From NCBI RefSeq assembly GCF_001953745.1, contig NZ_LWLN01000001.1, forward strand, positions 1,550,001 through 1,614,000: DNA of 64,000 nucleotides, written 5' to 3'. A program made the position numbers and the translations under genes. The notes under the pieces are model-generated. The model was not told the DNA's origin, made no database searches, and saw only the letters and a list, made by a program, of their open reading frames with translations. How positions within the stretch are numbered: position 1 is the stretch's first letter; each line of letters starts with the position of its first letter. The stretch comes from Natrinema saccharevitans. Its GTDB lineage: Archaea; Halobacteriota; Halobacteria; Halobacteriales; Natrialbaceae. Of the stretch, positions 1 through 64,000 are shown in pieces.

Positions 1-1113
1 CGCCGATCCCGCCGACCCGCCCAGAAACATCGCAAACAGCAAGATTACCTGCGTCGACTCGCTCCAGGTGTTGAAGTCCATGCTGGCGTAGCCGGTCGTC
101 GTCACGATCGCCAGCGTCTGAAAGAGTCCGTGGCGCAGCGAGCGCTCGAGGCTGCCCGGGATCGCGGCGACGCCGTCGGGGACCGTCGCGAGACCGACCC
201 CGAGAAAGAGCAGGGCCGAGAGGAGGGCACCGACGACGCCCATCGACAGGAGATAGGACCGGAACTCGGCGTTCCCGGTCAGCCGATCGGGCTTGCCGCG
301 CCAAACGTGCCAGTAGAGCGCGAAGTTCGTCCCGGCGACGATCATGAAGGGCATGACCGCCCACTGGACGATCGGCTCGAAGGCCTCGACGCTGCGTCCC
401 TCCGGCGAGAAGCCGCCGGTCGGCAGCGTCGTGAGCGCGTGCGAGACGGCGTTGTAGAAGGTCATGTTCGGAGCCATCCCCGCGAGGTGGAGCCCGTAGT
501 AGACGACCACGGCGGCGAGCGTGAACCAGGCGTAGAGCAGCCAGAGCGCCCGCGCCGTCTCTCTGATCCGCGGCGTCAGCTTCTCGACCTGAATCCCGGG
601 CGCTTCCTCCCGGATGAGCTGGGTGCCACCGACGGAGAGCTCCGATAGGATCGCGACCATGAGGACGATGATCCCCATCCCGCCGAGCCACTGAGTGAGC
701 TGTCGCCACAGCATGATCGAGTGTGAGTGCTTCTCGACGGAGATTTCGCCCATGACCGTCGCGCCGGTCGTCGTGAAGCCGCTCATGCTCTCGAAGAGGG
801 CATTGACCGGGTCGGCGATCGTCCCCGTCTCGGCGACGAGATACGGGATCGTCCCGATTAGCGGGACAACCAGCCACGTCAGCGATACCATCAGGAACGC
901 TTCGCGATGTTCGAGATCCGGTTCGGGCTCGAGACGCTCGAGGCCCGTTCCGACGGTGATCGCGACGACCAGCGCGACCAGAAACGGCAGCGGGCTCTCC
1001 CGGTACAGTAGCGCGACCGCGGTCGGTACCAGTAGCGTCGGGGAGAGATACTTCAGGACGGTACCGAGGAGACTGAAACTCGAGCGGACGTCGACGTGAA
1101 TCCTGCGTGTCAT
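1..1113 (-). CDS. trkH: TrkH-family potassium uptake membrane subunit (3' end outside window)
   Basis: Channel-like subunit that moves K+ across the cytoplasmic membrane, usually gated by a TrkA protein; haloarchaea depend on K+ as their main osmolyte. The frame starts at ATG 1113 (MTRRIHVDV) and stays open to base 1, giving 371 visible codons. Alternating hydrophobic segments carry three selectivity-filter loops of the family: SGFTTTGAT near residue 115, TTLPTGGFS near 230, and TTTGYAS near 335. The fourth filter and C-terminus lie beyond the edge. Both strands are open here, but only the minus frame gives membrane segments and filters. Confidence 0.93.
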   Translation of the reverse strand, partial: MTRRIHVDVRSSFSLLGTVLKYLSPTLLVPTAVALLYRESPLPFLVALVVAITVGTGLERLEPEPDLEHREAFLMVSLTWLVVPLIGTIPYLVAETGTIADPVNALFESMSGFTTTGATVMGEISVEKHSHSIMLWRQLTQWLGGMGIIVLMVAILSELSVGGTQLIREEAPGIQVEKLTPRIRETARALWLLYAWFTLAAVVVYYGLHLAGMAPNMTFYNAVSHALTTLPTGGFSPEGRSVEAFEPIVQWAVMPFMIVAGTNFALYWHVWRGKPDRLTGNAEFRSYLLSMGVVGALLSALLFLGVGLATVPDGVAAIPGSLERSLRHGLFQTLAIVTTTGYASMDFNTWSESTQVILLFAMFLGGSAGSA

Positions 1114-1228
1114 GGCTCGTAACGATCCGCGAAACTGCGGTCCGGTACCGAACGGTAACTAGTTCGAGTGATTCGAGAGAGTATAATAAAGACACCGTCT
1201 CGGAACCGGATCGCGTCCCGGGGCCCGA

Positions 1229-2098
1229 CTACGCGAAGACCCGCTCGTAGTGGTGGGCCATCGCCGCTCGAGCGGTGTCGGAGAACGCGGGGACGTAGTC
1301 CATGGTGAGGTAGAACGGGGACTCGGTGACCGGCTCGGCGTAGTCGTCGATCGGGCCCCGTTCGGTCGCGAACGGGTGATCGCGCGGCGTGTTCCGGCTC
1401 TCGATCGCCGAGTAGCCCGTCGCCATCGGGGTGATACCGTGGCGGACGAACCGGCCCCGCGCGTCGGGGTGGTCCTGCGCGCCGCAGCTGTGGGCCCGCC
1501 GCTCCGGGGAGGGTTCGGATTCGGTCGCGTCGACGGGGTAGTGGGGAAAGTCAGTCCAGCCGACGACCGCGTGGCCGCACTCGTGGGCCGCGAAGTTCCG
1601 CAGCAGCTCGCGGGGGGTCCCGATCCCCGTGCCGAAGAGCGCGGCGAGTTCGGTATTGACGTAGCCGTACGCACCGGGTTCGCGGGAGCGACCGCCGCCG
1701 CGGCCCGCGTACCCCCGCATCGCTCCGGCAGTCGTCGCGCCGTCGGCGACGACGACCAGCGTCACCGTCTCCGCCGTCCGGTCCCCGCGCAGGGCGTCGT
1801 CGGTCTCCAGGGCGTCTAACGTCTCGCCGTGTGCGGGTTCGATCTCGAAGTCGGCGACGGCGTCCGTCTCGAGGGTCACTTCGGCAGTGCCCGGCGTCGC
1901 CTCGGTCCACGTCTCTGCGAACAGGTCGACGCCCTCACGGACCGCTGCCAGCACGTCGTCGTCGGGTTCGGCCGAGGCGTGGCGAACGATCTCGAGGGTC
2001 AGGTCGCCGTCGCCGCCGGTCGCAGCGCCGATTCCCGAAGCGACGGCCGTTCCGGCGACGGTACAGGCACACGCGAGAACGCGGCGGCGAGTCGGCAT
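1229..2098 (-). CDS. Exported protein with HECGH motif, possible zinc metalloprotease
   Basis: A 289-residue protein. The N-terminus MPTRRRVLACACTVAG followed by a small-residue hydrophobic stretch resembles a Tat signal, and the cysteines could be a lipobox, so an extracytoplasmic location is likely. The motif HECGHAVVGW near residue 170 fits the HExxH zinc-binding signature, with further histidines downstream; the third ligand is not obvious. The residues around the motif do not match a classical metzincin. I do not recognise a named family. It stands alone between trkH and glcD, both also on the minus strand. Confidence 0.75.
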   Translation of the reverse strand: MPTRRRVLACACTVAGTAVASGIGAATGGDGDLTLEIVRHASAEPDDDVLAAVREGVDLFAETWTEATPGTAEVTLETDAVADFEIEPAHGETLDALETDDALRGDRTAETVTLVVVADGATTAGAMRGYAGRGGGRSREPGAYGYVNTELAALFGTGIGTPRELLRNFAAHECGHAVVGWTDFPHYPVDATESEPSPERRAHSCGAQDHPDARGRFVRHGITPMATGYSAIESRNTPRDHPFATERGPIDDYAEPVTESPFYLTMDYVPAFSDTARAAMAHHYERVFA

Positions 2099-2187
2099 GG
2101 GTTGCGTCTAGGGAACGATGAGCGAGCGGCCATATCGTCCTTCCGGCCGACGAGCAGTTCGTCGGTGACGGCCGCCGTCTCGCCGCG

Positions 2188-3609
2188 TCAGCAGTCCGGC
2201 TCTCGAACCCGCTCGCCGTCGGCCGTCTCCGGGAAGACCTTCCCCGGATTGAGCGTGTCCGTCGGGTCCAGCGCCCGCTTGATCGATCGCATGGCCTCGA
2301 CCGCGCCCGCGCCGTGTTCCGGCTCGAGGTACTTCTGTTTCCCCTCGCCGATGCCGTGTTCGCCGGTCGCCGTCCCGCCGAACTCGATCGCGAGTTCGAC
2401 GATCTCCCGGTAGAGGGCCTCGCCGCGCTCGAGTTGGTCGGGGTCGCTCGGGTCGGCGAGGACGCTGTAGTGGAGGTTGCCGTCGCCGGCGTGGCCGAAG
2501 CAGGGGACCAGCAGGCCGTACTCCTCGGCGAGTCGCTTCGTCTCGCGGACGACCTCGGGGTAGGCGCTGATCGGCACCGTCACGTCGCCCGGATGGAGCG
2601 ACTCGAGGTCGGGATCGTAGCTCCTGACGGCGAAGGCCAGTTCCCGCCGGGCCTCCCAGAGCGCGGCCATCTCGTCGTCGTTCTCGCTCATCTCGAAGCG
2701 GGCGACGTCGTGGTCCTCAAAGATGGCGCGACAGAGGTCGATCTCTTCCTCGATCCCGTGGTTGGCGTGGAACTCCAGAAAGACCATCGGCGCGTCGGGC
2801 AGGCCGGTGTCGAGGTGGTCGTTGGCCATCCGGGCGCTCAGCCCGTCGACGAGTTCGATCTTGGCGACGTCGACCTCCGTCCGGACCGCGTCGAAGACCG
2901 CCTCGGCGGCGTCGGCCAGCGTCTCGAAGATCGCCCGCCCGCCCCGGATCTGCTCGGGCCGGCCGGCCAGTTCGAGGGTGGCCTCGGTGACCACCGCCAG
3001 CGTCCCCTCGCTGCCGACCAGCAGGTCGGTCAGGTTGTAGCCGCTCGAGGTCTTGATCGCCCGCGATCCCGTCCGGACGACGGTGCCGTCGGCAAGCACG
3101 GCCTCGAGCCCGAGGACCCAGTCGGCGATCTCGCCGTAGCGGACCGTCCCCATCCCGCTGGCGTCGGTCGCGATCATCCCGCCGATCGTCGAAATCTCGC
3201 CCGACGAGGGCAGCGGCGGGAAAAAGAGGCCGTCGGACGCGACGTGTTCGTCGACGTCGGAGCCGATGATCCCCGGCCCCACGTCGATCTGGACGTCGTC
3301 GGGCCGGTAGTCGACCACCGCGTCCATCCGCGTCAGATCGAGGCTGATCCCGCCGTGGGCCGGGACGGCGTTGCCCTCGAGGCCCGTCCCGGCCGCGTAG
3401 GGCGTGACCGGGACCCCGCGTTCGGTCGCCGCCGCCAACACCGCCGAGACCTCCGCGGTACGCTCGGGCCAGACGACGGCGTCGGGCATGACTCCGTCCG
3501 ATTCCTCGGTCCCCCAGTCCGTCGCGTGCGATTCGCGTCGACCGTCCGCAAACGACAGCTGGTCGTCCTCGAGGTCGAGGTCCTCGAGGAACGAGCAGTC
3601 GTGTGTCAT
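2188..3609 (-). CDS. glcD: FAD-binding oxidase, GlcD/D-lactate dehydrogenase type
   Basis: Flavoprotein of the FAD-linked oxidase family (glycolate or D-lactate dehydrogenase), oxidising a 2-hydroxy acid to the 2-oxo acid. The 473-residue length suits a GlcD subunit. The N-terminal PCMH-type FAD domain shows PYAAGTGLEGNAV and SSGEISTIGGM; the C-terminal cap domain shows HAGDGNLHYS and TGEHGIGEGKQ, typical of this family. ATG 3609 gives a plausible short N-terminus. No iron-sulfur partner (GlcF) is adjacent, so electrons may go to a separate acceptor. The exact substrate cannot be read from sequence. Confidence 0.9.
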   Translation of the reverse strand: MTHDCSFLEDLDLEDDQLSFADGRRESHATDWGTEESDGVMPDAVVWPERTAEVSAVLAAATERGVPVTPYAAGTGLEGNAVPAHGGISLDLTRMDAVVDYRPDDVQIDVGPGIIGSDVDEHVASDGLFFPPLPSSGEISTIGGMIATDASGMGTVRYGEIADWVLGLEAVLADGTVVRTGSRAIKTSSGYNLTDLLVGSEGTLAVVTEATLELAGRPEQIRGGRAIFETLADAAEAVFDAVRTEVDVAKIELVDGLSARMANDHLDTGLPDAPMVFLEFHANHGIEEEIDLCRAIFEDHDVARFEMSENDDEMAALWEARRELAFAVRSYDPDLESLHPGDVTVPISAYPEVVRETKRLAEEYGLLVPCFGHAGDGNLHYSVLADPSDPDQLERGEALYREIVELAIEFGGTATGEHGIGEGKQKYLEPEHGAGAVEAMRSIKRALDPTDTLNPGKVFPETADGERVREPDC

Positions 3610-3801
3610 ACGCTCACGTTATCCACCGAAGGTATCAACGTTTCCCACTCGTTCGGCGGCTGAATCCGGCGACCGGACCCGCGGGCTCGAGCGCCGTTGA
3701 TCACCCACTCATGCGGTGGCGCGCGCTGGGGCGCGGTGAGTCATCGACGAACCGCGGCCTGACTCCGTGCGAGGTCTTCGCAAGTTCCACGAGCGAAGGC
3801 T

Positions 3802-3953
3802 TGTCAGAGCTTGCTCTGACAGTACATGAGGGAGGAAACGGAGTGACCGAACGTTAGCCCGGAACCTCCGGTTCCGCAAACCATGCGAACGGGCAGAGCG
3901 CGGCGCTACGCGCCGCGACCGTCGGGACGGCGAAGCCGTCCCGCAGCGCCCGT
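3802..3953. other. Cluster of perfect hairpins, possibly a branched RNA or cruciform
   Basis: Four perfect inverted repeats lie in about 150 bases of the gene-free 3610-4218 interval: 3802-3810/3813-3821 (9 bp), 3860-3866/3870-3876 (7 bp, loop TCC), 3899-3906/3910-3917 (8 bp, loop TAC) and 3923-3931/3935-3943 (9 bp, loop GAA). A further ACGGGC/GCCCGT pair (3889-3894 with 3948-3953) encloses the last two, so a three-way junction is possible. No open frame with haloarchaeal codon bias covers it. Whether it is transcribed is unknown. Confidence 0.6.
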
Positions 3954-4024
3954 GAGCAGAAATCGGCTGGGGAAGGTGTGGCTTTTCGGTGTTGCCACGA
4001 TCAGCCCTTCACAAAGCCGTTAGT

Positions 4025-4108
4025 TATAGTAGCTCTTGAAACGATTTACACACCGCTCACAACGCTGTCCTGCGATCGGGTGTGCATTGACTTTCAAGAG
4101 CTACTATA
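4025..4108 (-). mobile_element. 84-bp MITE-like foldback element, copy 1
   Basis: The ends are perfect inverted repeats: TATAGTAGCTCTTGAAA at one side and its complement at the other. Read on the minus strand it aligns over its full 84 bases with the element at 23450-23533, sharing a long block around GTGTGTAAATCGTTTCA. No protein is encoded. Two equal-length dispersed copies with terminal inverted repeats suggest a non-autonomous transposable element; no target-site duplication was convincingly seen. Confidence 0.72.
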
Positions 4109-4186
4109 GAAAGCGAAGCGTGGAATAACCACGTTCCACACCTACGCCCCAGTATTCAGTTGCACCTCGTAACGGACTCTCATCGA

Positions 4187-4197
4187 GTTTAAATATT
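4187..4197 (+). promoter_or_regulatory. TATA box of the lipoprotein gene
   Basis: GTTTAAATATT lies about 27 bases before the ATG at 4219, the spacing of a leaderless haloarchaeal transcript. No Shine-Dalgarno sequence is present between it and the start. Confidence 0.55.
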
Positions 4198-4218
4198 CGA
4201 AACGAGTCAGGGTGTAAT

Positions 4219-4629
4219 ATGGAGTCACGAAGAAAGATTCTTTTCGGGAGCGTGATAGCTCTTGGCGGTGCAATCGCTGGGTGTACGTCGCTTGAATTCG
4301 GTTCGGATGATAAACGAGAGTATTCGATCGCAGTATATAATCGTTCAGATACTTTCAGGACGTTTCGCATCCATATCGGGAACCAACCCGGCGAATCTTT
4401 TCATACTGAAGAGGTCGAACTCGAAGCGAATTCCGCTGACGAAACGATCCCATTTGACGGCGTCCCTGGTGGTTTAACTATTACTGTTGATGCGGGCGAT
4501 CAGTGGGACGACCTAGTATTCCCGTGGCCTGTCCAACATGGTGGCGGAGTGTCCGCATCAGAAGCGCAGATCCAGTTTTGGCCTGAAACCAACCAAGAGA
4601 TCGTTGTGTTGCCGGGTCCAGAGAATTGA
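4219..4629 (+). CDS. Small Tat-type lipoprotein, function unknown
   Basis: A 136-residue protein beginning MESRRKILFGS, with a twin-arginine hydrophobic signal and a lipobox IAGC at residues 19-22, so it is probably exported and lipid-anchored at Cys22. The mature part is acidic and predicted rich in beta strands (NRSDTFRTFRIHIGN, LTITVDAG). Third-position GC is clearly lower than in neighbouring genes, and it sits between a foldback element and an IS-end-like hairpin, both suggesting lateral gain. No family recognised. Confidence 0.75.
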   Translation: MESRRKILFGSVIALGGAIAGCTSLEFGSDDKREYSIAVYNRSDTFRTFRIHIGNQPGESFHTEEVELEANSADETIPFDGVPGGLTITVDAGDQWDDLVFPWPVQHGGGVSASEAQIQFWPETNQEIVVLPGPEN

Positions 4630-4688
4630 ATACTCATAGATAAGTGACTCAGCTTTGCACGTTAGCCTCGGCAGTTTAGCTGAATCGA

Positions 4689-4743
4689 GGCGCTAAGCCC
4701 CCTTCCTCAGCGAGCGAAGCGAGCAGGGAGGGGATACAGCGCC
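4689..4743. other. Long hairpin resembling an IS200/IS605 right end
   Basis: An outer 6-bp stem GGCGCT/AGCGCC (4689-4694 with 4738-4743) encloses a 9-bp stem CCCCTTCCT/AGGGAGGGG (4699-4707 with 4725-4733, one G-T pair) with a 17-base loop. Haloarchaeal IS200/IS605 elements end in similar C-rich/G-rich hairpins after tnpB, but no tnpA or tnpB frame is present here. It could be a solo end or merely a terminator for the lipoprotein gene. Confidence 0.35.
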
Positions 4744-4844
4744 GTCCGTATTTCTTGGACTGTACTACAGCAGGCCCACAGGCCCACGTACTTCCGAACG
4801 GCCCGCCGAGCGGCCGACTATCCGACGGGGCTCGAGGCGAGCCC

Positions 4845-5009
4845 CTACTCGCGCTGGACGGCCGCTGCCGGCACCGTACAGCCACAGGGGCTGACCGACG
4901 CCGTCGTCGGCCCGGAGACGGCGACGAAGCCGACCGGCTCGTCACAGCGCGGGCAGTCGGGCCGCGACGAGTCGGCCTCGCCGGCGCGGTCGCTGGACTC
5001 GCTACCCAT
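4845..5009 (-). CDS. Small CPxC/CGC zinc-binding-type protein
   Basis: A 54-residue frame starting at ATG 5009 (MGSESSDRAGEADSS). It has CPRCDEPVGFV and, about 20 residues on, SPCGCTVP: two cysteine pairs spaced like a small zinc ribbon. A near-perfect Shine-Dalgarno GGAGGTG (5018-5024 on this strand) lies 8 bases before the ATG, and third positions are GC-rich, so I regard it as real despite its size. Small two-CxxC proteins are common in haloarchaea and mostly uncharacterised. A TATA-like GGATATAAACG lies near 5087-5097 on the same strand. Confidence 0.7.
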   Translation of the reverse strand: MGSESSDRAGEADSSRPDCPRCDEPVGFVAVSGPTTASVSPCGCTVPAAAVQRE

Positions 5010-5342
5010 GCCGGCCGCACCTCCGTCGATGGGGCCGCGAGGCTCTTCGTGGCGGGCGATTCCGCGGTCGTGCGGGACGTTTATATCCCGGTAGAAGTAA
5101 CGTAATCATGGCTTCGAGCCGTGTGGTTGGAAGCCAGTCTCGGGTGCGCCTACACCCGGGGCGTTTCGACGCAGCCCCCTGCTTTCGGAGACCGATTTCC
5201 AGTTGGTACTTTTACCTGTTGTGCCTTATATCTACTGTTACCGGGGCGAAAATAGCACGGCTCGAGGGCGGATCGCCGACCGGACGCGACTCGACGACCG
5301 ATCTCCATTACAGCTATTACATTCGATTACATACCTTCGAGT
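5010..5342. other. Gene-free divergent spacer with promoter-like motifs
   Basis: About 330 bases between the zinc protein and the toxin-antitoxin pair. It holds two TATA-like stretches, GTTTATATCC near 5089 and CCTTATATCT near 5224, and the ATTACA repeats described separately. Open frames through it are not convincing genes: they lack codon bias and no protein family was recognised. Confidence 0.5.
5307..5331 (+). promoter_or_regulatory. Three phased ATTACA repeats, possible operator
   Basis: ATTACA occurs at 5307-5312, 5316-5321 and 5326-5331, spaced 9 and 10 bases, ending 12 bases before the GTG start of the winged-helix gene. Helical phasing next to a DNA-binding antitoxin suggests an autoregulatory operator, but this is inference; the motif could simply be the AT-rich core promoter. 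Confidence 0.35.
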
Positions 5343-5705
5343 GTGCCCATCGACATCGATCGCTTCGAAAACGGCCCCCCGGAAGATCTCAGGGCGGGCG
5401 GGCGAACGAACGCGGAAGTGATCCTCTCGTTTCTCGCCTCGTCCCCCGACCGAGCGTACACGCCGAAGGAGATCCACGACGAGACCGGCGTCGCGCGCGG
5501 GAGTGTCGGCGTGGTCCTCTCGCGGTTGGCGGAGCGCGATCTCGTCCGCCATCGAGGGGACTACTGGGCCGTCGCCGACGACGAAGACGTCGTGACGACC
5601 CTCGACTCGATGCGAACCGCTCGAGCGGCGACCGATCGGTTCGGTCCGGAAGATCCCGACGAGTGGGGTCACGGCGTGGACTCCGACGGTGCGGACGAGG
5701 AATGA
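5343..5705 (+). CDS. Winged-helix (MarR-like) DNA-binding protein, probable antitoxin
   Basis: A 120-residue protein. Residues about 20-75 form a winged helix: NAEVILSFLASSPDRAYTPKEI, then the recognition-helix region GVARGSVGVVLSRLAERDLV and a wing RHRGDYWAV. The acidic C-terminal tail may contact the partner. GTG 5343 is the start because no ATG fits before the domain. Its TGA overlaps the downstream toxin ATG (ATGA), the usual sign of coupled antitoxin-toxin translation. Antitoxin function is inferred from the neighbour; it would also repress its own promoter. Confidence 0.8.
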   Translation: MPIDIDRFENGPPEDLRAGGRTNAEVILSFLASSPDRAYTPKEIHDETGVARGSVGVVLSRLAERDLVRHRGDYWAVADDEDVVTTLDSMRTARAATDRFGPEDPDEWGHGVDSDGADEE

Positions 5706-6040
5706 GGGGCGCGCAAGGAGAGGTCTGGTGGGGCCCGGCACCGCACAAGTCCGCGCCGGCGTATCGGTCGTGGCTACTCGTCAGTGGCCGCTCGCACCCG
5801 TTCGCCGACGAGGAGTGCATCGCCGTCGGAATGACGACCCAATACCACCCGTCGGGAGTCCCAGTTCCCGACGACGCGTGGATCCGAGGCGGCTCGGACA
5901 AAGACGCGTACGTCTCTCCCTGGTACGTAACGACGATCAAACACCGCGATCTCGATTCCCAGCAGGGCGAACTATCGGACGCCCTCGTCGCCGAGGCCGT
6001 GGACGAACTCCACCGCTATACAGCACTCACAGACGGCTAA
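5702..6040 (+). CDS. PemK/MazF-like toxin of a type II toxin-antitoxin pair
   Basis: A 112-residue protein starting at ATG 5702 within ATGA. It shows the small beta-barrel pattern of PemK/MazF-like ribonucleases: GEVWWGPAPHKSAP near the N-terminus (compare the GDIVWV-type opening of MazF), RSWLLVSGRSHPF, ECIAVGMTTQY, and a late WYVTTIKHRDL strand. The family cleaves mRNA. A longer same-frame reading from further upstream exists but has no sensible start and runs through the antitoxin out of frame. Assignment rests on pattern and gene pairing. Confidence 0.72.
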   Translation: MRGAQGEVWWGPAPHKSAPAYRSWLLVSGRSHPFADEECIAVGMTTQYHPSGVPVPDDAWIRGGSDKDAYVSPWYVTTIKHRDLDSQQGELSDALVAEAVDELHRYTALTDG

Positions 6041-6134
6041 TGCTTCGGGATATCGTCTCTCCGACGGCCCGGCCGAATCCCGATCGATCCCACGAATCCC
6101 GCTGACCTACCGCAATGCCGTGCCAAGGGTTTAG

Positions 6135-6442
6135 CCGGCGCTGGGCGTCGTCGGCATCGGCATCGCGTGGGGGCTCCCGGCGGTGGCCGTCGCCGCGAGC
6201 GTCCTCGTCCTCGTCAACATGGTCACGATCAACATCACCAGCCTCGCCGTCCTCTGGTACAAAGGGTACCGACCGGACGATTGGTTCCAGCAGGACGAGG
6301 CCCGCGTCGCGACGGCGAAACGCACCGTCGTCCTCGCGGTCACGATCCTCGTCCTCTCTGCGCCGCCACCTACGACACCCACCGGACCGGGATGTGCGAG
6401 AAACGAGTCAGCGACGAAGTCGACGCCGGTCGGCCCCCGTGA
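6135..6442 (+). pseudogene. Broken DUF389 (TIGR00341-type) membrane protein, C-terminal remnant
   Basis: From 6135, just after an in-frame TAG, the frame reads PALGVVGIGIAWGLPAVAVA and then NMVTINITSLAVLWYKGYRP, which matches my memory of the last membrane helices of DUF389 proteins (NxVSINLAG, then a GxRPxxWW-type turn). Near 6365 the match shifts to another frame (AATYDTHRTGMCEKRVSDEVD), which looks like the family's C-terminus. The N-terminal two thirds are missing. It is therefore a 5'-truncated, frameshifted relic directly behind the toxin gene. Confidence 0.6.
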
Positions 6443-6540
6443 ATGAACGGAAACGCTACAGTTTTATGTGAATCCGTGACGCGGTGTACGATGATGACAG
6501 ACCGAGACACGACCCGACGGCCGACGCGGAGGGACGCCCG

Positions 6541-7548
6541 ATGAACGCCGAACTCGACTTGCTGGTACGACTCGGCGATTACGACCGCCCGCAGGGCGTC
6601 GCCGAGCGCGCCGTCCAGGCCGAGGAACTGGGCTTCGACCGGATCACGGTCGGCGAGACGACCGGCTGGAACATCGTCCCGCCGCTGACGCTGGCGGCCG
6701 ACCGGACCGACGAACTCGGCATCTCCAACGACGTCATCTCGCCGTACGGCCGGACGCCGTCGATGCTCGCCCAGACCGCGCTGACGATGCAGGCGGCCGC
6801 CGACGGCCGCTTCCGGTTCGGGATCGGCCCGAGTTCGCCCGCGATCACCGAGCGCTGGCACGGCCAGGAGTTCGACCGGCCGCTCCGGCGCACCCGCGAA
6901 GTGATCGAGGTCATGCGCAACGTCTACGAGGAGGGCAATCCCGCCTACGACGGCGAGATCTTCGACATCGCCGGGCTGGGCTACGAGCGCGGCCCCTCGG
7001 AGAACCCGCCGCCGATCGACGTCGGCACCCTCGGCCCCAAGGCCACGGAGATGGCCGGCCGCTTCGGTGACGGCTGGGCCCCGCAGATGTTCACGAAAGA
7101 CGGCCTGCGCGACCGCCTCGAGGACCTCGAACGAGGTGCCGAACTCGGCGGCAAGGATCTTTCGGACCTGCGGGTCGCGCCGATCGTCCGCGGGATCGCC
7201 AGCGAGGATCGCGAGGCGGCTCGCGAGAAGGCCCGCGGGACGGTCGCGTTCATGCTCGGGGCCTACGGCCCCTACTACGGCAACTCGGTCGCCGAACAGG
7301 GCTACCCCGACGTCGTCGAGGAGATCCGCGCCGCCTGGGACGACCGCGACACCGACGCGATGGCCGCGGCCCTGCCCGACGAGGTCCTCGACGAACTGGC
7401 CTTCGCGGGCACACCCGACGAGGTCCGCGAGTGGCTCGAAGAGTACGCCGCCATCGAGGGCGTCGACGCCGTCCGCGTCGGGTTCGTCGACGGGATGAGC
7501 GAGGACGACAAGCGGACGACGATGGAAGCGGTCGCCGACCTCTCCTGA
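6541..7548 (+). CDS. LLM-class coenzyme F420-dependent oxidoreductase
   Basis: Luciferase-like monooxygenase fold (TIM barrel) using coenzyme F420, related to methylenetetrahydromethanopterin reductases; it appears to be the haloarchaeal TIGR04024 type. ATG 6541 gives a 335-residue protein opening MNAELDLLVRLGDY, preceded by GGAGGG; a GTG at 6484 would add 19 unconvincing residues. Visible family segments: RAEELGFDRI-like opening, ALTMQAAADGRFRFGIGP, and a glycine-rich GRFGDGWAPQMF near residue 175. The substrate is unknown. It stands alone on the plus strand. Confidence 0.85.
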   Translation: MNAELDLLVRLGDYDRPQGVAERAVQAEELGFDRITVGETTGWNIVPPLTLAADRTDELGISNDVISPYGRTPSMLAQTALTMQAAADGRFRFGIGPSSPAITERWHGQEFDRPLRRTREVIEVMRNVYEEGNPAYDGEIFDIAGLGYERGPSENPPPIDVGTLGPKATEMAGRFGDGWAPQMFTKDGLRDRLEDLERGAELGGKDLSDLRVAPIVRGIASEDREAAREKARGTVAFMLGAYGPYYGNSVAEQGYPDVVEEIRAAWDDRDTDAMAAALPDEVLDELAFAGTPDEVREWLEEYAAIEGVDAVRVGFVDGMSEDDKRTTMEAVADLS

Positions 7549-7657
7549 TCGGCGGGTCCTTTGGGCCTCGCGACCCACCCGCCTCGAGCGGGCGGACGCG
7601 GTTCGGAGCCCGGTCTGACCGACCGACAGTGCTGTTTTCGCTGTGAGCCGCGGTCCG

Positions 7658-8623
7658 TTAGGGCTCGATCACGAGTTTCCCGAGGAAGCTGTCCGTCATG
7701 ACCGCGCGCTGGGCCTCGGCCGCCTCCTCGAGGTCGTAGGTCCGGGCGACGTCGATCGAGAGGTCACCGGCGTCCATGAGATGGGCGGCCCCGCGCAGCG
7801 GAACACGCAGATCCGGCGTGTTGAACATGCTCATGAACTGGTAGGAGACGTCTTTCGACCGGGCCGCGCCGTCGTTCGTGAAGCCCGGATCGGGGCTGTT
7901 CTCGCCGATACCGACGACGCGAGCGCCCGTCGCGGCGACGTCGGCGTCGAACTGCAGGTAGTCGTCGAGTCGGTGGTCGAGTACCGCGTCGACCCCGCCG
8001 TCGGCCGCCTCGCGGACGGCGTCGGCCAAGTCGTCGCGGCCGTATTCAAGCACCGTCTCGGCTCCGTACTCGGTCAGGTCGTCGTGGTACTCCTCGGACG
8101 CGGTCGTGATCACTCGCGCGCTGACGGCGGCCGCGATCTGGACGGCCGCGTGGCCGACGCCGCCGGAGCCGCCGTGGACCAAACAGTACTCCGCGGGCTC
8201 GAGGTCGGCGTGGTCGATCAGCGCGCGCCAGGCGGTGACGGCGGCGACGCCGGCTCCGCCGGCCTCGATCAGATCTGCACCGTCGGGGAGGTGAACCACC
8301 CGATTCGTCGGGATCGTCACGTACTCCGCGTACGCGCCCTGTGAGTCGCCGTTGCCGATGCCGGTGCCGTAGACGCGATCGCCCTCGTCGAAGCCCGTGA
8401 CGCTATCGCCGGTCGCCGCGACGGTCCCCGCGACGTCGACGCCGGGCGTAAAGGGCACGTCGACCGGTTCGTACGATCCGTCCCGGAAGTAGGTGTCGAC
8501 GGGGTTGACCCCCGCAGAGGCGACCTCGACGAGCAACTCGTCGGCGGCCGGCTCGGGCCGATCGATCTCCTCGACCTGCAGTACGTCCGCGTCGCCGTGT
8601 TCCCGAAGGCGTACAGCTCTCAT
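7658..8623 (-). CDS. NADPH:quinone reductase-type MDR oxidoreductase
   Basis: Zinc-free medium-chain dehydrogenase/reductase, about 321 residues, related to quinone oxidoreductases that reduce quinones or enones with NADPH. ATG 8623 (MRAVRLREHGDADVL) is chosen over a GTG five codons upstream because MRAV matches the family opening. The N-terminal GroES-like domain has NPVDTYFRDG and PFTPGVDVAG; the Rossmann motif HGGSGGVGHAAVQ lies near residue 145. No structural zinc cysteines are seen. It is followed on the same strand, upstream, by an aminotransferase transcribed separately. Confidence 0.87.
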   Translation of the reverse strand: MRAVRLREHGDADVLQVEEIDRPEPAADELLVEVASAGVNPVDTYFRDGSYEPVDVPFTPGVDVAGTVAATGDSVTGFDEGDRVYGTGIGNGDSQGAYAEYVTIPTNRVVHLPDGADLIEAGGAGVAAVTAWRALIDHADLEPAEYCLVHGGSGGVGHAAVQIAAAVSARVITTASEEYHDDLTEYGAETVLEYGRDDLADAVREAADGGVDAVLDHRLDDYLQFDADVAATGARVVGIGENSPDPGFTNDGAARSKDVSYQFMSMFNTPDLRVPLRGAAHLMDAGDLSIDVARTYDLEEAAEAQRAVMTDSFLGKLVIEP

Positions 8624-8747
8624 CTCGTTCGGACACACGGATCGGGACGGTAAAACGATACACGTGACGGCAGAGGAGACGGCGACTTTCTCGGCGACAG
8701 AGAAAGCTGCAGGGAAGACCGGACAAACCGGAAACGGCTTGAGCGAG

Positions 8748-9869
8748 CTACTGGACGGCTCGCGTCGCGTCGTCGATGATCTCGAGCGCCTCCTTCAACT
8801 CCTCGGTCCCGGTCGCGTAGGACAGTCGCGCGTAGCCCTCGCCGTTCGCGCCGAATGCGTCGCCGGGAACGACGACGACGCCCCGATCCAGCACCTCCTC
8901 ACACCAGCCCTCGGGGACCTTCGGCATCGCGTAGAAGGCCCCCTCCGGGGTGGGTACCTCGAGGCCGGCGTCGGTGAGCCCGTCGAGGACGAGGTCGCGG
9001 CGCTGTTCGAAGGTCTCGACCATCTCCTCGACCGGCTCTTGGGGGCCGGTCAGGGCGGCCTCGGCGGCGTACTGGGCGGGCGCGGAGGCACAGGCCTGTC
9101 CGTACTGGTGGACCCGCAGCATCCGCTCGATACGGCGGTTCGAGCCGACGACCCAGCCGAGCCGCCAGCCGGTCATCGAGTAGGTCTTCGAGCAGGCGCT
9201 GACGACGACGACGTTGTCCGTCTCGGCGAACTCGAGCGGCGAACGATGCTCGCCCTCGAAGACGATGTGTTCGTAGACCTCGTCGGAAATACAGAGGACG
9301 TCGTGTTCGTCGGCGATGCGGGCGAACTCGCGCATGTCGGCCTCGCTCTGGACGGCCCCGGTGGGGTTCGCGGGGCTGTTGACGACGAACGCCGCAGTCT
9401 CTTCGGTGATAGCGTCCTCGACGGTCGCGGGATCGAGGGTGAGGTCCTCCCGCAGCCCGACCGGCTTCGGCGTGCCGTCGGCGATGCGGGTCAGGGCGTC
9501 GTAGGAGACGAAGCCCGGATCGGGGAAGATGACCTCCTCGCCGGGATTGACGTGGGCCTCGAGCGCCAGATGCAGGGCCTCGCTCCCCCCGGAGGTCGCG
9601 ATCACGTCGGCGGGATCGACCGCGAGGCCGTAGTCGCGGTCGTACTTCGCGGAAATCGCTTCCCGGAGCTGTTCGGTCCCCTTGTTCGAGGTGTAGGCGT
9701 CGGCCCGTCCCGACTCGATGGCCTCGATGGCCCCGCGCCGGGCGTGGGCCGGGGTGGGGAAGTCCGGCTGGCCGAGGCCGAGGTTGATAGCGTCCTCGCC
9801 AGCGGCCTCGAAGACCTCCCGGATACCGCTGATCGACACCTGCTCGACGCGGTCTGCAAAGTCAGTCAT
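8748..9869 (-). CDS. Class I/II pyridoxal-phosphate aminotransferase
   Basis: Fold-type I PLP aminotransferase of the aspartate aminotransferase group, 373 residues, a normal length. Visible: GQPDFPTPAHARRGA opening, SGGSEALHLAL in the phosphate region, NSPANPTGA with the substrate-binding Asn, DEVYEHIVFEG, and SKTYSMTGWRLGW with the Schiff-base lysine near residue 227. The C-terminal GAFYAMPKV and ARLSYATG are typical, with the carboxylate-binding Arg in the latter. Amino-acid preference (Asp, aromatic or Ala) cannot be read from sequence. Single gene on the minus strand. Confidence 0.9.
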   Translation of the reverse strand: MTDFADRVEQVSISGIREVFEAAGEDAINLGLGQPDFPTPAHARRGAIEAIESGRADAYTSNKGTEQLREAISAKYDRDYGLAVDPADVIATSGGSEALHLALEAHVNPGEEVIFPDPGFVSYDALTRIADGTPKPVGLREDLTLDPATVEDAITEETAAFVVNSPANPTGAVQSEADMREFARIADEHDVLCISDEVYEHIVFEGEHRSPLEFAETDNVVVVSACSKTYSMTGWRLGWVVGSNRRIERMLRVHQYGQACASAPAQYAAEAALTGPQEPVEEMVETFEQRRDLVLDGLTDAGLEVPTPEGAFYAMPKVPEGWCEEVLDRGVVVVPGDAFGANGEGYARLSYATGTEELKEALEIIDDATRAVQ

Positions 9870-10015
9870 GGCTAGATGGGGGATGCCGACCCCGATAACT
9901 CTTGATGTGTCTGTCCGCTATCATCCGCTCTCGACGTTCAACGAGGCCTGATAGTCTTGTCTGCGAAACTGAAGAAGCCACAAGGAATATGCCGCTCGTA
10001 ACGTACCCACCTGTA

Positions 10016-10678
10016 ATGACTCTCTCTCGACGATCGCTGCTCGCCGCGGGCGCGACCGGGACGATCGCGCTCACCGCCGGCTGTATCGACGTCGTCCTCG
10101 GGAACGAACCGCTCGCGTTCGATTCGGACGCCGTTCGCCCGACCGACGACGCACTCGAGGAGACCGGCTACGCAGAAGACGACATCAGCGAGCGGACGAT
10201 CGACCGCTCGGTCGAACTCCCCGGCGGCGTCGAGCGTCGGGTCGAGGCGTCGATTTCGACGGCCGTCTACTCGAAGGCCGTCGAGTACCAGGGCGAAGAA
10301 CGCGACGGGGCCGCCTTCGCCGCCGTTTCGATCCCGGGAATGGAGGTCGCCGGCCGATCGCTCAATCCGATCGACGACCTCTCCAACGAGGAACTTATCG
10401 ACCGGTTCCTCGGCGGGTTCGAAGGGGGACAGGGCGACATCAGCGACATCCAGCACCAGGAGACGTTCGGCCTCGACATCCTCGGGGACGGCCGGGAGGT
10501 CGATGCCTTCCTCGGCGAGTCGGAACTCGGCGGCGAACCGATCGACGTCGAGATCAAACTCACCTCCTTCGACCACGAGGGCGACCTGCTCGTCCTGCTC
10601 GGCACCTATCCCAAACTGCTCACCGAGGAGTCGGCCAACGCCGAAGTCCTGCTCGAGTCCGTCGAACACCCGGCCTGA
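10016..10678 (+). CDS. Haloarchaeal Tat lipoprotein, DUF6517-like
   Basis: A 220-residue lipoprotein. ATG 10016 gives the signal MTLSRRSLLAAGATG with a twin arginine and lipobox LTAGC, so the mature protein is probably anchored outside the membrane through Cys23. A longer frame from 9902 would bury the signal and is rejected. The sequence resembles the haloarchaeal DUF6517 family (ALEETGYAEDDISERTIDR, then beta-rich segments with regular acidic residues). The function of that family is unknown. Normal GC and codon use. Confidence 0.78.
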   Translation: MTLSRRSLLAAGATGTIALTAGCIDVVLGNEPLAFDSDAVRPTDDALEETGYAEDDISERTIDRSVELPGGVERRVEASISTAVYSKAVEYQGEERDGAAFAAVSIPGMEVAGRSLNPIDDLSNEELIDRFLGGFEGGQGDISDIQHQETFGLDILGDGREVDAFLGESELGGEPIDVEIKLTSFDHEGDLLVLLGTYPKLLTEESANAEVLLESVEHPA

Positions 10679-10862
10679 CGATCGTCGCCCTGGCCGGCGA
10701 CTCTGGTCCGGTTTCGGGTGCCGTCCCGCGACTCGAGTGTTCGATATCAGTTGCCGCGATGCGTGAGTCACGGGATCAAAACGCTATGGCGGGCGTGAGA
10801 GGATCGCGGATACCGCGATCGGGATCCGAAAAAGCGCGAATCAGTCGGAATCGACGGCGGCC

Positions 10863-11729
10863 TCAGTAGAACTCGCGGACGAGGTCCATCGCGTCCTCGG
10901 GCGCGCCGTCGGGAATCTCGGACATGTCCTCGGTGACGCCGTGTTTCTCGTGGTAGGGAACCGAGTTCTCGTCCTGATACATGACGCCCTGGTACTCCTT
11001 CTCGCTGTCGAGGATGACTTCCTTGGCGGCCTCGTAGTCGTGGGGGTCGTGGTCCTCGTCTTCCTGCAGGTCGACTAAGCTGTCGCGGAAGTAGTCGTAG
11101 GTGTCGACGTCGTTGAACGTGACACAGGGGCTGAAGACGTTGACGAAGCCGAAGCCGTCGTGTTCGATGGCCTTCTCGACGATCTCGGCGTGGCGCATCG
11201 CGTCCGAGCTAAAGGACTGGGCGATGAAGGACGCGCCGGAGGCCAGCGCGAGCGCCAGCGGGTTGACCGGCGGCTGCTTGGGTCCTTCGGGAGTCGTCGA
11301 GGTCTCGAAGTCCGACCGCGAGGTCGGTGAGGCCTGGCCCTTGGTCAGGCCGTAGATGCGGTTGTCCATAACCACGTAGGTCATGTCGACGTTCCGGCGG
11401 ACGGCGTGAACGAAGTGGCCGGCACCGATCGAGTAGCCGTCACCGTCGCCACCGGCGACCATGACCTCGACGTCGGGCCGGGCCATCTTGACGCCGGTGC
11501 CGACCGGGAGCGCGCGACCGTGAACCCCGTGGAGGGCGTAGCTGTGCATGTAGGTCCCGATCTTTCCGGAACAGCCGATCCCGGCGACGACGAACGTGTT
11601 GTCGGGATCGTTGCCGGTGTTGGCCAGCGCTTTCATCATGCCGTTCATCGTCCCGAAGTCGCCGCAGCCGGGACACCACGTTGGCTGCTTGTCGGATTTG
11701 AAGTCGGTGAATCGGACGTCGGAGCTCAT
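10863..11729 (-). CDS. korB: 2-oxoacid:ferredoxin oxidoreductase beta subunit
   Basis: Beta subunit of the oxygen-labile 2-oxoacid (2-oxoglutarate or pyruvate) ferredoxin oxidoreductase that replaces the NAD-linked complexes in haloarchaea; it binds thiamine diphosphate and an iron-sulfur cluster. 288 residues. TWCPGCGDFG near residue 17 holds two cluster cysteines, and GDGDGYSIGAGHF with NRIYGLTKGQ forms the ThDP/Mg site. ATG 11729 overlaps the alpha stop by one base (TAATG), so translation is coupled. Substrate preference cannot be decided here. Confidence 0.92.
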   Translation of the reverse strand: MSSDVRFTDFKSDKQPTWCPGCGDFGTMNGMMKALANTGNDPDNTFVVAGIGCSGKIGTYMHSYALHGVHGRALPVGTGVKMARPDVEVMVAGGDGDGYSIGAGHFVHAVRRNVDMTYVVMDNRIYGLTKGQASPTSRSDFETSTTPEGPKQPPVNPLALALASGASFIAQSFSSDAMRHAEIVEKAIEHDGFGFVNVFSPCVTFNDVDTYDYFRDSLVDLQEDEDHDPHDYEAAKEVILDSEKEYQGVMYQDENSVPYHEKHGVTEDMSEIPDGAPEDAMDLVREFY

Positions 11730-13483
11730 TATGCGGGTACCTCCTCGGTGAGTTTCTCGGTAATGTCGTCTGCGAGTTCGTCGGCCTTGAATCGCACGCC
11801 GGTGTACTTGTTGATGCGCTTGACGCGGGTCAGCACGTCGTGTTCGATCACGTCCGCGAACTGGCCGTTCGCGTTACACTCGACGACGATCGTCTCGTCG
11901 GCGGCCTCGATCTCCTCGGTCAGGTCGGGCCGCGGGAAGATGTAGGGCACCGAGATCACGCGGACGTCGATCCCGTCGGCCTCGAGGTAGTCGAGCGCCT
12001 CGACGAGCGCGCCCTCGTTCGAGCCCCACGAGATGACGAGGTTGTCCGCGTCCGGATCGCCGAACTCGCGGTAGTCCCAGTCCTCTTGTTCGCGTGCGGT
12101 CTCGACCTTGCGGTTGCGCTTGTCGACTTGCTGGACGCGCTCGTCCTCTTCCTCGGTCCGGCGACCGAGTTCGTCGTGTTCGAGGCCGGTAGACATGTGG
12201 GCGGCGTCGGTCGTGCCGGGGATGGCTCGCGGACTGACGCCGTCCTCGGTGACGGCGTGGGCCCGGAAGTGGCCCTGTGCGTCGAGCCACTCGTCGGCCT
12301 CGTCCTCGTCGACGAGCTTGCCGCGGTCGATCTCGACCTCGTCCATGTCGAAGGCCTCCGGCGGGAACGTCTGTTCGGTGACCGACATCGCCAGATCGGA
12401 GACCAGGAAGACCGGCGTCTGGTACTTCTCGGCGAGGTTGAACGCCTCGACGGTCTTCCAGAAACACTCGGTGATCGACGTGGGGGCGACGACGAACCGC
12501 GGGACTTCGCCGTGGCCGCCGTACAGCGCCATGTTGAGGTCGCCCTGTTCCTGTTTCGTCGGCATCCCCGTCGAGGGACCGGACCGCTGGACGTCGGCGA
12601 TAACCAGCGGCGTCTCACTCTGTGCGACGAGCCCGAACGTCTCGGTCATGAGGTCGATCCCGGCACCGGAGGTCGCCGTCATCGAGCGCGCGCCGCCGCG
12701 AGCGGCACCCAGCGCCATGTTGATCGCCGACAGTTCGTCTTCGGCCTGCACGACGTGGCCGCCGTAGTCCTCGATGCGACCCGTCAGGTACTCCATGATC
12801 GAAGTCGCGGGCGTGATCGGATAGCCGGCGTAGAACCGACAGCCGGCCGCGAGCGCGCCCATGCCGACCGCTTCGTTGCCGTTGAGCAGGACGTAGTCGT
12901 TGTCGGTCGTCTCGACGTCGTAGCCGAGGTGACTCAGGTCGTAGTTCTCCTCGACGTACTCCTGTCCCGCTCGAGCGGCTTCCTTGTTGTTCTCGACGAT
13001 CTTCGAGCCCTTGCCGCCGAAGCGCTTCTCGAGGGCCTCGTCTAAGTACTCGACGTCGAAGCCGGTGATCTTACACGCCGCGCCCAGCGCGACGATATTT
13101 CGCATGATCGCGCCGCCGGCCTCCTCGGCCAGCGATTTCAGCGGGACGTCGACCGCGGTCATCTCGTCGGGGATCTCCGCGTCCCACGAGCGTTCGCCGT
13201 CGTAAATGATGGCGCTGCCCTCGTGGAGTTCGTCTAAGTTCTCGTCGATGGTCCGCTGTGTCAGGGCGACGAGAATGTCGAGGCGGTCCACGACGCTTTG
13301 AACCTGCTCGACGGACGTGCGAATCTTGTAGGCCGTGTAGCCCCCACGGATTCGCGACGCGAAGTCTTTGGAGGTGAATACGTGTCTTCCGGCCCGGGAC
13401 AGTGCCTGGGCGAAGATTTTACCGGTGGAGTCGATACCGTCGCCGGCTTCGCCTCCGATCGCCCAGTTGAGATCCTCAGCCAT
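11729..13483 (-). CDS. korA: 2-oxoacid:ferredoxin oxidoreductase fused gamma-alpha subunit
   Basis: Alpha subunit of the same enzyme, 584 residues from ATG 13483 (MAEDLNWAIGGEAGDG); a GTG four codons earlier is less likely. Residues 1-180 are the gamma domain (GGEAGDGIDSTGKIF, SRIRGGYTAYKIR), fused to the alpha pyrimidine-binding domain from about 200 (GNEAVGMGALAAGCRFYAGY, PITPATSIMEYL) and a transketolase C-terminal-like domain (VISWGSNEGALVEAL). The fusion is normal for haloarchaeal and KorA-type enzymes. First gene of the two-gene korAB operon. Confidence 0.92.
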   Translation of the reverse strand: MAEDLNWAIGGEAGDGIDSTGKIFAQALSRAGRHVFTSKDFASRIRGGYTAYKIRTSVEQVQSVVDRLDILVALTQRTIDENLDELHEGSAIIYDGERSWDAEIPDEMTAVDVPLKSLAEEAGGAIMRNIVALGAACKITGFDVEYLDEALEKRFGGKGSKIVENNKEAARAGQEYVEENYDLSHLGYDVETTDNDYVLLNGNEAVGMGALAAGCRFYAGYPITPATSIMEYLTGRIEDYGGHVVQAEDELSAINMALGAARGGARSMTATSGAGIDLMTETFGLVAQSETPLVIADVQRSGPSTGMPTKQEQGDLNMALYGGHGEVPRFVVAPTSITECFWKTVEAFNLAEKYQTPVFLVSDLAMSVTEQTFPPEAFDMDEVEIDRGKLVDEDEADEWLDAQGHFRAHAVTEDGVSPRAIPGTTDAAHMSTGLEHDELGRRTEEEDERVQQVDKRNRKVETAREQEDWDYREFGDPDADNLVISWGSNEGALVEALDYLEADGIDVRVISVPYIFPRPDLTEEIEAADETIVVECNANGQFADVIEHDVLTRVKRINKYTGVRFKADELADDITEKLTEEVPA

Positions 13484-13750
13484 GTTATGAGGCACCTTGC
13501 CCCCGATAAATGAAAAGGCTTCTGAAACCCCAAGCTGACCACCGCATCGGTGGTGGATATGTTCGGGACGGCGGGACAGTCGGTTATTAATCGTTAAGAA
13601 TTACACGGCGAGAGTTTACGAGAGAAAGAAACACGGAATCGAGTGAATGTGTTTGTGAAAAACATACGATATCGTCCCCGTCGAAACGGCCGCTCGCGAG
13701 GGTCGCGGAGAACGGAACGCCTTTTCAACCCGCCGACGAACGGGTTCGAC

Positions 13751-14392
13751 ATGGATGGGACGCCAGTCACGGTCGCATCGGTCAGCGAGGTCGGTCCCGA
13801 CACCGTCGCGCTCGAACTCGAGACGCCCGAAGGGTTCGATGCCCGCCCCGGGCAGTTCGTTCTGTTGCGGGCCGCCCCCGAGGACGAGGAGATCGCCCGC
13901 CACTACACGCTCTCTTCGCCGTCGGTCGGCGAGACGTTCGAACTCACCGTCGGAATCGATCCGGAGGGCGACCTCTCGCCGTGGCTCGCGGGCCTCGAGG
14001 GCGGCGAGACCGTCCACGTCGAAGGCCCGTTCGGCCGGATCGCCTACGACGACGACGACGGCGACGTCGTCGCCGCCGCTGGCGGCCCGGGAATCGGTGC
14101 GGGGATCGCGGTCGCCGAGGCCGCTCGCGGTGCCGGTCACGACGCCACCGTGATCTATCAGGCCGACGAGCCCGCCCACTCCGATCGGCTCGAGGCGCTG
14201 TCCGCTGCGGGCGCGACCGTGGTCTTCGTCGACGACGGCGCGACCGAGGAACTGGCCGACGCGGTCGCAACCCACCGCGAAAACGGCCAACTCTACGCCT
14301 TCGGCTTCGACGGCTTCGTCACCGCCGTCGCGGACGCGATCGAGGCCGCGGGGGGCGATCCCGACGACGCGCTGATCGAGAACTTCGGCTAA
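13751..14392 (+). CDS. Ferredoxin-NADP reductase-like FAD oxidoreductase
   Basis: A 213-residue FNR-superfamily protein with an FAD-binding barrel (residues 1-95) and an NAD(P)-binding half (100-213). RHYTLSSPS near residue 55 is the flavin motif, and AAAGGPGIGAGIAVAE near 115 is the nucleotide-binding glycine loop. ATG 13751 is selected because the longer frame from 13643 adds a basic, unstructured leader. It is divergent from korAB and could supply or drain electrons of that ferredoxin system, which is inference from position only. Confidence 0.82.
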   Translation: MDGTPVTVASVSEVGPDTVALELETPEGFDARPGQFVLLRAAPEDEEIARHYTLSSPSVGETFELTVGIDPEGDLSPWLAGLEGGETVHVEGPFGRIAYDDDDGDVVAAAGGPGIGAGIAVAEAARGAGHDATVIYQADEPAHSDRLEALSAAGATVVFVDDGATEELADAVATHRENGQLYAFGFDGFVTAVADAIEAAGGDPDDALIENFG

Positions 14393-14429
14393 CGGGCCGG
14401 CCGACTCAGCGCGGCCGACCGCTCGAGGC

Positions 14430-14687
14430 GACTCCGCCGGCAGTGCGGGTTTCGGGACCGCGATCGCGGCTGCGGCCGACGCGACCGACGACGAAACCCG
14501 CGACCTGCTGGCGGTCAGCGTCGCCGTCGGCGAGCAGGAGTCCGAGACCTGCGCCGACTGTCTCGGGGCCGCCGACTACGAGGCCCGGATCGATCTCGAG
14601 GGACGGTACCCCGACCGGGTCGCGGTCGTCTACGCGGCCGGCGACGAACGGCGACGGGTTACGACGGCCGAATACGCCGCGGAGTAG
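14430..14687 (+). pseudogene. Start-less coding remnant with a CADC motif
   Basis: From 14430 to the TAG at 14685-14687 one frame has strict haloarchaeal codon bias and reads as protein: SVAVGEQESETCADCLGAA, then ARIDLEGRYPDRVAVVYA. There is no ATG, GTG or TTG between the upstream in-frame TGA and this stretch, so it appears to have lost its start, or uses an unusual one. Only one CxxC pair is present. It lies just behind the FNR-like gene. The opposite-strand frame is a shadow. Family not recognised. Confidence 0.45.
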
Positions 14688-14781
14688 CCCGATGGCCACG
14701 CATACGACCTATCGGACATCGTGTCCGGTGCAACCGCGACCAGCTCGCGGTCGCACCGAGAAGTCGGTACGGCAGCCCGTC

Positions 14782-15165
14782 TCAGTGTTCGACGAGTTCG
14801 AGCAGGATCCCGCCGGTGTCCTTGGGGTGGAGAAACGCGACCGAATGCCCCCACGCGCCCGGCCGGGGCTCCTCGTCGATCAACGCCACGTCGTGGTCTC
14901 GGACCGTCTCGAGGGCCCCCTCGATGTCGTCGGTCGCGAGCGCGAGGTGGTGGATCCCCGCTCCGTTGTCCTCGAGATAGCGCGCGATCGTCCCCTCCTC
15001 GATCGGCTCGAGCAGTTCGAAGTAGCCGTCACCGCAGTCGAGGAAGACGACGCGCATGCCGTCGAACTCCTCCTCGCGGGCGACCTCGAGATCGAAGAGA
15101 TCGCCGTAAAGCGTTGCCAGTCCCTGTGCATCGTCGGTCGCGATGCCGGCGTGATCGAAATGCAT
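14782..15165 (-). CDS. mce: Methylmalonyl-CoA epimerase
   Basis: Glyoxalase-fold (vicinal oxygen chelate) enzyme that interconverts the (S) and (R) forms of methylmalonyl-CoA. 127 residues, the usual length. MHFDHAGIATDD opens with the metal-binding His; YFELLEPI carries a conserved Glu; GIHHLALATDDIEGAL carries the second His; and GILLELVEH ends with the last metal Glu. It lies 64 bases downstream of the mutase large subunit on the same strand, which supports the assignment: propionyl-CoA is carried to succinyl-CoA. Confidence 0.93.
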   Translation of the reverse strand: MHFDHAGIATDDAQGLATLYGDLFDLEVAREEEFDGMRVVFLDCGDGYFELLEPIEEGTIARYLEDNGAGIHHLALATDDIEGALETVRDHDVALIDEEPRPGAWGHSVAFLHPKDTGGILLELVEH

Positions 15166-15229
15166 CGGCCTGTACTCCGGCCGATGGCCGTGTTACTGTT
15201 GTGATTTTTCCCGAGGGAGCGTCGAGGAC

Positions 15230-16915
<1,686 letters not shown>

Positions 16916-17083
16916 TATGGTTACCGAGGACCGGGCGGGGCTTGAACTTTGATGAACACGGCGAGGCGTGCGGTCGGCGACGCGGTCGCGCCGCCGGCGG
17001 CGCATACGGTTTGCCGTCCCGATGTCCCGGTGGGACCGCAGGACGGTCGCGGTCCCGCCGGTACTGACGGACGGGAGACCGTC

Positions 17084-17443
17084 TCACACGCTGTCGTCGG
17101 GATCGTGTCGGGCGGCCATCCGCGCGGCCTCCTCGGCGTAGCGTTCCCGGGTCGCCGCGTCGTCGACGGTGCCGAGCGAGTTCGGCGGCACGACCAGGCT
17201 CGCCTTCGTCTCTCGAGCGGGGCCGCCGAAACTCGTCAGTGCCCGCTCGCGCCGGTGATACTGCCGGCCGTCTTCGGTCGCGTACACGAGGATGACGATG
17301 TTGAGTTCGTCGTCGCCGTAGGTTCGCTCGACGAGCCAGACGCGAACTCCGTCGTCGTCGGACGACTCGTTTGTGTCGGCCTGATCGGTCGTCCCGGCCG
17401 CGTCCGTTCGGCCCGCCGTCTCGTCGGATCCGTGCGTCTCCAT
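17084..17443 (-). CDS. Conserved-type small acidic protein, unknown
   Basis: About 119 residues from ATG 17443 (METHGSDETAG); a GTG at 17470 is an alternative. An acidic, probably disordered N-terminal 35 residues precedes a compact part with strands VRVWLVERTYG and LNIVILVYATEDG, an RRERALTSFGG stretch, and a C-terminal helix (RERYAEEAARMAAR). No known motif or membrane segment. Haloarchaeal codon bias makes it real. It is divergent from the small membrane protein gene at 17500. Confidence 0.7.
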   Translation of the reverse strand: METHGSDETAGRTDAAGTTDQADTNESSDDDGVRVWLVERTYGDDELNIVILVYATEDGRQYHRRERALTSFGGPARETKASLVVPPNSLGTVDDAATRERYAEEAARMAARHDPDDSV

Positions 17444-17499
17444 GAGAGTCACTTGCGTCGCAACAGCCACTTATCTTTCGAGGCGTCGACGGCACGCGT

Positions 17500-17760
17500 A
17501 TGTCCGACGAGCGCGCGCTCGAGGAATCCACCGAGCGGTCGGCCCCGAGCCGCGGCGGCGACCGTCGCCGCGCGGCCCGCTACGTCGCGCCGTTTCTGGC
17601 GATCGGGCTCGGAAACCTCCTGCTCTTGCTGGTGTGGGGGCTGGACCCGCTGTGGGCCTTCGCCGTCGCGCCGCCGATCCTCTTTCTCTGCGGGATCTGC
17701 TGGGTCGCGTTCCGTCACGGGTTCCACGAGCGCGCCGGCCGGCCGGGCTCGAGTCGTTGA
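17500..17760 (+). CDS. Small two-helix membrane protein
   Basis: An 86-residue protein with a charged N-terminal 25 residues and two hydrophobic helices: VAPFLAIGLGNLLLLLVWGL and, after DPLWAF, AVAPPILFLCGICWVAF, ending in a charged tail. A TATA-like CTTATC about 28 bases before the ATG suggests leaderless transcription. Function unknown. Confidence 0.75.
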   Translation: MSDERALEESTERSAPSRGGDRRRAARYVAPFLAIGLGNLLLLLVWGLDPLWAFAVAPPILFLCGICWVAFRHGFHERAGRPGSSR

Positions 17761-17777
17761 CGGGCGCGCCGTTCGAC

Positions 17778-18359
17778 TTAGCGTCCGGTATCGTACTTGT
17801 ACGTTGCCGACTCGGGGTCGATACCGAAGTCCTCGGGCGACTCGTCGTCGGCTTCGGCCCGGCCCTCCGGGGCGCGTTTGAACGCCTCGCGGAGCCGGTC
17901 GGGCACCCGAAACTCGGCGACGTCGATCGCCAGCGGCTTCGCGTCCGGATCCGATCCCTCGCGCTTGGCCTCGAGTCGCTCCCGGAGGACCGGCGGCAGC
18001 GCCGACTCGTCGACCCGCTGGAAGCCGAACTGGGCGAGATAGGCCCCCTCGCCGGTCAGAGCGTAGACGGTGTCGAACCCCTCGTCGCCGGCGTACTCCG
18101 CGAGCCGCTCGACGACGTGGGCACCGACGCCCTGTCCGCGCCAGCCCTCGAGGACGCCGATGCTTGTCAGTTCACAGACGTCGTCGCCGTCGTCGGGCTT
18201 GTGAACCCGGATGCGGCCGAAGCCGGCCTTCTCGCCGGATTCCTCGTCGATCGCCACGACGTAGTCGCGCGAGCGGAACGCCGTCTCGTCGAGCCCCATC
18301 GACTCGATGTGGTCGAGCAGCCAGACCTCTTCCCTGTTTTTCGCGTCCCGCACGTACAT
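17778..18359 (-). CDS. GNAT-family N-acetyltransferase
   Basis: Acetyl-CoA-dependent N-acetyltransferase of unknown substrate, 193 residues from ATG 18359 (MYVRDAKNREEV); a longer frame starting nine codons upstream is less likely. The acetyl-CoA loop appears as EGWRGQGVGAHVVERL near residue 80, preceded by ELTSIGVL, and followed by YALTGEGAYLAQFGFQRVD, which is the typical late GNAT strand. A charged C-terminal extension of about 60 residues (REAFKRAPEGRAEADDES) follows the domain. It is convergent with the small membrane protein gene. Confidence 0.85.
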   Translation of the reverse strand: MYVRDAKNREEVWLLDHIESMGLDETAFRSRDYVVAIDEESGEKAGFGRIRVHKPDDGDDVCELTSIGVLEGWRGQGVGAHVVERLAEYAGDEGFDTVYALTGEGAYLAQFGFQRVDESALPPVLRERLEAKREGSDPDAKPLAIDVAEFRVPDRLREAFKRAPEGRAEADDESPEDFGIDPESATYKYDTGR

Positions 18360-18488
18360 ACCTCGACGTAGGTGACGTGCGGGCAAAAGCGTTTGTGGGT
18401 TGGCAGGACCGCTCCGCGGGCGTCGAGTACGGCCGATTCACCGGTCGATAGCGAGCCGCCGGAACCGCGACACCGTGAGCCGAGCGAG

Positions 18489-19451
18489 TCAGTCCGTCGC
18501 TCGCCGCGCTTCCCGACCCCCGTTTCGAGCGCGCTCGAGCAGCCGTTCGACCCGGTCGTCCGTCGAGGGATGGGTCGACAGCAGCCGGGTCAGTGCGTCC
18601 TCGTCGTCGGTGGTGACGTACAGCGGTGCGAGCAGCCCGCGCGGGGGCTCCGCGGCCCGCTGGATCCGCCGAAGCGCGCGGGCCAGCGCGACCGGCTTGC
18701 CGGTCACCGCGGCGGCCCGATCGTCGGCGGCGTACTCCCGGCGGCGCGAGTGGGCCCGGACCAGCAGCGTCACGGCGAGGAACGCGAGGACCGCGCCGGA
18801 CTCGAGCACCACCAGCAGCCGGCCGAACGCCGTTCGCTGCCACGATCCCGGTCGCCCGCGCAGCCACGCGATCGCCCGGGCGACCCCCGCGATCGGCAAC
18901 AGGACCGGGGCGAGCACCAGAAAGCCGAGCCCGGCGAGGGTCCGGAAACCGCTGTAGGCCAGCGTCTGGACGAACGCGTCGTAGCGCTCGAGGTGGGCGA
19001 GTTCGTGGGCCACCAGCGCCTCGAGTTCGTCGGGCGAGAGCAGCCGGAACAGCGACCGATCGAGGACGACCGTCCCGTTACCCGCCGTGCCCAGCGCGAA
19101 CGCGTTGGGCATCGGCAATCGAGCGAGCAGGACCGTCGGCGAGTCGACGTCCATCCGCGACTCGAGGCGATCGAGTCGCCGGAAGAGGCCGGGCGCGTGG
19201 GATCGGGGGAGTTCGACCGCCTCGAGGCTCGAGAGCAGTTGCGACGTGCCGAACCGGTAGCTCAGCACGCCGCCGACGACGGCGACGGCGGCGATCAGCG
19301 CGAGCGTGCCGAGAGGCCCCGGTGCGGTCACCCGAAGGACCGACAGCGCCCAGTAGCTGACCGCGGCAAGCGCGAGGTACCACACCAGGAGGGCGAGACC
19401 GACGAGAGCCATCAGGAGCCGGGTCCCGCTTCCCGCTCGAGGGACGGACAT
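18489..19451 (-). CDS. htpX: M48-family membrane zinc metalloprotease, HtpX-like
   Basis: Membrane-anchored zinc protease of the M48/HtpX family, which degrades damaged membrane proteins in bacteria. 320 residues. Two N-terminal hydrophobic segments (LLMALVGLALLVWYLALAAV, then GTLALIAAVAVVGGVLSY), catalytic VAHELAHLERYDAF near residue 170, and two further helices. A third zinc ligand, EYAADDRAA, follows near residue 240, as expected. FALGTAGNGTVVLD is the conserved strand before the active site. Single gene on the minus strand. Confidence 0.88.
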   Translation of the reverse strand: MSVPRAGSGTRLLMALVGLALLVWYLALAAVSYWALSVLRVTAPGPLGTLALIAAVAVVGGVLSYRFGTSQLLSSLEAVELPRSHAPGLFRRLDRLESRMDVDSPTVLLARLPMPNAFALGTAGNGTVVLDRSLFRLLSPDELEALVAHELAHLERYDAFVQTLAYSGFRTLAGLGFLVLAPVLLPIAGVARAIAWLRGRPGSWQRTAFGRLLVVLESGAVLAFLAVTLLVRAHSRRREYAADDRAAAVTGKPVALARALRRIQRAAEPPRGLLAPLYVTTDDEDALTRLLSTHPSTDDRVERLLERARNGGREARRATD

Positions 19452-19574
19452 CGTTGTCGACTGCGTATAGGGACGGCCGATTAAAACGGGTATCGGGACG
19501 GTCCGACGCGATCGATCGTCGCTCGCCGGCTCCCGATCGCCCCGGCGAGCGCCGGTCCGCCGTCACCGCCGACA

Positions 19575-20501
19575 CTACCCCGCCGACAGCGCCTCCTCGA
19601 GCCGATCCTCGAGCGCGTCGAGTTCCGCGCGCAGTTCCTCGCCCTCGGCGTCCGCGAGGTCGTCGATCCGGTCGGCCAGTCCCTGCAGGCGGGTGTACTT
19701 CTCGTCCTCGTCGACGCCGACCTTCTGGACGTAGACGTCCTCCTCGACGTCGTAGACGGCGTCCTCCTCGAGGTCGGTCACGGCGAGTACGACGTCGAGT
19801 TTGTCCCGGTCGATGCCGGTGACCCACTCGCGGGGGATGCCGTGGTCGTCGAGCGCCTCGAAGATCGCCGCCTCGTCTTTCGGGCGCTGGCGCTCCCGCG
19901 TCGTCCGGCGGACGGTGCCGTACCGGCCGTGCAGCCGCTGGTCCGGCCCGAGCCGCTCGAGCAGCGGGTCCCGCGCCGAGCGCCGCAGGCGGTCGGCCCC
20001 GTGCTGGGCATCGGAGGCCAGCACGTAGAGGTCAGTCAGCGCCTCGGTGTCGAGGGCGGCCGGATCGTCGGCGTCGATCCGCTCGAGGACGGCGGCGAGC
20101 AAGAGCGCGTCGTCGTGGACGCGCTCGGGCGGGTCCCGCGCGGCCGCCGCCGAGACGAGAAACGGGCTCTCCCCGCCGGCGGCGTCGGGATCGTACCGGA
20201 TCGCGTCGCCGTCGGCCGTGTACGCCGCGACCAGCGTCAGGACGCTTGCGTAGGGCTCGACGCCCGGCTGGAGCCCCTCGAGGGGGACCGCGCCCTCGTC
20301 GAGTTCCTCGAGGAAGACGACGAACTGCTCGCGCCACAGCGGCCGCGTCTCGCCGCTGTCGCCGAATCGGACGACGAGTCGGTCGTCGTCGGTGCGCTCG
20401 ATCTCGAAGGGGCGCTCGGAGACCGGCGTCAGCAGCTCCGCACCCGGCTCGAGGGCCTCGCACCGTCGCCGGAGGCTCGTCCAGGTGTCGTCGGGTTCCA
20501 T
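19575..20501 (-). CDS. Haloarchaeal hypothetical protein
   Basis: A 308-residue acidic protein from ATG 20501 (MEPDDTWTSLRRRCEALEPG), chosen over a longer frame with a basic leader. The N-terminal half looks globular (FEIERTDDDRLVVRFGDSG; then LWREQFVVFLEELDEG). A central arginine-rich stretch near residue 195 (RYGTVRRTTRERQRPKDE) leads into DHGIPREWVTGIDRDKLDVV, and the last 50 residues form a likely coiled coil (LADRIDDLADAEGEELRAEL). No family recognised; the strong codon bias supports it. Confidence 0.7.
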   Translation of the reverse strand: MEPDDTWTSLRRRCEALEPGAELLTPVSERPFEIERTDDDRLVVRFGDSGETRPLWREQFVVFLEELDEGAVPLEGLQPGVEPYASVLTLVAAYTADGDAIRYDPDAAGGESPFLVSAAAARDPPERVHDDALLLAAVLERIDADDPAALDTEALTDLYVLASDAQHGADRLRRSARDPLLERLGPDQRLHGRYGTVRRTTRERQRPKDEAAIFEALDDHGIPREWVTGIDRDKLDVVLAVTDLEEDAVYDVEEDVYVQKVGVDEDEKYTRLQGLADRIDDLADAEGEELRAELDALEDRLEEALSAG

Positions 20502-20579
20502 ACGCCGGCTACGTGGACGGGGCTGAAAAAGCGCGACCACGAATCTGCCACCGGCCTCTCGCCGGGCGATCGACGGGAG

Positions 20580-21233
20580 TCAGTCGACGATCGAGGGCAC
20601 GGCCGCGAGCGACGAGAGGCGATAGGTCGGGTCGACGGCCGCGTCCACCGAGTCCGCGTCGGGCCGCGAGAGCAGCGCCGAATCGATCCCCGCGTTGTCG
20701 GCCGCCCGCACGTCGACGACCCTGTCGCCGACGTACAGCGCCGACTCGGCCTCGAGGTCGGCGAGCGCGGCCTCGATGTTCGTCGGATCGGGCTTGCGCC
20801 GAGCCAGTCCGGTTGGCGTCAGCGGACAGCCCCGAACCGTCTCGAACGGCGACCGGACCCCGAACCGGTCGAGCAGCGTCGAGACGACGGTCGGATGGTT
20901 GTCGCTGACGATCCCGAGCGGAACCTCGAGCGATCGGACCGCGGCGACGTCGTCGTAGGCCGAGCGCAGGCCCCGCTCGACGGACTCGAGCTGGGTCCGA
21001 ACCATCTCGCGGGCCGCCCGCGCACAGAAGGCGTCGGTCTCGATACCGAGGTCCCGACACCGCGTGGCGACCGCGTCGAAGTCGCCGGCCATCAACTCGC
21101 GGACCGTCTCCGTCGCCGGGCCCGACCGGCCCAGCCGCTCGTACGTCCGCGACAGGGCCTCGGCCAGTCGCCGGCGCGAGGGCGTCTCGACGACGACGCC
21201 ATCGAAGTCGAACAGGACCGCGTCGTATTGCAT
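20580..21233 (-). CDS. HAD-superfamily hydrolase, phosphoglycolate-phosphatase-like
   Basis: HAD phosphohydrolase, 217 residues from ATG 21233 (MQYDAVLFDFDGVVVETPS). Motif I DFDGVV with both aspartates is at residues 9-14; motif II is GIVSDNHPTVVST near 115; the lysine of motif III is in RRKPDPTNIEAAL near 155; and motif IV YVGDRVVDVRAADNAG gives the last aspartates. A helical cap occupies residues 20-90. It is probably a sugar-phosphate or phosphoglycolate phosphatase; the substrate is unknown. It is divergent from the AOR gene. Confidence 0.87.
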   Translation of the reverse strand: MQYDAVLFDFDGVVVETPSRRRLAEALSRTYERLGRSGPATETVRELMAGDFDAVATRCRDLGIETDAFCARAAREMVRTQLESVERGLRSAYDDVAAVRSLEVPLGIVSDNHPTVVSTLLDRFGVRSPFETVRGCPLTPTGLARRKPDPTNIEAALADLEAESALYVGDRVVDVRAADNAGIDSALLSRPDADSVDAAVDPTYRLSSLAAVPSIVD

Positions 21234-21343
21234 TCGTCTCGGAGGTGTCCGCTCGGAGATCGTAAATCTGTCCGATCCGAACCGGTCGAACCGTCGTGTC
21301 ACGACGACCCAAAGCTAAGAGGCTGCCCCTGCTATTGCGTCCC

Positions 21344-23014
21344 ATGCTCCACGCAAAAGGCCCGCTGCTCACCGTCGACGTGGGCGAGCGAACCGCACGC
21401 AGGACGGAAATCGACGAATTGCTCGCGGACGCGATCGGAGGTCGAGCGGCCGCGACGGCGCTTGCACACGAACGGATCCCCTTCGACGCCGATCCGTTCG
21501 GCCCGGAAAACAGGGTCTACGTGTCGACCGGCCCGCTCCAGCAGTCCCGAATGTCCTTTACCGGCCGAATGAACATGACCGGGCTCTCGCCGCTGACCGA
21601 CGGCCTCGTCTCGGCCAACGCCGGGGGGTATCTCTCGCGGAACTTCGTCGGAACGGGGTGCAGCGCACTCGAGGTCGTCGGCGAGAGCGACGAACTGCTC
21701 GCCGTCCACGTCACGGACTCGGGCGTCGAGTTCGAGCCGGTGCCCGACCTCGAGGGGGCGACGGTCCCCGAGACCTCCGACTACATGAGCGAGCGCCACG
21801 ATCTCGGCCCGGAACACTGCGTCGCGATCGGCCCGGCGGGGGAGAATCGGGTGCGCTTCGCCGCGGCGATGACCTTCGACTCGCGGGCCTTCGGCCGCGG
21901 CGGCCTCGGCGCGGTGCTGGGCGCGAAAAACGTCAAGTGCGTCACCTTCGCGGGCGACGCCGAGCCGCCGGTCGAGATCCCGGACCCGCCCGAGTCGGAG
22001 ATCCACCGCGAGGCCGCGACGGCCGACGATCGGATGCGCAGTCAAGGCACCGCGGGCGGCACCGAGTTCATCAACGACAACTTCTCGCTGCCGACGCGGT
22101 ACTTCCGGGAGTACGAGTTCGAGGGGGCCGCCGACATCGGCGGCGACGCCGTCGAGGCGAAGAAGTACAAGAAGGGGGCCTGTTCGGCCTGCGCCTACGC
22201 CTGCAAGCTCCCCACCCGCGACGAGGAGACCGGCCTCGAGACCGAGGGGCCGGAGTTCGAGACGATCTACGCCTTCGGCTCCATGCAGGGGGTCGACGAT
22301 ATCGTCGACGTCATGCAGTCGAACGAACTCTGTGACACGCTGGGGATGGACACCATCTCCGCGGGCGTCACGGTCGCGGCCTACCTCGAGAGCGAGGACG
22401 CGTTCGGCGATTCGGACCTCGCCCACGAGGTCACCGAAAAGATCGCCCGCCGCGAGGGGATCGGCGACCTGCTCGCGGAGGGCGTCGACCGCGCCCACGA
22501 CGAGCTGGGGGTCGAGAACTACACCGTGAAGGGCATGGAGTTCGCCGCCCACGACGGCCGCGTCCTCCACGGGCAGGGGCTGTCCTACGCCGTCGCGAAC
22601 CGCGGCGCCGACCACCTCTACGCCAGCATGCTCGCGCTGGAGTACAGCGGCGAACTCGACCCGCAGGGGACGCTCGGCAAGGCCGAGCGCCTCGTCGAGC
22701 GGGAGGATCTCGCCGCCTTCCTCGATACCGGTATCGTCTGCGTCTTCGGGCGCGACTACGCCACCCCCGACCGCCTCGAGGCGCTGTTCGACGCCGAGTA
22801 CGAGGACTTGCTCGAGGTCGGAGCCCGGGCGGTAGAACTGGAACGTCACTTCAACAACCGGCGGGGGTTCGACCGGGCGGACGACGACCTCCCCTACGAG
22901 ATCCCCGACCTCGACGAAGCGATCGGCGAGTACTACGCGGCGCGGGGCTGGAACGACGACGGAACGGTCCCGACCCACGCGATCGAGTCGCCGCCCGCGC
23001 CGTCGGCCGACTGA
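21344..23014 (+). CDS. aor: Aldehyde:ferredoxin oxidoreductase (tungsten)
   Basis: Tungstopterin enzyme that oxidises aldehydes to carboxylates and reduces ferredoxin. 556 residues from ATG 21344 (MLHAKGPLLTVDVGE), typical though slightly short of the 600 of thermophile AORs. The N-terminal domain has MSFTGRMNMTGLSPLTDG; KGACSACAYACKLP near residue 280 gives three cluster cysteines (CxxCxxxC), and DTGIVCVFGRD near 463 gives the fourth. VEAKKYKKG precedes the cluster. The SAMP3/MoaD-like gene converges from the right, 32 bases away. Confidence 0.9.
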   Translation: MLHAKGPLLTVDVGERTARRTEIDELLADAIGGRAAATALAHERIPFDADPFGPENRVYVSTGPLQQSRMSFTGRMNMTGLSPLTDGLVSANAGGYLSRNFVGTGCSALEVVGESDELLAVHVTDSGVEFEPVPDLEGATVPETSDYMSERHDLGPEHCVAIGPAGENRVRFAAAMTFDSRAFGRGGLGAVLGAKNVKCVTFAGDAEPPVEIPDPPESEIHREAATADDRMRSQGTAGGTEFINDNFSLPTRYFREYEFEGAADIGGDAVEAKKYKKGACSACAYACKLPTRDEETGLETEGPEFETIYAFGSMQGVDDIVDVMQSNELCDTLGMDTISAGVTVAAYLESEDAFGDSDLAHEVTEKIARREGIGDLLAEGVDRAHDELGVENYTVKGMEFAAHDGRVLHGQGLSYAVANRGADHLYASMLALEYSGELDPQGTLGKAERLVEREDLAAFLDTGIVCVFGRDYATPDRLEALFDAEYEDLLEVGARAVELERHFNNRRGFDRADDDLPYEIPDLDEAIGEYYAARGWNDDGTVPTHAIESPPAPSAD

Positions 23015-23046
23015 GCCGTCGCTGCACGGACTTTCGCCGGCCTCCG

Positions 23047-23328
23047 TCAGCCGCCGTACACCGACGGCACCAGCCGGATCACCGCGTCGGGCTCGAGTTC
23101 GGTCTCGAGCCCCTCGAGGTGGACGACGTTGCGCCCCGCTTTCGTGACGACCGTGTCCCCGGCCAGCCCCGCCCCGTCGTCGGCGACGAGTTCCCCCTGA
23201 AGGCCCGGAAACGCCGCCTCGAGGTCGGCCAGAAGATCGCCGACGGTCTCGGCCTCCGTCTCGTAGCTGACGGTCTTCTCGCCGACCGCGTCGCGAAAGG
23301 GGCCGAAGAAAACGCACTCGAGTTGCAT
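23047..23328 (-). CDS. Ubiquitin-like small modifier / MoaD-type protein, SAMP3-like
   Basis: A 93-residue beta-grasp protein ending in the diglycine VYGG, needed for adenylation by an E1-type enzyme. The opening MQLECVFFGPFRDAVGEKTV and central GRNVVHLEGLETELE resemble my memory of Haloferax SAMP3, and also MoaD. Such proteins act as protein modifiers and as sulfur carriers for molybdopterin. It converges on the tungstopterin enzyme AOR, so a role in cofactor supply is plausible but inferred. Homology to SAMP1 rather than SAMP3 is possible. Confidence 0.8.
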   Translation of the reverse strand: MQLECVFFGPFRDAVGEKTVSYETEAETVGDLLADLEAAFPGLQGELVADDGAGLAGDTVVTKAGRNVVHLEGLETELEPDAVIRLVPSVYGG

Positions 23329-23449
23329 GGCGTCACGTTCGACGGCGCGGGTCTTGAAATCGACGGTCAGCGAGCGGGAGACGAGCGTTCGCCACTTCCG
23401 GGTTCGCCCGGTCGTGGCCGACGAACACGCGGGTACGAGTGGGCGGGAC

Positions 23450-23533
23450 TACAGTAGCCGCTGAGAGTCATTGCGCACCTGATCGCACGATAGCGTTGCG
23501 ATCAGTGTGTAAATCGTTTCAGCGGCTACTATA
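23450..23533 (+). mobile_element. 84-bp MITE-like foldback element, copy 2
   Basis: Same length and layout as the element at 4025-4108 (read on its minus strand). Ends TACAGTAGCCGCTGA and TCAGCGGCTACTATA are inverted repeats, with one mismatch. An internal perfect inverted repeat CTGATCGCA/TGCGATCAG lies in the middle. The stem bases differ between the two copies in a paired way (see findings). The remainder of the 23329-23642 spacer shows no gene; it contains the promoter region of the MFS gene. Confidence 0.72.
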
Positions 23534-23642
23534 GCGCGGTGACTCGAGGCCGGAGCCGGTCGCCGTCGGACCGACGCCGACTCGTCGGCAGCGTCGGCCG
23601 CGATCACAATCCTGTTGGGCGTCCCCTTCGGAGACCCGGCCA

Positions 23643-24851
23643 GTGGCAACGTCGACGCAACTCCGACGGACGCTCTGGGTCGTGGTGGCCGCGGCGACGC
23701 TGACGGTCATGGCCGGGGCGATCCTCGGCCCGATCGTCCCCCAGATACGGGACGAACTCGGGGTGTCGGGGTCCGCGGCCGGCCTGATCATCACCACTCA
23801 CGGCGGCGTGATCGTCCTCGCGAGCCCCCTCGTGGGATCGCTCGTCGACCGGGTCGGGCCGCGTCGCCCCCTCGTGGGCGGCCTGCTCGTCTACGGCCTC
23901 GGCGGCGGCGCGGGACTGCTCGTCAGTTCCTTCCGCCCGTTGCTTGCCTCCCGCGTCGTCCTCGGACTCGGGACCGCCGCGGTGTACACGTCGGTGACCG
24001 TCCTCATCTACGATCTCTACGAGGGACAAGCGATGGAGCGCGCGCTGGGGTATCGAAGCAGCGCGAACAGCGCCGGCGCGGCGGTCTGGCCGCTCGTCGG
24101 CGGCGCGGTCGGGACCCTCGCGTGGAACGCCCCCTTCGGGATCTATCTCGTCGCCGTGCCGCTCGGCCTGCTGGCCGCGGCGACGGTTCCCGAGCTAGCG
24201 GCCTCGAGCGACGACCCCGAGACGGCCGCGAACGGGAGCGGACGGGACGGCGAGACCGGAACGGGTACTGGGGACGTCCTCGCGGTCTTCCGCGACCGGC
24301 CGGCGCTCCCGCTGGTCTACCTGCTGTACTTCGGGGCGAACGCCCTGCTGTACGTGATCGTCGTCTACTATCCACAGCTGCTCTCCGGCATCGGCGTGAC
24401 CTCGTCACTGCGGATCAGCCTCTATCTGGCCGCCAACGGCGCTGCGGGCGGCGTCTCGGCGATCGCCTACGACCGACTGCTTGGCTACGCCGACCGGTCG
24501 ACGCTCGTCCTCGCGGCCCTCGGCCTCTGGGCCGGCGGGCTCGCGACCGCGACGGTCGTCGAGACCGCCGCTGGCGCGGCCCTCCCGGTGGTCCTGTTCG
24601 GACTCGGGATCGGACTGGTCTTCCCGTCGACGTTCGCGTGGGTCGAGGCCCTCGCGCCGCCGGACCGACAGGGACAGTTCAGTTCCTACATCGCCTCCTT
24701 CGGCTACACCGGGCAGTTCCTCTCGCCGGTCCTGTTCGGGACGCTCGCCCCCCTGGCGGGCGTCGAGGGTGTCTTCGCCGCCGCCGCAGCGACCGCCGGT
24801 ATCGCCGCCGTCGGACTGGGGGCGAGCCGGTTCCGCGGCGCGGCGTCCTGA
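23643..24851 (+). CDS. Major facilitator superfamily transporter
   Basis: A 402-residue membrane protein with about 12 hydrophobic segments. The loop between helices 2 and 3 reads SLVDRVGPRRPL, the family signature (GxxxDRxGRR). GTG 23643 is the start; the following MATSTQLRRTLWVVVAAATL is a typical N-terminus. A hydrophilic central loop (NGSGRDGETGTGTG) separates the two six-helix halves. Substrate unknown; it resembles multidrug or nitrate/nitrite-type permeases only at the fold level. Single gene preceded by the foldback element. Confidence 0.88.
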   Translation: MATSTQLRRTLWVVVAAATLTVMAGAILGPIVPQIRDELGVSGSAAGLIITTHGGVIVLASPLVGSLVDRVGPRRPLVGGLLVYGLGGGAGLLVSSFRPLLASRVVLGLGTAAVYTSVTVLIYDLYEGQAMERALGYRSSANSAGAAVWPLVGGAVGTLAWNAPFGIYLVAVPLGLLAAATVPELAASSDDPETAANGSGRDGETGTGTGDVLAVFRDRPALPLVYLLYFGANALLYVIVVYYPQLLSGIGVTSSLRISLYLAANGAAGGVSAIAYDRLLGYADRSTLVLAALGLWAGGLATATVVETAAGAALPVVLFGLGIGLVFPSTFAWVEALAPPDRQGQFSSYIASFGYTGQFLSPVLFGTLAPLAGVEGVFAAAAATAGIAAVGLGASRFRGAAS

Positions 24852-25027
24852 ATCTGCCTCGTTCGACACCTCGAGTCTCGAGTCGCTGTGACTCGCACGA
24901 CCCCACGACAGAGTACGGCCCGCTCGAGGCCGTCCGGACAGGTGTGACGGTCGCTGCCGGTTGCCCTCAGCAGTTCGGAACGGTGAACGGACCCGCACTG
25001 CGTGGGCCGAATACCCCCTGCGACCGC

Positions 25028-25774
25028 CTACTCGAGCGACACCGACTCGAGGTCGATTCGGCCCGACTCCGGAACCGACGCGTCGGACTCGCTCGAGACG
25101 GCGTAGTCGCCCAGTTTCTCACCGTCGTTTGCGTCGCCCGGCAGCACGATCACGGCCTTCGCGAGCAGCGGCGCGATCACGCCCGCGACGACGGTCCGAG
25201 GGTCAGACAGCGGTCCCCGGACCACGACGCGGTCGTCGGGCCCGATGTCGGTCCCCTCGAGGACGCCGTGTGCGGCCTCGAGGACCTGCCCGTGCGTGAC
25301 CGTTCGCTCGCCGTCGGCCAGGATCGCAGTGTCGGGATCGATCGAGAGCGGCGGGAACGACGGGTTCTCGCTCCACAGCCCCGCGTCGAAGTGGTGGACG
25401 TCCGGAGCGTCGGGCTTGTCACCGTACCCGACCCGCTGGGCCCCCTGGGGGAGGTCGTAGGACTCGAGACGGTCGACGGGCGCGACGAGCGTCCGGAAGT
25501 CGTCCTCGGCCGCGAGATCCGTCGGGGGGTCGAAGCGGGTGGTCCCCTCGAGCAGCGTCGTCCCGAAGCAGGCAAGCAGTGCGAGGGGGCCGTCGCCGAC
25601 GACGCCGACGGTGACGCCCTCGCGAACGCCCGAGTGGCGCAGGAAGTTGCCGGCCTTCCACGCGGTCGTACACAGCCAGTGGTAGTCGTACTCCCGCCCC
25701 GTCGCGTCGACGAGGGCGATCCGGTCGTCCCGCAGCTCGCGGGTCAGCAGGTCGTCGACCGTCCCAGCGTTCAT
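25028..25774 (-). CDS. Short AMP-binding (acyl-CoA synthetase-like) protein
   Basis: A 248-residue protein from ATG 25774 (MNAGTVDDLLTRELRDD). It follows the N-terminal subdomain of acyl-CoA synthetases: YDYHWLCTTAWKAGNFL, then GVREGVTVGVVGDGPLALLA, and VHHFDAGLWSENPSF. It lacks the phosphate-binding TSGTTGxPK loop and the C-terminal lid, so it probably does not make acyl-adenylate itself. Similar short proteins occur in haloarchaea, so it may be a stable family rather than a fresh pseudogene. Function unknown. Confidence 0.65.
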   Translation of the reverse strand: MNAGTVDDLLTRELRDDRIALVDATGREYDYHWLCTTAWKAGNFLRHSGVREGVTVGVVGDGPLALLACFGTTLLEGTTRFDPPTDLAAEDDFRTLVAPVDRLESYDLPQGAQRVGYGDKPDAPDVHHFDAGLWSENPSFPPLSIDPDTAILADGERTVTHGQVLEAAHGVLEGTDIGPDDRVVVRGPLSDPRTVVAGVIAPLLAKAVIVLPGDANDGEKLGDYAVSSESDASVPESGRIDLESVSLE

Positions 25775-25961
25775 ACTCGAGACTGGGGACCGCGGGGGAA
25801 AAAGCACGCCGACTCGCGTCGTCCGTTTCGCCGTCGATTCCCGCTATACGGCGGGGTTCGGTTCCCGTCGGCCGCCCCTCCCATACGGTCTCCTGTCAGT
25901 CATTGCCGGCGGGACCGCGACTGTCCTGCGGCCCCACCTGACATCGGGACAGCAAATCGTC

Positions 25962-26555
25962 TCAGTCGTCGGCGGCCGCCGGCTCGGCGTGATCCACGTC
26001 GGTCCCGAGGACCTCGAGGAACTCGGCGAGCCACTGGGGGTGGTCCGGCCAGGCCTGTCCCGTCACGAGGTTCCCGTCGCGGGTCACCTCATTCGTCCAC
26101 TCCGCGCCGGCGCCGCGGACGTCGGCCTCGAGCGCCGGATACCCGGTACAGGTCCGGCCCTCGAGGACGTCCGCCGCGGCGAGGATCTGGAGGCCGTGAC
26201 ACAGCGCCGCGACGGGTTTGTCCTCCTCGAAGAAGTGCCGGGTGATCTCGAGGACCGCGTCGTAGGTTCGGAGGTACTCGGGCGCGCGCCCGCCGGGGAC
26301 GACCAGCGCGTCGTACTCGGACGGCTCGACCGCGTCGAAGTCGTGGGTCAGTTCGAACTGGTGGCCCGGCTTCTCGGTGTAGGTTTGGTCACCCTCGAAG
26401 TCGTGGACGGCGGTCGGACAGGTGTCGCCGGCCTCCTTTTCCGGGCAGACGGCGTGTACCTCGTAGCCGACCATCTGCAGTGCCTGATGCGGGACCATTA
26501 CCTCGTAGTCCTCGACGAAGTCGCCCGCGAGGAGCAGGATTCGTTTGCTAGTCAT
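25962..26555 (-). CDS. DJ-1/PfpI-family protein
   Basis: A 197-residue class I glutamine-amidotransferase-like protein. Visible: [20 protein letters not shown] with the conserved Glu, [16 protein letters not shown], and the nucleophile elbow [12 protein letters not shown] with Cys near residue 117. Family members act as proteases, deglycases or chaperones; which applies is unknown. The length exceeds a minimal DJ-1 domain slightly, with an acidic tail ([10 protein letters not shown]). Transcribed from its own promoter on the minus strand. Confidence 0.88.
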
Positions 26556-26713
26556 GGATATCCCCGCTTGCTCGTTCGACGTCGGCGAGCATAGATATGG
26601 TGGATGTTGTCACGACACATATTCAACGCGGGATTCGGCATCGGTCGGCGCCCGGCCGCGGGCCGTCCCGACGGCGCGTCAGCTCCCGCAGAGACCGCGA
26701 GCGCCGTCTCGAC

Positions 26714-27391
26714 CTACGTCCTTCCGCCGCCGGGCTCGGACGCCGGATCGTCGAGCAGCGCCGTCGCCATCTGCCGGGCCACGTACGCGAACGCGTTCGA
26801 GAGGTGGAGGACGAGGACGCCGATCGCCACCGCCACCGCGGCGGCGAGGACGGCCTCCGGCAACGTTTCGATCGGCCACGTGATCGGCTCGTCGTTGACG
26901 GTCACCAGTTCGGGCGCGTACGGGTACCGCAGCGGCGCGGATACCAATGAAAGGGCGGTCGACAGTGGGATCAGCAACACGACCGCGATGACTCCGAGCG
27001 GGAACCTGACCATGAGAAATCCCAGTCCGCGCCAGGTCGAGGACGCCTCGAGGGACGTCCCGATCCGTGCCCGGACGCCGCGTCCCGACGCGATGTCGGT
27101 GTCGTCAGTCCGCAACTCGAGGCCCAGCAGCGCGTTCGCGAGCCACCGCTCGACGCCCGCGGCGAGCCGAGCGAGGAGAAGCGTCACGAACAGGACGACG
27201 AGCCCGATCCCGACCGGCGAGAGGACCGCGCCGACCACGAGCCCCATCGTGACGAACGCGTAGTACGCCATCCCGAGCGGTCCCGCGAGGACCACGTAAC
27301 ACAGGTTCTTGTACGCCTGTCGATCGGCGATGACCCCGAGAACGGTACTGATTACGGACCGATCTGCACCCGCACGTGCTGACCTCGCCAT
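26714..27391 (-). CDS. Sensor-domain (PF13796-like) membrane protein
   Basis: A 225-residue protein from ATG 27391 (MARSARAGADRSVIS). Residues about 25-85 give YKNLCYVVLAGPLGMAYYAF and VLSPVGIGLVVLFVTLLLAR, two paired hydrophobic segments followed by a basic turn and WLANALLGLEL, the arrangement of the Sensor domain found in haloarchaeal transducers. A second pair follows (GFLMVRFPLGVIAVVLLIPL; AVLAAAVAVAIGVLVL). No kinase or DNA-binding part is attached, so its output partner is unknown. Confidence 0.7.
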   Translation of the reverse strand: MARSARAGADRSVISTVLGVIADRQAYKNLCYVVLAGPLGMAYYAFVTMGLVVGAVLSPVGIGLVVLFVTLLLARLAAGVERWLANALLGLELRTDDTDIASGRGVRARIGTSLEASSTWRGLGFLMVRFPLGVIAVVLLIPLSTALSLVSAPLRYPYAPELVTVNDEPITWPIETLPEAVLAAAVAVAIGVLVLHLSNAFAYVARQMATALLDDPASEPGGGRT

Positions 27392-27484
27392 CTCACCCGA
27401 TACTTGTAACGCGAACAAGAAGTAGTCCCGACCGATTTCCGAGCGAGAAAACGGACCCGGCCGCCGTACGAGTATCGCGCTCGA

Positions 27485-28669
27485 TCAGAACGCCCGCTTG
27501 ATCTTCTCGAAGAAGCCTTCCTTGACCTCGATCTCGTCGCCGCCGGCCTCCGCGAACTCCTCGAGGGCCTCGCGCTGGTCCTCGTTTAAGCTCTCGGGGG
27601 TGACGACCTGCACCTTGACGTAGAGGTCGCCCTGCCCGCGGCCGCGCAGTCGGGGCATTCCCTTGCCCTCGAGGCGGAAGGTCTCGCCGCTCTGGGTCCC
27701 CTTGGGGATCTCGAACTCCGCGCCGCCCTCGAGGGTGGGGACCTCGACGGTGTCGCCGAACGTGGCCTGCGGGAACGAGATCGGCAGCCGGTAACGCAGG
27801 TCGTCGCCCTCGCGTTCGAACTCCTCGTGGTCGCGGATCGAGACGTCGATCAGCAGGTCGCCGCGGGGGCCGCCCTCGGGACTGGGTGCGCCCTCGCCTT
27901 CCATCCGCAGCGTCTGGCCCTCCTGAATGCCGGCCGGGACCTCGACGGTCAGCGTCGCCTCGGTGCGGACGTAGCCCTCGCCGCGACACTCGTCGCAGGT
28001 CTCGGAGTACAGCGTCCCCTCGCCCTCACAGCGGGGACAGGCCGTCGTCTGCTGGACCCTACCGAGCGGCGTCTGCTGAACCTGCGTCACCTGCCCGCGG
28101 CCCTGACACTCCGGACAGGTCTCGGCGTCGGCCTCCGGCGGGTGGCCCTCGCCCTCGCAGACGTCACACTCCTCGGGCCGCTCGAGCGAGAACTGCTTTT
28201 CCGCGCCCTCGTAGGCCTCTTCGAGGTCGATCTCGAGTTCGGTCCGCAGGTCGCGGCCCTTGCGGGGGCGACGGCGACCGCGGCCGCCGCCACCGCCGCC
28301 GAAGACCTGTTCGAAGAGGTCGCCGAGGCCGCCGCCACCGCCGCCCATGCCGCCCATACCGCCACCACCCATGCCGCCGCCGAACGGGCCGCCGCCCATG
28401 CCGCCCGCGCCGCCGGACTCGCTGGCGTCGAAGCCGTGTTTCTCGGCCTGCTCGTAGCGCTCGTGGCCCATCTGGTCGTAGGCCTCGCGCTTCTCCTCGT
28501 CGGTCAGGACCTGCTTTGCCTTCTGGATTTTCTTGAACTTCTCCTCGGCGTCGGGGTCGTCGCTGACGTCGGGGTGGTACTCGGTGGCCTTCGTCCGATA
28601 CGCCTGCTTGATCTCCTCGGTAGAGGCGTCGGGGCTCACGCCGAGTACGTCGTAGAAGTCCTCGCTCAT
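27485..28669 (-). CDS. dnaJ: Hsp40 co-chaperone DnaJ
   Basis: Stimulates DnaK ATPase and delivers unfolded proteins. 394 residues: J domain 1-70 with the HPD motif (EYHPDVSDD), Gly/Phe-rich linker to about 125, then four CxxCxGxG zinc repeats (CDVCEGEG, CPECQGRG, CPRCEGEG, CDECRGEG), and the C-terminal substrate-binding domains. The Gly/Met-rich linker (GGMGGGPFGGG) is normal. It lies 319 bases downstream of dnaK on the same strand, in the order grpE-dnaK-dnaJ; the gap suggests its own promoter. Confidence 0.97.
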   Translation of the reverse strand: MSEDFYDVLGVSPDASTEEIKQAYRTKATEYHPDVSDDPDAEEKFKKIQKAKQVLTDEEKREAYDQMGHERYEQAEKHGFDASESGGAGGMGGGPFGGGMGGGGMGGMGGGGGGLGDLFEQVFGGGGGGRGRRRPRKGRDLRTELEIDLEEAYEGAEKQFSLERPEECDVCEGEGHPPEADAETCPECQGRGQVTQVQQTPLGRVQQTTACPRCEGEGTLYSETCDECRGEGYVRTEATLTVEVPAGIQEGQTLRMEGEGAPSPEGGPRGDLLIDVSIRDHEEFEREGDDLRYRLPISFPQATFGDTVEVPTLEGGAEFEIPKGTQSGETFRLEGKGMPRLRGRGQGDLYVKVQVVTPESLNEDQREALEEFAEAGGDEIEVKEGFFEKIKRAF

Positions 28670-28988
28670 TCGTTGTGCAACCGATACTCGTCTGAGGCAC
28701 TTGAAACGACCGTTCCGAACTTTTTGCGCCTCGGGTCCCTCGCTATGCTCACGGCTTCGCCGTTCGCATCGTCGCGGTTCTCGCTCACTCCGTTCGCTCC
28801 GAACCGCGCACCGCTCGGAACCACTCGGCGCAAAAACTTCGATGAAAAAAGACCGCCTCCGCGGACTTCGTCCGCTTCGGCGGGGAACCGCTCGCTACGC
28901 TCGCGGATGCTCACCGTGGTACTACTTCATTTCACAGCAAAACCGCCACCATATATCGAAGCGGAGCCGAGTGGCGAGTTAGCGGTCG
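28670..28988. other. dnaK-dnaJ spacer with stacked hairpins
   Basis: No gene seen. It contains small inverted repeats with short loops: ACGGC-TTC-GCCGT at 28751-28763, GCGGACTTCGTCCGC at 28861-28875 within a larger CCGCC/GGCGG pair, and a longer GCGGTTC/GAACCGC pair at 28774-28780 with 28801-28807. Likely roles are dnaK transcript ending and dnaJ promoter/leader. These resemble the cluster at 3802-3953. Confidence 0.45.
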
Positions 28989-30968
<1,980 letters not shown>

Positions 30969-30994
30969 CGTGGAGGGGTATTGTGCGCACTTTG

Positions 30995-31001
30995 TTTTAA
31001 A
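30995..31001 (-). promoter_or_regulatory. TATA box of dnaK
   Basis: On the minus strand TTTAAAA lies about 30 bases before ATG 30968, with an AACCTT upstream element. No Shine-Dalgarno sequence precedes the ATG, so the transcript is probably leaderless or nearly so. Confidence 0.6.
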
Positions 31002-31197
31002 GGTTACTAGCCGGGCGCGAACACCGAATAAAAGCCCGAGACGGGGGCGTAGCGACTCGCTCACGCCAGTTGGGAGACAGTAAAAACGAGCGGGGAAGAT
31101 CGGTCGATCGGCCCCCGTGCCGGATCAGTGACTGGGTGTGAGACGGCCGATCGCGTCGTCGCCGCGGGCCGAAGCGACGACGAACCGAGAGCGCTGG

Positions 31198-32289
31198 TTA
31201 CTCCTCGTCGGTCGCGTCGCCGGCGACTTCGCCGCCGAGTTCGATCGCCTCTGCGTCGTCTTCGCCGTCCTCGGTCGTCCCGTCGTCTGACTCGGCCGGC
31301 CCCTCGTCGGTCCCGGACTCGTCGCCGTCGGCGTCGCCGTCCGAACCGGCGACCGTGTCGTCGCTCGAGGACTCGTCGTCGGCGGACTCCCCGTTCGAGA
31401 CCGTCACCTGCGCGTTCTGGATGACCTTGTCGCCCATCTCGTAGCCGGGCGTGTAGACGTCGGCGACCGTCCCCTCGGGCTGGTCGCTGTCGACCTGCAT
31501 CATGACCTCGTGGCGCTGGGGATCGGTCTCGGTACCGGGCTCGGGGTCGATCTCGGCGACGTTCTCGTCCTCGAGGACCCGGTCGAACTCCTTGAGCGTC
31601 ATCTCGACGCCCTCTTGCAGGCTCTCGACGTCGTCGCTGTCCTCCTCGAGGGCGCGTTTGAGGTTGTCCCGGACGGTGATGAGCCGCTCGACGAGATCCT
31701 CCGTGGCGCGGTCTTTGATCTGCTGTTGGCGCTTCTTGGCGCGTTTCTTGTAGTTCTGGAAGTCGGCCTGTTTGCGCTTGAGCCGGCTCTTCAAGTCCTC
31801 GACTTCCTCCTCGTACTCCGCGAGTCGCTCGTCCCGGGCCTCGAGTTCGTCCTGCAGTTCGCCGATGGTCTCGGCCTGGGACTCGATGCGTTCCTCGAGA
31901 TCCTCGAGTTCGTCGCGCTGGTGTTTGACGGTGCCGTTCAGGTTGCGGGCCTCCTCGACGATCGAGTTGACCTTCCGTGCGAGTTCGTCGTCGTACTCGG
32001 TAATCCGATCGAGGACGCGCTGGATGTCCTCGCTAGTTTCGGGTGCGCTGGTCTCGTCCGCCTCGGGAGTCGACTCGGCCTCGGCACCGTCCCCATCGGC
32101 GTCGGTCGGCGTCTGATCCGCATCGTCGGTTGCCGCGGGTTCCACGTCCGACTCCTCGTCGTCGGAAGCCGGCTCCGATTCCCCATCCGTCGAGACGTCG
32201 GGATCCGCCGCGGTCGTCTCGCCGTCGTCGGATTCCTCCTCGGACGGGACACCCTGGGCGAACCGCTCCGTGCCCTCGTCTTCGCTCAT
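31198..32289 (-). CDS. grpE: Nucleotide exchange factor GrpE, with long acidic extensions
   Basis: Releases ADP from DnaK. 363 residues, much longer than the usual 190-220. The family part is central: a long coiled coil (DDELARKVNSIVEEARNLN, then ELEDLEERIESQAETIGELQ), KRKQADFQNYKKRAKKRQQQ, and the beta domain (DRVLEDENVAEIDPEPG; VADVYTPGYEMGDKVIQN). An acidic, probably disordered 100-residue N-terminus and an acidic 70-residue C-terminus flank it, extreme even for a haloarchaeon. First gene of the grpE-dnaK-dnaJ set. Confidence 0.93.
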   Translation of the reverse strand: MSEDEGTERFAQGVPSEEESDDGETTAADPDVSTDGESEPASDDEESDVEPAATDDADQTPTDADGDGAEAESTPEADETSAPETSEDIQRVLDRITEYDDELARKVNSIVEEARNLNGTVKHQRDELEDLEERIESQAETIGELQDELEARDERLAEYEEEVEDLKSRLKRKQADFQNYKKRAKKRQQQIKDRATEDLVERLITVRDNLKRALEEDSDDVESLQEGVEMTLKEFDRVLEDENVAEIDPEPGTETDPQRHEVMMQVDSDQPEGTVADVYTPGYEMGDKVIQNAQVTVSNGESADDESSSDDTVAGSDGDADGDESGTDEGPAESDDGTTEDGEDDAEAIELGGEVAGDATDEE

Positions 32290-32385
32290 ATGGCTGTCAA
32301 CGAACAGCGGTAATAAAAGGGTTGAGGTACCCGTGTCGGTGCCGTCGAACCGACTCTGTCATCCGCGTCGTTTGCACCGCTCACC

Positions 32386-32829
32386 TCACTCGGTCCAGAA
32401 ACCGCGCTGTCGAGTTTCGATTTCCGTGAGGACCATCGCGAGGACGTCACGCCAGTCCGACGGGTGGGACGCGTCGGACCCCGGTGTCGGCGCGTCGGGG
32501 CCCGGGTGAACGTGGTCCCGTGCGTTGTGGTCCGACGGATGCCGGTCCCATCGGTGATCGAACGTCCTCCCCTCGTGATCCTCGTGATAGTGGAACGTGA
32601 AATCGCCGTTCTCGAACCAAACGATTTCCAGATGGGCGGCGCGGATCCGATTCGGATAGAACCCGGAATCGTATCGACCGACGATCCGACCCGGTGCGAA
32701 CTCGGGTTCCGCTTCGATCCGGTCGAACCGATCGTCAGTAGCGAGCCGGGCCGCGATACGGTCGAGGCGATCGAAGTCGACCGGTGCGCCGCTCTCGCCC
32801 TCGGGACCCTCGCCGCTCCGGTCGGTCAT
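32386..32829 (-). CDS. TumE-like (DUF6516) toxin of a toxin-antitoxin pair
   Basis: A 147-residue protein starting at ATG 32829. Its start overlaps the upstream gene's TGA by four bases (ATGA). The HYHEDHEGRTFDHRWDRHPS and DHNARDHVHPGPDAP segments, rich in His and Asp, match the TumE/DUF6516 pattern (RYDN..., PxHxH...), preceded by GRYDSGFYPNRIRAAHLEI. These proteins are reported or predicted RNA-targeting toxins. The antitoxin would be the winged-helix protein before it. The longer upstream frame is rejected because it runs through the partner gene. Confidence 0.72.
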   Translation of the reverse strand: MTDRSGEGPEGESGAPVDFDRLDRIAARLATDDRFDRIEAEPEFAPGRIVGRYDSGFYPNRIRAAHLEIVWFENGDFTFHYHEDHEGRTFDHRWDRHPSDHNARDHVHPGPDAPTPGSDASHPSDWRDVLAMVLTEIETRQRGFWTE

Positions 32830-33401
32830 ACGGCGGATCGTCCGTCGGCGGTATCGCCGGGAGCGGTCGCCAACGCACGTTCGAGCAGGGCGATCCGATC
32901 GCGGACCGTCTTCCACGCGGAAACGTCCTCCCACACGTCCTCCACGGACCGGTCCGTCGCCGACGCGTGGGCCGCGATCGAAACCTCGTTCGGATCGGCG
33001 GCGTCGAACGCCTCGCTGAACGCCTCGTCGCGATCCGTCTCCGCCTCGAGTGAGTCCACCAACTCGGCGGTATCGTACCGCTCCCGGAGACGCTGAACGC
33101 GACGCCAGATCAGGTACTCCCGATTTCGCTCGTACGTCGCCGGCGACTCGGTAACGCGCCTGACGATCCCGATGCGTTCGAACCACTCGAGATACTCCCT
33201 GGCCGCGTCCACGCCGTGGCCGGCGCGTTCCGCGACGTCACCGACCGTCGTCGGGGCGTCTAACTCGAGGGCCGCATCGAAGAAATCGTCGCGCGTGCGA
33301 TCGCCGCGAGCGACCGCTTCGGGGGGCGTCAGCGCGTCGAAATCCGGTCGCTCCTCGCGCTCGTCCGCGCTCGCTTTCAGTTCCGGATCCGGCTCTTTCA
33401 T
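32826..33401 (-). CDS. DUF7342-like winged-helix regulator, probable antitoxin
   Basis: A 191-residue protein from ATG 33401 (MKEPDPELKASADEREERP). A winged helix spans about 40-110: TRDDFFDAALELDAPTTVGD, then ERAGHGVDAAREYLEWFERI and GIVRRVTESPATYERNREYL. A C-terminal helical part (RDRIALLERALATAPGDT) follows. This matches the haloarchaeal DUF7342 family, ArsR-like in fold, often found beside small TumE-type genes. It likely represses its own operon from the TATA box at about 33425. Confidence 0.75.
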   Translation of the reverse strand: MKEPDPELKASADEREERPDFDALTPPEAVARGDRTRDDFFDAALELDAPTTVGDVAERAGHGVDAAREYLEWFERIGIVRRVTESPATYERNREYLIWRRVQRLRERYDTAELVDSLEAETDRDEAFSEAFDAADPNEVSIAAHASATDRSVEDVWEDVSAWKTVRDRIALLERALATAPGDTADGRSAV

Positions 33402-33420
33402 ACCCGTCCTAGCCCGCGAT

Positions 33421-33454
33421 ACGGAATAAATCCTTTCGTCATGGAAATATATCG
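33421..33454. promoter_or_regulatory. Back-to-back TATA boxes between the toxin-antitoxin pair and XPB
   Basis: On the minus strand GGATTTATTCC (about 33422-33432) lies roughly 25-30 bases before ATG 33401. On the plus strand GAAATATATCGC (about 33443-33454) lies roughly 30 bases before ATG 33481. The two divergent leaderless promoters are nearly adjacent, so their transcripts may compete. The plus box supports ATG 33481 over the later GTG 33508 for XPB. Confidence 0.5.
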
Positions 33455-33480
33455 CTTCCGCCCGGGACATCCGACCGTAT

Positions 33481-34947
33481 ATGTGCGTCTGCCCTCGATT
33501 GGAAGCCGTGACGCGGAGCCCCGACGGCGACTCCCCCGAAATCGAATGCCGGTACGAGGACGGGACGATCCGGATCGACGGCCTCGAGGCCGTGCCACTC
33601 TCGCCGTCGTCGCTCCGGGAGTCGGTTCCGGAACTCGAGGCCGATTCCCGGACCGGCGGCTGGCGCGTCCCCGCCTACCGATACGCCGAGTTGCGGGCGG
33701 CGCTGTGGCGGGCCGACGCTGCACTCGAGGACCGGGTCCTCGATCTCGAGTCCGTCGGGGACCTCGCGTCAGCCTACGAACTCCGGCCGTACCAGGAACG
33801 GGCGCTCGAGGCGTGGCTCGACACCGACCGATGGACCGACGCGCCCGGTCCCGAACCGGCCGCTCGAGCGCCCGCCGGCGTCCTCGAACTGCCGACCGGC
33901 AGCGGCAAGACCGTTATCGCGCTGCAGGCGATCGAGCGGCTCTCGGTCCCGACGCTGGTCGTCGTTCCGACGATCGACCTCGTAGAGCAGTGGGAGCGAG
34001 AGCTCGAGCGCGAGTTCGGCGGCCCCATCGGGCGCTTCGGCGGCGGCGAACAGCGGCTCGAGCCGATTACCGTCTCGACGTACGACTCGGCGTACCTGAA
34101 AGCCGATTCGGTGGGCGACCGGTTCGGGTTCGCCGTCTTCGACGAGGCTCACCACCTCGGCGGCGAGGGGTACCGCGAGATCGCGCGGCTGCTGGCCGCC
34201 CCCGCACGCGTGGGCCTGACCGCCACCTTCGAGCGGCCCGACGGCGCACACGAAGTCGTCGAAGGCCTCGTCGGGCCGCTCGTCCACCGGGTCGACGTGG
34301 ACGACCTCGCCGGCGACCACCTCGCGGCCTACGATCTCAAACGCCTCGAGGTGTCGCTCACTCCCGAGGAGCGGACGGAGTACGAGCGAGACCAGGAGGT
34401 CTTCACCGACTACCTCGCGAAGTCGAACATCGAAATGCGGAGCGGCGCGGACTACCAGGAACTCGTCAAGCGGTCGGGGTCGGATCCCGAGGCCCGCGAG
34501 GCGCTGCTCGCGCGCCAGCGCGCACGGGAGATCATGTTCGGCAGCGAGGCCAAACTCGAGGCGCTTTCGGGGATCCTCGACGACCACCGCGACGACCGGG
34601 TCATCGTCTTCACGGCCCACAACGACCTGGCGTACGACGTCAGCGAGCGGTTCCTCACCCCGACGATCACCCACCGGACCGGGACAGCGGAGCGCCGCGG
34701 GATCTTGGAGCGGTTCCGCGAGGGCACCTACAGCCGGATCGCGACCTCGAACGTCCTCGACGAGGGCGTCGACGTTCCCGACGCCAACGTCGCGGTCGTC
34801 CTCTCCGGCAGCGGCAGCGAGCGGGAGTTCGTCCAGCGGCTCGGGCGGATCCTCCGCCCGACGGCCGACGGCGGCCGGGCGATCCTCTACGAGGTCGTCG
34901 CCGCCGACACCGGCGAGGAACGGATCGCCGCTCGGCGGCGAGAGTGA
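33481..34947 (+). CDS. rad25: XPB/Rad25-type DNA helicase
   Basis: Superfamily 2 helicase of the XPB family, acting in nucleotide-excision-type repair or transcription. 488 residues. The damage-recognition-like N-terminus comes first, then Q-motif YELRPYQERALEAWL, Walker A LPTGSGKT near residue 140, motif II FDEAHHLG near 220, and in the C-terminal RecA lobe VIVFTAHNDLAYDV and VQRLGRILRPTADG. ATG 33481 fits the upstream TATA box; GTG 33508 is an alternative. It precedes bax1 with dacZ inserted between on the other strand. Confidence 0.9.
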   Translation: MCVCPRLEAVTRSPDGDSPEIECRYEDGTIRIDGLEAVPLSPSSLRESVPELEADSRTGGWRVPAYRYAELRAALWRADAALEDRVLDLESVGDLASAYELRPYQERALEAWLDTDRWTDAPGPEPAARAPAGVLELPTGSGKTVIALQAIERLSVPTLVVVPTIDLVEQWERELEREFGGPIGRFGGGEQRLEPITVSTYDSAYLKADSVGDRFGFAVFDEAHHLGGEGYREIARLLAAPARVGLTATFERPDGAHEVVEGLVGPLVHRVDVDDLAGDHLAAYDLKRLEVSLTPEERTEYERDQEVFTDYLAKSNIEMRSGADYQELVKRSGSDPEAREALLARQRAREIMFGSEAKLEALSGILDDHRDDRVIVFTAHNDLAYDVSERFLTPTITHRTGTAERRGILERFREGTYSRIATSNVLDEGVDVPDANVAVVLSGSGSEREFVQRLGRILRPTADGGRAILYEVVAADTGEERIAARRRE

Positions 34948-35064
34948 CGCGGCGAAGAGCGGCCCGCGTCGAGCGACCGCATCCGGCCGGCCGTTCCGGG
35001 CCACGTCGGCCCCGTAGTGGCGCTCGAGGCGGTATCGCGTCGCTCGGTCCGCGGTGGGGCCCCA

Positions 35065-35646
35065 TCAATCGCTCGTCTCCGGGTTCCACTCCCCGCCGAG
35101 GTCTCCCCGCCCGGTCGTCTCGAACGAGCCGTCCTCGAAGCGCGTCACGCGCCCGGTCTCTTCGCTCAACGTCAGCGTCGACACCACGGTCGGCCGCCGC
35201 GAGGTGTCCAGCGCGCTCATGTGGCGCGACCCCATCCAGTCCTCGTAGCCGGGATCGTCCGGGTCCCCCGCCCCGCACTCGAGTTCGTCGGGTGAGAGGT
35301 CGGTAAACCGGACCAGCTGTTCCTGAACGACGCCGTCTGCGCTGACGACGACGGCCCCGTCGCGGGTCCTCGCGACCTCCCGGGCCGTCTCGTAGAAGGC
35401 GTCGAGGTCGAGACGGACGTCGCGACAGCGGTCCGTCGGCCACGTGTTGTCGCCCATCGGGTGTGCGAAGTCCGCGATCGACGGGCCGACGACGACGGCG
35501 ACGTACATCCCGGGGCCCCTGACGTACTGTTCGTCCCAGCGATCGAAGTCGATGCTGATCGACTCGAGCGCGTGTAACAGACGGTCGATCAGTTCTCGAA
35601 CCCCGTCGTGGGTTCCGTACGGGATTCGAAGCGACGAATCGTCCAT
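35065..35646 (-). CDS. dacZ: Diadenylate cyclase DacZ (c-di-AMP synthase)
   Basis: Joins two ATP to make cyclic di-AMP, an essential second messenger in Haloferax. 193 residues, close to the usual archaeal DacZ length. The DisA_N signatures are RTRDGAVVVSADGVV near residue 95 (DGA motif) and GSRHMSALDTS near 140 (the RHxxA-type motif; His and Arg kept). ARDGAxxxxx glycine-rich strands and TLSEETGRVTRFEDG complete the domain. It is convergent with rad25 and sits between it and bax1 on the opposite strand. Confidence 0.86.
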   Translation of the reverse strand: MDDSSLRIPYGTHDGVRELIDRLLHALESISIDFDRWDEQYVRGPGMYVAVVVGPSIADFAHPMGDNTWPTDRCRDVRLDLDAFYETAREVARTRDGAVVVSADGVVQEQLVRFTDLSPDELECGAGDPDDPGYEDWMGSRHMSALDTSRRPTVVSTLTLSEETGRVTRFEDGSFETTGRGDLGGEWNPETSD

Positions 35647-35762
35647 ATCGGACGATGGAATCAGGGGACCGTAATCCCGGTGGCCGAACCGCCGGCCGGC
35701 GAGGGTGATGGCCGCTGCCTCGTCCGGGCCACTTTTGTCGACGCCGCGCCGACATCTGACGA

Positions 35763-37334
35763 ATGCTGACGAAGGACCTGTTGCGCGTCTCGCGGGCCGG
35801 CGGCGGCTACCACCCGCAGTTCGCCGGCCGCGACCGGCGCCCGCTCGCGGCCCGGGTCATCGGCACCTATCAGGGCCACGTCGGCGAACCCCGCGGCGAA
35901 CTCGAGGACGCGCTGACTACCCTGGAGAGCGAGGCCGACGACTTCAAACTCGTCCGCGGGCTCTCGGCGCTGCTCGAGCGCGAGGCAGCGTTCGAGACCG
36001 ACGCGGCGATCGATCCCGAGCGGGCCCGCCGGGCCGCCTTCGAAGCCGCCGAGGCTGTCGGCGTCGTCACCGAGGACGAGCGCGCGATGGCGCTGATCCG
36101 GGCGGGCGAGTCGCTCGGCGTCTCGGCCGACGCCCTCGAGACGGCGCTGTACGCCGACCTCGAGGAGCGACGGGTCCTGACCGCGGTCGACTCGCGCTGG
36201 GAGCCGGACGAACTGCTCGCCCAGTACAACCTGTCGCTGGCCCAGACGGCGCTGTTCGACGCGACCGAGGTCCGACTCCGCTCGAGCGATCCGAAGGCCC
36301 TGATCTCGGCGATCAAGCGCCTGCGACTGCTGTACGAGATCCGGCGGCTCGAGGGCGAGTCCGCGCCGAGCGGGGACGCTACGGGAGGCGATCTCGCGGG
36401 CGGGGACGGGATCGCCGAACGGGAGGTCGTCGTGACCGGCCCGACCCGTCTCTTCCGGGCGACGCGACGGTACGGCACCCGTTTCGCGCGACTGTTACGG
36501 ACCGTGGCGTCGGCCGAGCGGTGGTCGCTCGAGGCGACGATCGACGACCGCGGGACCGAACGGACGCTCTCGCTCTCCCACGACGACCCCGTTCGGGTGC
36601 CCGACGCCAAACCGGTCGCGGACGTCTCGTTCGACAGCGGCGTCGAGGCCGACTTCGCCGCCCGATTTACGAACCTCGATCTCGACTGGGACCTCGTCCG
36701 CGAGCCCGAGCCGCTCGCCACGGGGACGCGGGTGATGATCCCCGACTTCGCGTTCGACTACGCCTACGGCGACTTCCGGCTCTACTTCGAGATCATGGGC
36801 TTTTGGACCCCCGAGTACGTCGAGAAGAAACTCGCGCAACTGGCCGACCTCGAGGACGTGGACATGCTCGTGGCCGTCGACGAGTCGCTGGGCGTCGGCG
36901 AGGAGATCGCGGCCCGCGACCACCGGGCGATCCCCTACTCGGGAACGGTGCGGGTCAAAGACGTCGCCGGCGTCCTCCGGGAGTACGAGCGCCAGCTGGT
37001 CGCCGAGAGCGCGGCCGCCCTGCCCGACGAACTTCGACCCGACGAGGACGCGATCGCGCTCGAGCGGCTGGCCGAGCGCCACGGCGTCAGCGCGGACGCA
37101 CTGGCTGACGTCGCCGTCCCCGACCACGAACGAGTCGGCCGGACGCTCGTCCGACCGGCCGTCCTCGAGTCGCTGGCCGACGAGATCGAGGCTGGGATGG
37201 CCCTCGAGGACGCCGAGGCGGTCCTCGAGGAGTATGGGATCGCCGACGCGAGCGCCGTCCTCTCGCGGCTGGGGTATCGCGTCGAGTGGGACGGGCTGGC
37301 CGGCGGGACGCTCGTGGAACGGGACCCGAAGTGA
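35763..37334 (+). CDS. bax1: DUF790/Bax1-like nuclease, partner of XPB
   Basis: DUF790 protein of 523 residues; in Sulfolobus and Thermoplasma this family is Bax1, a nuclease that binds XPB. The opening MLTKDLLRVSRAGGGYHPQF fits the family. A RecB-like nuclease core is visible near 330-370: IPDFAFDYAYGDFRLYFEIM and GFWTPEYVEKKLAQL (PD..., ExK-like pattern). The N-terminal half is helical. It begins 116 bases after dacZ's start and shares direction with rad25, so the helicase-nuclease pair spans 33.5-37.3 kb. Confidence 0.82.
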   Translation: MLTKDLLRVSRAGGGYHPQFAGRDRRPLAARVIGTYQGHVGEPRGELEDALTTLESEADDFKLVRGLSALLEREAAFETDAAIDPERARRAAFEAAEAVGVVTEDERAMALIRAGESLGVSADALETALYADLEERRVLTAVDSRWEPDELLAQYNLSLAQTALFDATEVRLRSSDPKALISAIKRLRLLYEIRRLEGESAPSGDATGGDLAGGDGIAEREVVVTGPTRLFRATRRYGTRFARLLRTVASAERWSLEATIDDRGTERTLSLSHDDPVRVPDAKPVADVSFDSGVEADFAARFTNLDLDWDLVREPEPLATGTRVMIPDFAFDYAYGDFRLYFEIMGFWTPEYVEKKLAQLADLEDVDMLVAVDESLGVGEEIAARDHRAIPYSGTVRVKDVAGVLREYERQLVAESAAALPDELRPDEDAIALERLAERHGVSADALADVAVPDHERVGRTLVRPAVLESLADEIEAGMALEDAEAVLEEYGIADASAVLSRLGYRVEWDGLAGGTLVERDPK

Positions 37335-37390
37335 CGCCACGACCCGGCCGCCGGGCCGAACGCGCGGTCCCCAACGTGCTTTGTACGCAG

Positions 37391-37397
37391 GTTTAAG
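37391..37397 (+). promoter_or_regulatory. TATA-like box of the response regulator
   Basis: GTTTAAG lies about 28 bases before the GTG at 37422, the distance of a leaderless start; it favours this GTG over later codons. Confidence 0.45.
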
Positions 37398-37421
37398 CGT
37401 CCGAAGTCCAAGGGATAGACA

Positions 37422-37874
37422 GTGACCCGCTCCCCCTCCACCGACCTCGTCTCTATCTTGCTCGTCGAGGACAACCCCGGCGACGTTCGCCTCATCGAGG
37501 AGGCGTTCAAATCGGCGGAGTTCGAAACGACGTTCCATACCGTCACCGACGGCAGCGCCGCCCTCGAGTTACTCCACGAACGAGCGGCGAGCGAAGACGG
37601 TCCCGAACTGGACCTGATGTTGCTCGATCTGAACCTGCCCAGGACCGACGGGTTCGAGGTCCTCGAGACGGTCAAGAACGACCCGAAACTGACGTCGCTG
37701 CCGGTACTGGTCCTGACGAGCTCCGAGGCGACCGAAGACATCGTCCGGAGCTACGAACTGTGTGCGAACGCCTACCTTACGAAACCGACCGATCCCGACG
37801 AGTTCGCCGACATCGGCCGCGCGGTCGAGGCGTTCTGGATCGAGGAGGCGACGCTGCCGCCGGTGCCCTCGTAA
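37422..37874 (+). CDS. Single-domain response regulator (CheY/Rcp1 type)
   Basis: Phosphoacceptor receiver protein of 150 residues, with no output domain. Motifs: ILLVEDNPGDVRLIEEAF (acidic pair), DLMLLDLNLPRTDGFEVL with the phosphorylated Asp near residue 65, VLVLTSSEATEDI (Thr/Ser switch) and AYLTKPTDPDEF with the invariant Lys. The GDVRLI phrasing is typical of Rcp1-like partners of bacteriophytochrome or light/redox histidine kinases, common in haloarchaea. No kinase gene is adjacent. GTG start. Confidence 0.9.
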   Translation: MTRSPSTDLVSILLVEDNPGDVRLIEEAFKSAEFETTFHTVTDGSAALELLHERAASEDGPELDLMLLDLNLPRTDGFEVLETVKNDPKLTSLPVLVLTSSEATEDIVRSYELCANAYLTKPTDPDEFADIGRAVEAFWIEEATLPPVPS

Positions 37875-37912
37875 GGACGGCGAGCGGCGAACGATATCGG
37901 TGGTCGAGACCG

Positions 37913-38428
37913 CTACGACTCGAGGTCGCGCTGGCGACCCTTCGGCACCATCGAGCGGAGTTCGCCGTGGACGTAGAGGCCGACGCCGATCGGTTCGCGC
38001 TCGCCGGCGACGTCGTGGGCGGCGATCAGGTAGCCCCAGTCGCCGTCCCACCGCGGAATCTCCTGATCCGCTCCCGCGGCGAATCGGCGGGCCTCCGCGG
38101 GCGCTAAGTCGATCACACACGCCGTCGCCGCGCGGCCGAACCGCTGGACGAAGTCGGTCGTGGGCTTCCAGTGTTCCTGGCGGGTGCGGAGACAGGTCAT
38201 CCCGATCGCCTCGATCTCGAGCGGCGTCGAGGCCTCGCCGCCGTAGACCCAGATCTTGCCCGCGCCCTTCTCCCAGAAGGTGTAGTCGTCGAACGTCGCG
38301 GGCGGGATCCCGAACCGGTCGGCGAAGTAGTCGACGACCTCCTCGCGAGTTGCTCGGCCCCCGACGGTCCGCTCGTCCGCCGTGGCCGGCAGCCGATCGA
38401 ACCGCTGGCCGTCGTTGTCGTGGCTCAT
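37913..38428 (-). CDS. PUA-like protein beside the RNA methyltransferase (DUF7122-like)
   Basis: A 171-residue protein from ATG 38428 (MSHDNDGQRFDRLPATADER). RFGIPPATFDDYTFWEKGAG and KIWVYGGEASTPLEIEAIG, with a C-terminal GLYVHGELRSMVPKGRQRDL, resemble the PUA-like RNA-binding domain fused to RsmF-type methyltransferases. It overlaps the methyltransferase stop by one base, so the split two-gene arrangement probably works as one unit: the neighbour methylates, this protein binds RNA. Confidence 0.75.
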   Translation of the reverse strand: MSHDNDGQRFDRLPATADERTVGGRATREEVVDYFADRFGIPPATFDDYTFWEKGAGKIWVYGGEASTPLEIEAIGMTCLRTRQEHWKPTTDFVQRFGRAATACVIDLAPAEARRFAAGADQEIPRWDGDWGYLIAAHDVAGEREPIGVGLYVHGELRSMVPKGRQRDLES

Positions 38429-39336
38429 CACGCGGTCACCTCCAGTTTCGCGACGAAGAAGCCGCCGGTGTCGTTGTGATGCGGGTAGATCCGGGCCGCC
38501 TTCTCGAGGCTCGAGTCGAACGACCGGCCGTCCCACTCGGTCAGGCCGGGCGCGTGTTCTAATTCGAGGGCGAAGTCGACGACGCGACAGTCTTCCTCGT
38601 CTACGGCGTGTTGCACGACGGCTTCGTTCTCCTCGGGAGCGAACGTACAGGTCGAGTAGACGACCGTCCCGCCCTCGCGGGTGGCCTGGATCGCCCGGCG
38701 GATGATCCCCTTCTGGATCCCCGCGACCGAGGAGACGTGGCCCTCGGACCAGTTGTCCAGCGCGTCGGGATTCTTCCGGATCGTCCCCTCACAGGAACAG
38801 GGGGCGTCGACGAGGGTCCGGTCGAATTCGTCGAACTCGAATCGCTCGAGCGAGTAATTTCGGGCGTCCTCGTTCGTGACCGCGAGGCTCGTCGCGCCCA
38901 GCCGTTCGGCGTTGAAACGCAGCGCCGAGATCCGCCCGAGGTTGTTGTCGTTGGCGACGACCGTTCCCCGGTCGTCCATCAGCGCGGCGAGCTGGGTCGC
39001 CTTCCCGCCCGGTGCGGCACAGCAGTCCCAGACCCGCTCACCGGGTTGGGGATCGAGGACGACCGGCGGCACCGCCGAGACCTCCTCCTGTCCGTGGGTG
39101 AAGCCGTGAAAGGAGGTCCACGTCGAGCCCGGCGCGTCGGTCTCGAGGTCCAACACGCGGGGGTTCCAGTCGGCCTGTTCGTACGCGAGTCCCTCCGCCT
39201 CGAGGGCCGCGAGGGCCCGGTCGACCGAGGCCTTGATCGTGTTTACGCGGACGGCGTTGCCGAGCGGCCGCTGACAGGCCGCCAGAAAGTCCTCGAAGTC
39301 GTCGATGATCGGTCGATACCGCTCGAGTGGCTCCAT
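38428..39336 (-). CDS. NSUN/RsmB-type RNA m5C methyltransferase
   Basis: S-adenosylmethionine-dependent RNA cytosine-C5 methyltransferase. 302 residues from ATG 39336 (MEPLERYRPIIDDFEDFLAA), the conserved haloarchaeal opening; ATG 39399 would add 21 residues. The SAM site reads VWDCCAAPGGKATQLAALM near residue 110; motif IV DAPCSCEGT and motif VI VYSTCTFAPEENEA supply the two catalytic cysteines. It may act on tRNA or rRNA; sequence cannot tell. Coupled by overlap to the PUA-like gene. Confidence 0.9.
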   Translation of the reverse strand: MEPLERYRPIIDDFEDFLAACQRPLGNAVRVNTIKASVDRALAALEAEGLAYEQADWNPRVLDLETDAPGSTWTSFHGFTHGQEEVSAVPPVVLDPQPGERVWDCCAAPGGKATQLAALMDDRGTVVANDNNLGRISALRFNAERLGATSLAVTNEDARNYSLERFEFDEFDRTLVDAPCSCEGTIRKNPDALDNWSEGHVSSVAGIQKGIIRRAIQATREGGTVVYSTCTFAPEENEAVVQHAVDEEDCRVVDFALELEHAPGLTEWDGRSFDSSLEKAARIYPHHNDTGGFFVAKLEVTA

Positions 39337-39476
39337 CGACTGCGGGTTCGCGCGACTGGCGTTTGTGGGTTTCGAAGCGGCCGGCTCAACCCGGGCCATG
39401 CGGTTTGCTGTAACGATGTCTCGGTGCAATCGCAGCGCGGTCGCGTTGCACCGGGAATGACCTATAGAAGGCCGTC

Positions 39477-39728
39477 TCAGTGCCGGGACGGCGGGATTAG
39501 TTCGAACGCCGACCCGGCGACCGCGACGCTGGCGGCGAGCGCGGCGACGGCAACCGCCGTCGATCCGTCGACGAGGAGCCCCCGCACGCCGACGGCCAGA
39601 AACAGCAGCGAGAATCCCAGCAGCGAGAGGGTGCCGACGGCGTCGAAGATCGCGTCCGCGACTGCGGAACGGACGATCGCGTCGCGGTCCTCCCGTGTCT
39701 TTCCCGACTCCGGATCGGTCGTCGTCAT
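39477..39728 (-). CDS. Small two-helix membrane protein
   Basis: An 83-residue protein from ATG 39728 (MTTTDPESGKTREDRDAIVR). Two hydrophobic helices follow: FDAVGTLSLLGFSLLFLAVG and STAVAVAALAASVAVAGSAF. Unknown function; real by codon bias. Confidence 0.7.
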   Translation of the reverse strand: MTTTDPESGKTREDRDAIVRSAVADAIFDAVGTLSLLGFSLLFLAVGVRGLLVDGSTAVAVAALAASVAVAGSAFELIPPSRH

Positions 39729-39847
39729 CGTTGGACGAACGATGGACGGCGATCGACATAAATTCGCGGGCGACGGACACGAATCCGGCGGCGGTGTCGG
39801 CACACCCTGCCCCCGATTTTAAGCCGTTGACGTGCGTCGGTCCGAGC

Positions 39848-40594
39848 ATGACGGGAATCCGCGTTCAGGGCGAATCGGTGACTCTCGAGAACCCCACGCT
39901 CGTCGAAGGGTTTCCGGGCGTCGGCCTCGTGGGCAAGATCGCGACCGACCACCTCATCGAGCAACTCGAGATGGAATACTACGCGAGCGTCAACTGCGAG
40001 GGACTGCCGCGGATCGGCGTCTACCGCGAGGGCGACCGGACGGTCCGACCGCCGGTCCGACTCTACGTCGACGAGGACCGCGATCTGCTCGCGCTCCGAA
40101 GCGACGCGCCGATCAGCGCCAAGGCCGTCGAGAGCGTCGCGGAGTGTCTGACCGGCTGGATCGTCGAGCAGGGGGCGACCCCGCTGTATCTCAGCGGCCT
40201 CCCGGCGGAGCGCGAGAACGGCGAGCGGCCGGATCTCTACGGGATCGCGACCGGGGACGCCGGGGAGCGACTCGAGGACACCGACATGGCGACCCCGCCG
40301 GAGGACGGCGTCATCACCGGGCCGACGGGCGCGCTGCTCAACCGCGCCGCCCACGAGAACGACGACAGCCTCGGCTTCGTCGTCGAGTGCGACCACCAGT
40401 TTCCCGATCCGGAGGCCGCGAGCGTCCTGCTCGAGGACGCTATCGCTCCGATTGCCGACATCGAAATCGACGTGAGCGAACTGGTCGATCGCGCCGAGGA
40501 GATCCGGGCGAAACGGGAACAGTTGGCCCAACAGATGCAGGCGATCGCACGGGAGGAGAGTTCGCAGGCCCAGCCGTTGCGAATGTACCAGTAG
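39848..40594 (+). CDS. PAC2-family proteasome assembly chaperone-like protein
   Basis: A 248-residue PAC2-domain protein, a family that includes the eukaryotic proteasome chaperone PAC2 and archaeal PbaA-like proteins. ATG 39848 (MTGIRVQGESVTLENPTLVE). VEGFPGVGLVGKIATDHLI is the signature loop near residue 20. EGVITGPTGALLNRAAHEND and the C-terminal helix (SELVDRAEEIRAKREQLAQQ) are typical. A longer frame from 39695 overlaps the divergent small gene and is rejected. Haloarchaeal functions include proteasome assembly. Confidence 0.87.
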   Translation: MTGIRVQGESVTLENPTLVEGFPGVGLVGKIATDHLIEQLEMEYYASVNCEGLPRIGVYREGDRTVRPPVRLYVDEDRDLLALRSDAPISAKAVESVAECLTGWIVEQGATPLYLSGLPAERENGERPDLYGIATGDAGERLEDTDMATPPEDGVITGPTGALLNRAAHENDDSLGFVVECDHQFPDPEAASVLLEDAIAPIADIEIDVSELVDRAEEIRAKREQLAQQMQAIAREESSQAQPLRMYQ

Positions 40595-40703
40595 GATCGA
40601 TCGCCGACCGATCCATTACCCCACCTCGGTCGTGGGATATGCAACCACAGTAGCCGGGTGAGAGACCGAATCGCCTTTGACTCTTCAGCCGAATTAACTA
40701 GTG

Positions 40704-41501
40704 ATGAGAGTCGCACAGCTCGGGTCGGGGGAGCCGGAGATCGCAGTCGTCGCGGGCGTTCACGGGGACGAACCCTGTGGCGTCCGGGCCGTCGAACGGC
40801 TGCTCGAGGAGCGCCCGACCGTCGAACGGCCCGTCAAGCTCATCGTCGCCAACGAGGAAGCGCTCGAGCGACGGGTTCGATTCGTCGACGAGGACCTCAA
40901 CCGTGCGTTCCCCGGCGACCCGGACGCGACGACCCACGAGGGCCGCCTCGCCACCGAACTGGTCGACGAACTCGAGGGCTGTCTGACCTTCTCGATGCAC
41001 TCGACCCAGAGCCACGCCGAACCGTTCGCCGTCGTCAACGGCGTCAGCGAGACGGCCGAGGAGATCGTGCCACAGCTACCCGTGACGGCGATGGTCGAGA
41101 CGAGCAACTTCGCGGAGGGACGGCTCTTCGCCGAGATCGACACGGTCGAGGTCGAGTGCGGGCTCCAGGGCTCGGAGACGGCCGCCGAAAACGCCGATCG
41201 GCTGACGCGGGCGTTTCTGGCCGCCGTCGGCGTGTTGCCCGGCGACACGGTCCGGCGCGACCTCCCGATCTATCGGCTCACGGACGTCATCAGCAAGGAA
41301 CAGGCAGACACCTACGAGGTGTTCGTCGAGAACTTCACCGAGGTCGAGGCCGGCGATTCCTTCGCCGCCGCCGACGGCGACGAGCAGGTCGCCGACGAGT
41401 CGTTCTATCCCGTCTTGATGTCTCCGAACGGCTACCGGAACGTCTTCGGCTACGCCGCCGAGAAACTCGACGTCCTCGAGACGCCGGCGTCGGCCGATTA
41501 G
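40704..41501 (+). CDS. Aspartoacylase/succinylglutamate desuccinylase-family zinc hydrolase
   Basis: Zinc carboxypeptidase-like (M14-related) hydrolase, 265 residues from ATG 40704 (MRVAQLGSGEPEIAVVAGVH). Zinc ligands appear as AVVAGVHGDEPCG (His and Glu, near residue 20) and TFSMHSTQSH near 95 (His). EVECGLQGSETAAENADRL near 150 carries the likely catalytic Glu. The family hydrolyses N-acyl amino acids; the particular substrate is unknown. The remaining C-terminal domain is a small beta unit. Confidence 0.82.
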   Translation: MRVAQLGSGEPEIAVVAGVHGDEPCGVRAVERLLEERPTVERPVKLIVANEEALERRVRFVDEDLNRAFPGDPDATTHEGRLATELVDELEGCLTFSMHSTQSHAEPFAVVNGVSETAEEIVPQLPVTAMVETSNFAEGRLFAEIDTVEVECGLQGSETAAENADRLTRAFLAAVGVLPGDTVRRDLPIYRLTDVISKEQADTYEVFVENFTEVEAGDSFAAADGDEQVADESFYPVLMSPNGYRNVFGYAAEKLDVLETPASAD

Positions 41502-41625
41502 GTCGCCCGGCTCACCGCGTCGACAGTGGATCCGGTCGAGTTCGGCTGCTGGAGACCACTGCGGCCGACCGTTCGTGAGTGCCGATGACGCAAGGCATAT
41601 CCCCCTTACCGTCCTACGGACGGGT

Positions 41626-41970
41626 ATGGAGTTCCCACCGAACCAGGGTCTCGATCAGGACGAAGTAGACGAACGGGTCGCCGAGGCGCTCGAGGAAAAC
41701 GAGGTCGTCCTCTTCATGAAAGGGACCGAACTGATGCCCCAGTGTGGCTACTCCCGCAAGGCGCTGGGTCTGATCGACCAGCACCGCGACGAGTTCGAGA
41801 CCGTCGACGTCCTCGACTCCCTCGACGAGTTCCGACAGGCGCTGTCGGAACAAAGCGGCTGGGAGACGATCCCGCAGACGTTCGTCGACGGCGAGTTCGT
41901 CGGCGGCTCCGACGTCTTAGAGGAACTCGAGGAACGGGGCGAACTCGAGGCGGCGCTCGAGACCGCGTAA
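41626..41970 (+). CDS. Monothiol glutaredoxin-like protein
   Basis: Thioredoxin-fold glutaredoxin, 114 residues from ATG 41626 (MEFPPNQGLDQDEVDERVAE). FMKGTELMPQCGYSRKALG near residue 35 holds the CGYS active site, a variant of the monothiol CGFS type that often binds or carries iron-sulfur clusters. TIPQTFVDGEFVGGSDVLEE near 85 is the conserved cis-Pro and GG motif. Haloarchaea use gamma-glutamylcysteine, so a partner to the GCS2-type ligase at 44.8 kb is possible, though inferred. Confidence 0.85.
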   Translation: MEFPPNQGLDQDEVDERVAEALEENEVVLFMKGTELMPQCGYSRKALGLIDQHRDEFETVDVLDSLDEFRQALSEQSGWETIPQTFVDGEFVGGSDVLEELEERGELEAALETA

Positions 41971-42091
41971 GGTCGAGCCGCCGACACGAATCGTCTACTC
42001 GAGCTGATATCTCACACATTTAATAGCAGGTCATATAAGTCACGCCCTCGTACTAGCATATCACGACTATCGCCGGACACACCTTCCCACA

Positions 42092-42676
42092 ATGTCAACA
42101 GAGGAATCCAGACACGTATATCGGTTGCACTCGACCCTTGAACTGCCCCTCGAAGACCTTCGCGAACACATCGACGAAGCGAGATATCCCGACGGAATCG
42201 ACGACGTCGAGATCACGCGACGCAACAACACGCTGATACTCAAGGCCGTCGCCGAGGATCAGTCGGTCAGCAAGTACACGCCGACGGCCCAGCTCAAAGC
42301 CAGCGTCACGGAAAATCGGGTCTACGAGGAAGACCCCGACGAACGGCGACAGAAATCGTTCAGTTGGGACGAAGAAGAGGAAGAGGAGATCGAGTCCGAA
42401 CTCGTCGAGTTCGCCGCGTTCAAGGGCGACCGAGAGACGGTCCTCCAGAACTCGCTGTTGCAATACGAGATGTTCCTCGTTCTCTGTGAGATCGCCGAGA
42501 CCGCCGAGAAGGGGACGCTGACGGCCATCTCGGAACACGACGGCGATCTCGAGGCGACCCGGATCGTCGACGGCGAACCCCGCCCCGCGGACATCGAAGT
42601 CGTCGAGGGGCCCCGCGACACCGGCTCGGGACAGGGCGGCGTTAACTGGCGGGACAACGAGTTCATCACGGACTGA
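42092..42676 (+). CDS. Haloarchaeal hypothetical protein (DUF7110-like)
   Basis: A 194-residue acidic protein, probably cytoplasmic. The first 75 residues (VYRLHSTLELPLEDLREHID, then TLILKAVAEDQSVSKYTPTA) alternate strands and helices; a Glu-rich linker (SWDEEEEEEIESE) follows; then a helical segment (ENSLLQYEMFLVLCEIAETA) and an acidic tail. I recall this pattern as a conserved haloarchaeal family with no assigned role; treat the name as tentative. A promoter region with TTTAATA and CATATAAG lies 50-75 bases upstream. Confidence 0.7.
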   Translation: MSTEESRHVYRLHSTLELPLEDLREHIDEARYPDGIDDVEITRRNNTLILKAVAEDQSVSKYTPTAQLKASVTENRVYEEDPDERRQKSFSWDEEEEEEIESELVEFAAFKGDRETVLQNSLLQYEMFLVLCEIAETAEKGTLTAISEHDGDLEATRIVDGEPRPADIEVVEGPRDTGSGQGGVNWRDNEFITD

Positions 42677-42777
42677 AAGCGCTTCCACCAGAACGGAACG
42701 GAGAACTGACCGTTGCGTTTCCCTCGCTGAAGACCCAGAGCAACAGCTATAACGACTGATCGTACGGACGTAACAAA

Positions 42778-43344
42778 TTAGTTCTCAGCGTCGGTTGCGC
42801 TGATCTCGAGACCGACCGAATCGCCGTCGGAGACTGTCCCGGGAATCTGTCTCGTACCGTATCCGGAATCGAGCGCGAGCCCCAACTCCGCCGACTCCCC
42901 TTGCGCTATCGTCACGTAGTTCGTCGGATCGTCGAGTCGGTCGATCGCTTCGGGACCGTCGAAGCCGCCGTCTGGAAAGAGAACGACGCCGCCGGTCGGC
43001 GAAACCGTCGCGGACACCTCGATCGCGCGCTCCGAGCGATTCTCCGCTTCGATGAGTTTGGGAAACCCGGTCACGGAGCCGTCGTTTACACCTAGCCCCG
43101 GATCGGACGTACCGTTATCGACCTCGGCGATCTTGACGGTGATCGTCCCGTCGCTCTCGGCCGTGACGAACCCGCCGTCGTCCCCGGAGCCAGGTGCGAG
43201 CCGCAACAGTGCAGTATCGTCGACTGCGGTCGACACGGTGACACCGCGCTCGGCTTCGGTTCGGCTGAACGCACCGGTCCCGAAGGCCACCCCACCACCG
43301 GCGGTAAGAGCCCCCAACCCGACCAGAACCGTGCGTCGTTTCAT
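42778..43344 (-). CDS. Exported DUF1102-like haloarchaeal protein
   Basis: A 188-residue protein with a Tat-like signal MKRRTVLVGLGALTAGGGV and the following TGAFSRTEAERGVTV, so it is probably exported. The mature part is beta-rich with regular acidic residues (ALLRLAPGSGDDGGFVTAES; IEVSATVSPTGGVVLFPDGG). DUF1102-type proteins are common in haloarchaea and often found beside archaellum-like or cell-surface genes; role unknown. It is divergent from the next gene, which has the same general style, and they may work together. Confidence 0.8.
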   Translation of the reverse strand: MKRRTVLVGLGALTAGGGVAFGTGAFSRTEAERGVTVSTAVDDTALLRLAPGSGDDGGFVTAESDGTITVKIAEVDNGTSDPGLGVNDGSVTGFPKLIEAENRSERAIEVSATVSPTGGVVLFPDGGFDGPEAIDRLDDPTNYVTIAQGESAELGLALDSGYGTRQIPGTVSDGDSVGLEISATDAEN

Positions 43345-43461
43345 TCGGTGGTCACTCTCGAGCGCTCCTATCAAAGTTTAATACTATAGATATATAACCG
43401 TTCGGTATCGGTCGGAAACGACGCACGGACGCGAACTGACGGCCGCAACTCCGGGCTCAAC

Positions 43462-43974
43462 ATGAATCGGCTCATCTCCGCGTTCGGTCTTCTACTGATC
43501 GTTCTCGGCGTCGCTCTCGGCAGCGTCCAGTTCGGCGCGTTCGATCAGGTCGTCGCCGAACGGGACGCCTCCGTGAACGTCGCCGGAGAGAGCGAGGCAT
43601 ATCTCTCGGTCCAAGGGGAGTATAATTCCGAAGGAATATCAAATTATGATTGTTTTTTGGGTTTCATTTGTTTTCCAGACGATCAACCACAGACAGTTTC
43701 AAGACTCGAAAACAGGTATGCTACCGCATATTCAAACCTCGGTATAGAAGTCGACACCGTCGAAGGCGCATCCGACGATACCCTCGAGGTCAGCGAGGCC
43801 CCGACGAACTTGCCCGAAGGGGAGACCGGCGAGGTCGTGGTATCGTGTTCGGGTACCACCACGGCCGAGGGAACCGGTGATGTCACGCTTCGAATCGGCG
43901 TTTCCGAACCAATATACATTCATCAGAAAACGACGATTCAGGACGTGTCGTACGACTGTGACGCCGACTATTAG
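43462..43974 (+). CDS. Exported protein with an AT-rich central insert
   Basis: A 170-residue protein with an N-terminal hydrophobic helix (ISAFGLLLIVLGVALGSVQF), probably a membrane anchor or signal. The flanks are GC-rich, but about 43613-43760 is AT-rich, giving NSEGISNYDCFLGFICFPDD with two cysteines. Its last codons GTTTCCGAACC...GACTAT end at TAG 43972-43974, which overlaps the stop of the SDR gene. It is divergent from the DUF1102-like gene and may be its partner. Confidence 0.7.
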   Translation: MNRLISAFGLLLIVLGVALGSVQFGAFDQVVAERDASVNVAGESEAYLSVQGEYNSEGISNYDCFLGFICFPDDQPQTVSRLENRYATAYSNLGIEVDTVEGASDDTLEVSEAPTNLPEGETGEVVVSCSGTTTAEGTGDVTLRIGVSEPIYIHQKTTIQDVSYDCDADY

Positions 43975-44711
43975 GCGAGCCTGTCCTCCCACTCCTCGGC
44001 GGTCATCGACTCGCCGGTGACGCCGTCGGATCCCTGCGCCGCCAGCAGCGCGGCCGCGTCGTCCATCACGTCGGGCTGAAGGATCTCCTCGCGCTCGTCG
44101 TCGGGCAGGTGTTCCCAGATGCGCGTGTTGACCCGGCCGCCGGGGTCGATCGCGTTGACGTTGATTCCCTCGTCTTCGACCTCGAGCGCGACGGCCTGAG
44201 TAAAGCCCTCGAGCCCCCACTTCGAGGTGATGTAGGCCGCGGCGTCGGGGATGGCGTACCGGCCCAGTCCCGAAGAGACGTTGACGACGTTGCCCGAGTC
44301 CTGGTTGGCCCCGAGCATCGCCTCGAGGACCCGCTTCGTGAACAGGGAGACGCCTTTGACGTTGACGTCCATGATCGTGTCCCACTCCTCCTCGTCGGTC
44401 TCCACGAGCGAGCGGCGCTCCTCGCCGAAGCTGAGCCCGGAGACGCCGGCGTTGTTGATCAGCGTATCGACGCGCCCGAACCGCTCGAGGGTGGCGTCGA
44501 CGACGCGGTCGACGTCGTCGGCCTCGCGGACGTCCGCCGGCGCGACCAGCGTCTCGTCGGCCGCCTCGTCGGCGACGGCCTCGAGGTCGGCCTCGCTGCG
44601 GGCCGTGAGGACGACGTTCGCGCCGCGGTCGGAGAGGGCAAGCGCCATGGAGCGTCCGAGTCCCTTGCTCGCACCGGTGACGATGATCGTCTCGTCGTTG
44701 AGCGTCGTCAT
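43971..44711 (-). CDS. SDR-family NAD(P)-dependent oxidoreductase
   Basis: Short-chain dehydrogenase/reductase, 246 residues. IIVTGASKGLGRSMALAL is the TGxxxGxG nucleotide loop at the N-terminus; INNAGVSG is the NNAG motif near residue 86; SSGLGRYAIPDAAAYITSKW gives the catalytic Ser, Tyr and Lys near 143-160. Substrate unknown. Its stop codon shares three bases with the stop of the convergent exported-protein gene. Confidence 0.9.
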   Translation of the reverse strand: MTTLNDETIIVTGASKGLGRSMALALSDRGANVVLTARSEADLEAVADEAADETLVAPADVREADDVDRVVDATLERFGRVDTLINNAGVSGLSFGEERRSLVETDEEEWDTIMDVNVKGVSLFTKRVLEAMLGANQDSGNVVNVSSGLGRYAIPDAAAYITSKWGLEGFTQAVALEVEDEGINVNAIDPGGRVNTRIWEHLPDDEREEILQPDVMDDAAALLAAQGSDGVTGESMTAEEWEDRLA

Positions 44712-44803
44712 GTGACCGATCGGTTACGGGGCCAGCGAGTAATACGTTCGCCCGACCGGTCGGATCGGTCACCGAGGCGAAGCGCGCTCTGGTATCGCCG
44801 GAT

Positions 44804-45916
44804 TCAGTCACCGGGTATCCGTCCGGCCCGCCGAACGTCGGTTTCGAGCCGCTCGGCGTACTCGAGTCGGAGTCGGCGCGCCGCCTTGCGGTCGACCGGG
44901 CCGCGGCCGCCGATGTCGTGGGCGATCGGCTCGTAGGTCGCGACGTCGAACCCCATTCGCTCGAGGTAGGACCGAACCGCGTCCGCGGCCAGTCCGTCCC
45001 GGATCGCGGCGTTGACGTACTCGATGACGGCGTCGAACGTCGGGATGACAATCTCGTCGTCGGTCACGCGACCCGCCTCGCCCTCGATCCGGACCTCCCT
45101 CTCGCGGAGGCGGGCGACGGTGTCGGCCAGTCGATCCGCCAGTCGGACGACCTGGCTCGGAAGGGCGGTGTCGGGCGAGCGCCACTCCACGGTTTCGAAC
45201 GACTCCCGGAGCTGGACCGGCGTCCAGACGGCGCTTTCGGGATCGAACTGCGCCCGGATCGTGGCCCGATCGATCCCCGCGTCGACGGCGGCCGTCACGA
45301 AGTCCTCGTATCGGCGCTCGAGGCGGCGCGTCCACTCTTCGGTATCGTCGACGTAGGGCCAGAGCCGTCCCTGATGGGGGACATCGTCGTAGGCCATCCA
45401 GCGGTAGAGCTTCGAACGCGCGCCCGTCGCCAGATACCGGCCGCGGAAGTACGGCGCGGAGTTGACCAGCGCCAGCGCCGGATCGAGCGCGATGAACGTA
45501 TTCAACTGATCGACCGCCCGTCCCGGCTGTTGCTCGACGTGAACGTGCGTCCCCGCGCAGTGGCGGACGTACTCGAAGTCCGATCCGATGACCTGTGCCT
45601 GGACGCGGGTCCTGTCGCTCGGCCGATCCGCAATCTCGCCGTGATCGATCGGCGTCGCGAGCGGGACCAGCCCCAGCCCGCGTTCGTCCGCCCGCTGGAG
45701 GACGGCCCCGAGTCGCTCGTACAGTTCCGCGCGCAACTCGGCGGTCGACTCGCAGGGAGTCGTCTTGATCTCGAGTAACGGTTCGACGAACTCCCGTTCG
45801 GCACCCGGCGACGCCTCGACGAGATCGCCCGGTTCGACGAGTCGGCCCCGGTCGTCGACGACCCAGTACTCGACCTCGATGCTCCGTCGTATCGGCGGTA
45901 ATTCGTGTGCTGACAC
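44804..45916 (-). CDS. gshA: Glutamate-cysteine ligase family 2 protein (GCS2-type)
   Basis: ATP-dependent carboxylate-amine ligase of the GCS2 family; in haloarchaea it makes gamma-glutamylcysteine, the main thiol in place of glutathione. 370 residues with GTG start (MSAHELPPIRRSIEVEYWVV). SIEVEYWVVDDRGRL is the N-terminal strand, GTHVHVEQQPGRAV near residue 120 carries family histidines, and SAPYFRGRYLATGARSKLYR follows. A role in a different gamma-glutamyl reaction cannot be excluded. Confidence 0.82.
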   Translation of the reverse strand: MSAHELPPIRRSIEVEYWVVDDRGRLVEPGDLVEASPGAEREFVEPLLEIKTTPCESTAELRAELYERLGAVLQRADERGLGLVPLATPIDHGEIADRPSDRTRVQAQVIGSDFEYVRHCAGTHVHVEQQPGRAVDQLNTFIALDPALALVNSAPYFRGRYLATGARSKLYRWMAYDDVPHQGRLWPYVDDTEEWTRRLERRYEDFVTAAVDAGIDRATIRAQFDPESAVWTPVQLRESFETVEWRSPDTALPSQVVRLADRLADTVARLREREVRIEGEAGRVTDDEIVIPTFDAVIEYVNAAIRDGLAADAVRSYLERMGFDVATYEPIAHDIGGRGPVDRKAARRLRLEYAERLETDVRRAGRIPGD

Positions 45917-46274
45917 GTGTAGGGAGTCGCGATCTCGGCTCGGTGGCCGACCGACCCACCCAGCCGCCGGCTACTGTCCTGTGCTATCTATCCACATTCC
46001 AACGTGAGAGAACTGGTATCAAGAAGCTTTCGCGAGTGGAAATATTCGCGGTCGCTCCGCCGGGCCGCCCGGTGCGGAAAGCGTTGCCGGAATCGGTGAC
46101 TTCGCCGGTCTCGCCGGTCGCTCGCCGTCGCGACGAATGCCACGGGTACCCGACGGTCGTCCCCACTCGAGTCGATTGCGGTGGCCCCGCCGTCCGTTCC
46201 CGATCCGGAGTAGCGACAGGCGTTTCCGACGACCCAAAGGATTTACAGTTCCTAATTACATCTAATTACACGAG
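45917..46274. other. Spacer between GCS2-type gene and CysD/CysH-like gene
   Basis: About 360 bases without a convincing gene. The left part is the divergent promoter of the GCS2-type gene; the right part holds the repeats listed separately. Weak open frames have no codon bias. Confidence 0.45.
46242..46270 (+). promoter_or_regulatory. TTACA repeats just before the start codon
   Basis: TTTACA at 46242-46247 and two CTAATTACA copies at 46252-46260 and 46262-46270 (10 bases apart) end 4 bases before ATG 46275. This may be an operator or an unusual promoter; the same ATTACA core appears at 5307-5331. Confidence 0.35.
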
Positions 46275-47246
46275 ATGACCGAGAACTTCCCCGACTACGT
46301 CGACGTCGATTACGACGACGGCAACGGCGAAGACCCCGAAGACTACCAGCACATTCAGGACAAGATCGAGAAGGCCATCGAGGTCACCCGCGAGGGGCTC
46401 GAGGCCTACGAGAACCCGGCCGTGATGTGGACCGGCGGCAAGGACTCGACGCTGACGCTGTACTTCATCAAGGAGGTCGCCGACCGCTTCGACCTCGAGG
46501 TACCGCCCGCGGTCTTTATCGACCACTACCAGCACTTCGAGGGGATCCACGACTTCGTCGACCACTGGGCCGACGAGTGGGACCTCGAGGTCATTTACGC
46601 GCGCAACGAAGACGTCGGCGAGTACGTCGACGAACACGGTCTCGAGCCCGGCGACGACATCGAGATCTCCGAACTCTCCGAGCACAACCAACATCACGTC
46701 CGGGAGATCCTCGAGTACGAGGAGGACACTTTCCCGTTCCTGCTGGACACCTACGTCGGCAACCACCTGCTGAAGACGGTCGCGCTCAACGACGCCCTGG
46801 AGGAGTACGACATCGACGGCGTCATCTCCGGCGTCCGCTGGGACGAACAGGAGGCCCGCGCCGACGAGACGTTCTTCTCGCCGCGACACGACCCCGACAT
46901 CTACCCGCCCCACGACCGCATCCAGCCCATCCTGCAGTTCGACGAGGCCGCCGTCTGGGAGGCCTTCTGGAACTTCGTCGTGCCGGACACCGTCGACGAG
47001 TTCCCGGAAGAGGGCTACGTCCCGGAGGCCGATGACGACCTCCCCGAGGGTGTCACCCAGGACGACGTTCCGATCTCGCCGAAGTACTTCGCCGGCTTCC
47101 GCTCGCTGGGCAGCGAGGTCAGCACGGAAAAGAGCGACGAGGACCCCGCCTGGCTTCAGGATCTCGAGGGGACGACCGAACGCGCCGGCCGCGCCCAGGA
47201 CAAGGAGGACCTGATGGAGCGACTGCGCGATCTGGGTTATATGTAG
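46275..47246 (+). CDS. PP-loop protein of the CysD/CysH family, cysteine-free
   Basis: A 323-residue ATP pyrophosphatase-type protein. The PP-loop is VMWTGGKDSTLTLYFIK near residue 50. The C-terminus EGTTERAGRAQDKEDLMERL resembles ATP sulfurylase small subunit CysD (SERQGR...). No cysteine occurs anywhere in the protein, so the C-terminal catalytic Cys of PAPS reductases is absent and a reductase role is unlikely. It may activate sulfate or another substrate. No cysN-type gene is adjacent. Confidence 0.8.
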   Translation: MTENFPDYVDVDYDDGNGEDPEDYQHIQDKIEKAIEVTREGLEAYENPAVMWTGGKDSTLTLYFIKEVADRFDLEVPPAVFIDHYQHFEGIHDFVDHWADEWDLEVIYARNEDVGEYVDEHGLEPGDDIEISELSEHNQHHVREILEYEEDTFPFLLDTYVGNHLLKTVALNDALEEYDIDGVISGVRWDEQEARADETFFSPRHDPDIYPPHDRIQPILQFDEAAVWEAFWNFVVPDTVDEFPEEGYVPEADDDLPEGVTQDDVPISPKYFAGFRSLGSEVSTEKSDEDPAWLQDLEGTTERAGRAQDKEDLMERLRDLGYM

Positions 47247-47333
47247 GGTGGTACGGCCGGCTTGACACCCTTCAAATTACACCGCCAAATGCATAATTAG
47301 ACTTATACTTTTTCGGTTTTGATTATATGAACA

Positions 47334-48200
47334 CTATGTTTCACCTTCTGCATAAACGCTAAAGTGTCCAGCTGGCAGCTCATCCTGATATAAATCATAA
47401 TCGTTCTGACTTCGGAAATGGGTGACTCCATTGATTGCATTAGTGCTAGATACACTCCCTTTTCCATCGAATTTGATTTTATGTCTTCCTGACTGACCAG
47501 TATCAATTTCACTAGTAGAGAATTCGCCATCTTGGATCTCGGTAGATCCACTGATACTAATGGTCGGTCCGCCTTCAAGTCCGACTTCAAGTCCGATAGA
47601 AACGGGACGGTTATTTTTATCTATTGTCCTAGTCGGCGCCCAATTCGATAAATACACGCTATCTTTTTTCACATTAACTCTGTTTGTAAAGGAAGTATAG
47701 GCCCAGATTTCTTGCGCCTCAGCTTTTGACCAAAGCCACATCATATAGTGATAATAGCCGTCATTATCCCGTTCTTGAGACTTATACAACATTGCAGTAT
47801 TTTCCACCTTAGCGTAATCAACTCCCAGCGCATTAGTGATTGAATAATCATAATCTGCACCACCGACAGGATCCAGATTATTCACACCATCTGCTGCTTC
47901 TTGCGTCGGACGCACCTGTAGTGATTTCCCACTAATAGTTCCTGGAGCGACAGCTGTGGGAGAAATGTTTGTATCGTCGGTAGCTTCAAGAGCAACTTTG
48001 GTCATTTCATCGGGAGATTTCATGTTTTCTGGACTTAATTCGAGAGAAATACTTCCTGTCCCTGTGGGCCGTTCCTCTTTGGCTTCTTCGCCTTGATCGT
48101 CAGTATCACTGGCGGACGCCACACCGGGAAGCCCAACAGCCGTAAGACCGCAAAGCGACTTCACTACTTTTCTCCTCTTGGTTGGATTGTTTTCAACCAT
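47334..48200 (-). CDS. AT-rich secreted protein, unknown
   Basis: A 288-residue protein from ATG 48200 (MVENNPTKRRKVVKSLCGLT), with a twin-arginine-like KRRKVVKSL and a hydrophobic stretch ending PGVASAS, so probably exported. The mature part has strand-rich segments (YHYMMWLWSKAEAQEIWAYT; RPVSIGLEVGLEGGPTISI). GC and codon use differ sharply from the neighbouring PP-loop gene: third positions favour A and T. It stands in an AT-rich stretch from about 47250 to 48350, so recent transfer is likely. Family not recognised. Confidence 0.7.
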   Translation of the reverse strand: MVENNPTKRRKVVKSLCGLTAVGLPGVASASDTDDQGEEAKEERPTGTGSISLELSPENMKSPDEMTKVALEATDDTNISPTAVAPGTISGKSLQVRPTQEAADGVNNLDPVGGADYDYSITNALGVDYAKVENTAMLYKSQERDNDGYYHYMMWLWSKAEAQEIWAYTSFTNRVNVKKDSVYLSNWAPTRTIDKNNRPVSIGLEVGLEGGPTISISGSTEIQDGEFSTSEIDTGQSGRHKIKFDGKGSVSSTNAINGVTHFRSQNDYDLYQDELPAGHFSVYAEGET

Positions 48201-48352
48201 ATATATGATAAACACATTTTTGGTATTATATTTTTCTTAATTATTATATGTGCCTATAATGATGTTTGGGCCATCTTCCCTGCCCCCGGAATAAAATATT
48301 GTATCCACCACTCCGAATTAAATTGTTACGCAACTATATGCAGAAGGGTATA

Positions 48353-48541
48353 CTAGTTGGTGGCGCGGTACTCGCCGTGTTTGATGCCCAAAAGAGTCAT
48401 TATTAATCCAAATACAATCATCGACGGCGCAACCATCATCAATACCGTGTCCGTTCCCATCGGCGTAGCGAACATGCCCCCGATACCGATCCCGATCACG
48501 ACGAGAAACGCGACTGCGGTCTTTGGAAGATCGAACTCCAT
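48353..48541 (-). CDS. Small two-helix membrane protein, DUF7333-like
   Basis: A 62-residue protein, MEFDLPKTAVAFLVVIGIGI followed by VLMMVAPSMIVFGLIMTLLG and a charged HGEYRATN tail. It matches a small, frequent haloarchaeal family of unknown function. Normal GC despite the AT-rich island next to it. Confidence 0.72.
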   Translation of the reverse strand: MEFDLPKTAVAFLVVIGIGIGGMFATPMGTDTVLMMVAPSMIVFGLIMTLLGIKHGEYRATN

Positions 48542-48624
48542 GTGCGAGCCTTAGGAGGGGGGCACCTAATGGTATCGGGAATCGGCAGTCCGTTCACGTC
48601 GGGTGGCGAGAAAACGAACGGTCG

Positions 48625-49392
48625 CTACTGCGACGGGCGAACGAGGTTCGCCAGCGCGACGACGACCCCGAAGAACCAGCCCAGCGGGAACGAGAGGCCG
48701 AGCCACATCCCCGCGTAGGCCGCCCCCTCGAGCGTGAAGTTACTCCGGAGGAACTCGTTGAGGCCGCCGACGACCAACACGTTGTCCAGCGCCCAGGCGG
48801 CGAACTCGTAGCTGGGGTCGAGGACGTACGGGTGCAGCGACGGCGTGACCAGGGCGGCGACGACCGGCGGCAGGAACAGCGCGGTCATCGCGAAGGGGTA
48901 GGCGAAGACGACCGTCGTCCCCCGGCCGCCGACCTTCGTGGCGGTCGCCGCGAGCGCGGTCGCGACCGTCGCGACGCCGCTTGCCGCCGCGACCGCAAGC
49001 ACCGCCTCGAGCGGGATGTCGACCTGTTCCATGTACGACATCGCACCCCAGGCGATCGTCAGGAGACCCCAGCCGAGCAGGGCGATACCGGTGACGCCGA
49101 CGATACCCAGGCGGGTCCGCGTCGAGTCGAGTTTCGCCGCGTAGTAGCGGGTCGCGAGACCGAGGACAGTAAGCGGATAGAGGAAGAGCAAGCCGACGAT
49201 CCCGAGCGCGCTCCAGCCGTGATAGGCCACCTTCTGGGGAAGGCTTTCGGGTTGCCACTTGCCCATGACGGAGTGGCCGCGGCCGCGTTGCCTGGGAAAG
49301 ACGATCTCCATCCAGGCTCCGTGTAACCGCTGTATGTCGGCTCTGACCGCGCCGACGAACCCACCGCCACCGCTTCGTGAGCGGGTAGACAT
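48625..49392 (-). CDS. Haloarchaeal polytopic membrane protein
   Basis: A 255-residue protein from ATG 49392 (MSTRSRSGGGGFVGAVRADI). An amphipathic start (IQRLHGAWMEIVFPRQRGRG) precedes six or so hydrophobic helices (SALGIVGLLFLYPLTVLGLA; GIVGVTGIALLGWGLLTIAW; and others). A longer frame upstream is a shadow. No family recognised; the pattern suggests a structural or transporter-like membrane protein. Confidence 0.75.
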   Translation of the reverse strand: MSTRSRSGGGGFVGAVRADIQRLHGAWMEIVFPRQRGRGHSVMGKWQPESLPQKVAYHGWSALGIVGLLFLYPLTVLGLATRYYAAKLDSTRTRLGIVGVTGIALLGWGLLTIAWGAMSYMEQVDIPLEAVLAVAAASGVATVATALAATATKVGGRGTTVVFAYPFAMTALFLPPVVAALVTPSLHPYVLDPSYEFAAWALDNVLVVGGLNEFLRSNFTLEGAAYAGMWLGLSFPLGWFFGVVVALANLVRPSQ

Positions 49393-49496
49393 ACGCGAGC
49401 CAAAAAGCCGGTGTACCGTAAACTTTCCTGCTTTTTCTTCGCGAACGACAGGTCGATACCGGGCGGAAAAAACGCGGCCCGCGACCGCGGCCCGGA

Positions 49497-50333
49497 TCAG
49501 TTCCAGGGCGCGAAGTCGGGATCGACCTCGCGGCTCGTCTCGTCGATGGCGTCGATCGTGTCGATGTCCTCCCGGTCGAGGTCGACGGTTAGCGAGGCCC
49601 AGTTGTCGGCGATGTGGTCCGCGCTGGTCGCCTTCGGGATCGCCGTGACGCCCTTCTCGCGGGCCCAGGCCAGACTGATCTGCGCCTCGGTGACGCCGTG
49701 TTTCTCGGCGACGTCTTGGATCTCGGGCTGGTCGAACACCTGCCCGCGGGCCAGCGGCGAGTAGCCGACGACCTCGACGTCGTAGTTCTCGCAAGCCTCC
49801 CGGATCTCCGCCTGAGGCAACAGCGGGTGGAGTTCGACCTGATTCGCGAGGATCGGCGCGTCACAGACGTCGACGGCTACCTCGAGATCCACGGGGCGGA
49901 AGTTGCTCACACCGACGTTCTCGATCAGACCCTCGTCGTACAGCTCCGAGAGGGCCGAGAGGGACCCCTCGGGATTGTACTCCCCGGAGGGCCAGTGGAC
50001 GTACAGCAGGTCGACGTAGTCGACGCCGAGCCGGTCGAGGCTCGCCCGGGCCGTCTCGAGGACGTCGTCGTGGGCGAGGTTCGAGATCCAGACCTTGGTC
50101 GCGAGGAAGACCTCCTCGCGGTCGACGTCGGCGGCGGCGATCCCTTCGCCGACCGCCTCCTCGTTGTCGTAGGCCTGTGCGGTGTCGATGTGTCGATACC
50201 CCGTCTCGAGAGCCGTGCGAACGCTCTCAGCACACTGGTCGGGATCGTCGTTCTGCCAGGTACCGAGGCCGAGCATCGGCATGCCGTTCGTCGTCGGACA
50301 CGTTTCGGATGCGACTGTGTCGGCGTCTTCCAT
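49497..50333 (-). CDS. Aldo/keto reductase
   Basis: NADPH-dependent (alpha/beta)8 oxidoreductase, 278 residues from ATG 50333 (MEDADTVASETCPTTNGMPM). PMLGLGTWQNDDPD opens the barrel; GYRHIDTAQAYDNEEAVGEG near residue 47 carries the catalytic Asp and Tyr; LATKVWISNL the Lys; and VDYVDLLYVHWPSG the His. The C-terminal IPKATSADHIADN is the cofactor-binding loop. Substrate unknown. It overlaps, on the other strand, nothing real; the longer upstream frame is a shadow. Confidence 0.92.
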   Translation of the reverse strand: MEDADTVASETCPTTNGMPMLGLGTWQNDDPDQCAESVRTALETGYRHIDTAQAYDNEEAVGEGIAAADVDREEVFLATKVWISNLAHDDVLETARASLDRLGVDYVDLLYVHWPSGEYNPEGSLSALSELYDEGLIENVGVSNFRPVDLEVAVDVCDAPILANQVELHPLLPQAEIREACENYDVEVVGYSPLARGQVFDQPEIQDVAEKHGVTEAQISLAWAREKGVTAIPKATSADHIADNWASLTVDLDREDIDTIDAIDETSREVDPDFAPWN

Positions 50334-50481
50334 GTCCGGACGATGGGGCAGCGAGCGAAAATGGGTTTGGGTTGCGGAGAGCGATTCGGGTGTCGGCCGC
50401 CGGTCGTCAGGGCGACGCCGACGAGCCCGCCCGCCCGCGCGATGCGTAGCGCTCAAGGCCGTTCCGGTCGGAGAACTCCTC

Positions 50482-51132
50482 GTGATACGGGACGTCACCA
50501 CCGCAGTACTCGCCGATCCGTTCGTCGCGATGAACGCGATCGGACTGGTCGCGTTCGCGCTCGTCGGCGCGAGCAAGGCGATCCGCGAGGAGTACGATCT
50601 GTTCGGGATCGCGGTCGTCGGCCTCGCCACGGCCTTCGCCGGCGGCGCGACGCGCGATCTCCTCGTCAACCGCGTCCCGCTCGCACTGAGCGATCCCGCC
50701 GAGATCGGCCTCGGACTCCTCGGCGTCGCCCTGGCGATCGGACTCAGCATCGCCCTCGAGTCGCCGGACGATCACCCGGTCACGCTCGTCTCGGACGCCG
50801 TCGGCCTCGCCGCGTTCACCACCGCCGGAGCCATCGTGGCGTCCGGGGCCGGCGTCTCGAGTTTCGGCGTCGTCGTCGTCGCGACGATCAACGCCGTCGG
50901 CGGCGGCGCGATCGCCGACGTCCTGCTGGACCGCCCGCCGTTCATCCTGTTCGAGGACTTCTACGCGAGCTGCGCCGTGCTCGGCGGGACGACCTACTGG
51001 ATCGCGGCGACCGTCGGCGCGTCGGGGACCACCGCCGCGGCCGCCTGCGCCGCGATCACGGTCGGCACGCGGCTGGCCGCGGTCACGTACGGCTGGGCGC
51101 TCCCGACGGCACAGCAGTTCGAACCGACCTGA
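50482..51132 (+). CDS. TRIC-type (UPF0126) cation channel-like protein
   Basis: A 216-residue membrane protein with duplicated UPF0126 (TRIC) repeats. GTG 50482 is chosen because GGAG lies 8 bases upstream and the protein then begins MIRDVTTAVLADPFVAMNAI. Repeat 1: GLVAFALVGASKAIREEYDL, IAVVGLATAFAGGATRDLLV; repeat 2: AVGLAAFTTAGAIVASGAGV, VVVATINAVGGGAIADVLLD. TRIC proteins are K+-permeable trimers; bacterial and archaeal roles are unsettled. Confidence 0.85.
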   Translation: MIRDVTTAVLADPFVAMNAIGLVAFALVGASKAIREEYDLFGIAVVGLATAFAGGATRDLLVNRVPLALSDPAEIGLGLLGVALAIGLSIALESPDDHPVTLVSDAVGLAAFTTAGAIVASGAGVSSFGVVVVATINAVGGGAIADVLLDRPPFILFEDFYASCAVLGGTTYWIAATVGASGTTAAAACAAITVGTRLAAVTYGWALPTAQQFEPT

Positions 51133-51156
51133 GGCCGCCGGCAACGACTACCGACA

Positions 51157-52581
51157 CTATTCGTAGAGCTCGTCCCACGGCCGCTCGCGCTCGAGGGCCG
51201 CGCTCGCCGCGAGAACGTCGTCGTCGGCGAATCGGCCACCGACCAGTTGCAGGCCGACGGGACCGCCGCCGTCGGTCAGGCCGGCGGGGGCGGAAGCGAC
51301 TGGGTGGCCGGTCCAGTTGAACGGCCAGGTCATGGGCCACTCCCAGGCCTCGGCCTCGAGATCGGCGTGGAGGGAAACGTCGGCCTGCGATAGCGTCGGC
51401 GTCACGAGCAAATCGTAGTCGGCCAGCACGTCCTGCACGGCGTCGTATATACCCGTTCTGACGATCCCCGACCGGGCGACGTCAGCGGGCCCGTGGTCGT
51501 CGGCGACGTGCAACATCGCGAGCAGGCTGTCCGAGACGTCCTCGGACTGAGCCCGAAAGTCGACGCCGTGGGCCTCCTCCATGACCGTCGCGCTCTCGAG
51601 GACGGAAGTCGTGTAGGCCGGCATCGCGGCCTCGCTCAGTTCGGCCATCGAGTAGCCGTGATCGACGCCGATCTCGTCGACGGTCGCGCCCGCGTCCGCG
51701 AAGGCGGTCACCGCGTCGTCGACGACCGCACGCACCTCGTCGGCGACGGGAAAGACATCGAGGTCGGGACTGTAGGCGATCCGGTAGTCGTCGATCGATC
51801 GCTCGACGGCCCCTTGATAGTCGATTTCGACGGGGACGCTGTTGGGATCGTCGGGATGCGGACCGGCCAGCAGCGACAGTAACAGAGCGGCGTCGGCGAC
51901 GGTTCGGGTCATCGGCCCCTTCGTCGTGTGCTGGAGTTCGCGCCCGAACGCGCTCGGGCGGCCGTCGTCGGGTACCAGCCCGAACGTCGGTTTGAACCCG
52001 TAGACGCCGCAGGCCGCCGCCGGAATGCGAAGCGACCCGCCCGCGTCGCTGCCCGTCGCGATCGGGGCCATCCCGGACGCCAGCGCCGCCGCCGAGCCGC
52101 CGGAGGAGCCGCCGGCGTTCAGGTCGGTGTCGATCGGCGACGCGGTCGCCCCGACCACCTCGTTGTCGGTCGTCCCCTTGTGGCCCAGCTCCGGCGTGTT
52201 CGTCTTCCCGATCACGATCGCGCCGGCGTCCTCGAGTCGCTCGACGATCGCCGAGGTCCGGTCGGCGACGTGATCGGCGAACAGCGCCGAGCCGTAGGTG
52301 TGGCGGACGCCGGCTTTCAGCGACCCGAGGTCCTTCAGCGCGAGCGGGACGCCGTGGAGCGGACCTACGTCCGCATCGTTCTCGAGCGCGGCGTCGGCCT
52401 CCGCGGCCGCCTCGCGCGCCTCGTCCGCACAGACCGTGACGAAGGCGTTGATCTCGTCGTCGCGCTCGTCGATTCGCTCGAGGTGGGCTTCGACCGCCTC
52501 GGTCGCCGTGACGTCGCCGTTTCGGATGCGGGCCGCGAGGGTGGTCGCGGGGAGTCGCGTGAGGTCCGTCTCGGATGACAT
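51157..52581 (-). CDS. Amidase-signature hydrolase
   Basis: Amidase of the Ser-Ser-Lys family, 474 residues from ATG 52581 (MSSETDLTRLPATTLAARIR). Catalytic Lys in PLHGVPLALKDLGSLKAG near residue 85; the Gly/Ser-rich block AGGSSGGSAAALASGMAP with the cis-Ser near 160; and nucleophile in TGSDAGGSLRIPAAACGVYG near 184. Not adjacent to gatC/gatB, so a GatA role is unlikely; more probably a general amide or indoleacetamide-type hydrolase. Single gene. Confidence 0.9.
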   Translation of the reverse strand: MSSETDLTRLPATTLAARIRNGDVTATEAVEAHLERIDERDDEINAFVTVCADEAREAAAEADAALENDADVGPLHGVPLALKDLGSLKAGVRHTYGSALFADHVADRTSAIVERLEDAGAIVIGKTNTPELGHKGTTDNEVVGATASPIDTDLNAGGSSGGSAAALASGMAPIATGSDAGGSLRIPAAACGVYGFKPTFGLVPDDGRPSAFGRELQHTTKGPMTRTVADAALLLSLLAGPHPDDPNSVPVEIDYQGAVERSIDDYRIAYSPDLDVFPVADEVRAVVDDAVTAFADAGATVDEIGVDHGYSMAELSEAAMPAYTTSVLESATVMEEAHGVDFRAQSEDVSDSLLAMLHVADDHGPADVARSGIVRTGIYDAVQDVLADYDLLVTPTLSQADVSLHADLEAEAWEWPMTWPFNWTGHPVASAPAGLTDGGGPVGLQLVGGRFADDDVLAASAALERERPWDELYE

Positions 52582-52665
52582 ACCGAGAGAACCATACGGG
52601 CCGTGATACATGTTAGTTCGGGACGCGGAGATGCGGGACATCGGGGCACGACCGTCGGATCGCCG

Positions 52666-53151
52666 CTACTCCTCGAGTCCCGCGGCGTACGCGAAGTCGG
52701 CGTCGGTGGCGATCGGGAACTCCCCGTCGACGTCGATTCGCCAGCCGTCGAGGACTGCGGGGTCCTCGAGGGCGTCGGTCAGCGTCGTCCGGACGGCGAG
52801 GAGGTCGACGCCGTAGTAGTCGTTCGGGACTCCCTGGAGGTACTGCAGCGCGGTCTCGAACAGGCTCCGCATCCCGTCGTCGTTCCCGAAATCGAAGTGC
52901 TTGTAGGCCCCGGCTGCGACCTGCACGAGCCCGTGACAGAAGGCGCTCTCGGTGGAGCCGCGGCCGTAATTGTACCATTCCGCTTCGAAGCAGTCGTGTG
53001 ACTCGTGGTACGCGCCCGCGTTGTAGCACGCGACGCCGTGGACCGTCGCCCGGCGGAGCGTCGCGTGTTCCCAGCGGCCGGCCTCGGGATCCCACCCGGT
53101 CGGGGTTCCAGTGGGCGGGCCGACCGTCGGATCCCGGGTATGGTCGTCCAT
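52666..53151 (-). CDS. DUF309 protein
   Basis: A 161-residue all-helical protein from ATG 53151 ([20 protein letters not shown]). The family motif HExHDxxExxW appears as [16 protein letters not shown] near residue 50, with later [17 protein letters not shown]. The metal or nucleic-acid role is unknown for this family. The longer upstream frame is a shadow. It is divergent from the small zinc protein gene. Confidence 0.88.
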
Positions 53152-53252
53152 ACCCGAACGAACGGCCGAGCGCCGGAAACCTCCGTCGGTCACTTCAAAC
53201 GGCGTGCGTGTAAGCACCGCCTTTATTCGGATGTGAGCCCTTACATCGCGAT

Positions 53253-53381
53253 ATGGAGCATCCGTACGGCCGCTGCCGGCACTGCGGGGAACGTCTCTAC
53301 GCCCACATCGAGGGCGACTACCAGTGTCCGAACTGCGACCGGCGCTACACCGAGGCCGACCTCGAGACGCGGGCCGCCTGA
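53253..53381 (+). CDS. Small zinc-ribbon protein, 42 residues
   Basis: ATG 53253 to TGA 53381: [20 protein letters not shown], then [20 protein letters not shown], ending RAA. Two CxxC pairs (CRHC and CPNC) with the spacing of a zinc ribbon make a compact domain. A TATA-like CTTTATT lies about 30 bases upstream, supporting a leaderless start. Such tiny zinc proteins are abundant in haloarchaea and usually uncharacterised; some modulate stress responses. Not covered by any other gene on either strand. Confidence 0.75.
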
Positions 53382-53457
53382 GTCGGGCCGTCCTCGGGTC
53401 CGACGGCGGCGGTCCGGAAACGATCCGTTTTCGGGCCGCCCCGACTCGAATCGGACG

Positions 53458-53464
53458 ATTTAAC
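53458..53464 (+). promoter_or_regulatory. TATA box of tRNA-Leu
   Basis: GATTTAA lies about 30 bases before the tRNA 5' end at 53493, the expected distance for archaeal tRNA transcription. Confidence 0.5.
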
Positions 53465-53492
53465 CCCGGGGCAGCCTCAGTAGGAAACGCGT

Positions 53493-53575
53493 GCGAGGGT
53501 AGCCAAGCGGTCAACGGCGGCGGACTCAAGATCCGCTCTCGTAGGAGTTCGTGGGTTCGATCCCCTCCCCTCGCA
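53493..53575 (+). tRNA. tRNA-Leu(CAA)
   Basis: 83 bases with a 7-bp acceptor stem (GCGAGGG/CCCTCGC), D arm, anticodon stem GCGGA/TCCGC with loop CTCAAGA (anticodon CAA, reading UUG), a long type II variable arm, and T loop TTCGATC. The discriminator is A73; CCA is not encoded. The T stem GTGGG/CCCTC has a U-U opposition at positions 50-64. No intron is seen. Confidence 0.9.
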
Positions 53576-53667
53576 TCGCAGTGAGGCGCACACGCGCCGA
53601 ACGAGATGCAACGGGAGCGGATCGAACGACGCCGAGGTTCTGCGCATCGCGCAGGTTCTCGGAGGTT

Positions 53668-53688
53668 GTTCGATCCCCTCCCCTCGCA
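53668..53688 (+). repeat. att-like repeat of the tRNA-Leu 3' end
   Basis: GTTCGATCCCCTCCCCTCGCA, starting here, repeats 21 bases of the tRNA 3' end (53555-53575), 113 bases downstream in the same direction. Duplicated tRNA 3' ends mark integrase recombination sites. No integrase gene lies between the copies. Confidence 0.7.
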
Positions 53689-53703
53689 CTCACCATAGTG
53701 CGC

Positions 53704-53724
53704 GGCAAGACGGAGCGTCTTGCC
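53704..53724. other. Perfect 9-bp hairpin downstream of the att-like repeat
   Basis: GGCAAGACG-GAG-CGTCTTGCC. No T-tract follows, so a terminator role is uncertain. The rest of 53576-53942 shows no gene; it holds the repeated tRNA end and the promoter region of the IMPase gene. CCCTCGCA from the tRNA end recurs again at 53723-53730. Confidence 0.4.
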
Positions 53725-53942
53725 CTCGCAAACTTCTGCCGACCGTCGAACGGACAGCGAGCGGTGTCCACTCGAGGGTCGCTCCCGGCGGTCTCACGAA
53801 CGAGCAGCGAGTTCCCCTCTTCCGAGCGACGGCACGGGGCGCAGTCGGAGAGTGACCCGACCGCCACGAGGGCAAGGCCGTCGCGTGGCCCCGGTCAGGG
53901 GAGATCACGACCACTTTTCCGACCCGGTCACCGAGAACGGAC

Positions 53943-54740
53943 ATGAGCGAAGGTCAATCCCGCCGCGAGACCGTCGCGGTTCGCGCAGCCGCGGCTGGAG
54001 CCGCCGTCGCGGCCGACTCGTTCCGGACCGACCTCGAGATCGAGTCGAAAGACCGCGAGACCGACGTCGTCACGCAGGTCGACCGGGACGCACAGGAGCG
54101 GGTCATCGAGACGATCCGCGAGTCGTTCCCGGACGATCCCGTCGTCGGCGAGGAGGAAGACGCGTTGAAGCGGGTCCCCGAATCGGGGCCGGCCTGGATC
54201 GTCGACCCCATCGACGGGACGAACAACTACGTCGCCGAGTCCCGGGCGTTCGGCACCGCCGTCGCGGCCGTGATCGACGGCGAACCGGTCGCCGCCGCGT
54301 TCGATTGCCCCGCGCTCGGGGACGTCTACCGAGTCGGCCCTAGCGGCGCATATCGCAACGACAACCCCCTGTCGGTCAGCGACTGCAGCGATCCTGCGGC
54401 CGCCACCGTCTGCCCGACGTTCTGGTGGGGCCGCGACCGGCGCGACGAGTACGCCGCCGCCACCCGGGCGATCGTCCGGCGGTTCGACGACATGCGCCGG
54501 TACGGCTGCGCCCAGCTCGAGCTGGCGATGGTCGCCTCGGGCGCGCTCGAGGGAACGCTGACCAACGTGCGGGCCAACCCCTGGGACACCGTCGCCGGCG
54601 TCGGCATGGTTCGCGAGGCCGGCGGCGTCGTCACCGACCTCGCGGGCGATCGCTGGCGACACGACAGCGAGGGACTGATCGCCTCGAACGGCGAGATTCA
54701 CGACGCCGTCCTCGCGGCAGCCCGAGAGATCGGCGACTGA
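53943..54740 (+). CDS. Inositol monophosphatase-family phosphatase
   Basis: Metal-dependent sugar-phosphatase of the IMPase/FBPase family, 265 residues. Motifs: VVGEEEDALKR (Glu metal ligand) near residue 68, WIVDPIDGTNNYV near 90 with the metal aspartates, and late RANPWDTVAGVGMVREAGGV near 205. In archaea some act as fructose-1,6-bisphosphatases, others on inositol phosphate; sequence alone does not decide. Transcribed on the plus strand between the att-like scar and DUF63. Confidence 0.9.
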   Translation: MSEGQSRRETVAVRAAAAGAAVAADSFRTDLEIESKDRETDVVTQVDRDAQERVIETIRESFPDDPVVGEEEDALKRVPESGPAWIVDPIDGTNNYVAESRAFGTAVAAVIDGEPVAAAFDCPALGDVYRVGPSGAYRNDNPLSVSDCSDPAAATVCPTFWWGRDRRDEYAAATRAIVRRFDDMRRYGCAQLELAMVASGALEGTLTNVRANPWDTVAGVGMVREAGGVVTDLAGDRWRHDSEGLIASNGEIHDAVLAAAREIGD

Positions 54741-54835
54741 GACGGTCCGTCCCACGGCGCCGGTCGACGGGCGAGCCGAAGTGTCTGGCTGGCTGAAATC
54801 GGAAACGGTAAGCGCCCCCCACTACGGGTTCCGGT

Positions 54836-55963
54836 ATGGACGACTTCATCGACCGGTTCGGGGCCGAGCGCGTCTGGGCCGCGACCGTCGCCACGCTCGT
54901 GGCCGTCGTCGCCCTCGGGGCAGTGGTCTTCCCCCAGCGGGTGTACGTCGAGTTTATTTGGCAGTACTTCTGGGGGCCCGTCGTCGCCGACGCACACAGC
55001 TGGAACTGCGTCGCCTGGGCCGGCGGCGAACAGGTTCCCTGTAACGAGGCCGCCGCCGACGCCGGACCGACGGCCGAACCCGGCTACACGTTCGTCTCCT
55101 ACGCCGGCTACATCCCCACGCTGGTCCTGTTGCTGATCGGGATCATCTTCCTCGTGCGCCGGCTCGAGATCGAGCGCTACCGTGCGGGCTTTTTCGCCCT
55201 GTTCCCGTTCATGCTCTTTGGCGGGGCCCTGCGGGTCGTCGAGGACGCCAACGCCGCCGCCTACGAGTACTCCGGCGAGATGGCCATTCAGCTGCCGTGG
55301 TCGGGCTTTATCATCAGCCCGCTGATCTACTTCACCGTCTTCTTCATCGCGCTCTTTGCGGTCGTGACCTCGGTCTGGCTCGAGCGCAACGACTACGTCT
55401 CGGGCTACGAGTATCCCCTGGCCGGCATCGGGACCGCCGTGCTGACGGTCACGATCGCGCACCTCGCCTACACGGCGGCGACGGAGCCGTATTCGGAGTT
55501 CTATCCGTTGATCCCGCTGGTCGTCCTCGTCGGGGCGACCGTCGCGACGGCGATCACCTGGGTCGGCCTCAAGCGGTACGCGCCGGAACTGAACCGCGGC
55601 ACCCGGAACATGGGGATCGTGGTCATCTGGGCTCACGCGGTCGACGGGGTCGCGAACGTGATCGGCCTCGACTGGGCGACGACGCTCGGGCTCCCGGCCA
55701 ACCTCGTCCCGAAACACCCGATCAACCGGGCGATCGCCAACACGACCGCGGACGTGTTGCCCGCGGGCGTGGTGTCGGCGACCGGCTCCGCGTGGCCGTT
55801 CCTGCTGGTGAAACTCGCCGCCGCCGTCTTCGTCATCTGGATCTTCGACGAGACGGTCTTCGAGGACAGCCCGCGCTACGCCGTCTTGCTCATGATCACC
55901 GTCGTCGCCGTCGGTCTCGGGCCCGGGACCCGCGACATGCTGCGAGCGACGTTCGGCGTCTAA
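54836..55963 (+). CDS. DUF63-family polytopic membrane protein
   Basis: A 375-residue euryarchaeal membrane protein with about nine helices ([55 protein letters not shown]). [13 protein letters not shown] after helix 3 and [16 protein letters not shown] are conserved phrases of DUF63. The role is unknown. It follows the IMPase gene by 95 bases and is followed by the truncated NOP5-like gene 75 bases on; in other haloarchaea DUF63 lies near NOP5/fibrillarin genes, which I recall but cannot confirm here. Confidence 0.82.
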
Positions 55964-56038
55964 TCCCCTCCTTTTCCGGTTCCGATCGGCGCGGCCGCGA
56001 ACGGGGGCTTTAATCGCCCGCGCCCGGAACGACTCGCC

Positions 56039-56317
56039 ATGAGTGATACGGACGGGTGGTTCGCGGCCGGGGACCGCGACGATCACGACGCGACGGCGAC
56101 CGCGGTCCGCGAGGGAAGCGCCGACGAGCCCCGCAACTGGCCGCGTCTCGCGCTCGAGGACGGGTTCGCGAGCGATACCGACGAGTACTACGACGCCCTC
56201 CGCGAGGCGACGACCGAGGCGACTCGGACCGCAGTGACCGAACGCGAGCGAGCCGACGACCGCCAGCTCGTCCACGCGATCAGAGCCATGGACGACATGG
56301 GACGAATACTATTATAG
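56039..56317 (+). pseudogene. Truncated NOP5/NOP56-like gene (N-terminal part only)
   Basis: A 92-residue frame, MSDTDGWFAAGDRDDHDATA, then NWPRLALEDGFASDTDEYYD and ERADDRQLVHAIRAMDDM. This matches my memory of the N-terminus of haloarchaeal NOP5/NOP56, the C/D-box RNP scaffold, where AMDD is followed by a long helical and NOP domain (ERTANELAERV). Here it ends MDDMGRILL at a stop, where composition drops and the CRISPR island begins. It is best read as a gene cut by insertion; a distinct small protein cannot be excluded. Confidence 0.5.
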
Positions 56318-56570
56318 AATCAGTGGCTCTGTTGAGAGCCTTAACCGGTGATACATTAGAGAGCGATCGGTAAGTACAGGCGAAGTAGGTAGCGGAGCGA
56401 CTATCTCTTTATCTGGAATCTATCAGAAATTGCGTGCTGAATACAGAGCGTTTATCCAGCAAACCAATTCGTGAGGTCAAATTTATTTGCGCTAAACTTT
56501 CCACTCGTTGTATTCACGACGTAAAGAGGAGACACCTACAACTTAGACTCGGTCTATTGGAGATCTGCTG
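56318..56570. other. AT-rich junction of the CRISPR island
   Basis: Composition falls from the GC-rich core to AT-rich from about 56300. A perfect inverted repeat GGCTCT-GTTG-AGAGCC (56325-56340) stands close to the junction; its first ten bases resemble the ends of IS6-family elements (GGCTCTGTTGxAAA-type). No transposase frame is present. No gene seen. Confidence 0.45.
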
Positions 56571-56715
56571 CTAAACGAGCAATCTACTAATTCGAGGAGG
56601 AGTTGAACAGACCGCCAATTATGTCGGCATATTAGAAGACGGTCTACGAGAAGACAACGAGAAATACCGACCCAAAACCCAATCCGCCTCTCAAGACCTC
56701 GCAGAAAACCCCTAA
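56571..56715 (+). pseudogene. C-terminal fragment of an unknown AT-rich gene
   Basis: One frame reads TSNLLIRGGVEQTANYVGIL then EDGLREDNEKYRPKTQSASQ and ends DLAENP at TAA 56713-56715. It has no start codon after the preceding in-frame TAA, but reads as protein. It looks like a 3' gene end left by rearrangement. Family not recognised. Confidence 0.35.
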
Positions 56716-56722
56716 ACCCAAA

Positions 56723-57082
56723 TCAATTATATGCTTCCTTGTAGGCTTCCCTCAGAACCTCTAAGGTGTCTTGTATCTCCTCTTCCGTTGGTTTGTACTC
56801 GAATAGAAGGTGGTCGATCTCGTCCGCACTCGATTCATCAAGCACAGGCTTGCGTTCATCATCCTCATCAAGATAGACCTCAAGGAAATACCACTTAATG
56901 CCATTATCACCTACCTCATAATCTACTTCACCAGTGAAGTTCTCACCGTTAATAGTAAGCTCCGTCTCCACACCAAAGATGCCATGATCTCCAGCGTATG
57001 GGTCTATAGAAACAGGTTCAACGCCTTTGGTTCGTACTTGATCAAGGAACTCATCTAGGTTCTCGTCTCCTGTGGACTCCAT
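56723..57082 (-). CDS. Small acidic orphan protein beside the cas operon
   Basis: A 119-residue acidic protein from ATG 57082 (MESTGDENLDEFLDQVRTKG). The middle is beta-rich (PYAGDHGIFGVETELTING; DNGIKWYFLEVYLDEDDER), and the last 30 residues form a helix (EEEIQDTLEVLREAYKEAYN). AT-rich codon use sets it apart from cas genes. It is divergent from the cas operon across a 393-base spacer, so co-regulation is possible. No family recognised; a regulatory or anti-CRISPR-like role would be speculation. Confidence 0.65.
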   Translation of the reverse strand: MESTGDENLDEFLDQVRTKGVEPVSIDPYAGDHGIFGVETELTINGENFTGEVDYEVGDNGIKWYFLEVYLDEDDERKPVLDESSADEIDHLLFEYKPTEEEIQDTLEVLREAYKEAYN

Positions 57083-57475
57083 ACATCATTCGGAGAGTGG
57101 TATGCTTATGAAACTATTTGTGAACTTCGTGGAGTCATACTAACTACCCCCAACCCCCTCGAATCTATTGGTGCACAATATGCGCTATGTATTCAGCATG
57201 GCTCTACCAACATCATCGATAACTGATGGAAGTGTCAGCGTTAGATTCGCAACCCACTAGCGCCTGCTTCACCCCAAATAGTGTCTAACCAATAGGGTTT
57301 CAAGAGAGTCGAATCAGTGGTTCAGTCCCGCTCCGAGTTTTCCCTAGTGTGACTGAAGCTAGTTTCAAACGGATCTTTTTGGTTTTCACTTCATTCTGCT
57401 ACAATCACATTTATGATGATGTAATTAGTAAGCGTATCACAATGACATAATGACACGGAATAGGGAGATACACGA
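57083..57475. promoter_or_regulatory. Divergent promoter region of the cas operon
   Basis: A 393-base AT-rich spacer between the orphan gene and cas6. A TATA-like TTTATGATGATG lies near 57410 on the plus strand, about 60 bases before cas6; GGGAG (57463-57467), 8 bases before ATG 57476, looks like a Shine-Dalgarno site. I saw no repeated 29-37-base units, so it is not a CRISPR array. Confidence 0.5.
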
Positions 57476-58282
57476 ATGCGAGTGATAGCACACCTGCAAG
57501 CGCGCGCGGACACAGCCTACGACAACACGTATCATCACAAGCTTCGGGGCCGGATCTGGAACGCGCTTGACGGGACTGAATACGACGAAATACACGATGA
57601 GGATCGTCCGAAGGGATTCACGTACAGCAATCCGTTCCCGCCGGGAGACATGAGAGAGGGCGACCAGCGAACGTTACTCGTGGCGTCACCACACGAGGAA
57701 CTGCTCGCCAACGTCGCTGCCGATCTCAAAGACGACCGGGAGTTAAATATCGGCGAGATGCCCTTCCACGTCGATTCGGTCAACGGGCTGGCAACTGACG
57801 TAGGCGAACCGGGTACGTCAGGCACAATCGAGACGGGGACGGGCGTGCTGGTTCGGATCCCGCCGTGGCGTTTCGAGGAGTACGGCATCGACACCGACCA
57901 CGACGAGGCGGAGTTCTGGCGACCCGAACACACGATGGAGCCGTTCCGCAACCAGATCGAAAACAATCTCGACAAGAAACACGACCTGTTTTGTCCCGAT
58001 TACTTGCCCGGACCGTCCAAGACCGACGGCGATCTGTTCGATGGCGCGGACCTGATCAAAACGTTCTCGATCCCGGTGACCGTGACACAGGGCCAACGTG
58101 AGACGTGGGTATTGAGCAAATGGCGGTTCGACTACACCGTCCGCGATGACCACCACCGACGCCACCTGAATCTCGCACTCGACACCGGCATCGGCGAACG
58201 GAATTCGCTCGGGTTCGGGTTCGTCAACATCACCGAGAAAGAGGACCAGCGATCGGGCCGGAGGGAACGCGTCGATGCTTGA
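57476..58282 (+). CDS. cas6: Cas6, type I-B crRNA-processing endoribonuclease
   Basis: Cuts the pre-crRNA within the repeat to make crRNA. 268 residues. The N-terminal ferredoxin-like fold opens MRVIAHLQARADTAYDNTYH, with a catalytic-type histidine in YHHKLRGRIW; the C-terminal Gly-rich loop is RNSLGFGFVNITEK near residue 240, a hallmark of Cas6 (GIGERNSLGFGFV). ATG 57476 has a Shine-Dalgarno site. It overlaps cas8b by 8 bases, so the operon is co-translated. Confidence 0.93.
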   Translation: MRVIAHLQARADTAYDNTYHHKLRGRIWNALDGTEYDEIHDEDRPKGFTYSNPFPPGDMREGDQRTLLVASPHEELLANVAADLKDDRELNIGEMPFHVDSVNGLATDVGEPGTSGTIETGTGVLVRIPPWRFEEYGIDTDHDEAEFWRPEHTMEPFRNQIENNLDKKHDLFCPDYLPGPSKTDGDLFDGADLIKTFSIPVTVTQGQRETWVLSKWRFDYTVRDDHHRRHLNLALDTGIGERNSLGFGFVNITEKEDQRSGRRERVDA

Positions 58283-60395
58283 TCCTAACGAGTTCTACGA
58301 CGAGTACCCACCCGAGCGACTGGAAGACGAACTCCCGGAGCGACCGATCTCGTCGCTCCGAGGTATCCAGCACCTCTACGGTCGCCTGTACACGCTGGCG
58401 ACGGCCGGTGGCGGCGACTACGCGGCGTATCTGACCCCCGACCAGGCTAACGACCTGATCGGCGCGGAAGAGAGCCTGATCGTCGTCCGAGTCGATCTCT
58501 CCGGCGACCGACCCGCACTCGACGCAGATGAGCCCGTCAAGATTACCCAGTACGCCGACGATCTCATTCAGAAAGTCGCCCACTGTAAGTATAACGCCGC
58601 GCGCGGGATTGATCACAGCGTTACCCACCGCTCGGGACGCAACAGCGATCCTGAGAAGTTGGCCCGCTACGCCTGCGAGCGCCTGACCAAGTGGGCGACT
58701 GACGATGTCGTCCAGGATGTTGCCGACGAACATCCGGATGGAGAGGTCATTCGCGGGCTGGCAACCGTCGGCGAAGAGGAATCGAACCTCGATCGAATCC
58801 GGTCCGCAGTCAAGGCCGAACTCGGCGGTTCGACTACGGCACTCCTAACCGTACAGGTCCGACGAGAAGCGAGTGTGGACTACGAGTGGCCCGGCGACGT
58901 ACCAGTGTTCAACGAAGCGATGCGTGCACGAAAGCTCTCGAAACTGGTCTCGAAGGGACAGGCGACGAACTCCGCTGGTCAGGCCACCGATCTGATCAGC
59001 GGTGAGCGCACCCGAACCGTCGGCACTGCGGAGGACCCTCTCAACTACTTCCTCGGCAAGCAGATGGAGAAGTTCCCGGGATTAGATCCGGACGAAGCGT
59101 GGCGGAGCCACCCTATCTCCGAAGACGGGGCAGTCACGCTGATGAACGCCGAGGAGTTCGTCGACGCCTGTTCCTACCGGACGTTTAACGCCGATGTGTA
59201 TTACCTCCCGTACTTCCTCGGTCGGCCGACGCCTGCGGAGGCCTACAACCTGTATGCGGCGCTTCACAGCGTCACACAGGCCGACGACATGGGCCCGGTC
59301 CAGACGCTCTACGACGAGTTGGGTGATCACGAAGCGAATTCCGAGGGCCGACTGCGATTTTACGTCGCAGCGGTCATGAAACACCAGATGTCCCGCTTCG
59401 ACGTGTACGGTGAGACGCTGAACGGGCGGATCCACTACCCCACCGAAGTCGGGGAGCGACACGAACAGATCACGGGAAGTTGGGTCTTCGACGAGAACGA
59501 CGACAGGAACAGAAATCGAACACCACCGATGCCCTCCCACGAGGAGTGGTCGCTCACCACGTATCAGGATTTCCGAGAGATGATCGGATCGGGAGCCTAT
59601 CTCTACCGGACGTTCCCCTTCACCGACGAGGACACCGATGCGACGGTCGACGACGAGCGAATCGATGTCCACGTCTCGATACTTGCCGGCGACCCCGTAC
59701 CACGGACCCAGCTTGTCAGCGCCTACGTCGAGCGACTGCTCGATCGGGACGGTGACGACGTGCCGGAACTCCTGATCGCCTCCCAGTTCGCACAGTTGTG
59801 CGCGCTCGAAAACGCCGATCTCGTGACGACGGACGCCGGCGATACCGAATCGACACTGATCGACGGTCCCGATTACGACACCATGGAACCAGAACACGCG
59901 CGAACCGACGGCGGCACGGCCGCCCTCGATCGCACCGAGAAGCTCGAATCGTTCATCGAACAGACGGACGGTCTGGACGACCCCGAACGGAAGGGTGCGT
60001 TCCTGCTCGGTACGCTCGTCGGCCAAGTCGGCACCTACCAGCAGGGCTACCACGACCGGTCGACGACCGTCATCGACCAGTATCCGATCAAGTCGATGAC
60101 CAAAACCAAGGTCAAGCGTATCACCCAGGAGGTAATCGACAAAGACGTCGTCTACTCCCGGGAGATGGCCAAGAAAGGATCGAACATCAACTCGACGATG
60201 TATAAAGAAGTCACGAACGCCATCGTCGAAACCATGGCCGGAAACGATCCGTCGGGCTGGGAGATCAGCACCGACGATCTGCGCTTCTACTACGCCCTCG
60301 GCCTGACCTACGGCATGAACGACCGATCGACGAACAAGGACGACGCAACGACCGACGACGAAACCACCGACGAATCCCCCGATACCAATGAGTGA
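58275..60395 (+). CDS. cas8b: Cas8b (Csh1), large Cascade subunit
   Basis: Large subunit of type I-B Cascade, which in Haloferax takes part in PAM recognition and interference. 706 residues; haloarchaeal Csh1 is about this length. The opening MLDPNEFYDEYPPERLEDEL and AEESLIVVRVDLSGDRPAL are typical, followed by a central HCKYNAARGIDHSVTHRSGR, and a C-terminal helical bundle (SMTKTKVKRITQEVIDKDVV, then WEISTDDLRFYYALGLTYGM). It overlaps cas7 by 8 bases. Confidence 0.9.
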   Translation: MLDPNEFYDEYPPERLEDELPERPISSLRGIQHLYGRLYTLATAGGGDYAAYLTPDQANDLIGAEESLIVVRVDLSGDRPALDADEPVKITQYADDLIQKVAHCKYNAARGIDHSVTHRSGRNSDPEKLARYACERLTKWATDDVVQDVADEHPDGEVIRGLATVGEEESNLDRIRSAVKAELGGSTTALLTVQVRREASVDYEWPGDVPVFNEAMRARKLSKLVSKGQATNSAGQATDLISGERTRTVGTAEDPLNYFLGKQMEKFPGLDPDEAWRSHPISEDGAVTLMNAEEFVDACSYRTFNADVYYLPYFLGRPTPAEAYNLYAALHSVTQADDMGPVQTLYDELGDHEANSEGRLRFYVAAVMKHQMSRFDVYGETLNGRIHYPTEVGERHEQITGSWVFDENDDRNRNRTPPMPSHEEWSLTTYQDFREMIGSGAYLYRTFPFTDEDTDATVDDERIDVHVSILAGDPVPRTQLVSAYVERLLDRDGDDVPELLIASQFAQLCALENADLVTTDAGDTESTLIDGPDYDTMEPEHARTDGGTAALDRTEKLESFIEQTDGLDDPERKGAFLLGTLVGQVGTYQQGYHDRSTTVIDQYPIKSMTKTKVKRITQEVIDKDVVYSREMAKKGSNINSTMYKEVTNAIVETMAGNDPSGWEISTDDLRFYYALGLTYGMNDRSTNKDDATTDDETTDESPDTNE

Positions 60396-61440
60396 ACACT
60401 ACCCCACTGTCTCGAACAGATCCGAGATCGTCTTCGCGTACGACGCAGTCGACGCGAACCCCAACGGCAACCCCCTCAGCGGTGCGAACCGACCGCGGAT
60501 CGACCCCCATACGGATCAAGCAATCGTCACCGACGTTCGCCTCAAGCGCTACCTACGGGATCAGCTACAGGACGACGGCCACGGCGTCTACATCCGCAAC
60601 GTCAAGGAAGACGGCGATCAGGCGACTCGCGAGGATCTCCTCAAGGCCCGGCTCAAAGACCTCGACCTCGACGATGTCGACGAGGATGACATCGAGAACG
60701 CCGTCTTCAGTCAGTTCCTCGAAAACAGCGCCGACATCCGCTACTTCGGCGCGACGATGAGCGTCGACATGGATGACGAGAAAGTCGACCACCTTCCGGA
60801 TCACTTCACTGGTCCCGTTCAGTTCTCACCCGGCAAGTCGCTCCACCGAGTCATGGAGAACGAGGAGTACAACAGCCTCACCAGCGTCATCGCGACCGGC
60901 GACGACAAGGCACAGGGCGGGTTCGACCTCGACGACCACCGGATCCAGTACGCCTTCATCGGGTTCCACGGACTCGTCGACGAACACGGGGCCGAAGACA
61001 CGCTCCTGTCGGATCGGGACGTGCGGCGGCTGGACACGCTGTGCTGGCGTGCGCTGAAGAATCAGACGATCAGTCGGAGCAAGGTCGGACAGGAGCCCCG
61101 GCTCTACCTCAGAGTCGAGTACGCCGACGAGAGCTTCCATCTCGGCGGGCTCGATCAGGACCTCAAGCTCGACAGTGAGGAATCCGATCCCATCGAGGAA
61201 CTCCGAAATGTCCGCGACATCTGTGTCGACATGTCGGCACTGCTCGAGCGCCTCGACGGTGCGTCCGATCGGATCGACACCGTCCACGTCGTCGCCAGCG
61301 ATGTCCTCGAAGTCTCCGTCGACGGTAAGACGGGCGGCCACGAGTTCCTCTACGACGCCCTCGAATCGGTGGTCGGTAGTGAATCCGTCCGGGTGATTGA
61401 TGTGTACGAAGATGCGAAAGCGACCGCGCCGGAGGAGTGA
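60388..61440 (+). CDS. cas7: Cas7 (Csh2), Cascade backbone subunit
   Basis: RRM-fold protein that forms the helical backbone along the crRNA. 350 residues. The family motif DAVDANPNGNPLSGANRPRI and TDVRLKRYLRDQLQDDGHGV near residue 15-60 match csh2. Later QFSPGKSLHRVMENEEYNSL and GFHGLVDEHGAEDTLLSDRD, with a glycine-rich C-terminus. Cas5 follows after three bases. Confidence 0.94.
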   Translation: MSEHYPTVSNRSEIVFAYDAVDANPNGNPLSGANRPRIDPHTDQAIVTDVRLKRYLRDQLQDDGHGVYIRNVKEDGDQATREDLLKARLKDLDLDDVDEDDIENAVFSQFLENSADIRYFGATMSVDMDDEKVDHLPDHFTGPVQFSPGKSLHRVMENEEYNSLTSVIATGDDKAQGGFDLDDHRIQYAFIGFHGLVDEHGAEDTLLSDRDVRRLDTLCWRALKNQTISRSKVGQEPRLYLRVEYADESFHLGGLDQDLKLDSEESDPIEELRNVRDICVDMSALLERLDGASDRIDTVHVVASDVLEVSVDGKTGGHEFLYDALESVVGSESVRVIDVYEDAKATAPEE

Positions 61441-61443
61441 CCT

Positions 61444-62232
61444 GTGACCGAGCACGCACCGGCCGGATCGGAACTCCCCGATGGCGCTGAGACGTGCCTG
61501 TCGTTCACGGTCAGCGGACCCTGGGGACACTTCCGGCGTATCGAGGGTAACATTGTGAAACAGACGTACCGCGTCATCCCGCGGACCACTGTCGCCGGCT
61601 TGATCGCGGCGATGCTGGGCATCGAACGCGACGGCTACTACGACCTTTTCGCCCCGGGTGAGTCGCTAGTTGCAATCGAACCAACGAGCGAACTGCGGAC
61701 GATGAAGCTACCGATGAACACGCTCTCGACCGCCGACGAACACATGGCGTCGCTAAACCCTCGCGGAAAACTTTCCATCAAGCTTCCCGATCCGTCCAAG
61801 CCCCGACAGCAGCACAACTACGAGGTCCTCGTCGATCCTGCCTATCGGATCGACGTGTGGCTCGACAACGACGAGCGGTACGACCAACTCCGCTCACTGC
61901 TCGAATCGGGTGAATCGTACTACGTTCCAAGCCTCGGTCTCTCTGAGTACCTGGCGACAGTCGATTACCACGGTGAGTTCCCGATCGAGCAGGGACCCGA
62001 CGGTGACACGGTAGCTATCGACTCGACCGTCCCCGAAGCCGTCGACTCGATCGTTCCCGATCCGGAGACACGCTACCAGATCGAGCAGACGCCCGCGTTC
62101 ATGGAACGCGACGACGGTGGTCGGACGACCAGCGCGTTCGTCTCCTACGCCTACAACCCGGACGGTGGCTCGCTCACATTCACTGACGTGGCGACGTACT
62201 CAGTGGATGATCGGACCGTGGTGTTCACCTGA
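61444..62232 (+). CDS. cas5: Cas5 (type I-B), crRNA 5' handle-binding subunit
   Basis: Small RRM-fold Cascade subunit binding the 5' handle. 262 residues with GTG start (MTEHAPAGSELPDGAETCLS). SFTVSGPWGHFRRIEGNIVK and PRTTVAGLIAAMLGIERDGY are the Cas5 signature near residues 27-60; LGLSEYLATVDYHGEFP is a late strand. Its TGA overlaps the cas3 ATG by one base. Confidence 0.93.
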   Translation: MTEHAPAGSELPDGAETCLSFTVSGPWGHFRRIEGNIVKQTYRVIPRTTVAGLIAAMLGIERDGYYDLFAPGESLVAIEPTSELRTMKLPMNTLSTADEHMASLNPRGKLSIKLPDPSKPRQQHNYEVLVDPAYRIDVWLDNDERYDQLRSLLESGESYYVPSLGLSEYLATVDYHGEFPIEQGPDGDTVAIDSTVPEAVDSIVPDPETRYQIEQTPAFMERDDGGRTTSAFVSYAYNPDGGSLTFTDVATYSVDDRTVVFT

Positions 62233-64000
62233 TGGTGGATACGCCGATTTCTCATCCCGCCGAGGACGGTGACGAGGCGACCTTGCTCCTCGATCACCTA
62301 AACGAGGTGGCCGAGCGGGCCGAGTCCGTCGTCTCCACAGATGCAACGACGATCGGCGACGACCCGCTCACCGAGATGGTGGCCATAGTGGCACGATGTC
62401 ACGACTTCGGGAAGGCGACGACGTGGTTCCAGGAGTACGTGGTTGATGAGCGAGACACCAGCAAGCGGACGAACCACTCCCTGTTCGGGGCCTATCTCGG
62501 GTACTACGTCCTCGATCGGTTGGGCTACGACAGCGAGGACTGTCTCGCGGCCTTCGTCGCTCTCGCGAAACACCACGGTCGTCTCCCCGATACGGAGGAA
62601 TACGTCGAAGGAGTTTCGCGCTTCGACAACAAGAGCGAGGCGAGCAACGAGCGCCAACGAGTCGTGATCGAACAGGTCGAGAATGTCAATGACCGTCGCC
62701 GGACGTTCGCGCGATCGTTCGTCTCTGACGCTACCGACGGTAACGGGTCGTGGGAGGAGTTCGCCGAGAAGATCAACGATGCGGACGACTCCCTGTTCGA
62801 TACCGTCTACGATCACGTCTCCATGTTCGGTTTCGGCAGCGACCGCTCGGCACCTTCCGACGAGTTCTACGAACTGCTCCTCCAGCTTTGGAGTGGGCTG
62901 ATTCTCGCCGACAAAACGGTGGCTGCCGGTGTCGAGGACGGTGATCTCGACGCATCCGAGCCGGATACTCGTACGCTCTCGGAGTACATCGCCGACCTAG
63001 GAGGAGATACCGACGGAGACAGTCAGGAGGACGCTCTCGATACGCTCCGTGACGAGGCGAGAGACGACGTACTCGACGGTGTCGAGCAGTTCCGCGACTC
63101 GGATACGTCGATCGCAACGCTGACACTACCAACCGGGATGGGCAAGACGCTGACCGGTCTCAATGCTGCTCTCGCACTCCGAAACGAGAGTGAACGGGTC
63201 GTCTACGCATTGCCTTTTACCTCCGTCATCGATCAGGTCGCCGACGAACTCACGGACGTGTTCGATACCGACGCTCGAGACGACCTGTTGACGATCCACC
63301 ACCATCTGGCCGAGACGGTGACGAAACTCGGTGATCCAGATGACGATCCCGACGAGCATGCCCGACTCGCGGAGATGGTCGCCGAGAGCTGGCGCTCCGG
63401 GATGACGCTCACGACGTTCGTCCAACTCTTCGAGAGCCTCGTTGGCCCGAGTAACACCCAGTCGATGAAACTGCCGGCGCTGTACGATTCCGTGATCGTG
63501 CTGGACGAGCCCCAGGCATTGCCAATGGAGTGGTGGAAGCTCGTCCGCCGAATCACGACGATCCTCACAGAAGAGTACAACGCGACGATCATCGCTATGA
63601 CTGCGACCCAGCCGGCGACAAACGACGAGGATGCGGCGTCTCAAGCCCTGTTCGACGACGCGTTCGAACTGGTCAACGACGTGGATAGATACTTCGATCA
63701 CTTCGAACGAGTCGAGTACGACATTCATGATTCTGTACTCGCGTTCGACGACACTGACGCAACAGTAGACTACGAGACCGCTGGCCGGACGATCCTCAAC
63801 GAGACCGGCGAGACCGAGTCGGTACTCGCGATCTGTAACACCATCGACAGCGCCACCGAACTCACGGATTCGATCGAGGAACGCGAAGCGGTCGTCGACG
63901 TTGGTCGGTGTCTCGAGTTGGAACTCGACGATGACGGAGCTGACGTGGACGCTCTCGTCAAACGGGTCGAGGCGACGCTCGGTTCGAACGAACGAGCACT
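62232..64000 (+). CDS. cas3: Cas3 nuclease-helicase (type I-B, 3' end beyond window)
   Basis: Unwinds and cuts target DNA recruited by Cascade. ATG 62232 opens MVDTPISHPAEDGDEATLLL; 589 full codons are visible. The HD nuclease domain has ARCHDFGKATTWFQEY near residue 55 and FVALAKHHGRLPDTE near 110. The helicase has Walker A TLPTGMGKTLTGLNAALAL near 300 and motif II VIVLDEPQALPMEW near 420, with MTATQPATN as motif III. Both nuclease and helicase parts appear complete to the window edge. Neighbouring cas4, cas1 and cas2 are expected beyond it. Confidence 0.93.
   Translation, partial: MVDTPISHPAEDGDEATLLLDHLNEVAERAESVVSTDATTIGDDPLTEMVAIVARCHDFGKATTWFQEYVVDERDTSKRTNHSLFGAYLGYYVLDRLGYDSEDCLAAFVALAKHHGRLPDTEEYVEGVSRFDNKSEASNERQRVVIEQVENVNDRRRTFARSFVSDATDGNGSWEEFAEKINDADDSLFDTVYDHVSMFGFGSDRSAPSDEFYELLLQLWSGLILADKTVAAGVEDGDLDASEPDTRTLSEYIADLGGDTDGDSQEDALDTLRDEARDDVLDGVEQFRDSDTSIATLTLPTGMGKTLTGLNAALALRNESERVVYALPFTSVIDQVADELTDVFDTDARDDLLTIHHHLAETVTKLGDPDDDPDEHARLAEMVAESWRSGMTLTTFVQLFESLVGPSNTQSMKLPALYDSVIVLDEPQALPMEWWKLVRRITTILTEEYNATIIAMTATQPATNDEDAASQALFDDAFELVNDVDRYFDHFERVEYDIHDSVLAFDDTDATVDYETAGRTILNETGETESVLAICNTIDSATELTDSIEEREAVVDVGRCLELELDDDGADVDALVKRVEATLGSNERA

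What the first reader, a model, noticed from the sequence alone, without database searches (positions are those of the whole stretch)
56039..56722. A NOP5/NOP56-like gene cut at the edge of the CRISPR-Cas island
The 92-codon frame at 56039 reads like the first part of haloarchaeal NOP5/NOP56, then stops within a few codons of AMDD, exactly where composition switches from GC-rich core to AT-rich. Immediately after come a perfect GGCTCT/AGAGCC inverted repeat and a start-less gene end. If the match is right, acquisition of the island broke, or displaced, a scaffold of C/D-box rRNA methylation, which should be costly unless a second copy or the rest of the gene lies beyond the island. The homology is from memory.
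Basis: partly seen in the sequence, partly recalled or inferred. Interest (0 to 1): 0.62.

Follow-up and report, generated by a model that had tools for sequence, protein, structure and literature searches.

The report
Mobile CRISPR island splits, rebuilds nop5
The gene stump is the old front half of the RNA-modification gene nop5, displaced when a 20-kb mobile island carrying a CRISPR defence system inserted at a fixed point; the island carries its own substitute front half, so the gene is rebuilt as a hybrid, and related islands use the same spot in at least four families of salt-loving archaea.

Summary
The 92-codon frame is the host's own 5' half of nop5 (56% identical over 84 aa to the N-terminus of the genome's only intact Nop5). 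The intact gene, followed by fibrillarin, lies 20,255 bp away, just beyond the island. A 14-bp direct repeat (GAGCCATGGACGAC) marks both ends. The intact gene is a hybrid: an AT-rich, island-borne 5' half with its own TATA-like box, fused in frame to the host's GC-rich 3' half. Joined flanks match an uninterrupted nop5 locus in another Natrinema. The same split, at the same codon, occurs in eight other haloarchaeal genomes; the nine span four families. The associated tyrosine recombinases form one clade, and element N-halves group apart from their hosts. Here only the integrase's last ~77 residues survive, so this copy is probably immobile. Much of the cargo is anti-virus defence: type I-B CRISPR-Cas (with the genome's only cas1), phosphorothioation-type, DISARM-like and restriction genes. 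I found no report of nop5 as an integration site. It is a known kind of element (gene-restoring integrative island) with a new target. Excision and hybrid-Nop5 function are untested.

The parts
54836..55963 (+). Host DUF63-family gene, the left flank that is also next to nop5 in the uninterrupted locus of N. thermotolerans
   Evidence: Same gene order DUF63-nop5-fibrillarin in CP031304
56039..56317 (+). Stump: host's own nop5 5' half (56039-56296) read on into the island to a stop at 56315-56317; left junction (attL)
   Evidence: 84-aa match to the intact Nop5; GC3 0.89; contiguous with the host 3' half when flanks are joined
56283..56296 (+). 14-bp direct repeat GAGCCATGGACGAC, att core; second copy 20,255 bp away inside the intact nop5 (76538 in window numbering, C1:1626538)
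56303..56312 (+). CGAATACTAT, left arm of the inverted repeat whose partner ATAGTATTCG lies at the right end of the island; also supplies the end of the stump's frame
   Evidence: Perfect 10-bp arms in reconstructed attP; identical left end in G054 and G064, near-identical in G372
56723..57082 (-). 119-aa ORF of unknown function in the AT-rich left end of the island
   Evidence: No significant Pfam or NCBIfam match
57476..58282 (+). cas6 (cargo)
   Evidence: TIGR01877 over cut-off
58275..60395 (+). cas8b/csh1 (cargo)
   Evidence: TIGR02591 over cut-off
60388..61440 (+). cas7/csh2 (cargo)
   Evidence: TIGR02590 over cut-off
61444..62232 (+). cas5b (cargo)
   Evidence: TIGR02592 over cut-off
62233..64000 (+). 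cas3 (cargo), runs off the window; cas4, cas1, cas2, the CRISPR array, the integrase remnant and the hybrid nop5 follow beyond the window end (up to 77181 in window numbering)
   Evidence: cas3 inferred from gene order and sequence, not scanned; cas4/1/2, array, integrase remnant, hybrid nop5

Best explanation
The region is the left junction (attL) of an integrative genetic element that inserts by site-specific recombination at the RAMDD codons (86-90) of nop5. SHOWN by sequence: (1) 14-bp direct repeats bound a 20,255-bp insert; (2) the right end of the insert encodes a replacement first 90 codons of nop5, preceded by a TATA-like box and fused in frame to the host's 3' half, with fibrillarin downstream; (3) the same break at the same codon occurs in eight other genomes, nine in four families; (4) the integrases of these elements form one clade; (5) element N-halves have a history different from their hosts. 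INFERRED: a tyrosine recombinase, helped by two co-operonic small proteins (a DNA-binding-like one and one resembling the integrase's core-binding part), recombines attP (ATAGTATTCG...ATGGACGAC...CGAATACTAT) with attB in nop5. Because the element supplies a 5' half, integration leaves a hybrid, probably working Nop5 and costs little. In this genome the integrase has decayed to its last ~77 residues, so the island is probably locked in, keeping a type I-B CRISPR-Cas system with at least 126 repeats as cargo.
For: Single intact nop5 20 kb away with fibrillarin; 14-bp repeat and GC3 mosaic; joined flanks align over 2,188 bp at 91% to an uninterrupted locus; stump plus full gene in G054, G064, G372, G358, G417, G403, G341 and G241, all cut at MDD; attR motif in 20 of 392 genomes, reversed control in 0; integrase next to or within a few kb of the element's nop5 half, one clade at 100/100; integrase remnant 87% identical to G358 in this island; trees of the two gene halves disagree; dS 0.03-0.09 in the element half against 0.51-0.58 in the host half of the same gene; TATA-like box before most element halves; inverted arms around the core in five of nine reconstructed attP sites.
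Against: This copy has no complete integrase. No excised circle, plasmid or virus form was found. Four of nine reconstructed attP sites lack a clear inverted repeat. Some genomes with an attR-like motif show no stump or integrase. Function of the hybrid is untested; the N-half tree rests on 90 columns.
Confidence: 0.93

Rival explanations
1. nop5 was duplicated, or a second nop5 came in by ordinary transfer, and the window copy is a decaying paralogue; the cas genes merely lie between the two copies.
For: Two N-terminal copies do exist and are only 56% identical.
Against: The stump ends exactly at the shared 14-bp core, no second 3' half exists in the genome, the stump joins the host 3' half seamlessly against an uninterrupted relative, and the same break recurs in other families with an integrase.
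Confidence: 0.03
2. The CRISPR-cas cluster itself, or homologous recombination at nop5, created the junction, and the integrase remnants are incidental.
For: Cas1 is an integrase-type enzyme, and the cas cluster fills the island here, in two other Natrinema genomes and in G403.
Against: Elements without CRISPR-Cas sit at the same codon (G358, G341, G372, G417). The common parts are the integrase, the nop5 half and the att arms. The integrases near nop5 are one clade.
Confidence: 0.03
3. The insertion broke nop5 and the cell lacks working Nop5.
For: The host's own 5' half is cut off from its 3' half.
Against: A complete in-frame 299-aa Nop5 with a TATA-like box and downstream fibrillarin is present, and the 3' half shows low dN/dS between species (0.13).
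Confidence: 0.01

Closest known systems
dusA-associated genomic islands of Proteobacteria (Farrugia et al. 2015, PMC4482086)
   Same: Tyrosine-recombinase islands that enter one conserved gene near its 5' end, replace the 5' end and its promoter with their own, and carry highly variable cargo.
   Different: Bacterial; target is a tRNA-modification enzyme gene; excision shown by PCR there, not here. The piece replaced here is larger in share (about 90 of 299 codons). Integrase homology between the two groups was not tested.
SNJ2-type integrases of haloarchaeal pleolipoviruses (described in the review PMC8371274)
   Same: Haloarchaeal tyrosine recombinase in an operon with two small accessory genes.
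   Different: SNJ2 uses the end of a tRNA gene; this clade is linked to nop5. No tblastn match of the nop5 integrase in 50,697 phage records; I did not have the SNJ2 sequence to compare directly.
Other archaeal integrations in protein genes (HMG-CoA reductase by virus BJ1; efflux gene; AsnC regulator; review PMC8371274)
   Same: Protein-coding attB in archaea.
   Different: Reported in the review as single cases; here one gene is hit repeatedly across four families by related integrases, with the gene rebuilt.
Type I-B CRISPR-Cas of haloarchaea
   Same: cas6-8b-7-5 and cas1b over curated cut-offs, cas4 and cas2 by Pfam, array of at least 126 repeats.
   Different: Nothing unusual in the system itself; notable is its place as cargo of a site-specific element.

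Membership tests
Gene-restoring integrative element (tyrosine-recombinase genomic island) | Direct repeats (attL/attR) at both ends | tested here: met
   14-bp repeat 20,255 bp apart
Gene-restoring integrative element (tyrosine-recombinase genomic island) | Empty site in close relatives | tested here: met
   Joined flanks align to the uninterrupted N. thermotolerans locus
Gene-restoring integrative element (tyrosine-recombinase genomic island) | Target gene restored by element sequence | tested here: met
   Hybrid 299-aa nop5, GC3 0.54 in the 5' half against 0.89 in the 3' half
Gene-restoring integrative element (tyrosine-recombinase genomic island) | Own complete integrase | tested here: not met
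   Not in this copy: only the last 77 residues remain. Complete in relatives G358, G400, L058, L059
Gene-restoring integrative element (tyrosine-recombinase genomic island) | Excision as a circle | not testable with these tools
   No free form found in plasmid, phage or viral collections
NOP5/NOP56 | N-terminal domain homology (the stump) | tested here: met
   84-aa match to the intact Nop5; Pfam N-domain only sub-threshold
NOP5/NOP56 | C-terminal Nop (RNA/L7Ae-binding) domain | tested here: not met
   Absent from the stump; present in the hybrid gene (PF01798, 138.9 bits)
Tyrosine recombinase (phage integrase) | PF00589 catalytic domain in element integrases | tested here: met
   PF00589 39.3 bits and PF02899 27.2 bits, both over cut-off, in G358
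SNJ2-type integrase family | Sequence similarity to IntSNJ2 | not tested
   IntSNJ2 sequence not at hand; no phage match by tblastn
Type I-B CRISPR-Cas | Cas8b/Csh1, Cas7/Csh2, Cas5h, Cas1b | tested here: met
   TIGR02591, TIGR02590, TIGR02592 and TIGR03641 over cut-offs
Casposon (Cas1 acting as integrase) | Stand-alone Cas1 outside a CRISPR-cas operon | tested here: not met
   Cas1b lies between cas4 and cas2 in a full operon with an array

The most novel reading that the evidence does not exclude
Haloarchaea have a dedicated family of nop5-targeting 'defence shuttles': elements that spread CRISPR-Cas and other anti-virus systems between families by swapping the front half of a core RNP protein. 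Each insertion then tests a new Nop5-fibrillarin pairing, and some hybrids become permanent after the element is lost (candidate scars in G257 and G410), so the elements have reshaped box C/D RNP evolution.
Probability: 0.3. Interest if true: 0.8.

Novelty: new variant of a known kind. Interest (0 to 1): 0.62.

Why it matters
It gives a concrete vehicle for the patchy spread of whole CRISPR-Cas systems in haloarchaea: nop5 elements with type I-B cas genes were found in three lineages (Natrinema, G403, Halobellus), one of them with an intact integrase trio. It identifies a conserved RNA-modification gene as a recurrent integration site in archaea, where the review consulted lists protein-gene sites only as single cases. 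It warns that short 'NOP5' ORFs can be insertion stumps and that Nop5 trees can mislead, because the two halves of the gene can have different histories. It also offers a natural test of how freely the front half of Nop5 can be exchanged.

Tried and rejected
G075 seemed to hold a second N-half; the duplicated stretch starts at a Nextera adapter sequence (CTGTCTCTTATACACATC), so it is an assembly artefact. Second hits in G042/G048 are weak and probably paralogues; those in G383 are two pieces of one gene. The NOP5 hit on a Natrinema 'plasmid' is the ordinary locus on a 987-kb replicon and served as the empty site. A casposon and a tRNA target were considered and dropped: cas1 is in a full cas operon, and the only tRNA in the window, at 53492, is 2.7 kb away. 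The GGCTCT hairpin is not shared by the related islands. The first integrase tree used wrong strands for several rows and was discarded; one search replaces it. The AlphaFold model of the hybrid was poor (mean pLDDT 51), so I make no claim about a domain boundary. A 14-base left-arm scan of viral contigs was too unspecific. Literature searches for nop5 with integrases or islands found nothing relevant, but only open-licence papers are held.

Full report
WHAT IS THERE. The window is bases 1,550,001-1,614,000 of contig 1 of a 3.98-Mb genome. The frame at 56039-56317 is 92 aa. The genome holds one Nop domain, at C1:1626669-1627106, in a 299-aa nop5 (76282-77181 in window numbering) followed by a fibrillarin gene. 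The frame is 56% identical over 84 residues to the start of that protein. The last residues before the break, RAMDD, are conserved even in a crenarchaeal NOP56 (chain 3id5_A).

THE JUNCTIONS. GAGCCATGGACGAC occurs at 56283 and again at 76538, inside the intact nop5, 20,255 bp apart. The sequence left of the first copy (GC3 0.89) and right of the second (GC3 0.89) is GC-rich host nop5. The 5' half of the intact gene, which lies on the island side, has GC3 0.54. Removing the insert and joining the flanks gives a sequence that aligns as one stretch over 2,188 bp at 91% to the uninterrupted DUF63-nop5-fibrillarin locus of Natrinema thermotolerans A29. So the insert is precise, and the intact gene is a hybrid of an island-borne 5' half and the host 3' half.

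NOT AN ISOLATED CASE. A profile of the N-half was run over 125 family and 392 order genomes (the samples overlap). Besides the window genome, eight have a full gene plus a stump ending at the same place: G054 and G064 (Natrinema), G372, G358, G417 and G403 (family f4), G341 (f5) and G241 (f6). In seven of the nine, both halves are on one contig, about 1 to 20 kb apart. The element-side sequence just before the core, CATAGTATTCG, is shared across families. The motif CATAGTATTCGNGCNATGGAYGA (up to two mismatches) is in 20 of 392 genomes; its reversed control is in none. The opposite island end carries CGAATACTAT or a degenerate form, giving perfect 9-11 bp inverted arms in five of nine reconstructed attP sites.

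THE ENZYME. A tyrosine recombinase of about 363 aa (PF00589 + PF02899) lies within 1 kb upstream of the element's nop5 half in G372, G358 and G241, up to several kb upstream in G341, G400 (Halorubrum californiense), Halorubrum sp. Atlit-26R and Halobellus captivus, and as a broken gene in G054. In G358 its stop is only a few bases before the nop5 ATG. Two small genes usually precede it: one looks like a DNA-binding protein with a coiled coil (read by eye), and the other aligns with the integrase's own core-binding part. The window genome keeps only the last 77 residues, 87% identical to G358, and has no relative of this integrase at E below 1e-60 anywhere. The seven nop5-linked integrases form one clade (100/100) against seven high-scoring relatives that lie elsewhere.

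HORIZONTAL ORIGIN. A tree of the 3' halves follows host families (f1 100/98, f5 98/92). In the tree of the 5' halves the stumps of G054, G064 and G372 sit with relatives of their hosts, while the element halves of G000, G054 and G064 group with one from family f7 at 100/99, and f4 and f5 element halves group together at 97/84 (only 90 columns, many forks weak). Within one gene, G000 differs from G054 and G064 by dS 0.09 and 0.03 in the element half but 0.51 and 0.58 in the host half. The element half therefore most likely arrived after these species had diverged. Uninterrupted G051 lies next to G054, which fits separate insertions or later excision; which is not resolved.

EXPRESSION. Most element N-halves have a CATATA-like box about 25-33 nt before the ATG, as expected for leaderless haloarchaeal transcripts (function inferred). 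The host's own TTTAAT-like box stays with the stump. Whether the stump, which would be a free Nop5 N-domain, is made is unknown.

CARGO. In the window genome the island carries type I-B cas6-8b-7-5, a cas3 judged by gene order and sequence only, cas4, cas1 and cas2, and an array with at least 126 repeats at 67013-75275 in window numbering. Its cas1 is the only one in the genome. N. gari has a related locus with about 117 repeats. G403 has an independent, inverted type I-B locus with 49 repeats. Halobellus captivus has cas3-4-1 and 51 repeats a few kb before an intact integrase trio; its left stump was outside the DNA fetched. Other elements carry PbeA/PbeC and a methyltransferase (G358), McrA-like and Mrr-like genes (G341), and a DrmB-like protein with a methyltransferase and nuclease-like genes (Halorubrum Atlit-26R). 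The defence bias is an impression from the elements examined, not a tested enrichment.

COMPARISON. Integrases that enter a conserved gene and give back the replaced end are well known; dusA islands in bacteria replace the 5' end and supply promoter sequence. A 2021 review of archaeal tyrosine recombinases names three protein-gene targets, none of them nop5. I found no paper linking nop5 to integration, within an open-licence library. I therefore call it a new variant of a known kind.

LIMITS. Nothing here shows activity: no excised form was found, the hybrid protein is untested, and the structure model was too poor to use.

Noticed in passing
L038 (G075:C62:20000-28000), about 3985-4005: nop5 of this Natrinema genome holds an in-frame partial duplication that starts at a Nextera adapter (CTGTCTCTTATACACATC): an assembly artefact in a public genome, not biology.
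   Followed up: yes
L046 (G257), L048 (G410) and L049 (G277), nop5 N-halves: AT-rich element-type nop5 5' halves (GC3 0.38-0.45) with the exact CATAGTATTCG motif but no second N-half in the genome; G257 and G410 also show no integrase within about 18 kb upstream: possible scars of lost elements. For G277 the contig ends just upstream.
   Followed up: partly
L088 (G129:C30:91932-96017): A related integrase (not of the nop5 clade) ends a few dozen bases before a HAD-like phosphatase gene whose first codons are AT-richer than the rest: a candidate second protein-gene target for the wider integrase family.
   Followed up: no
L086 and L084, end of the integrase gene: In G241 and G358 the TATA-like box of the element's nop5 half falls inside the codons for the integrase C-terminus (RIYKLGV), so coding and promoter sequence overlap.
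   Followed up: partly
window 58275-62232 and L034: Between this genome and N. gari the cas genes show dS 0.20-0.46, clearly above the 0.09 of the element's nop5 half: cas cargo and integration end may have different ages.
   Followed up: no
window 47000-48500: A second AT-rich patch (GC about 0.44-0.48) with a 293-aa ORF on the minus strand that looks secreted, possibly another insertion.
   Followed up: no
window 56320-57440: The left end of the island (about 1 kb) does not align with the G054 or G064 islands and holds only short or broken frames: decayed or replaced sequence.
   Followed up: partly
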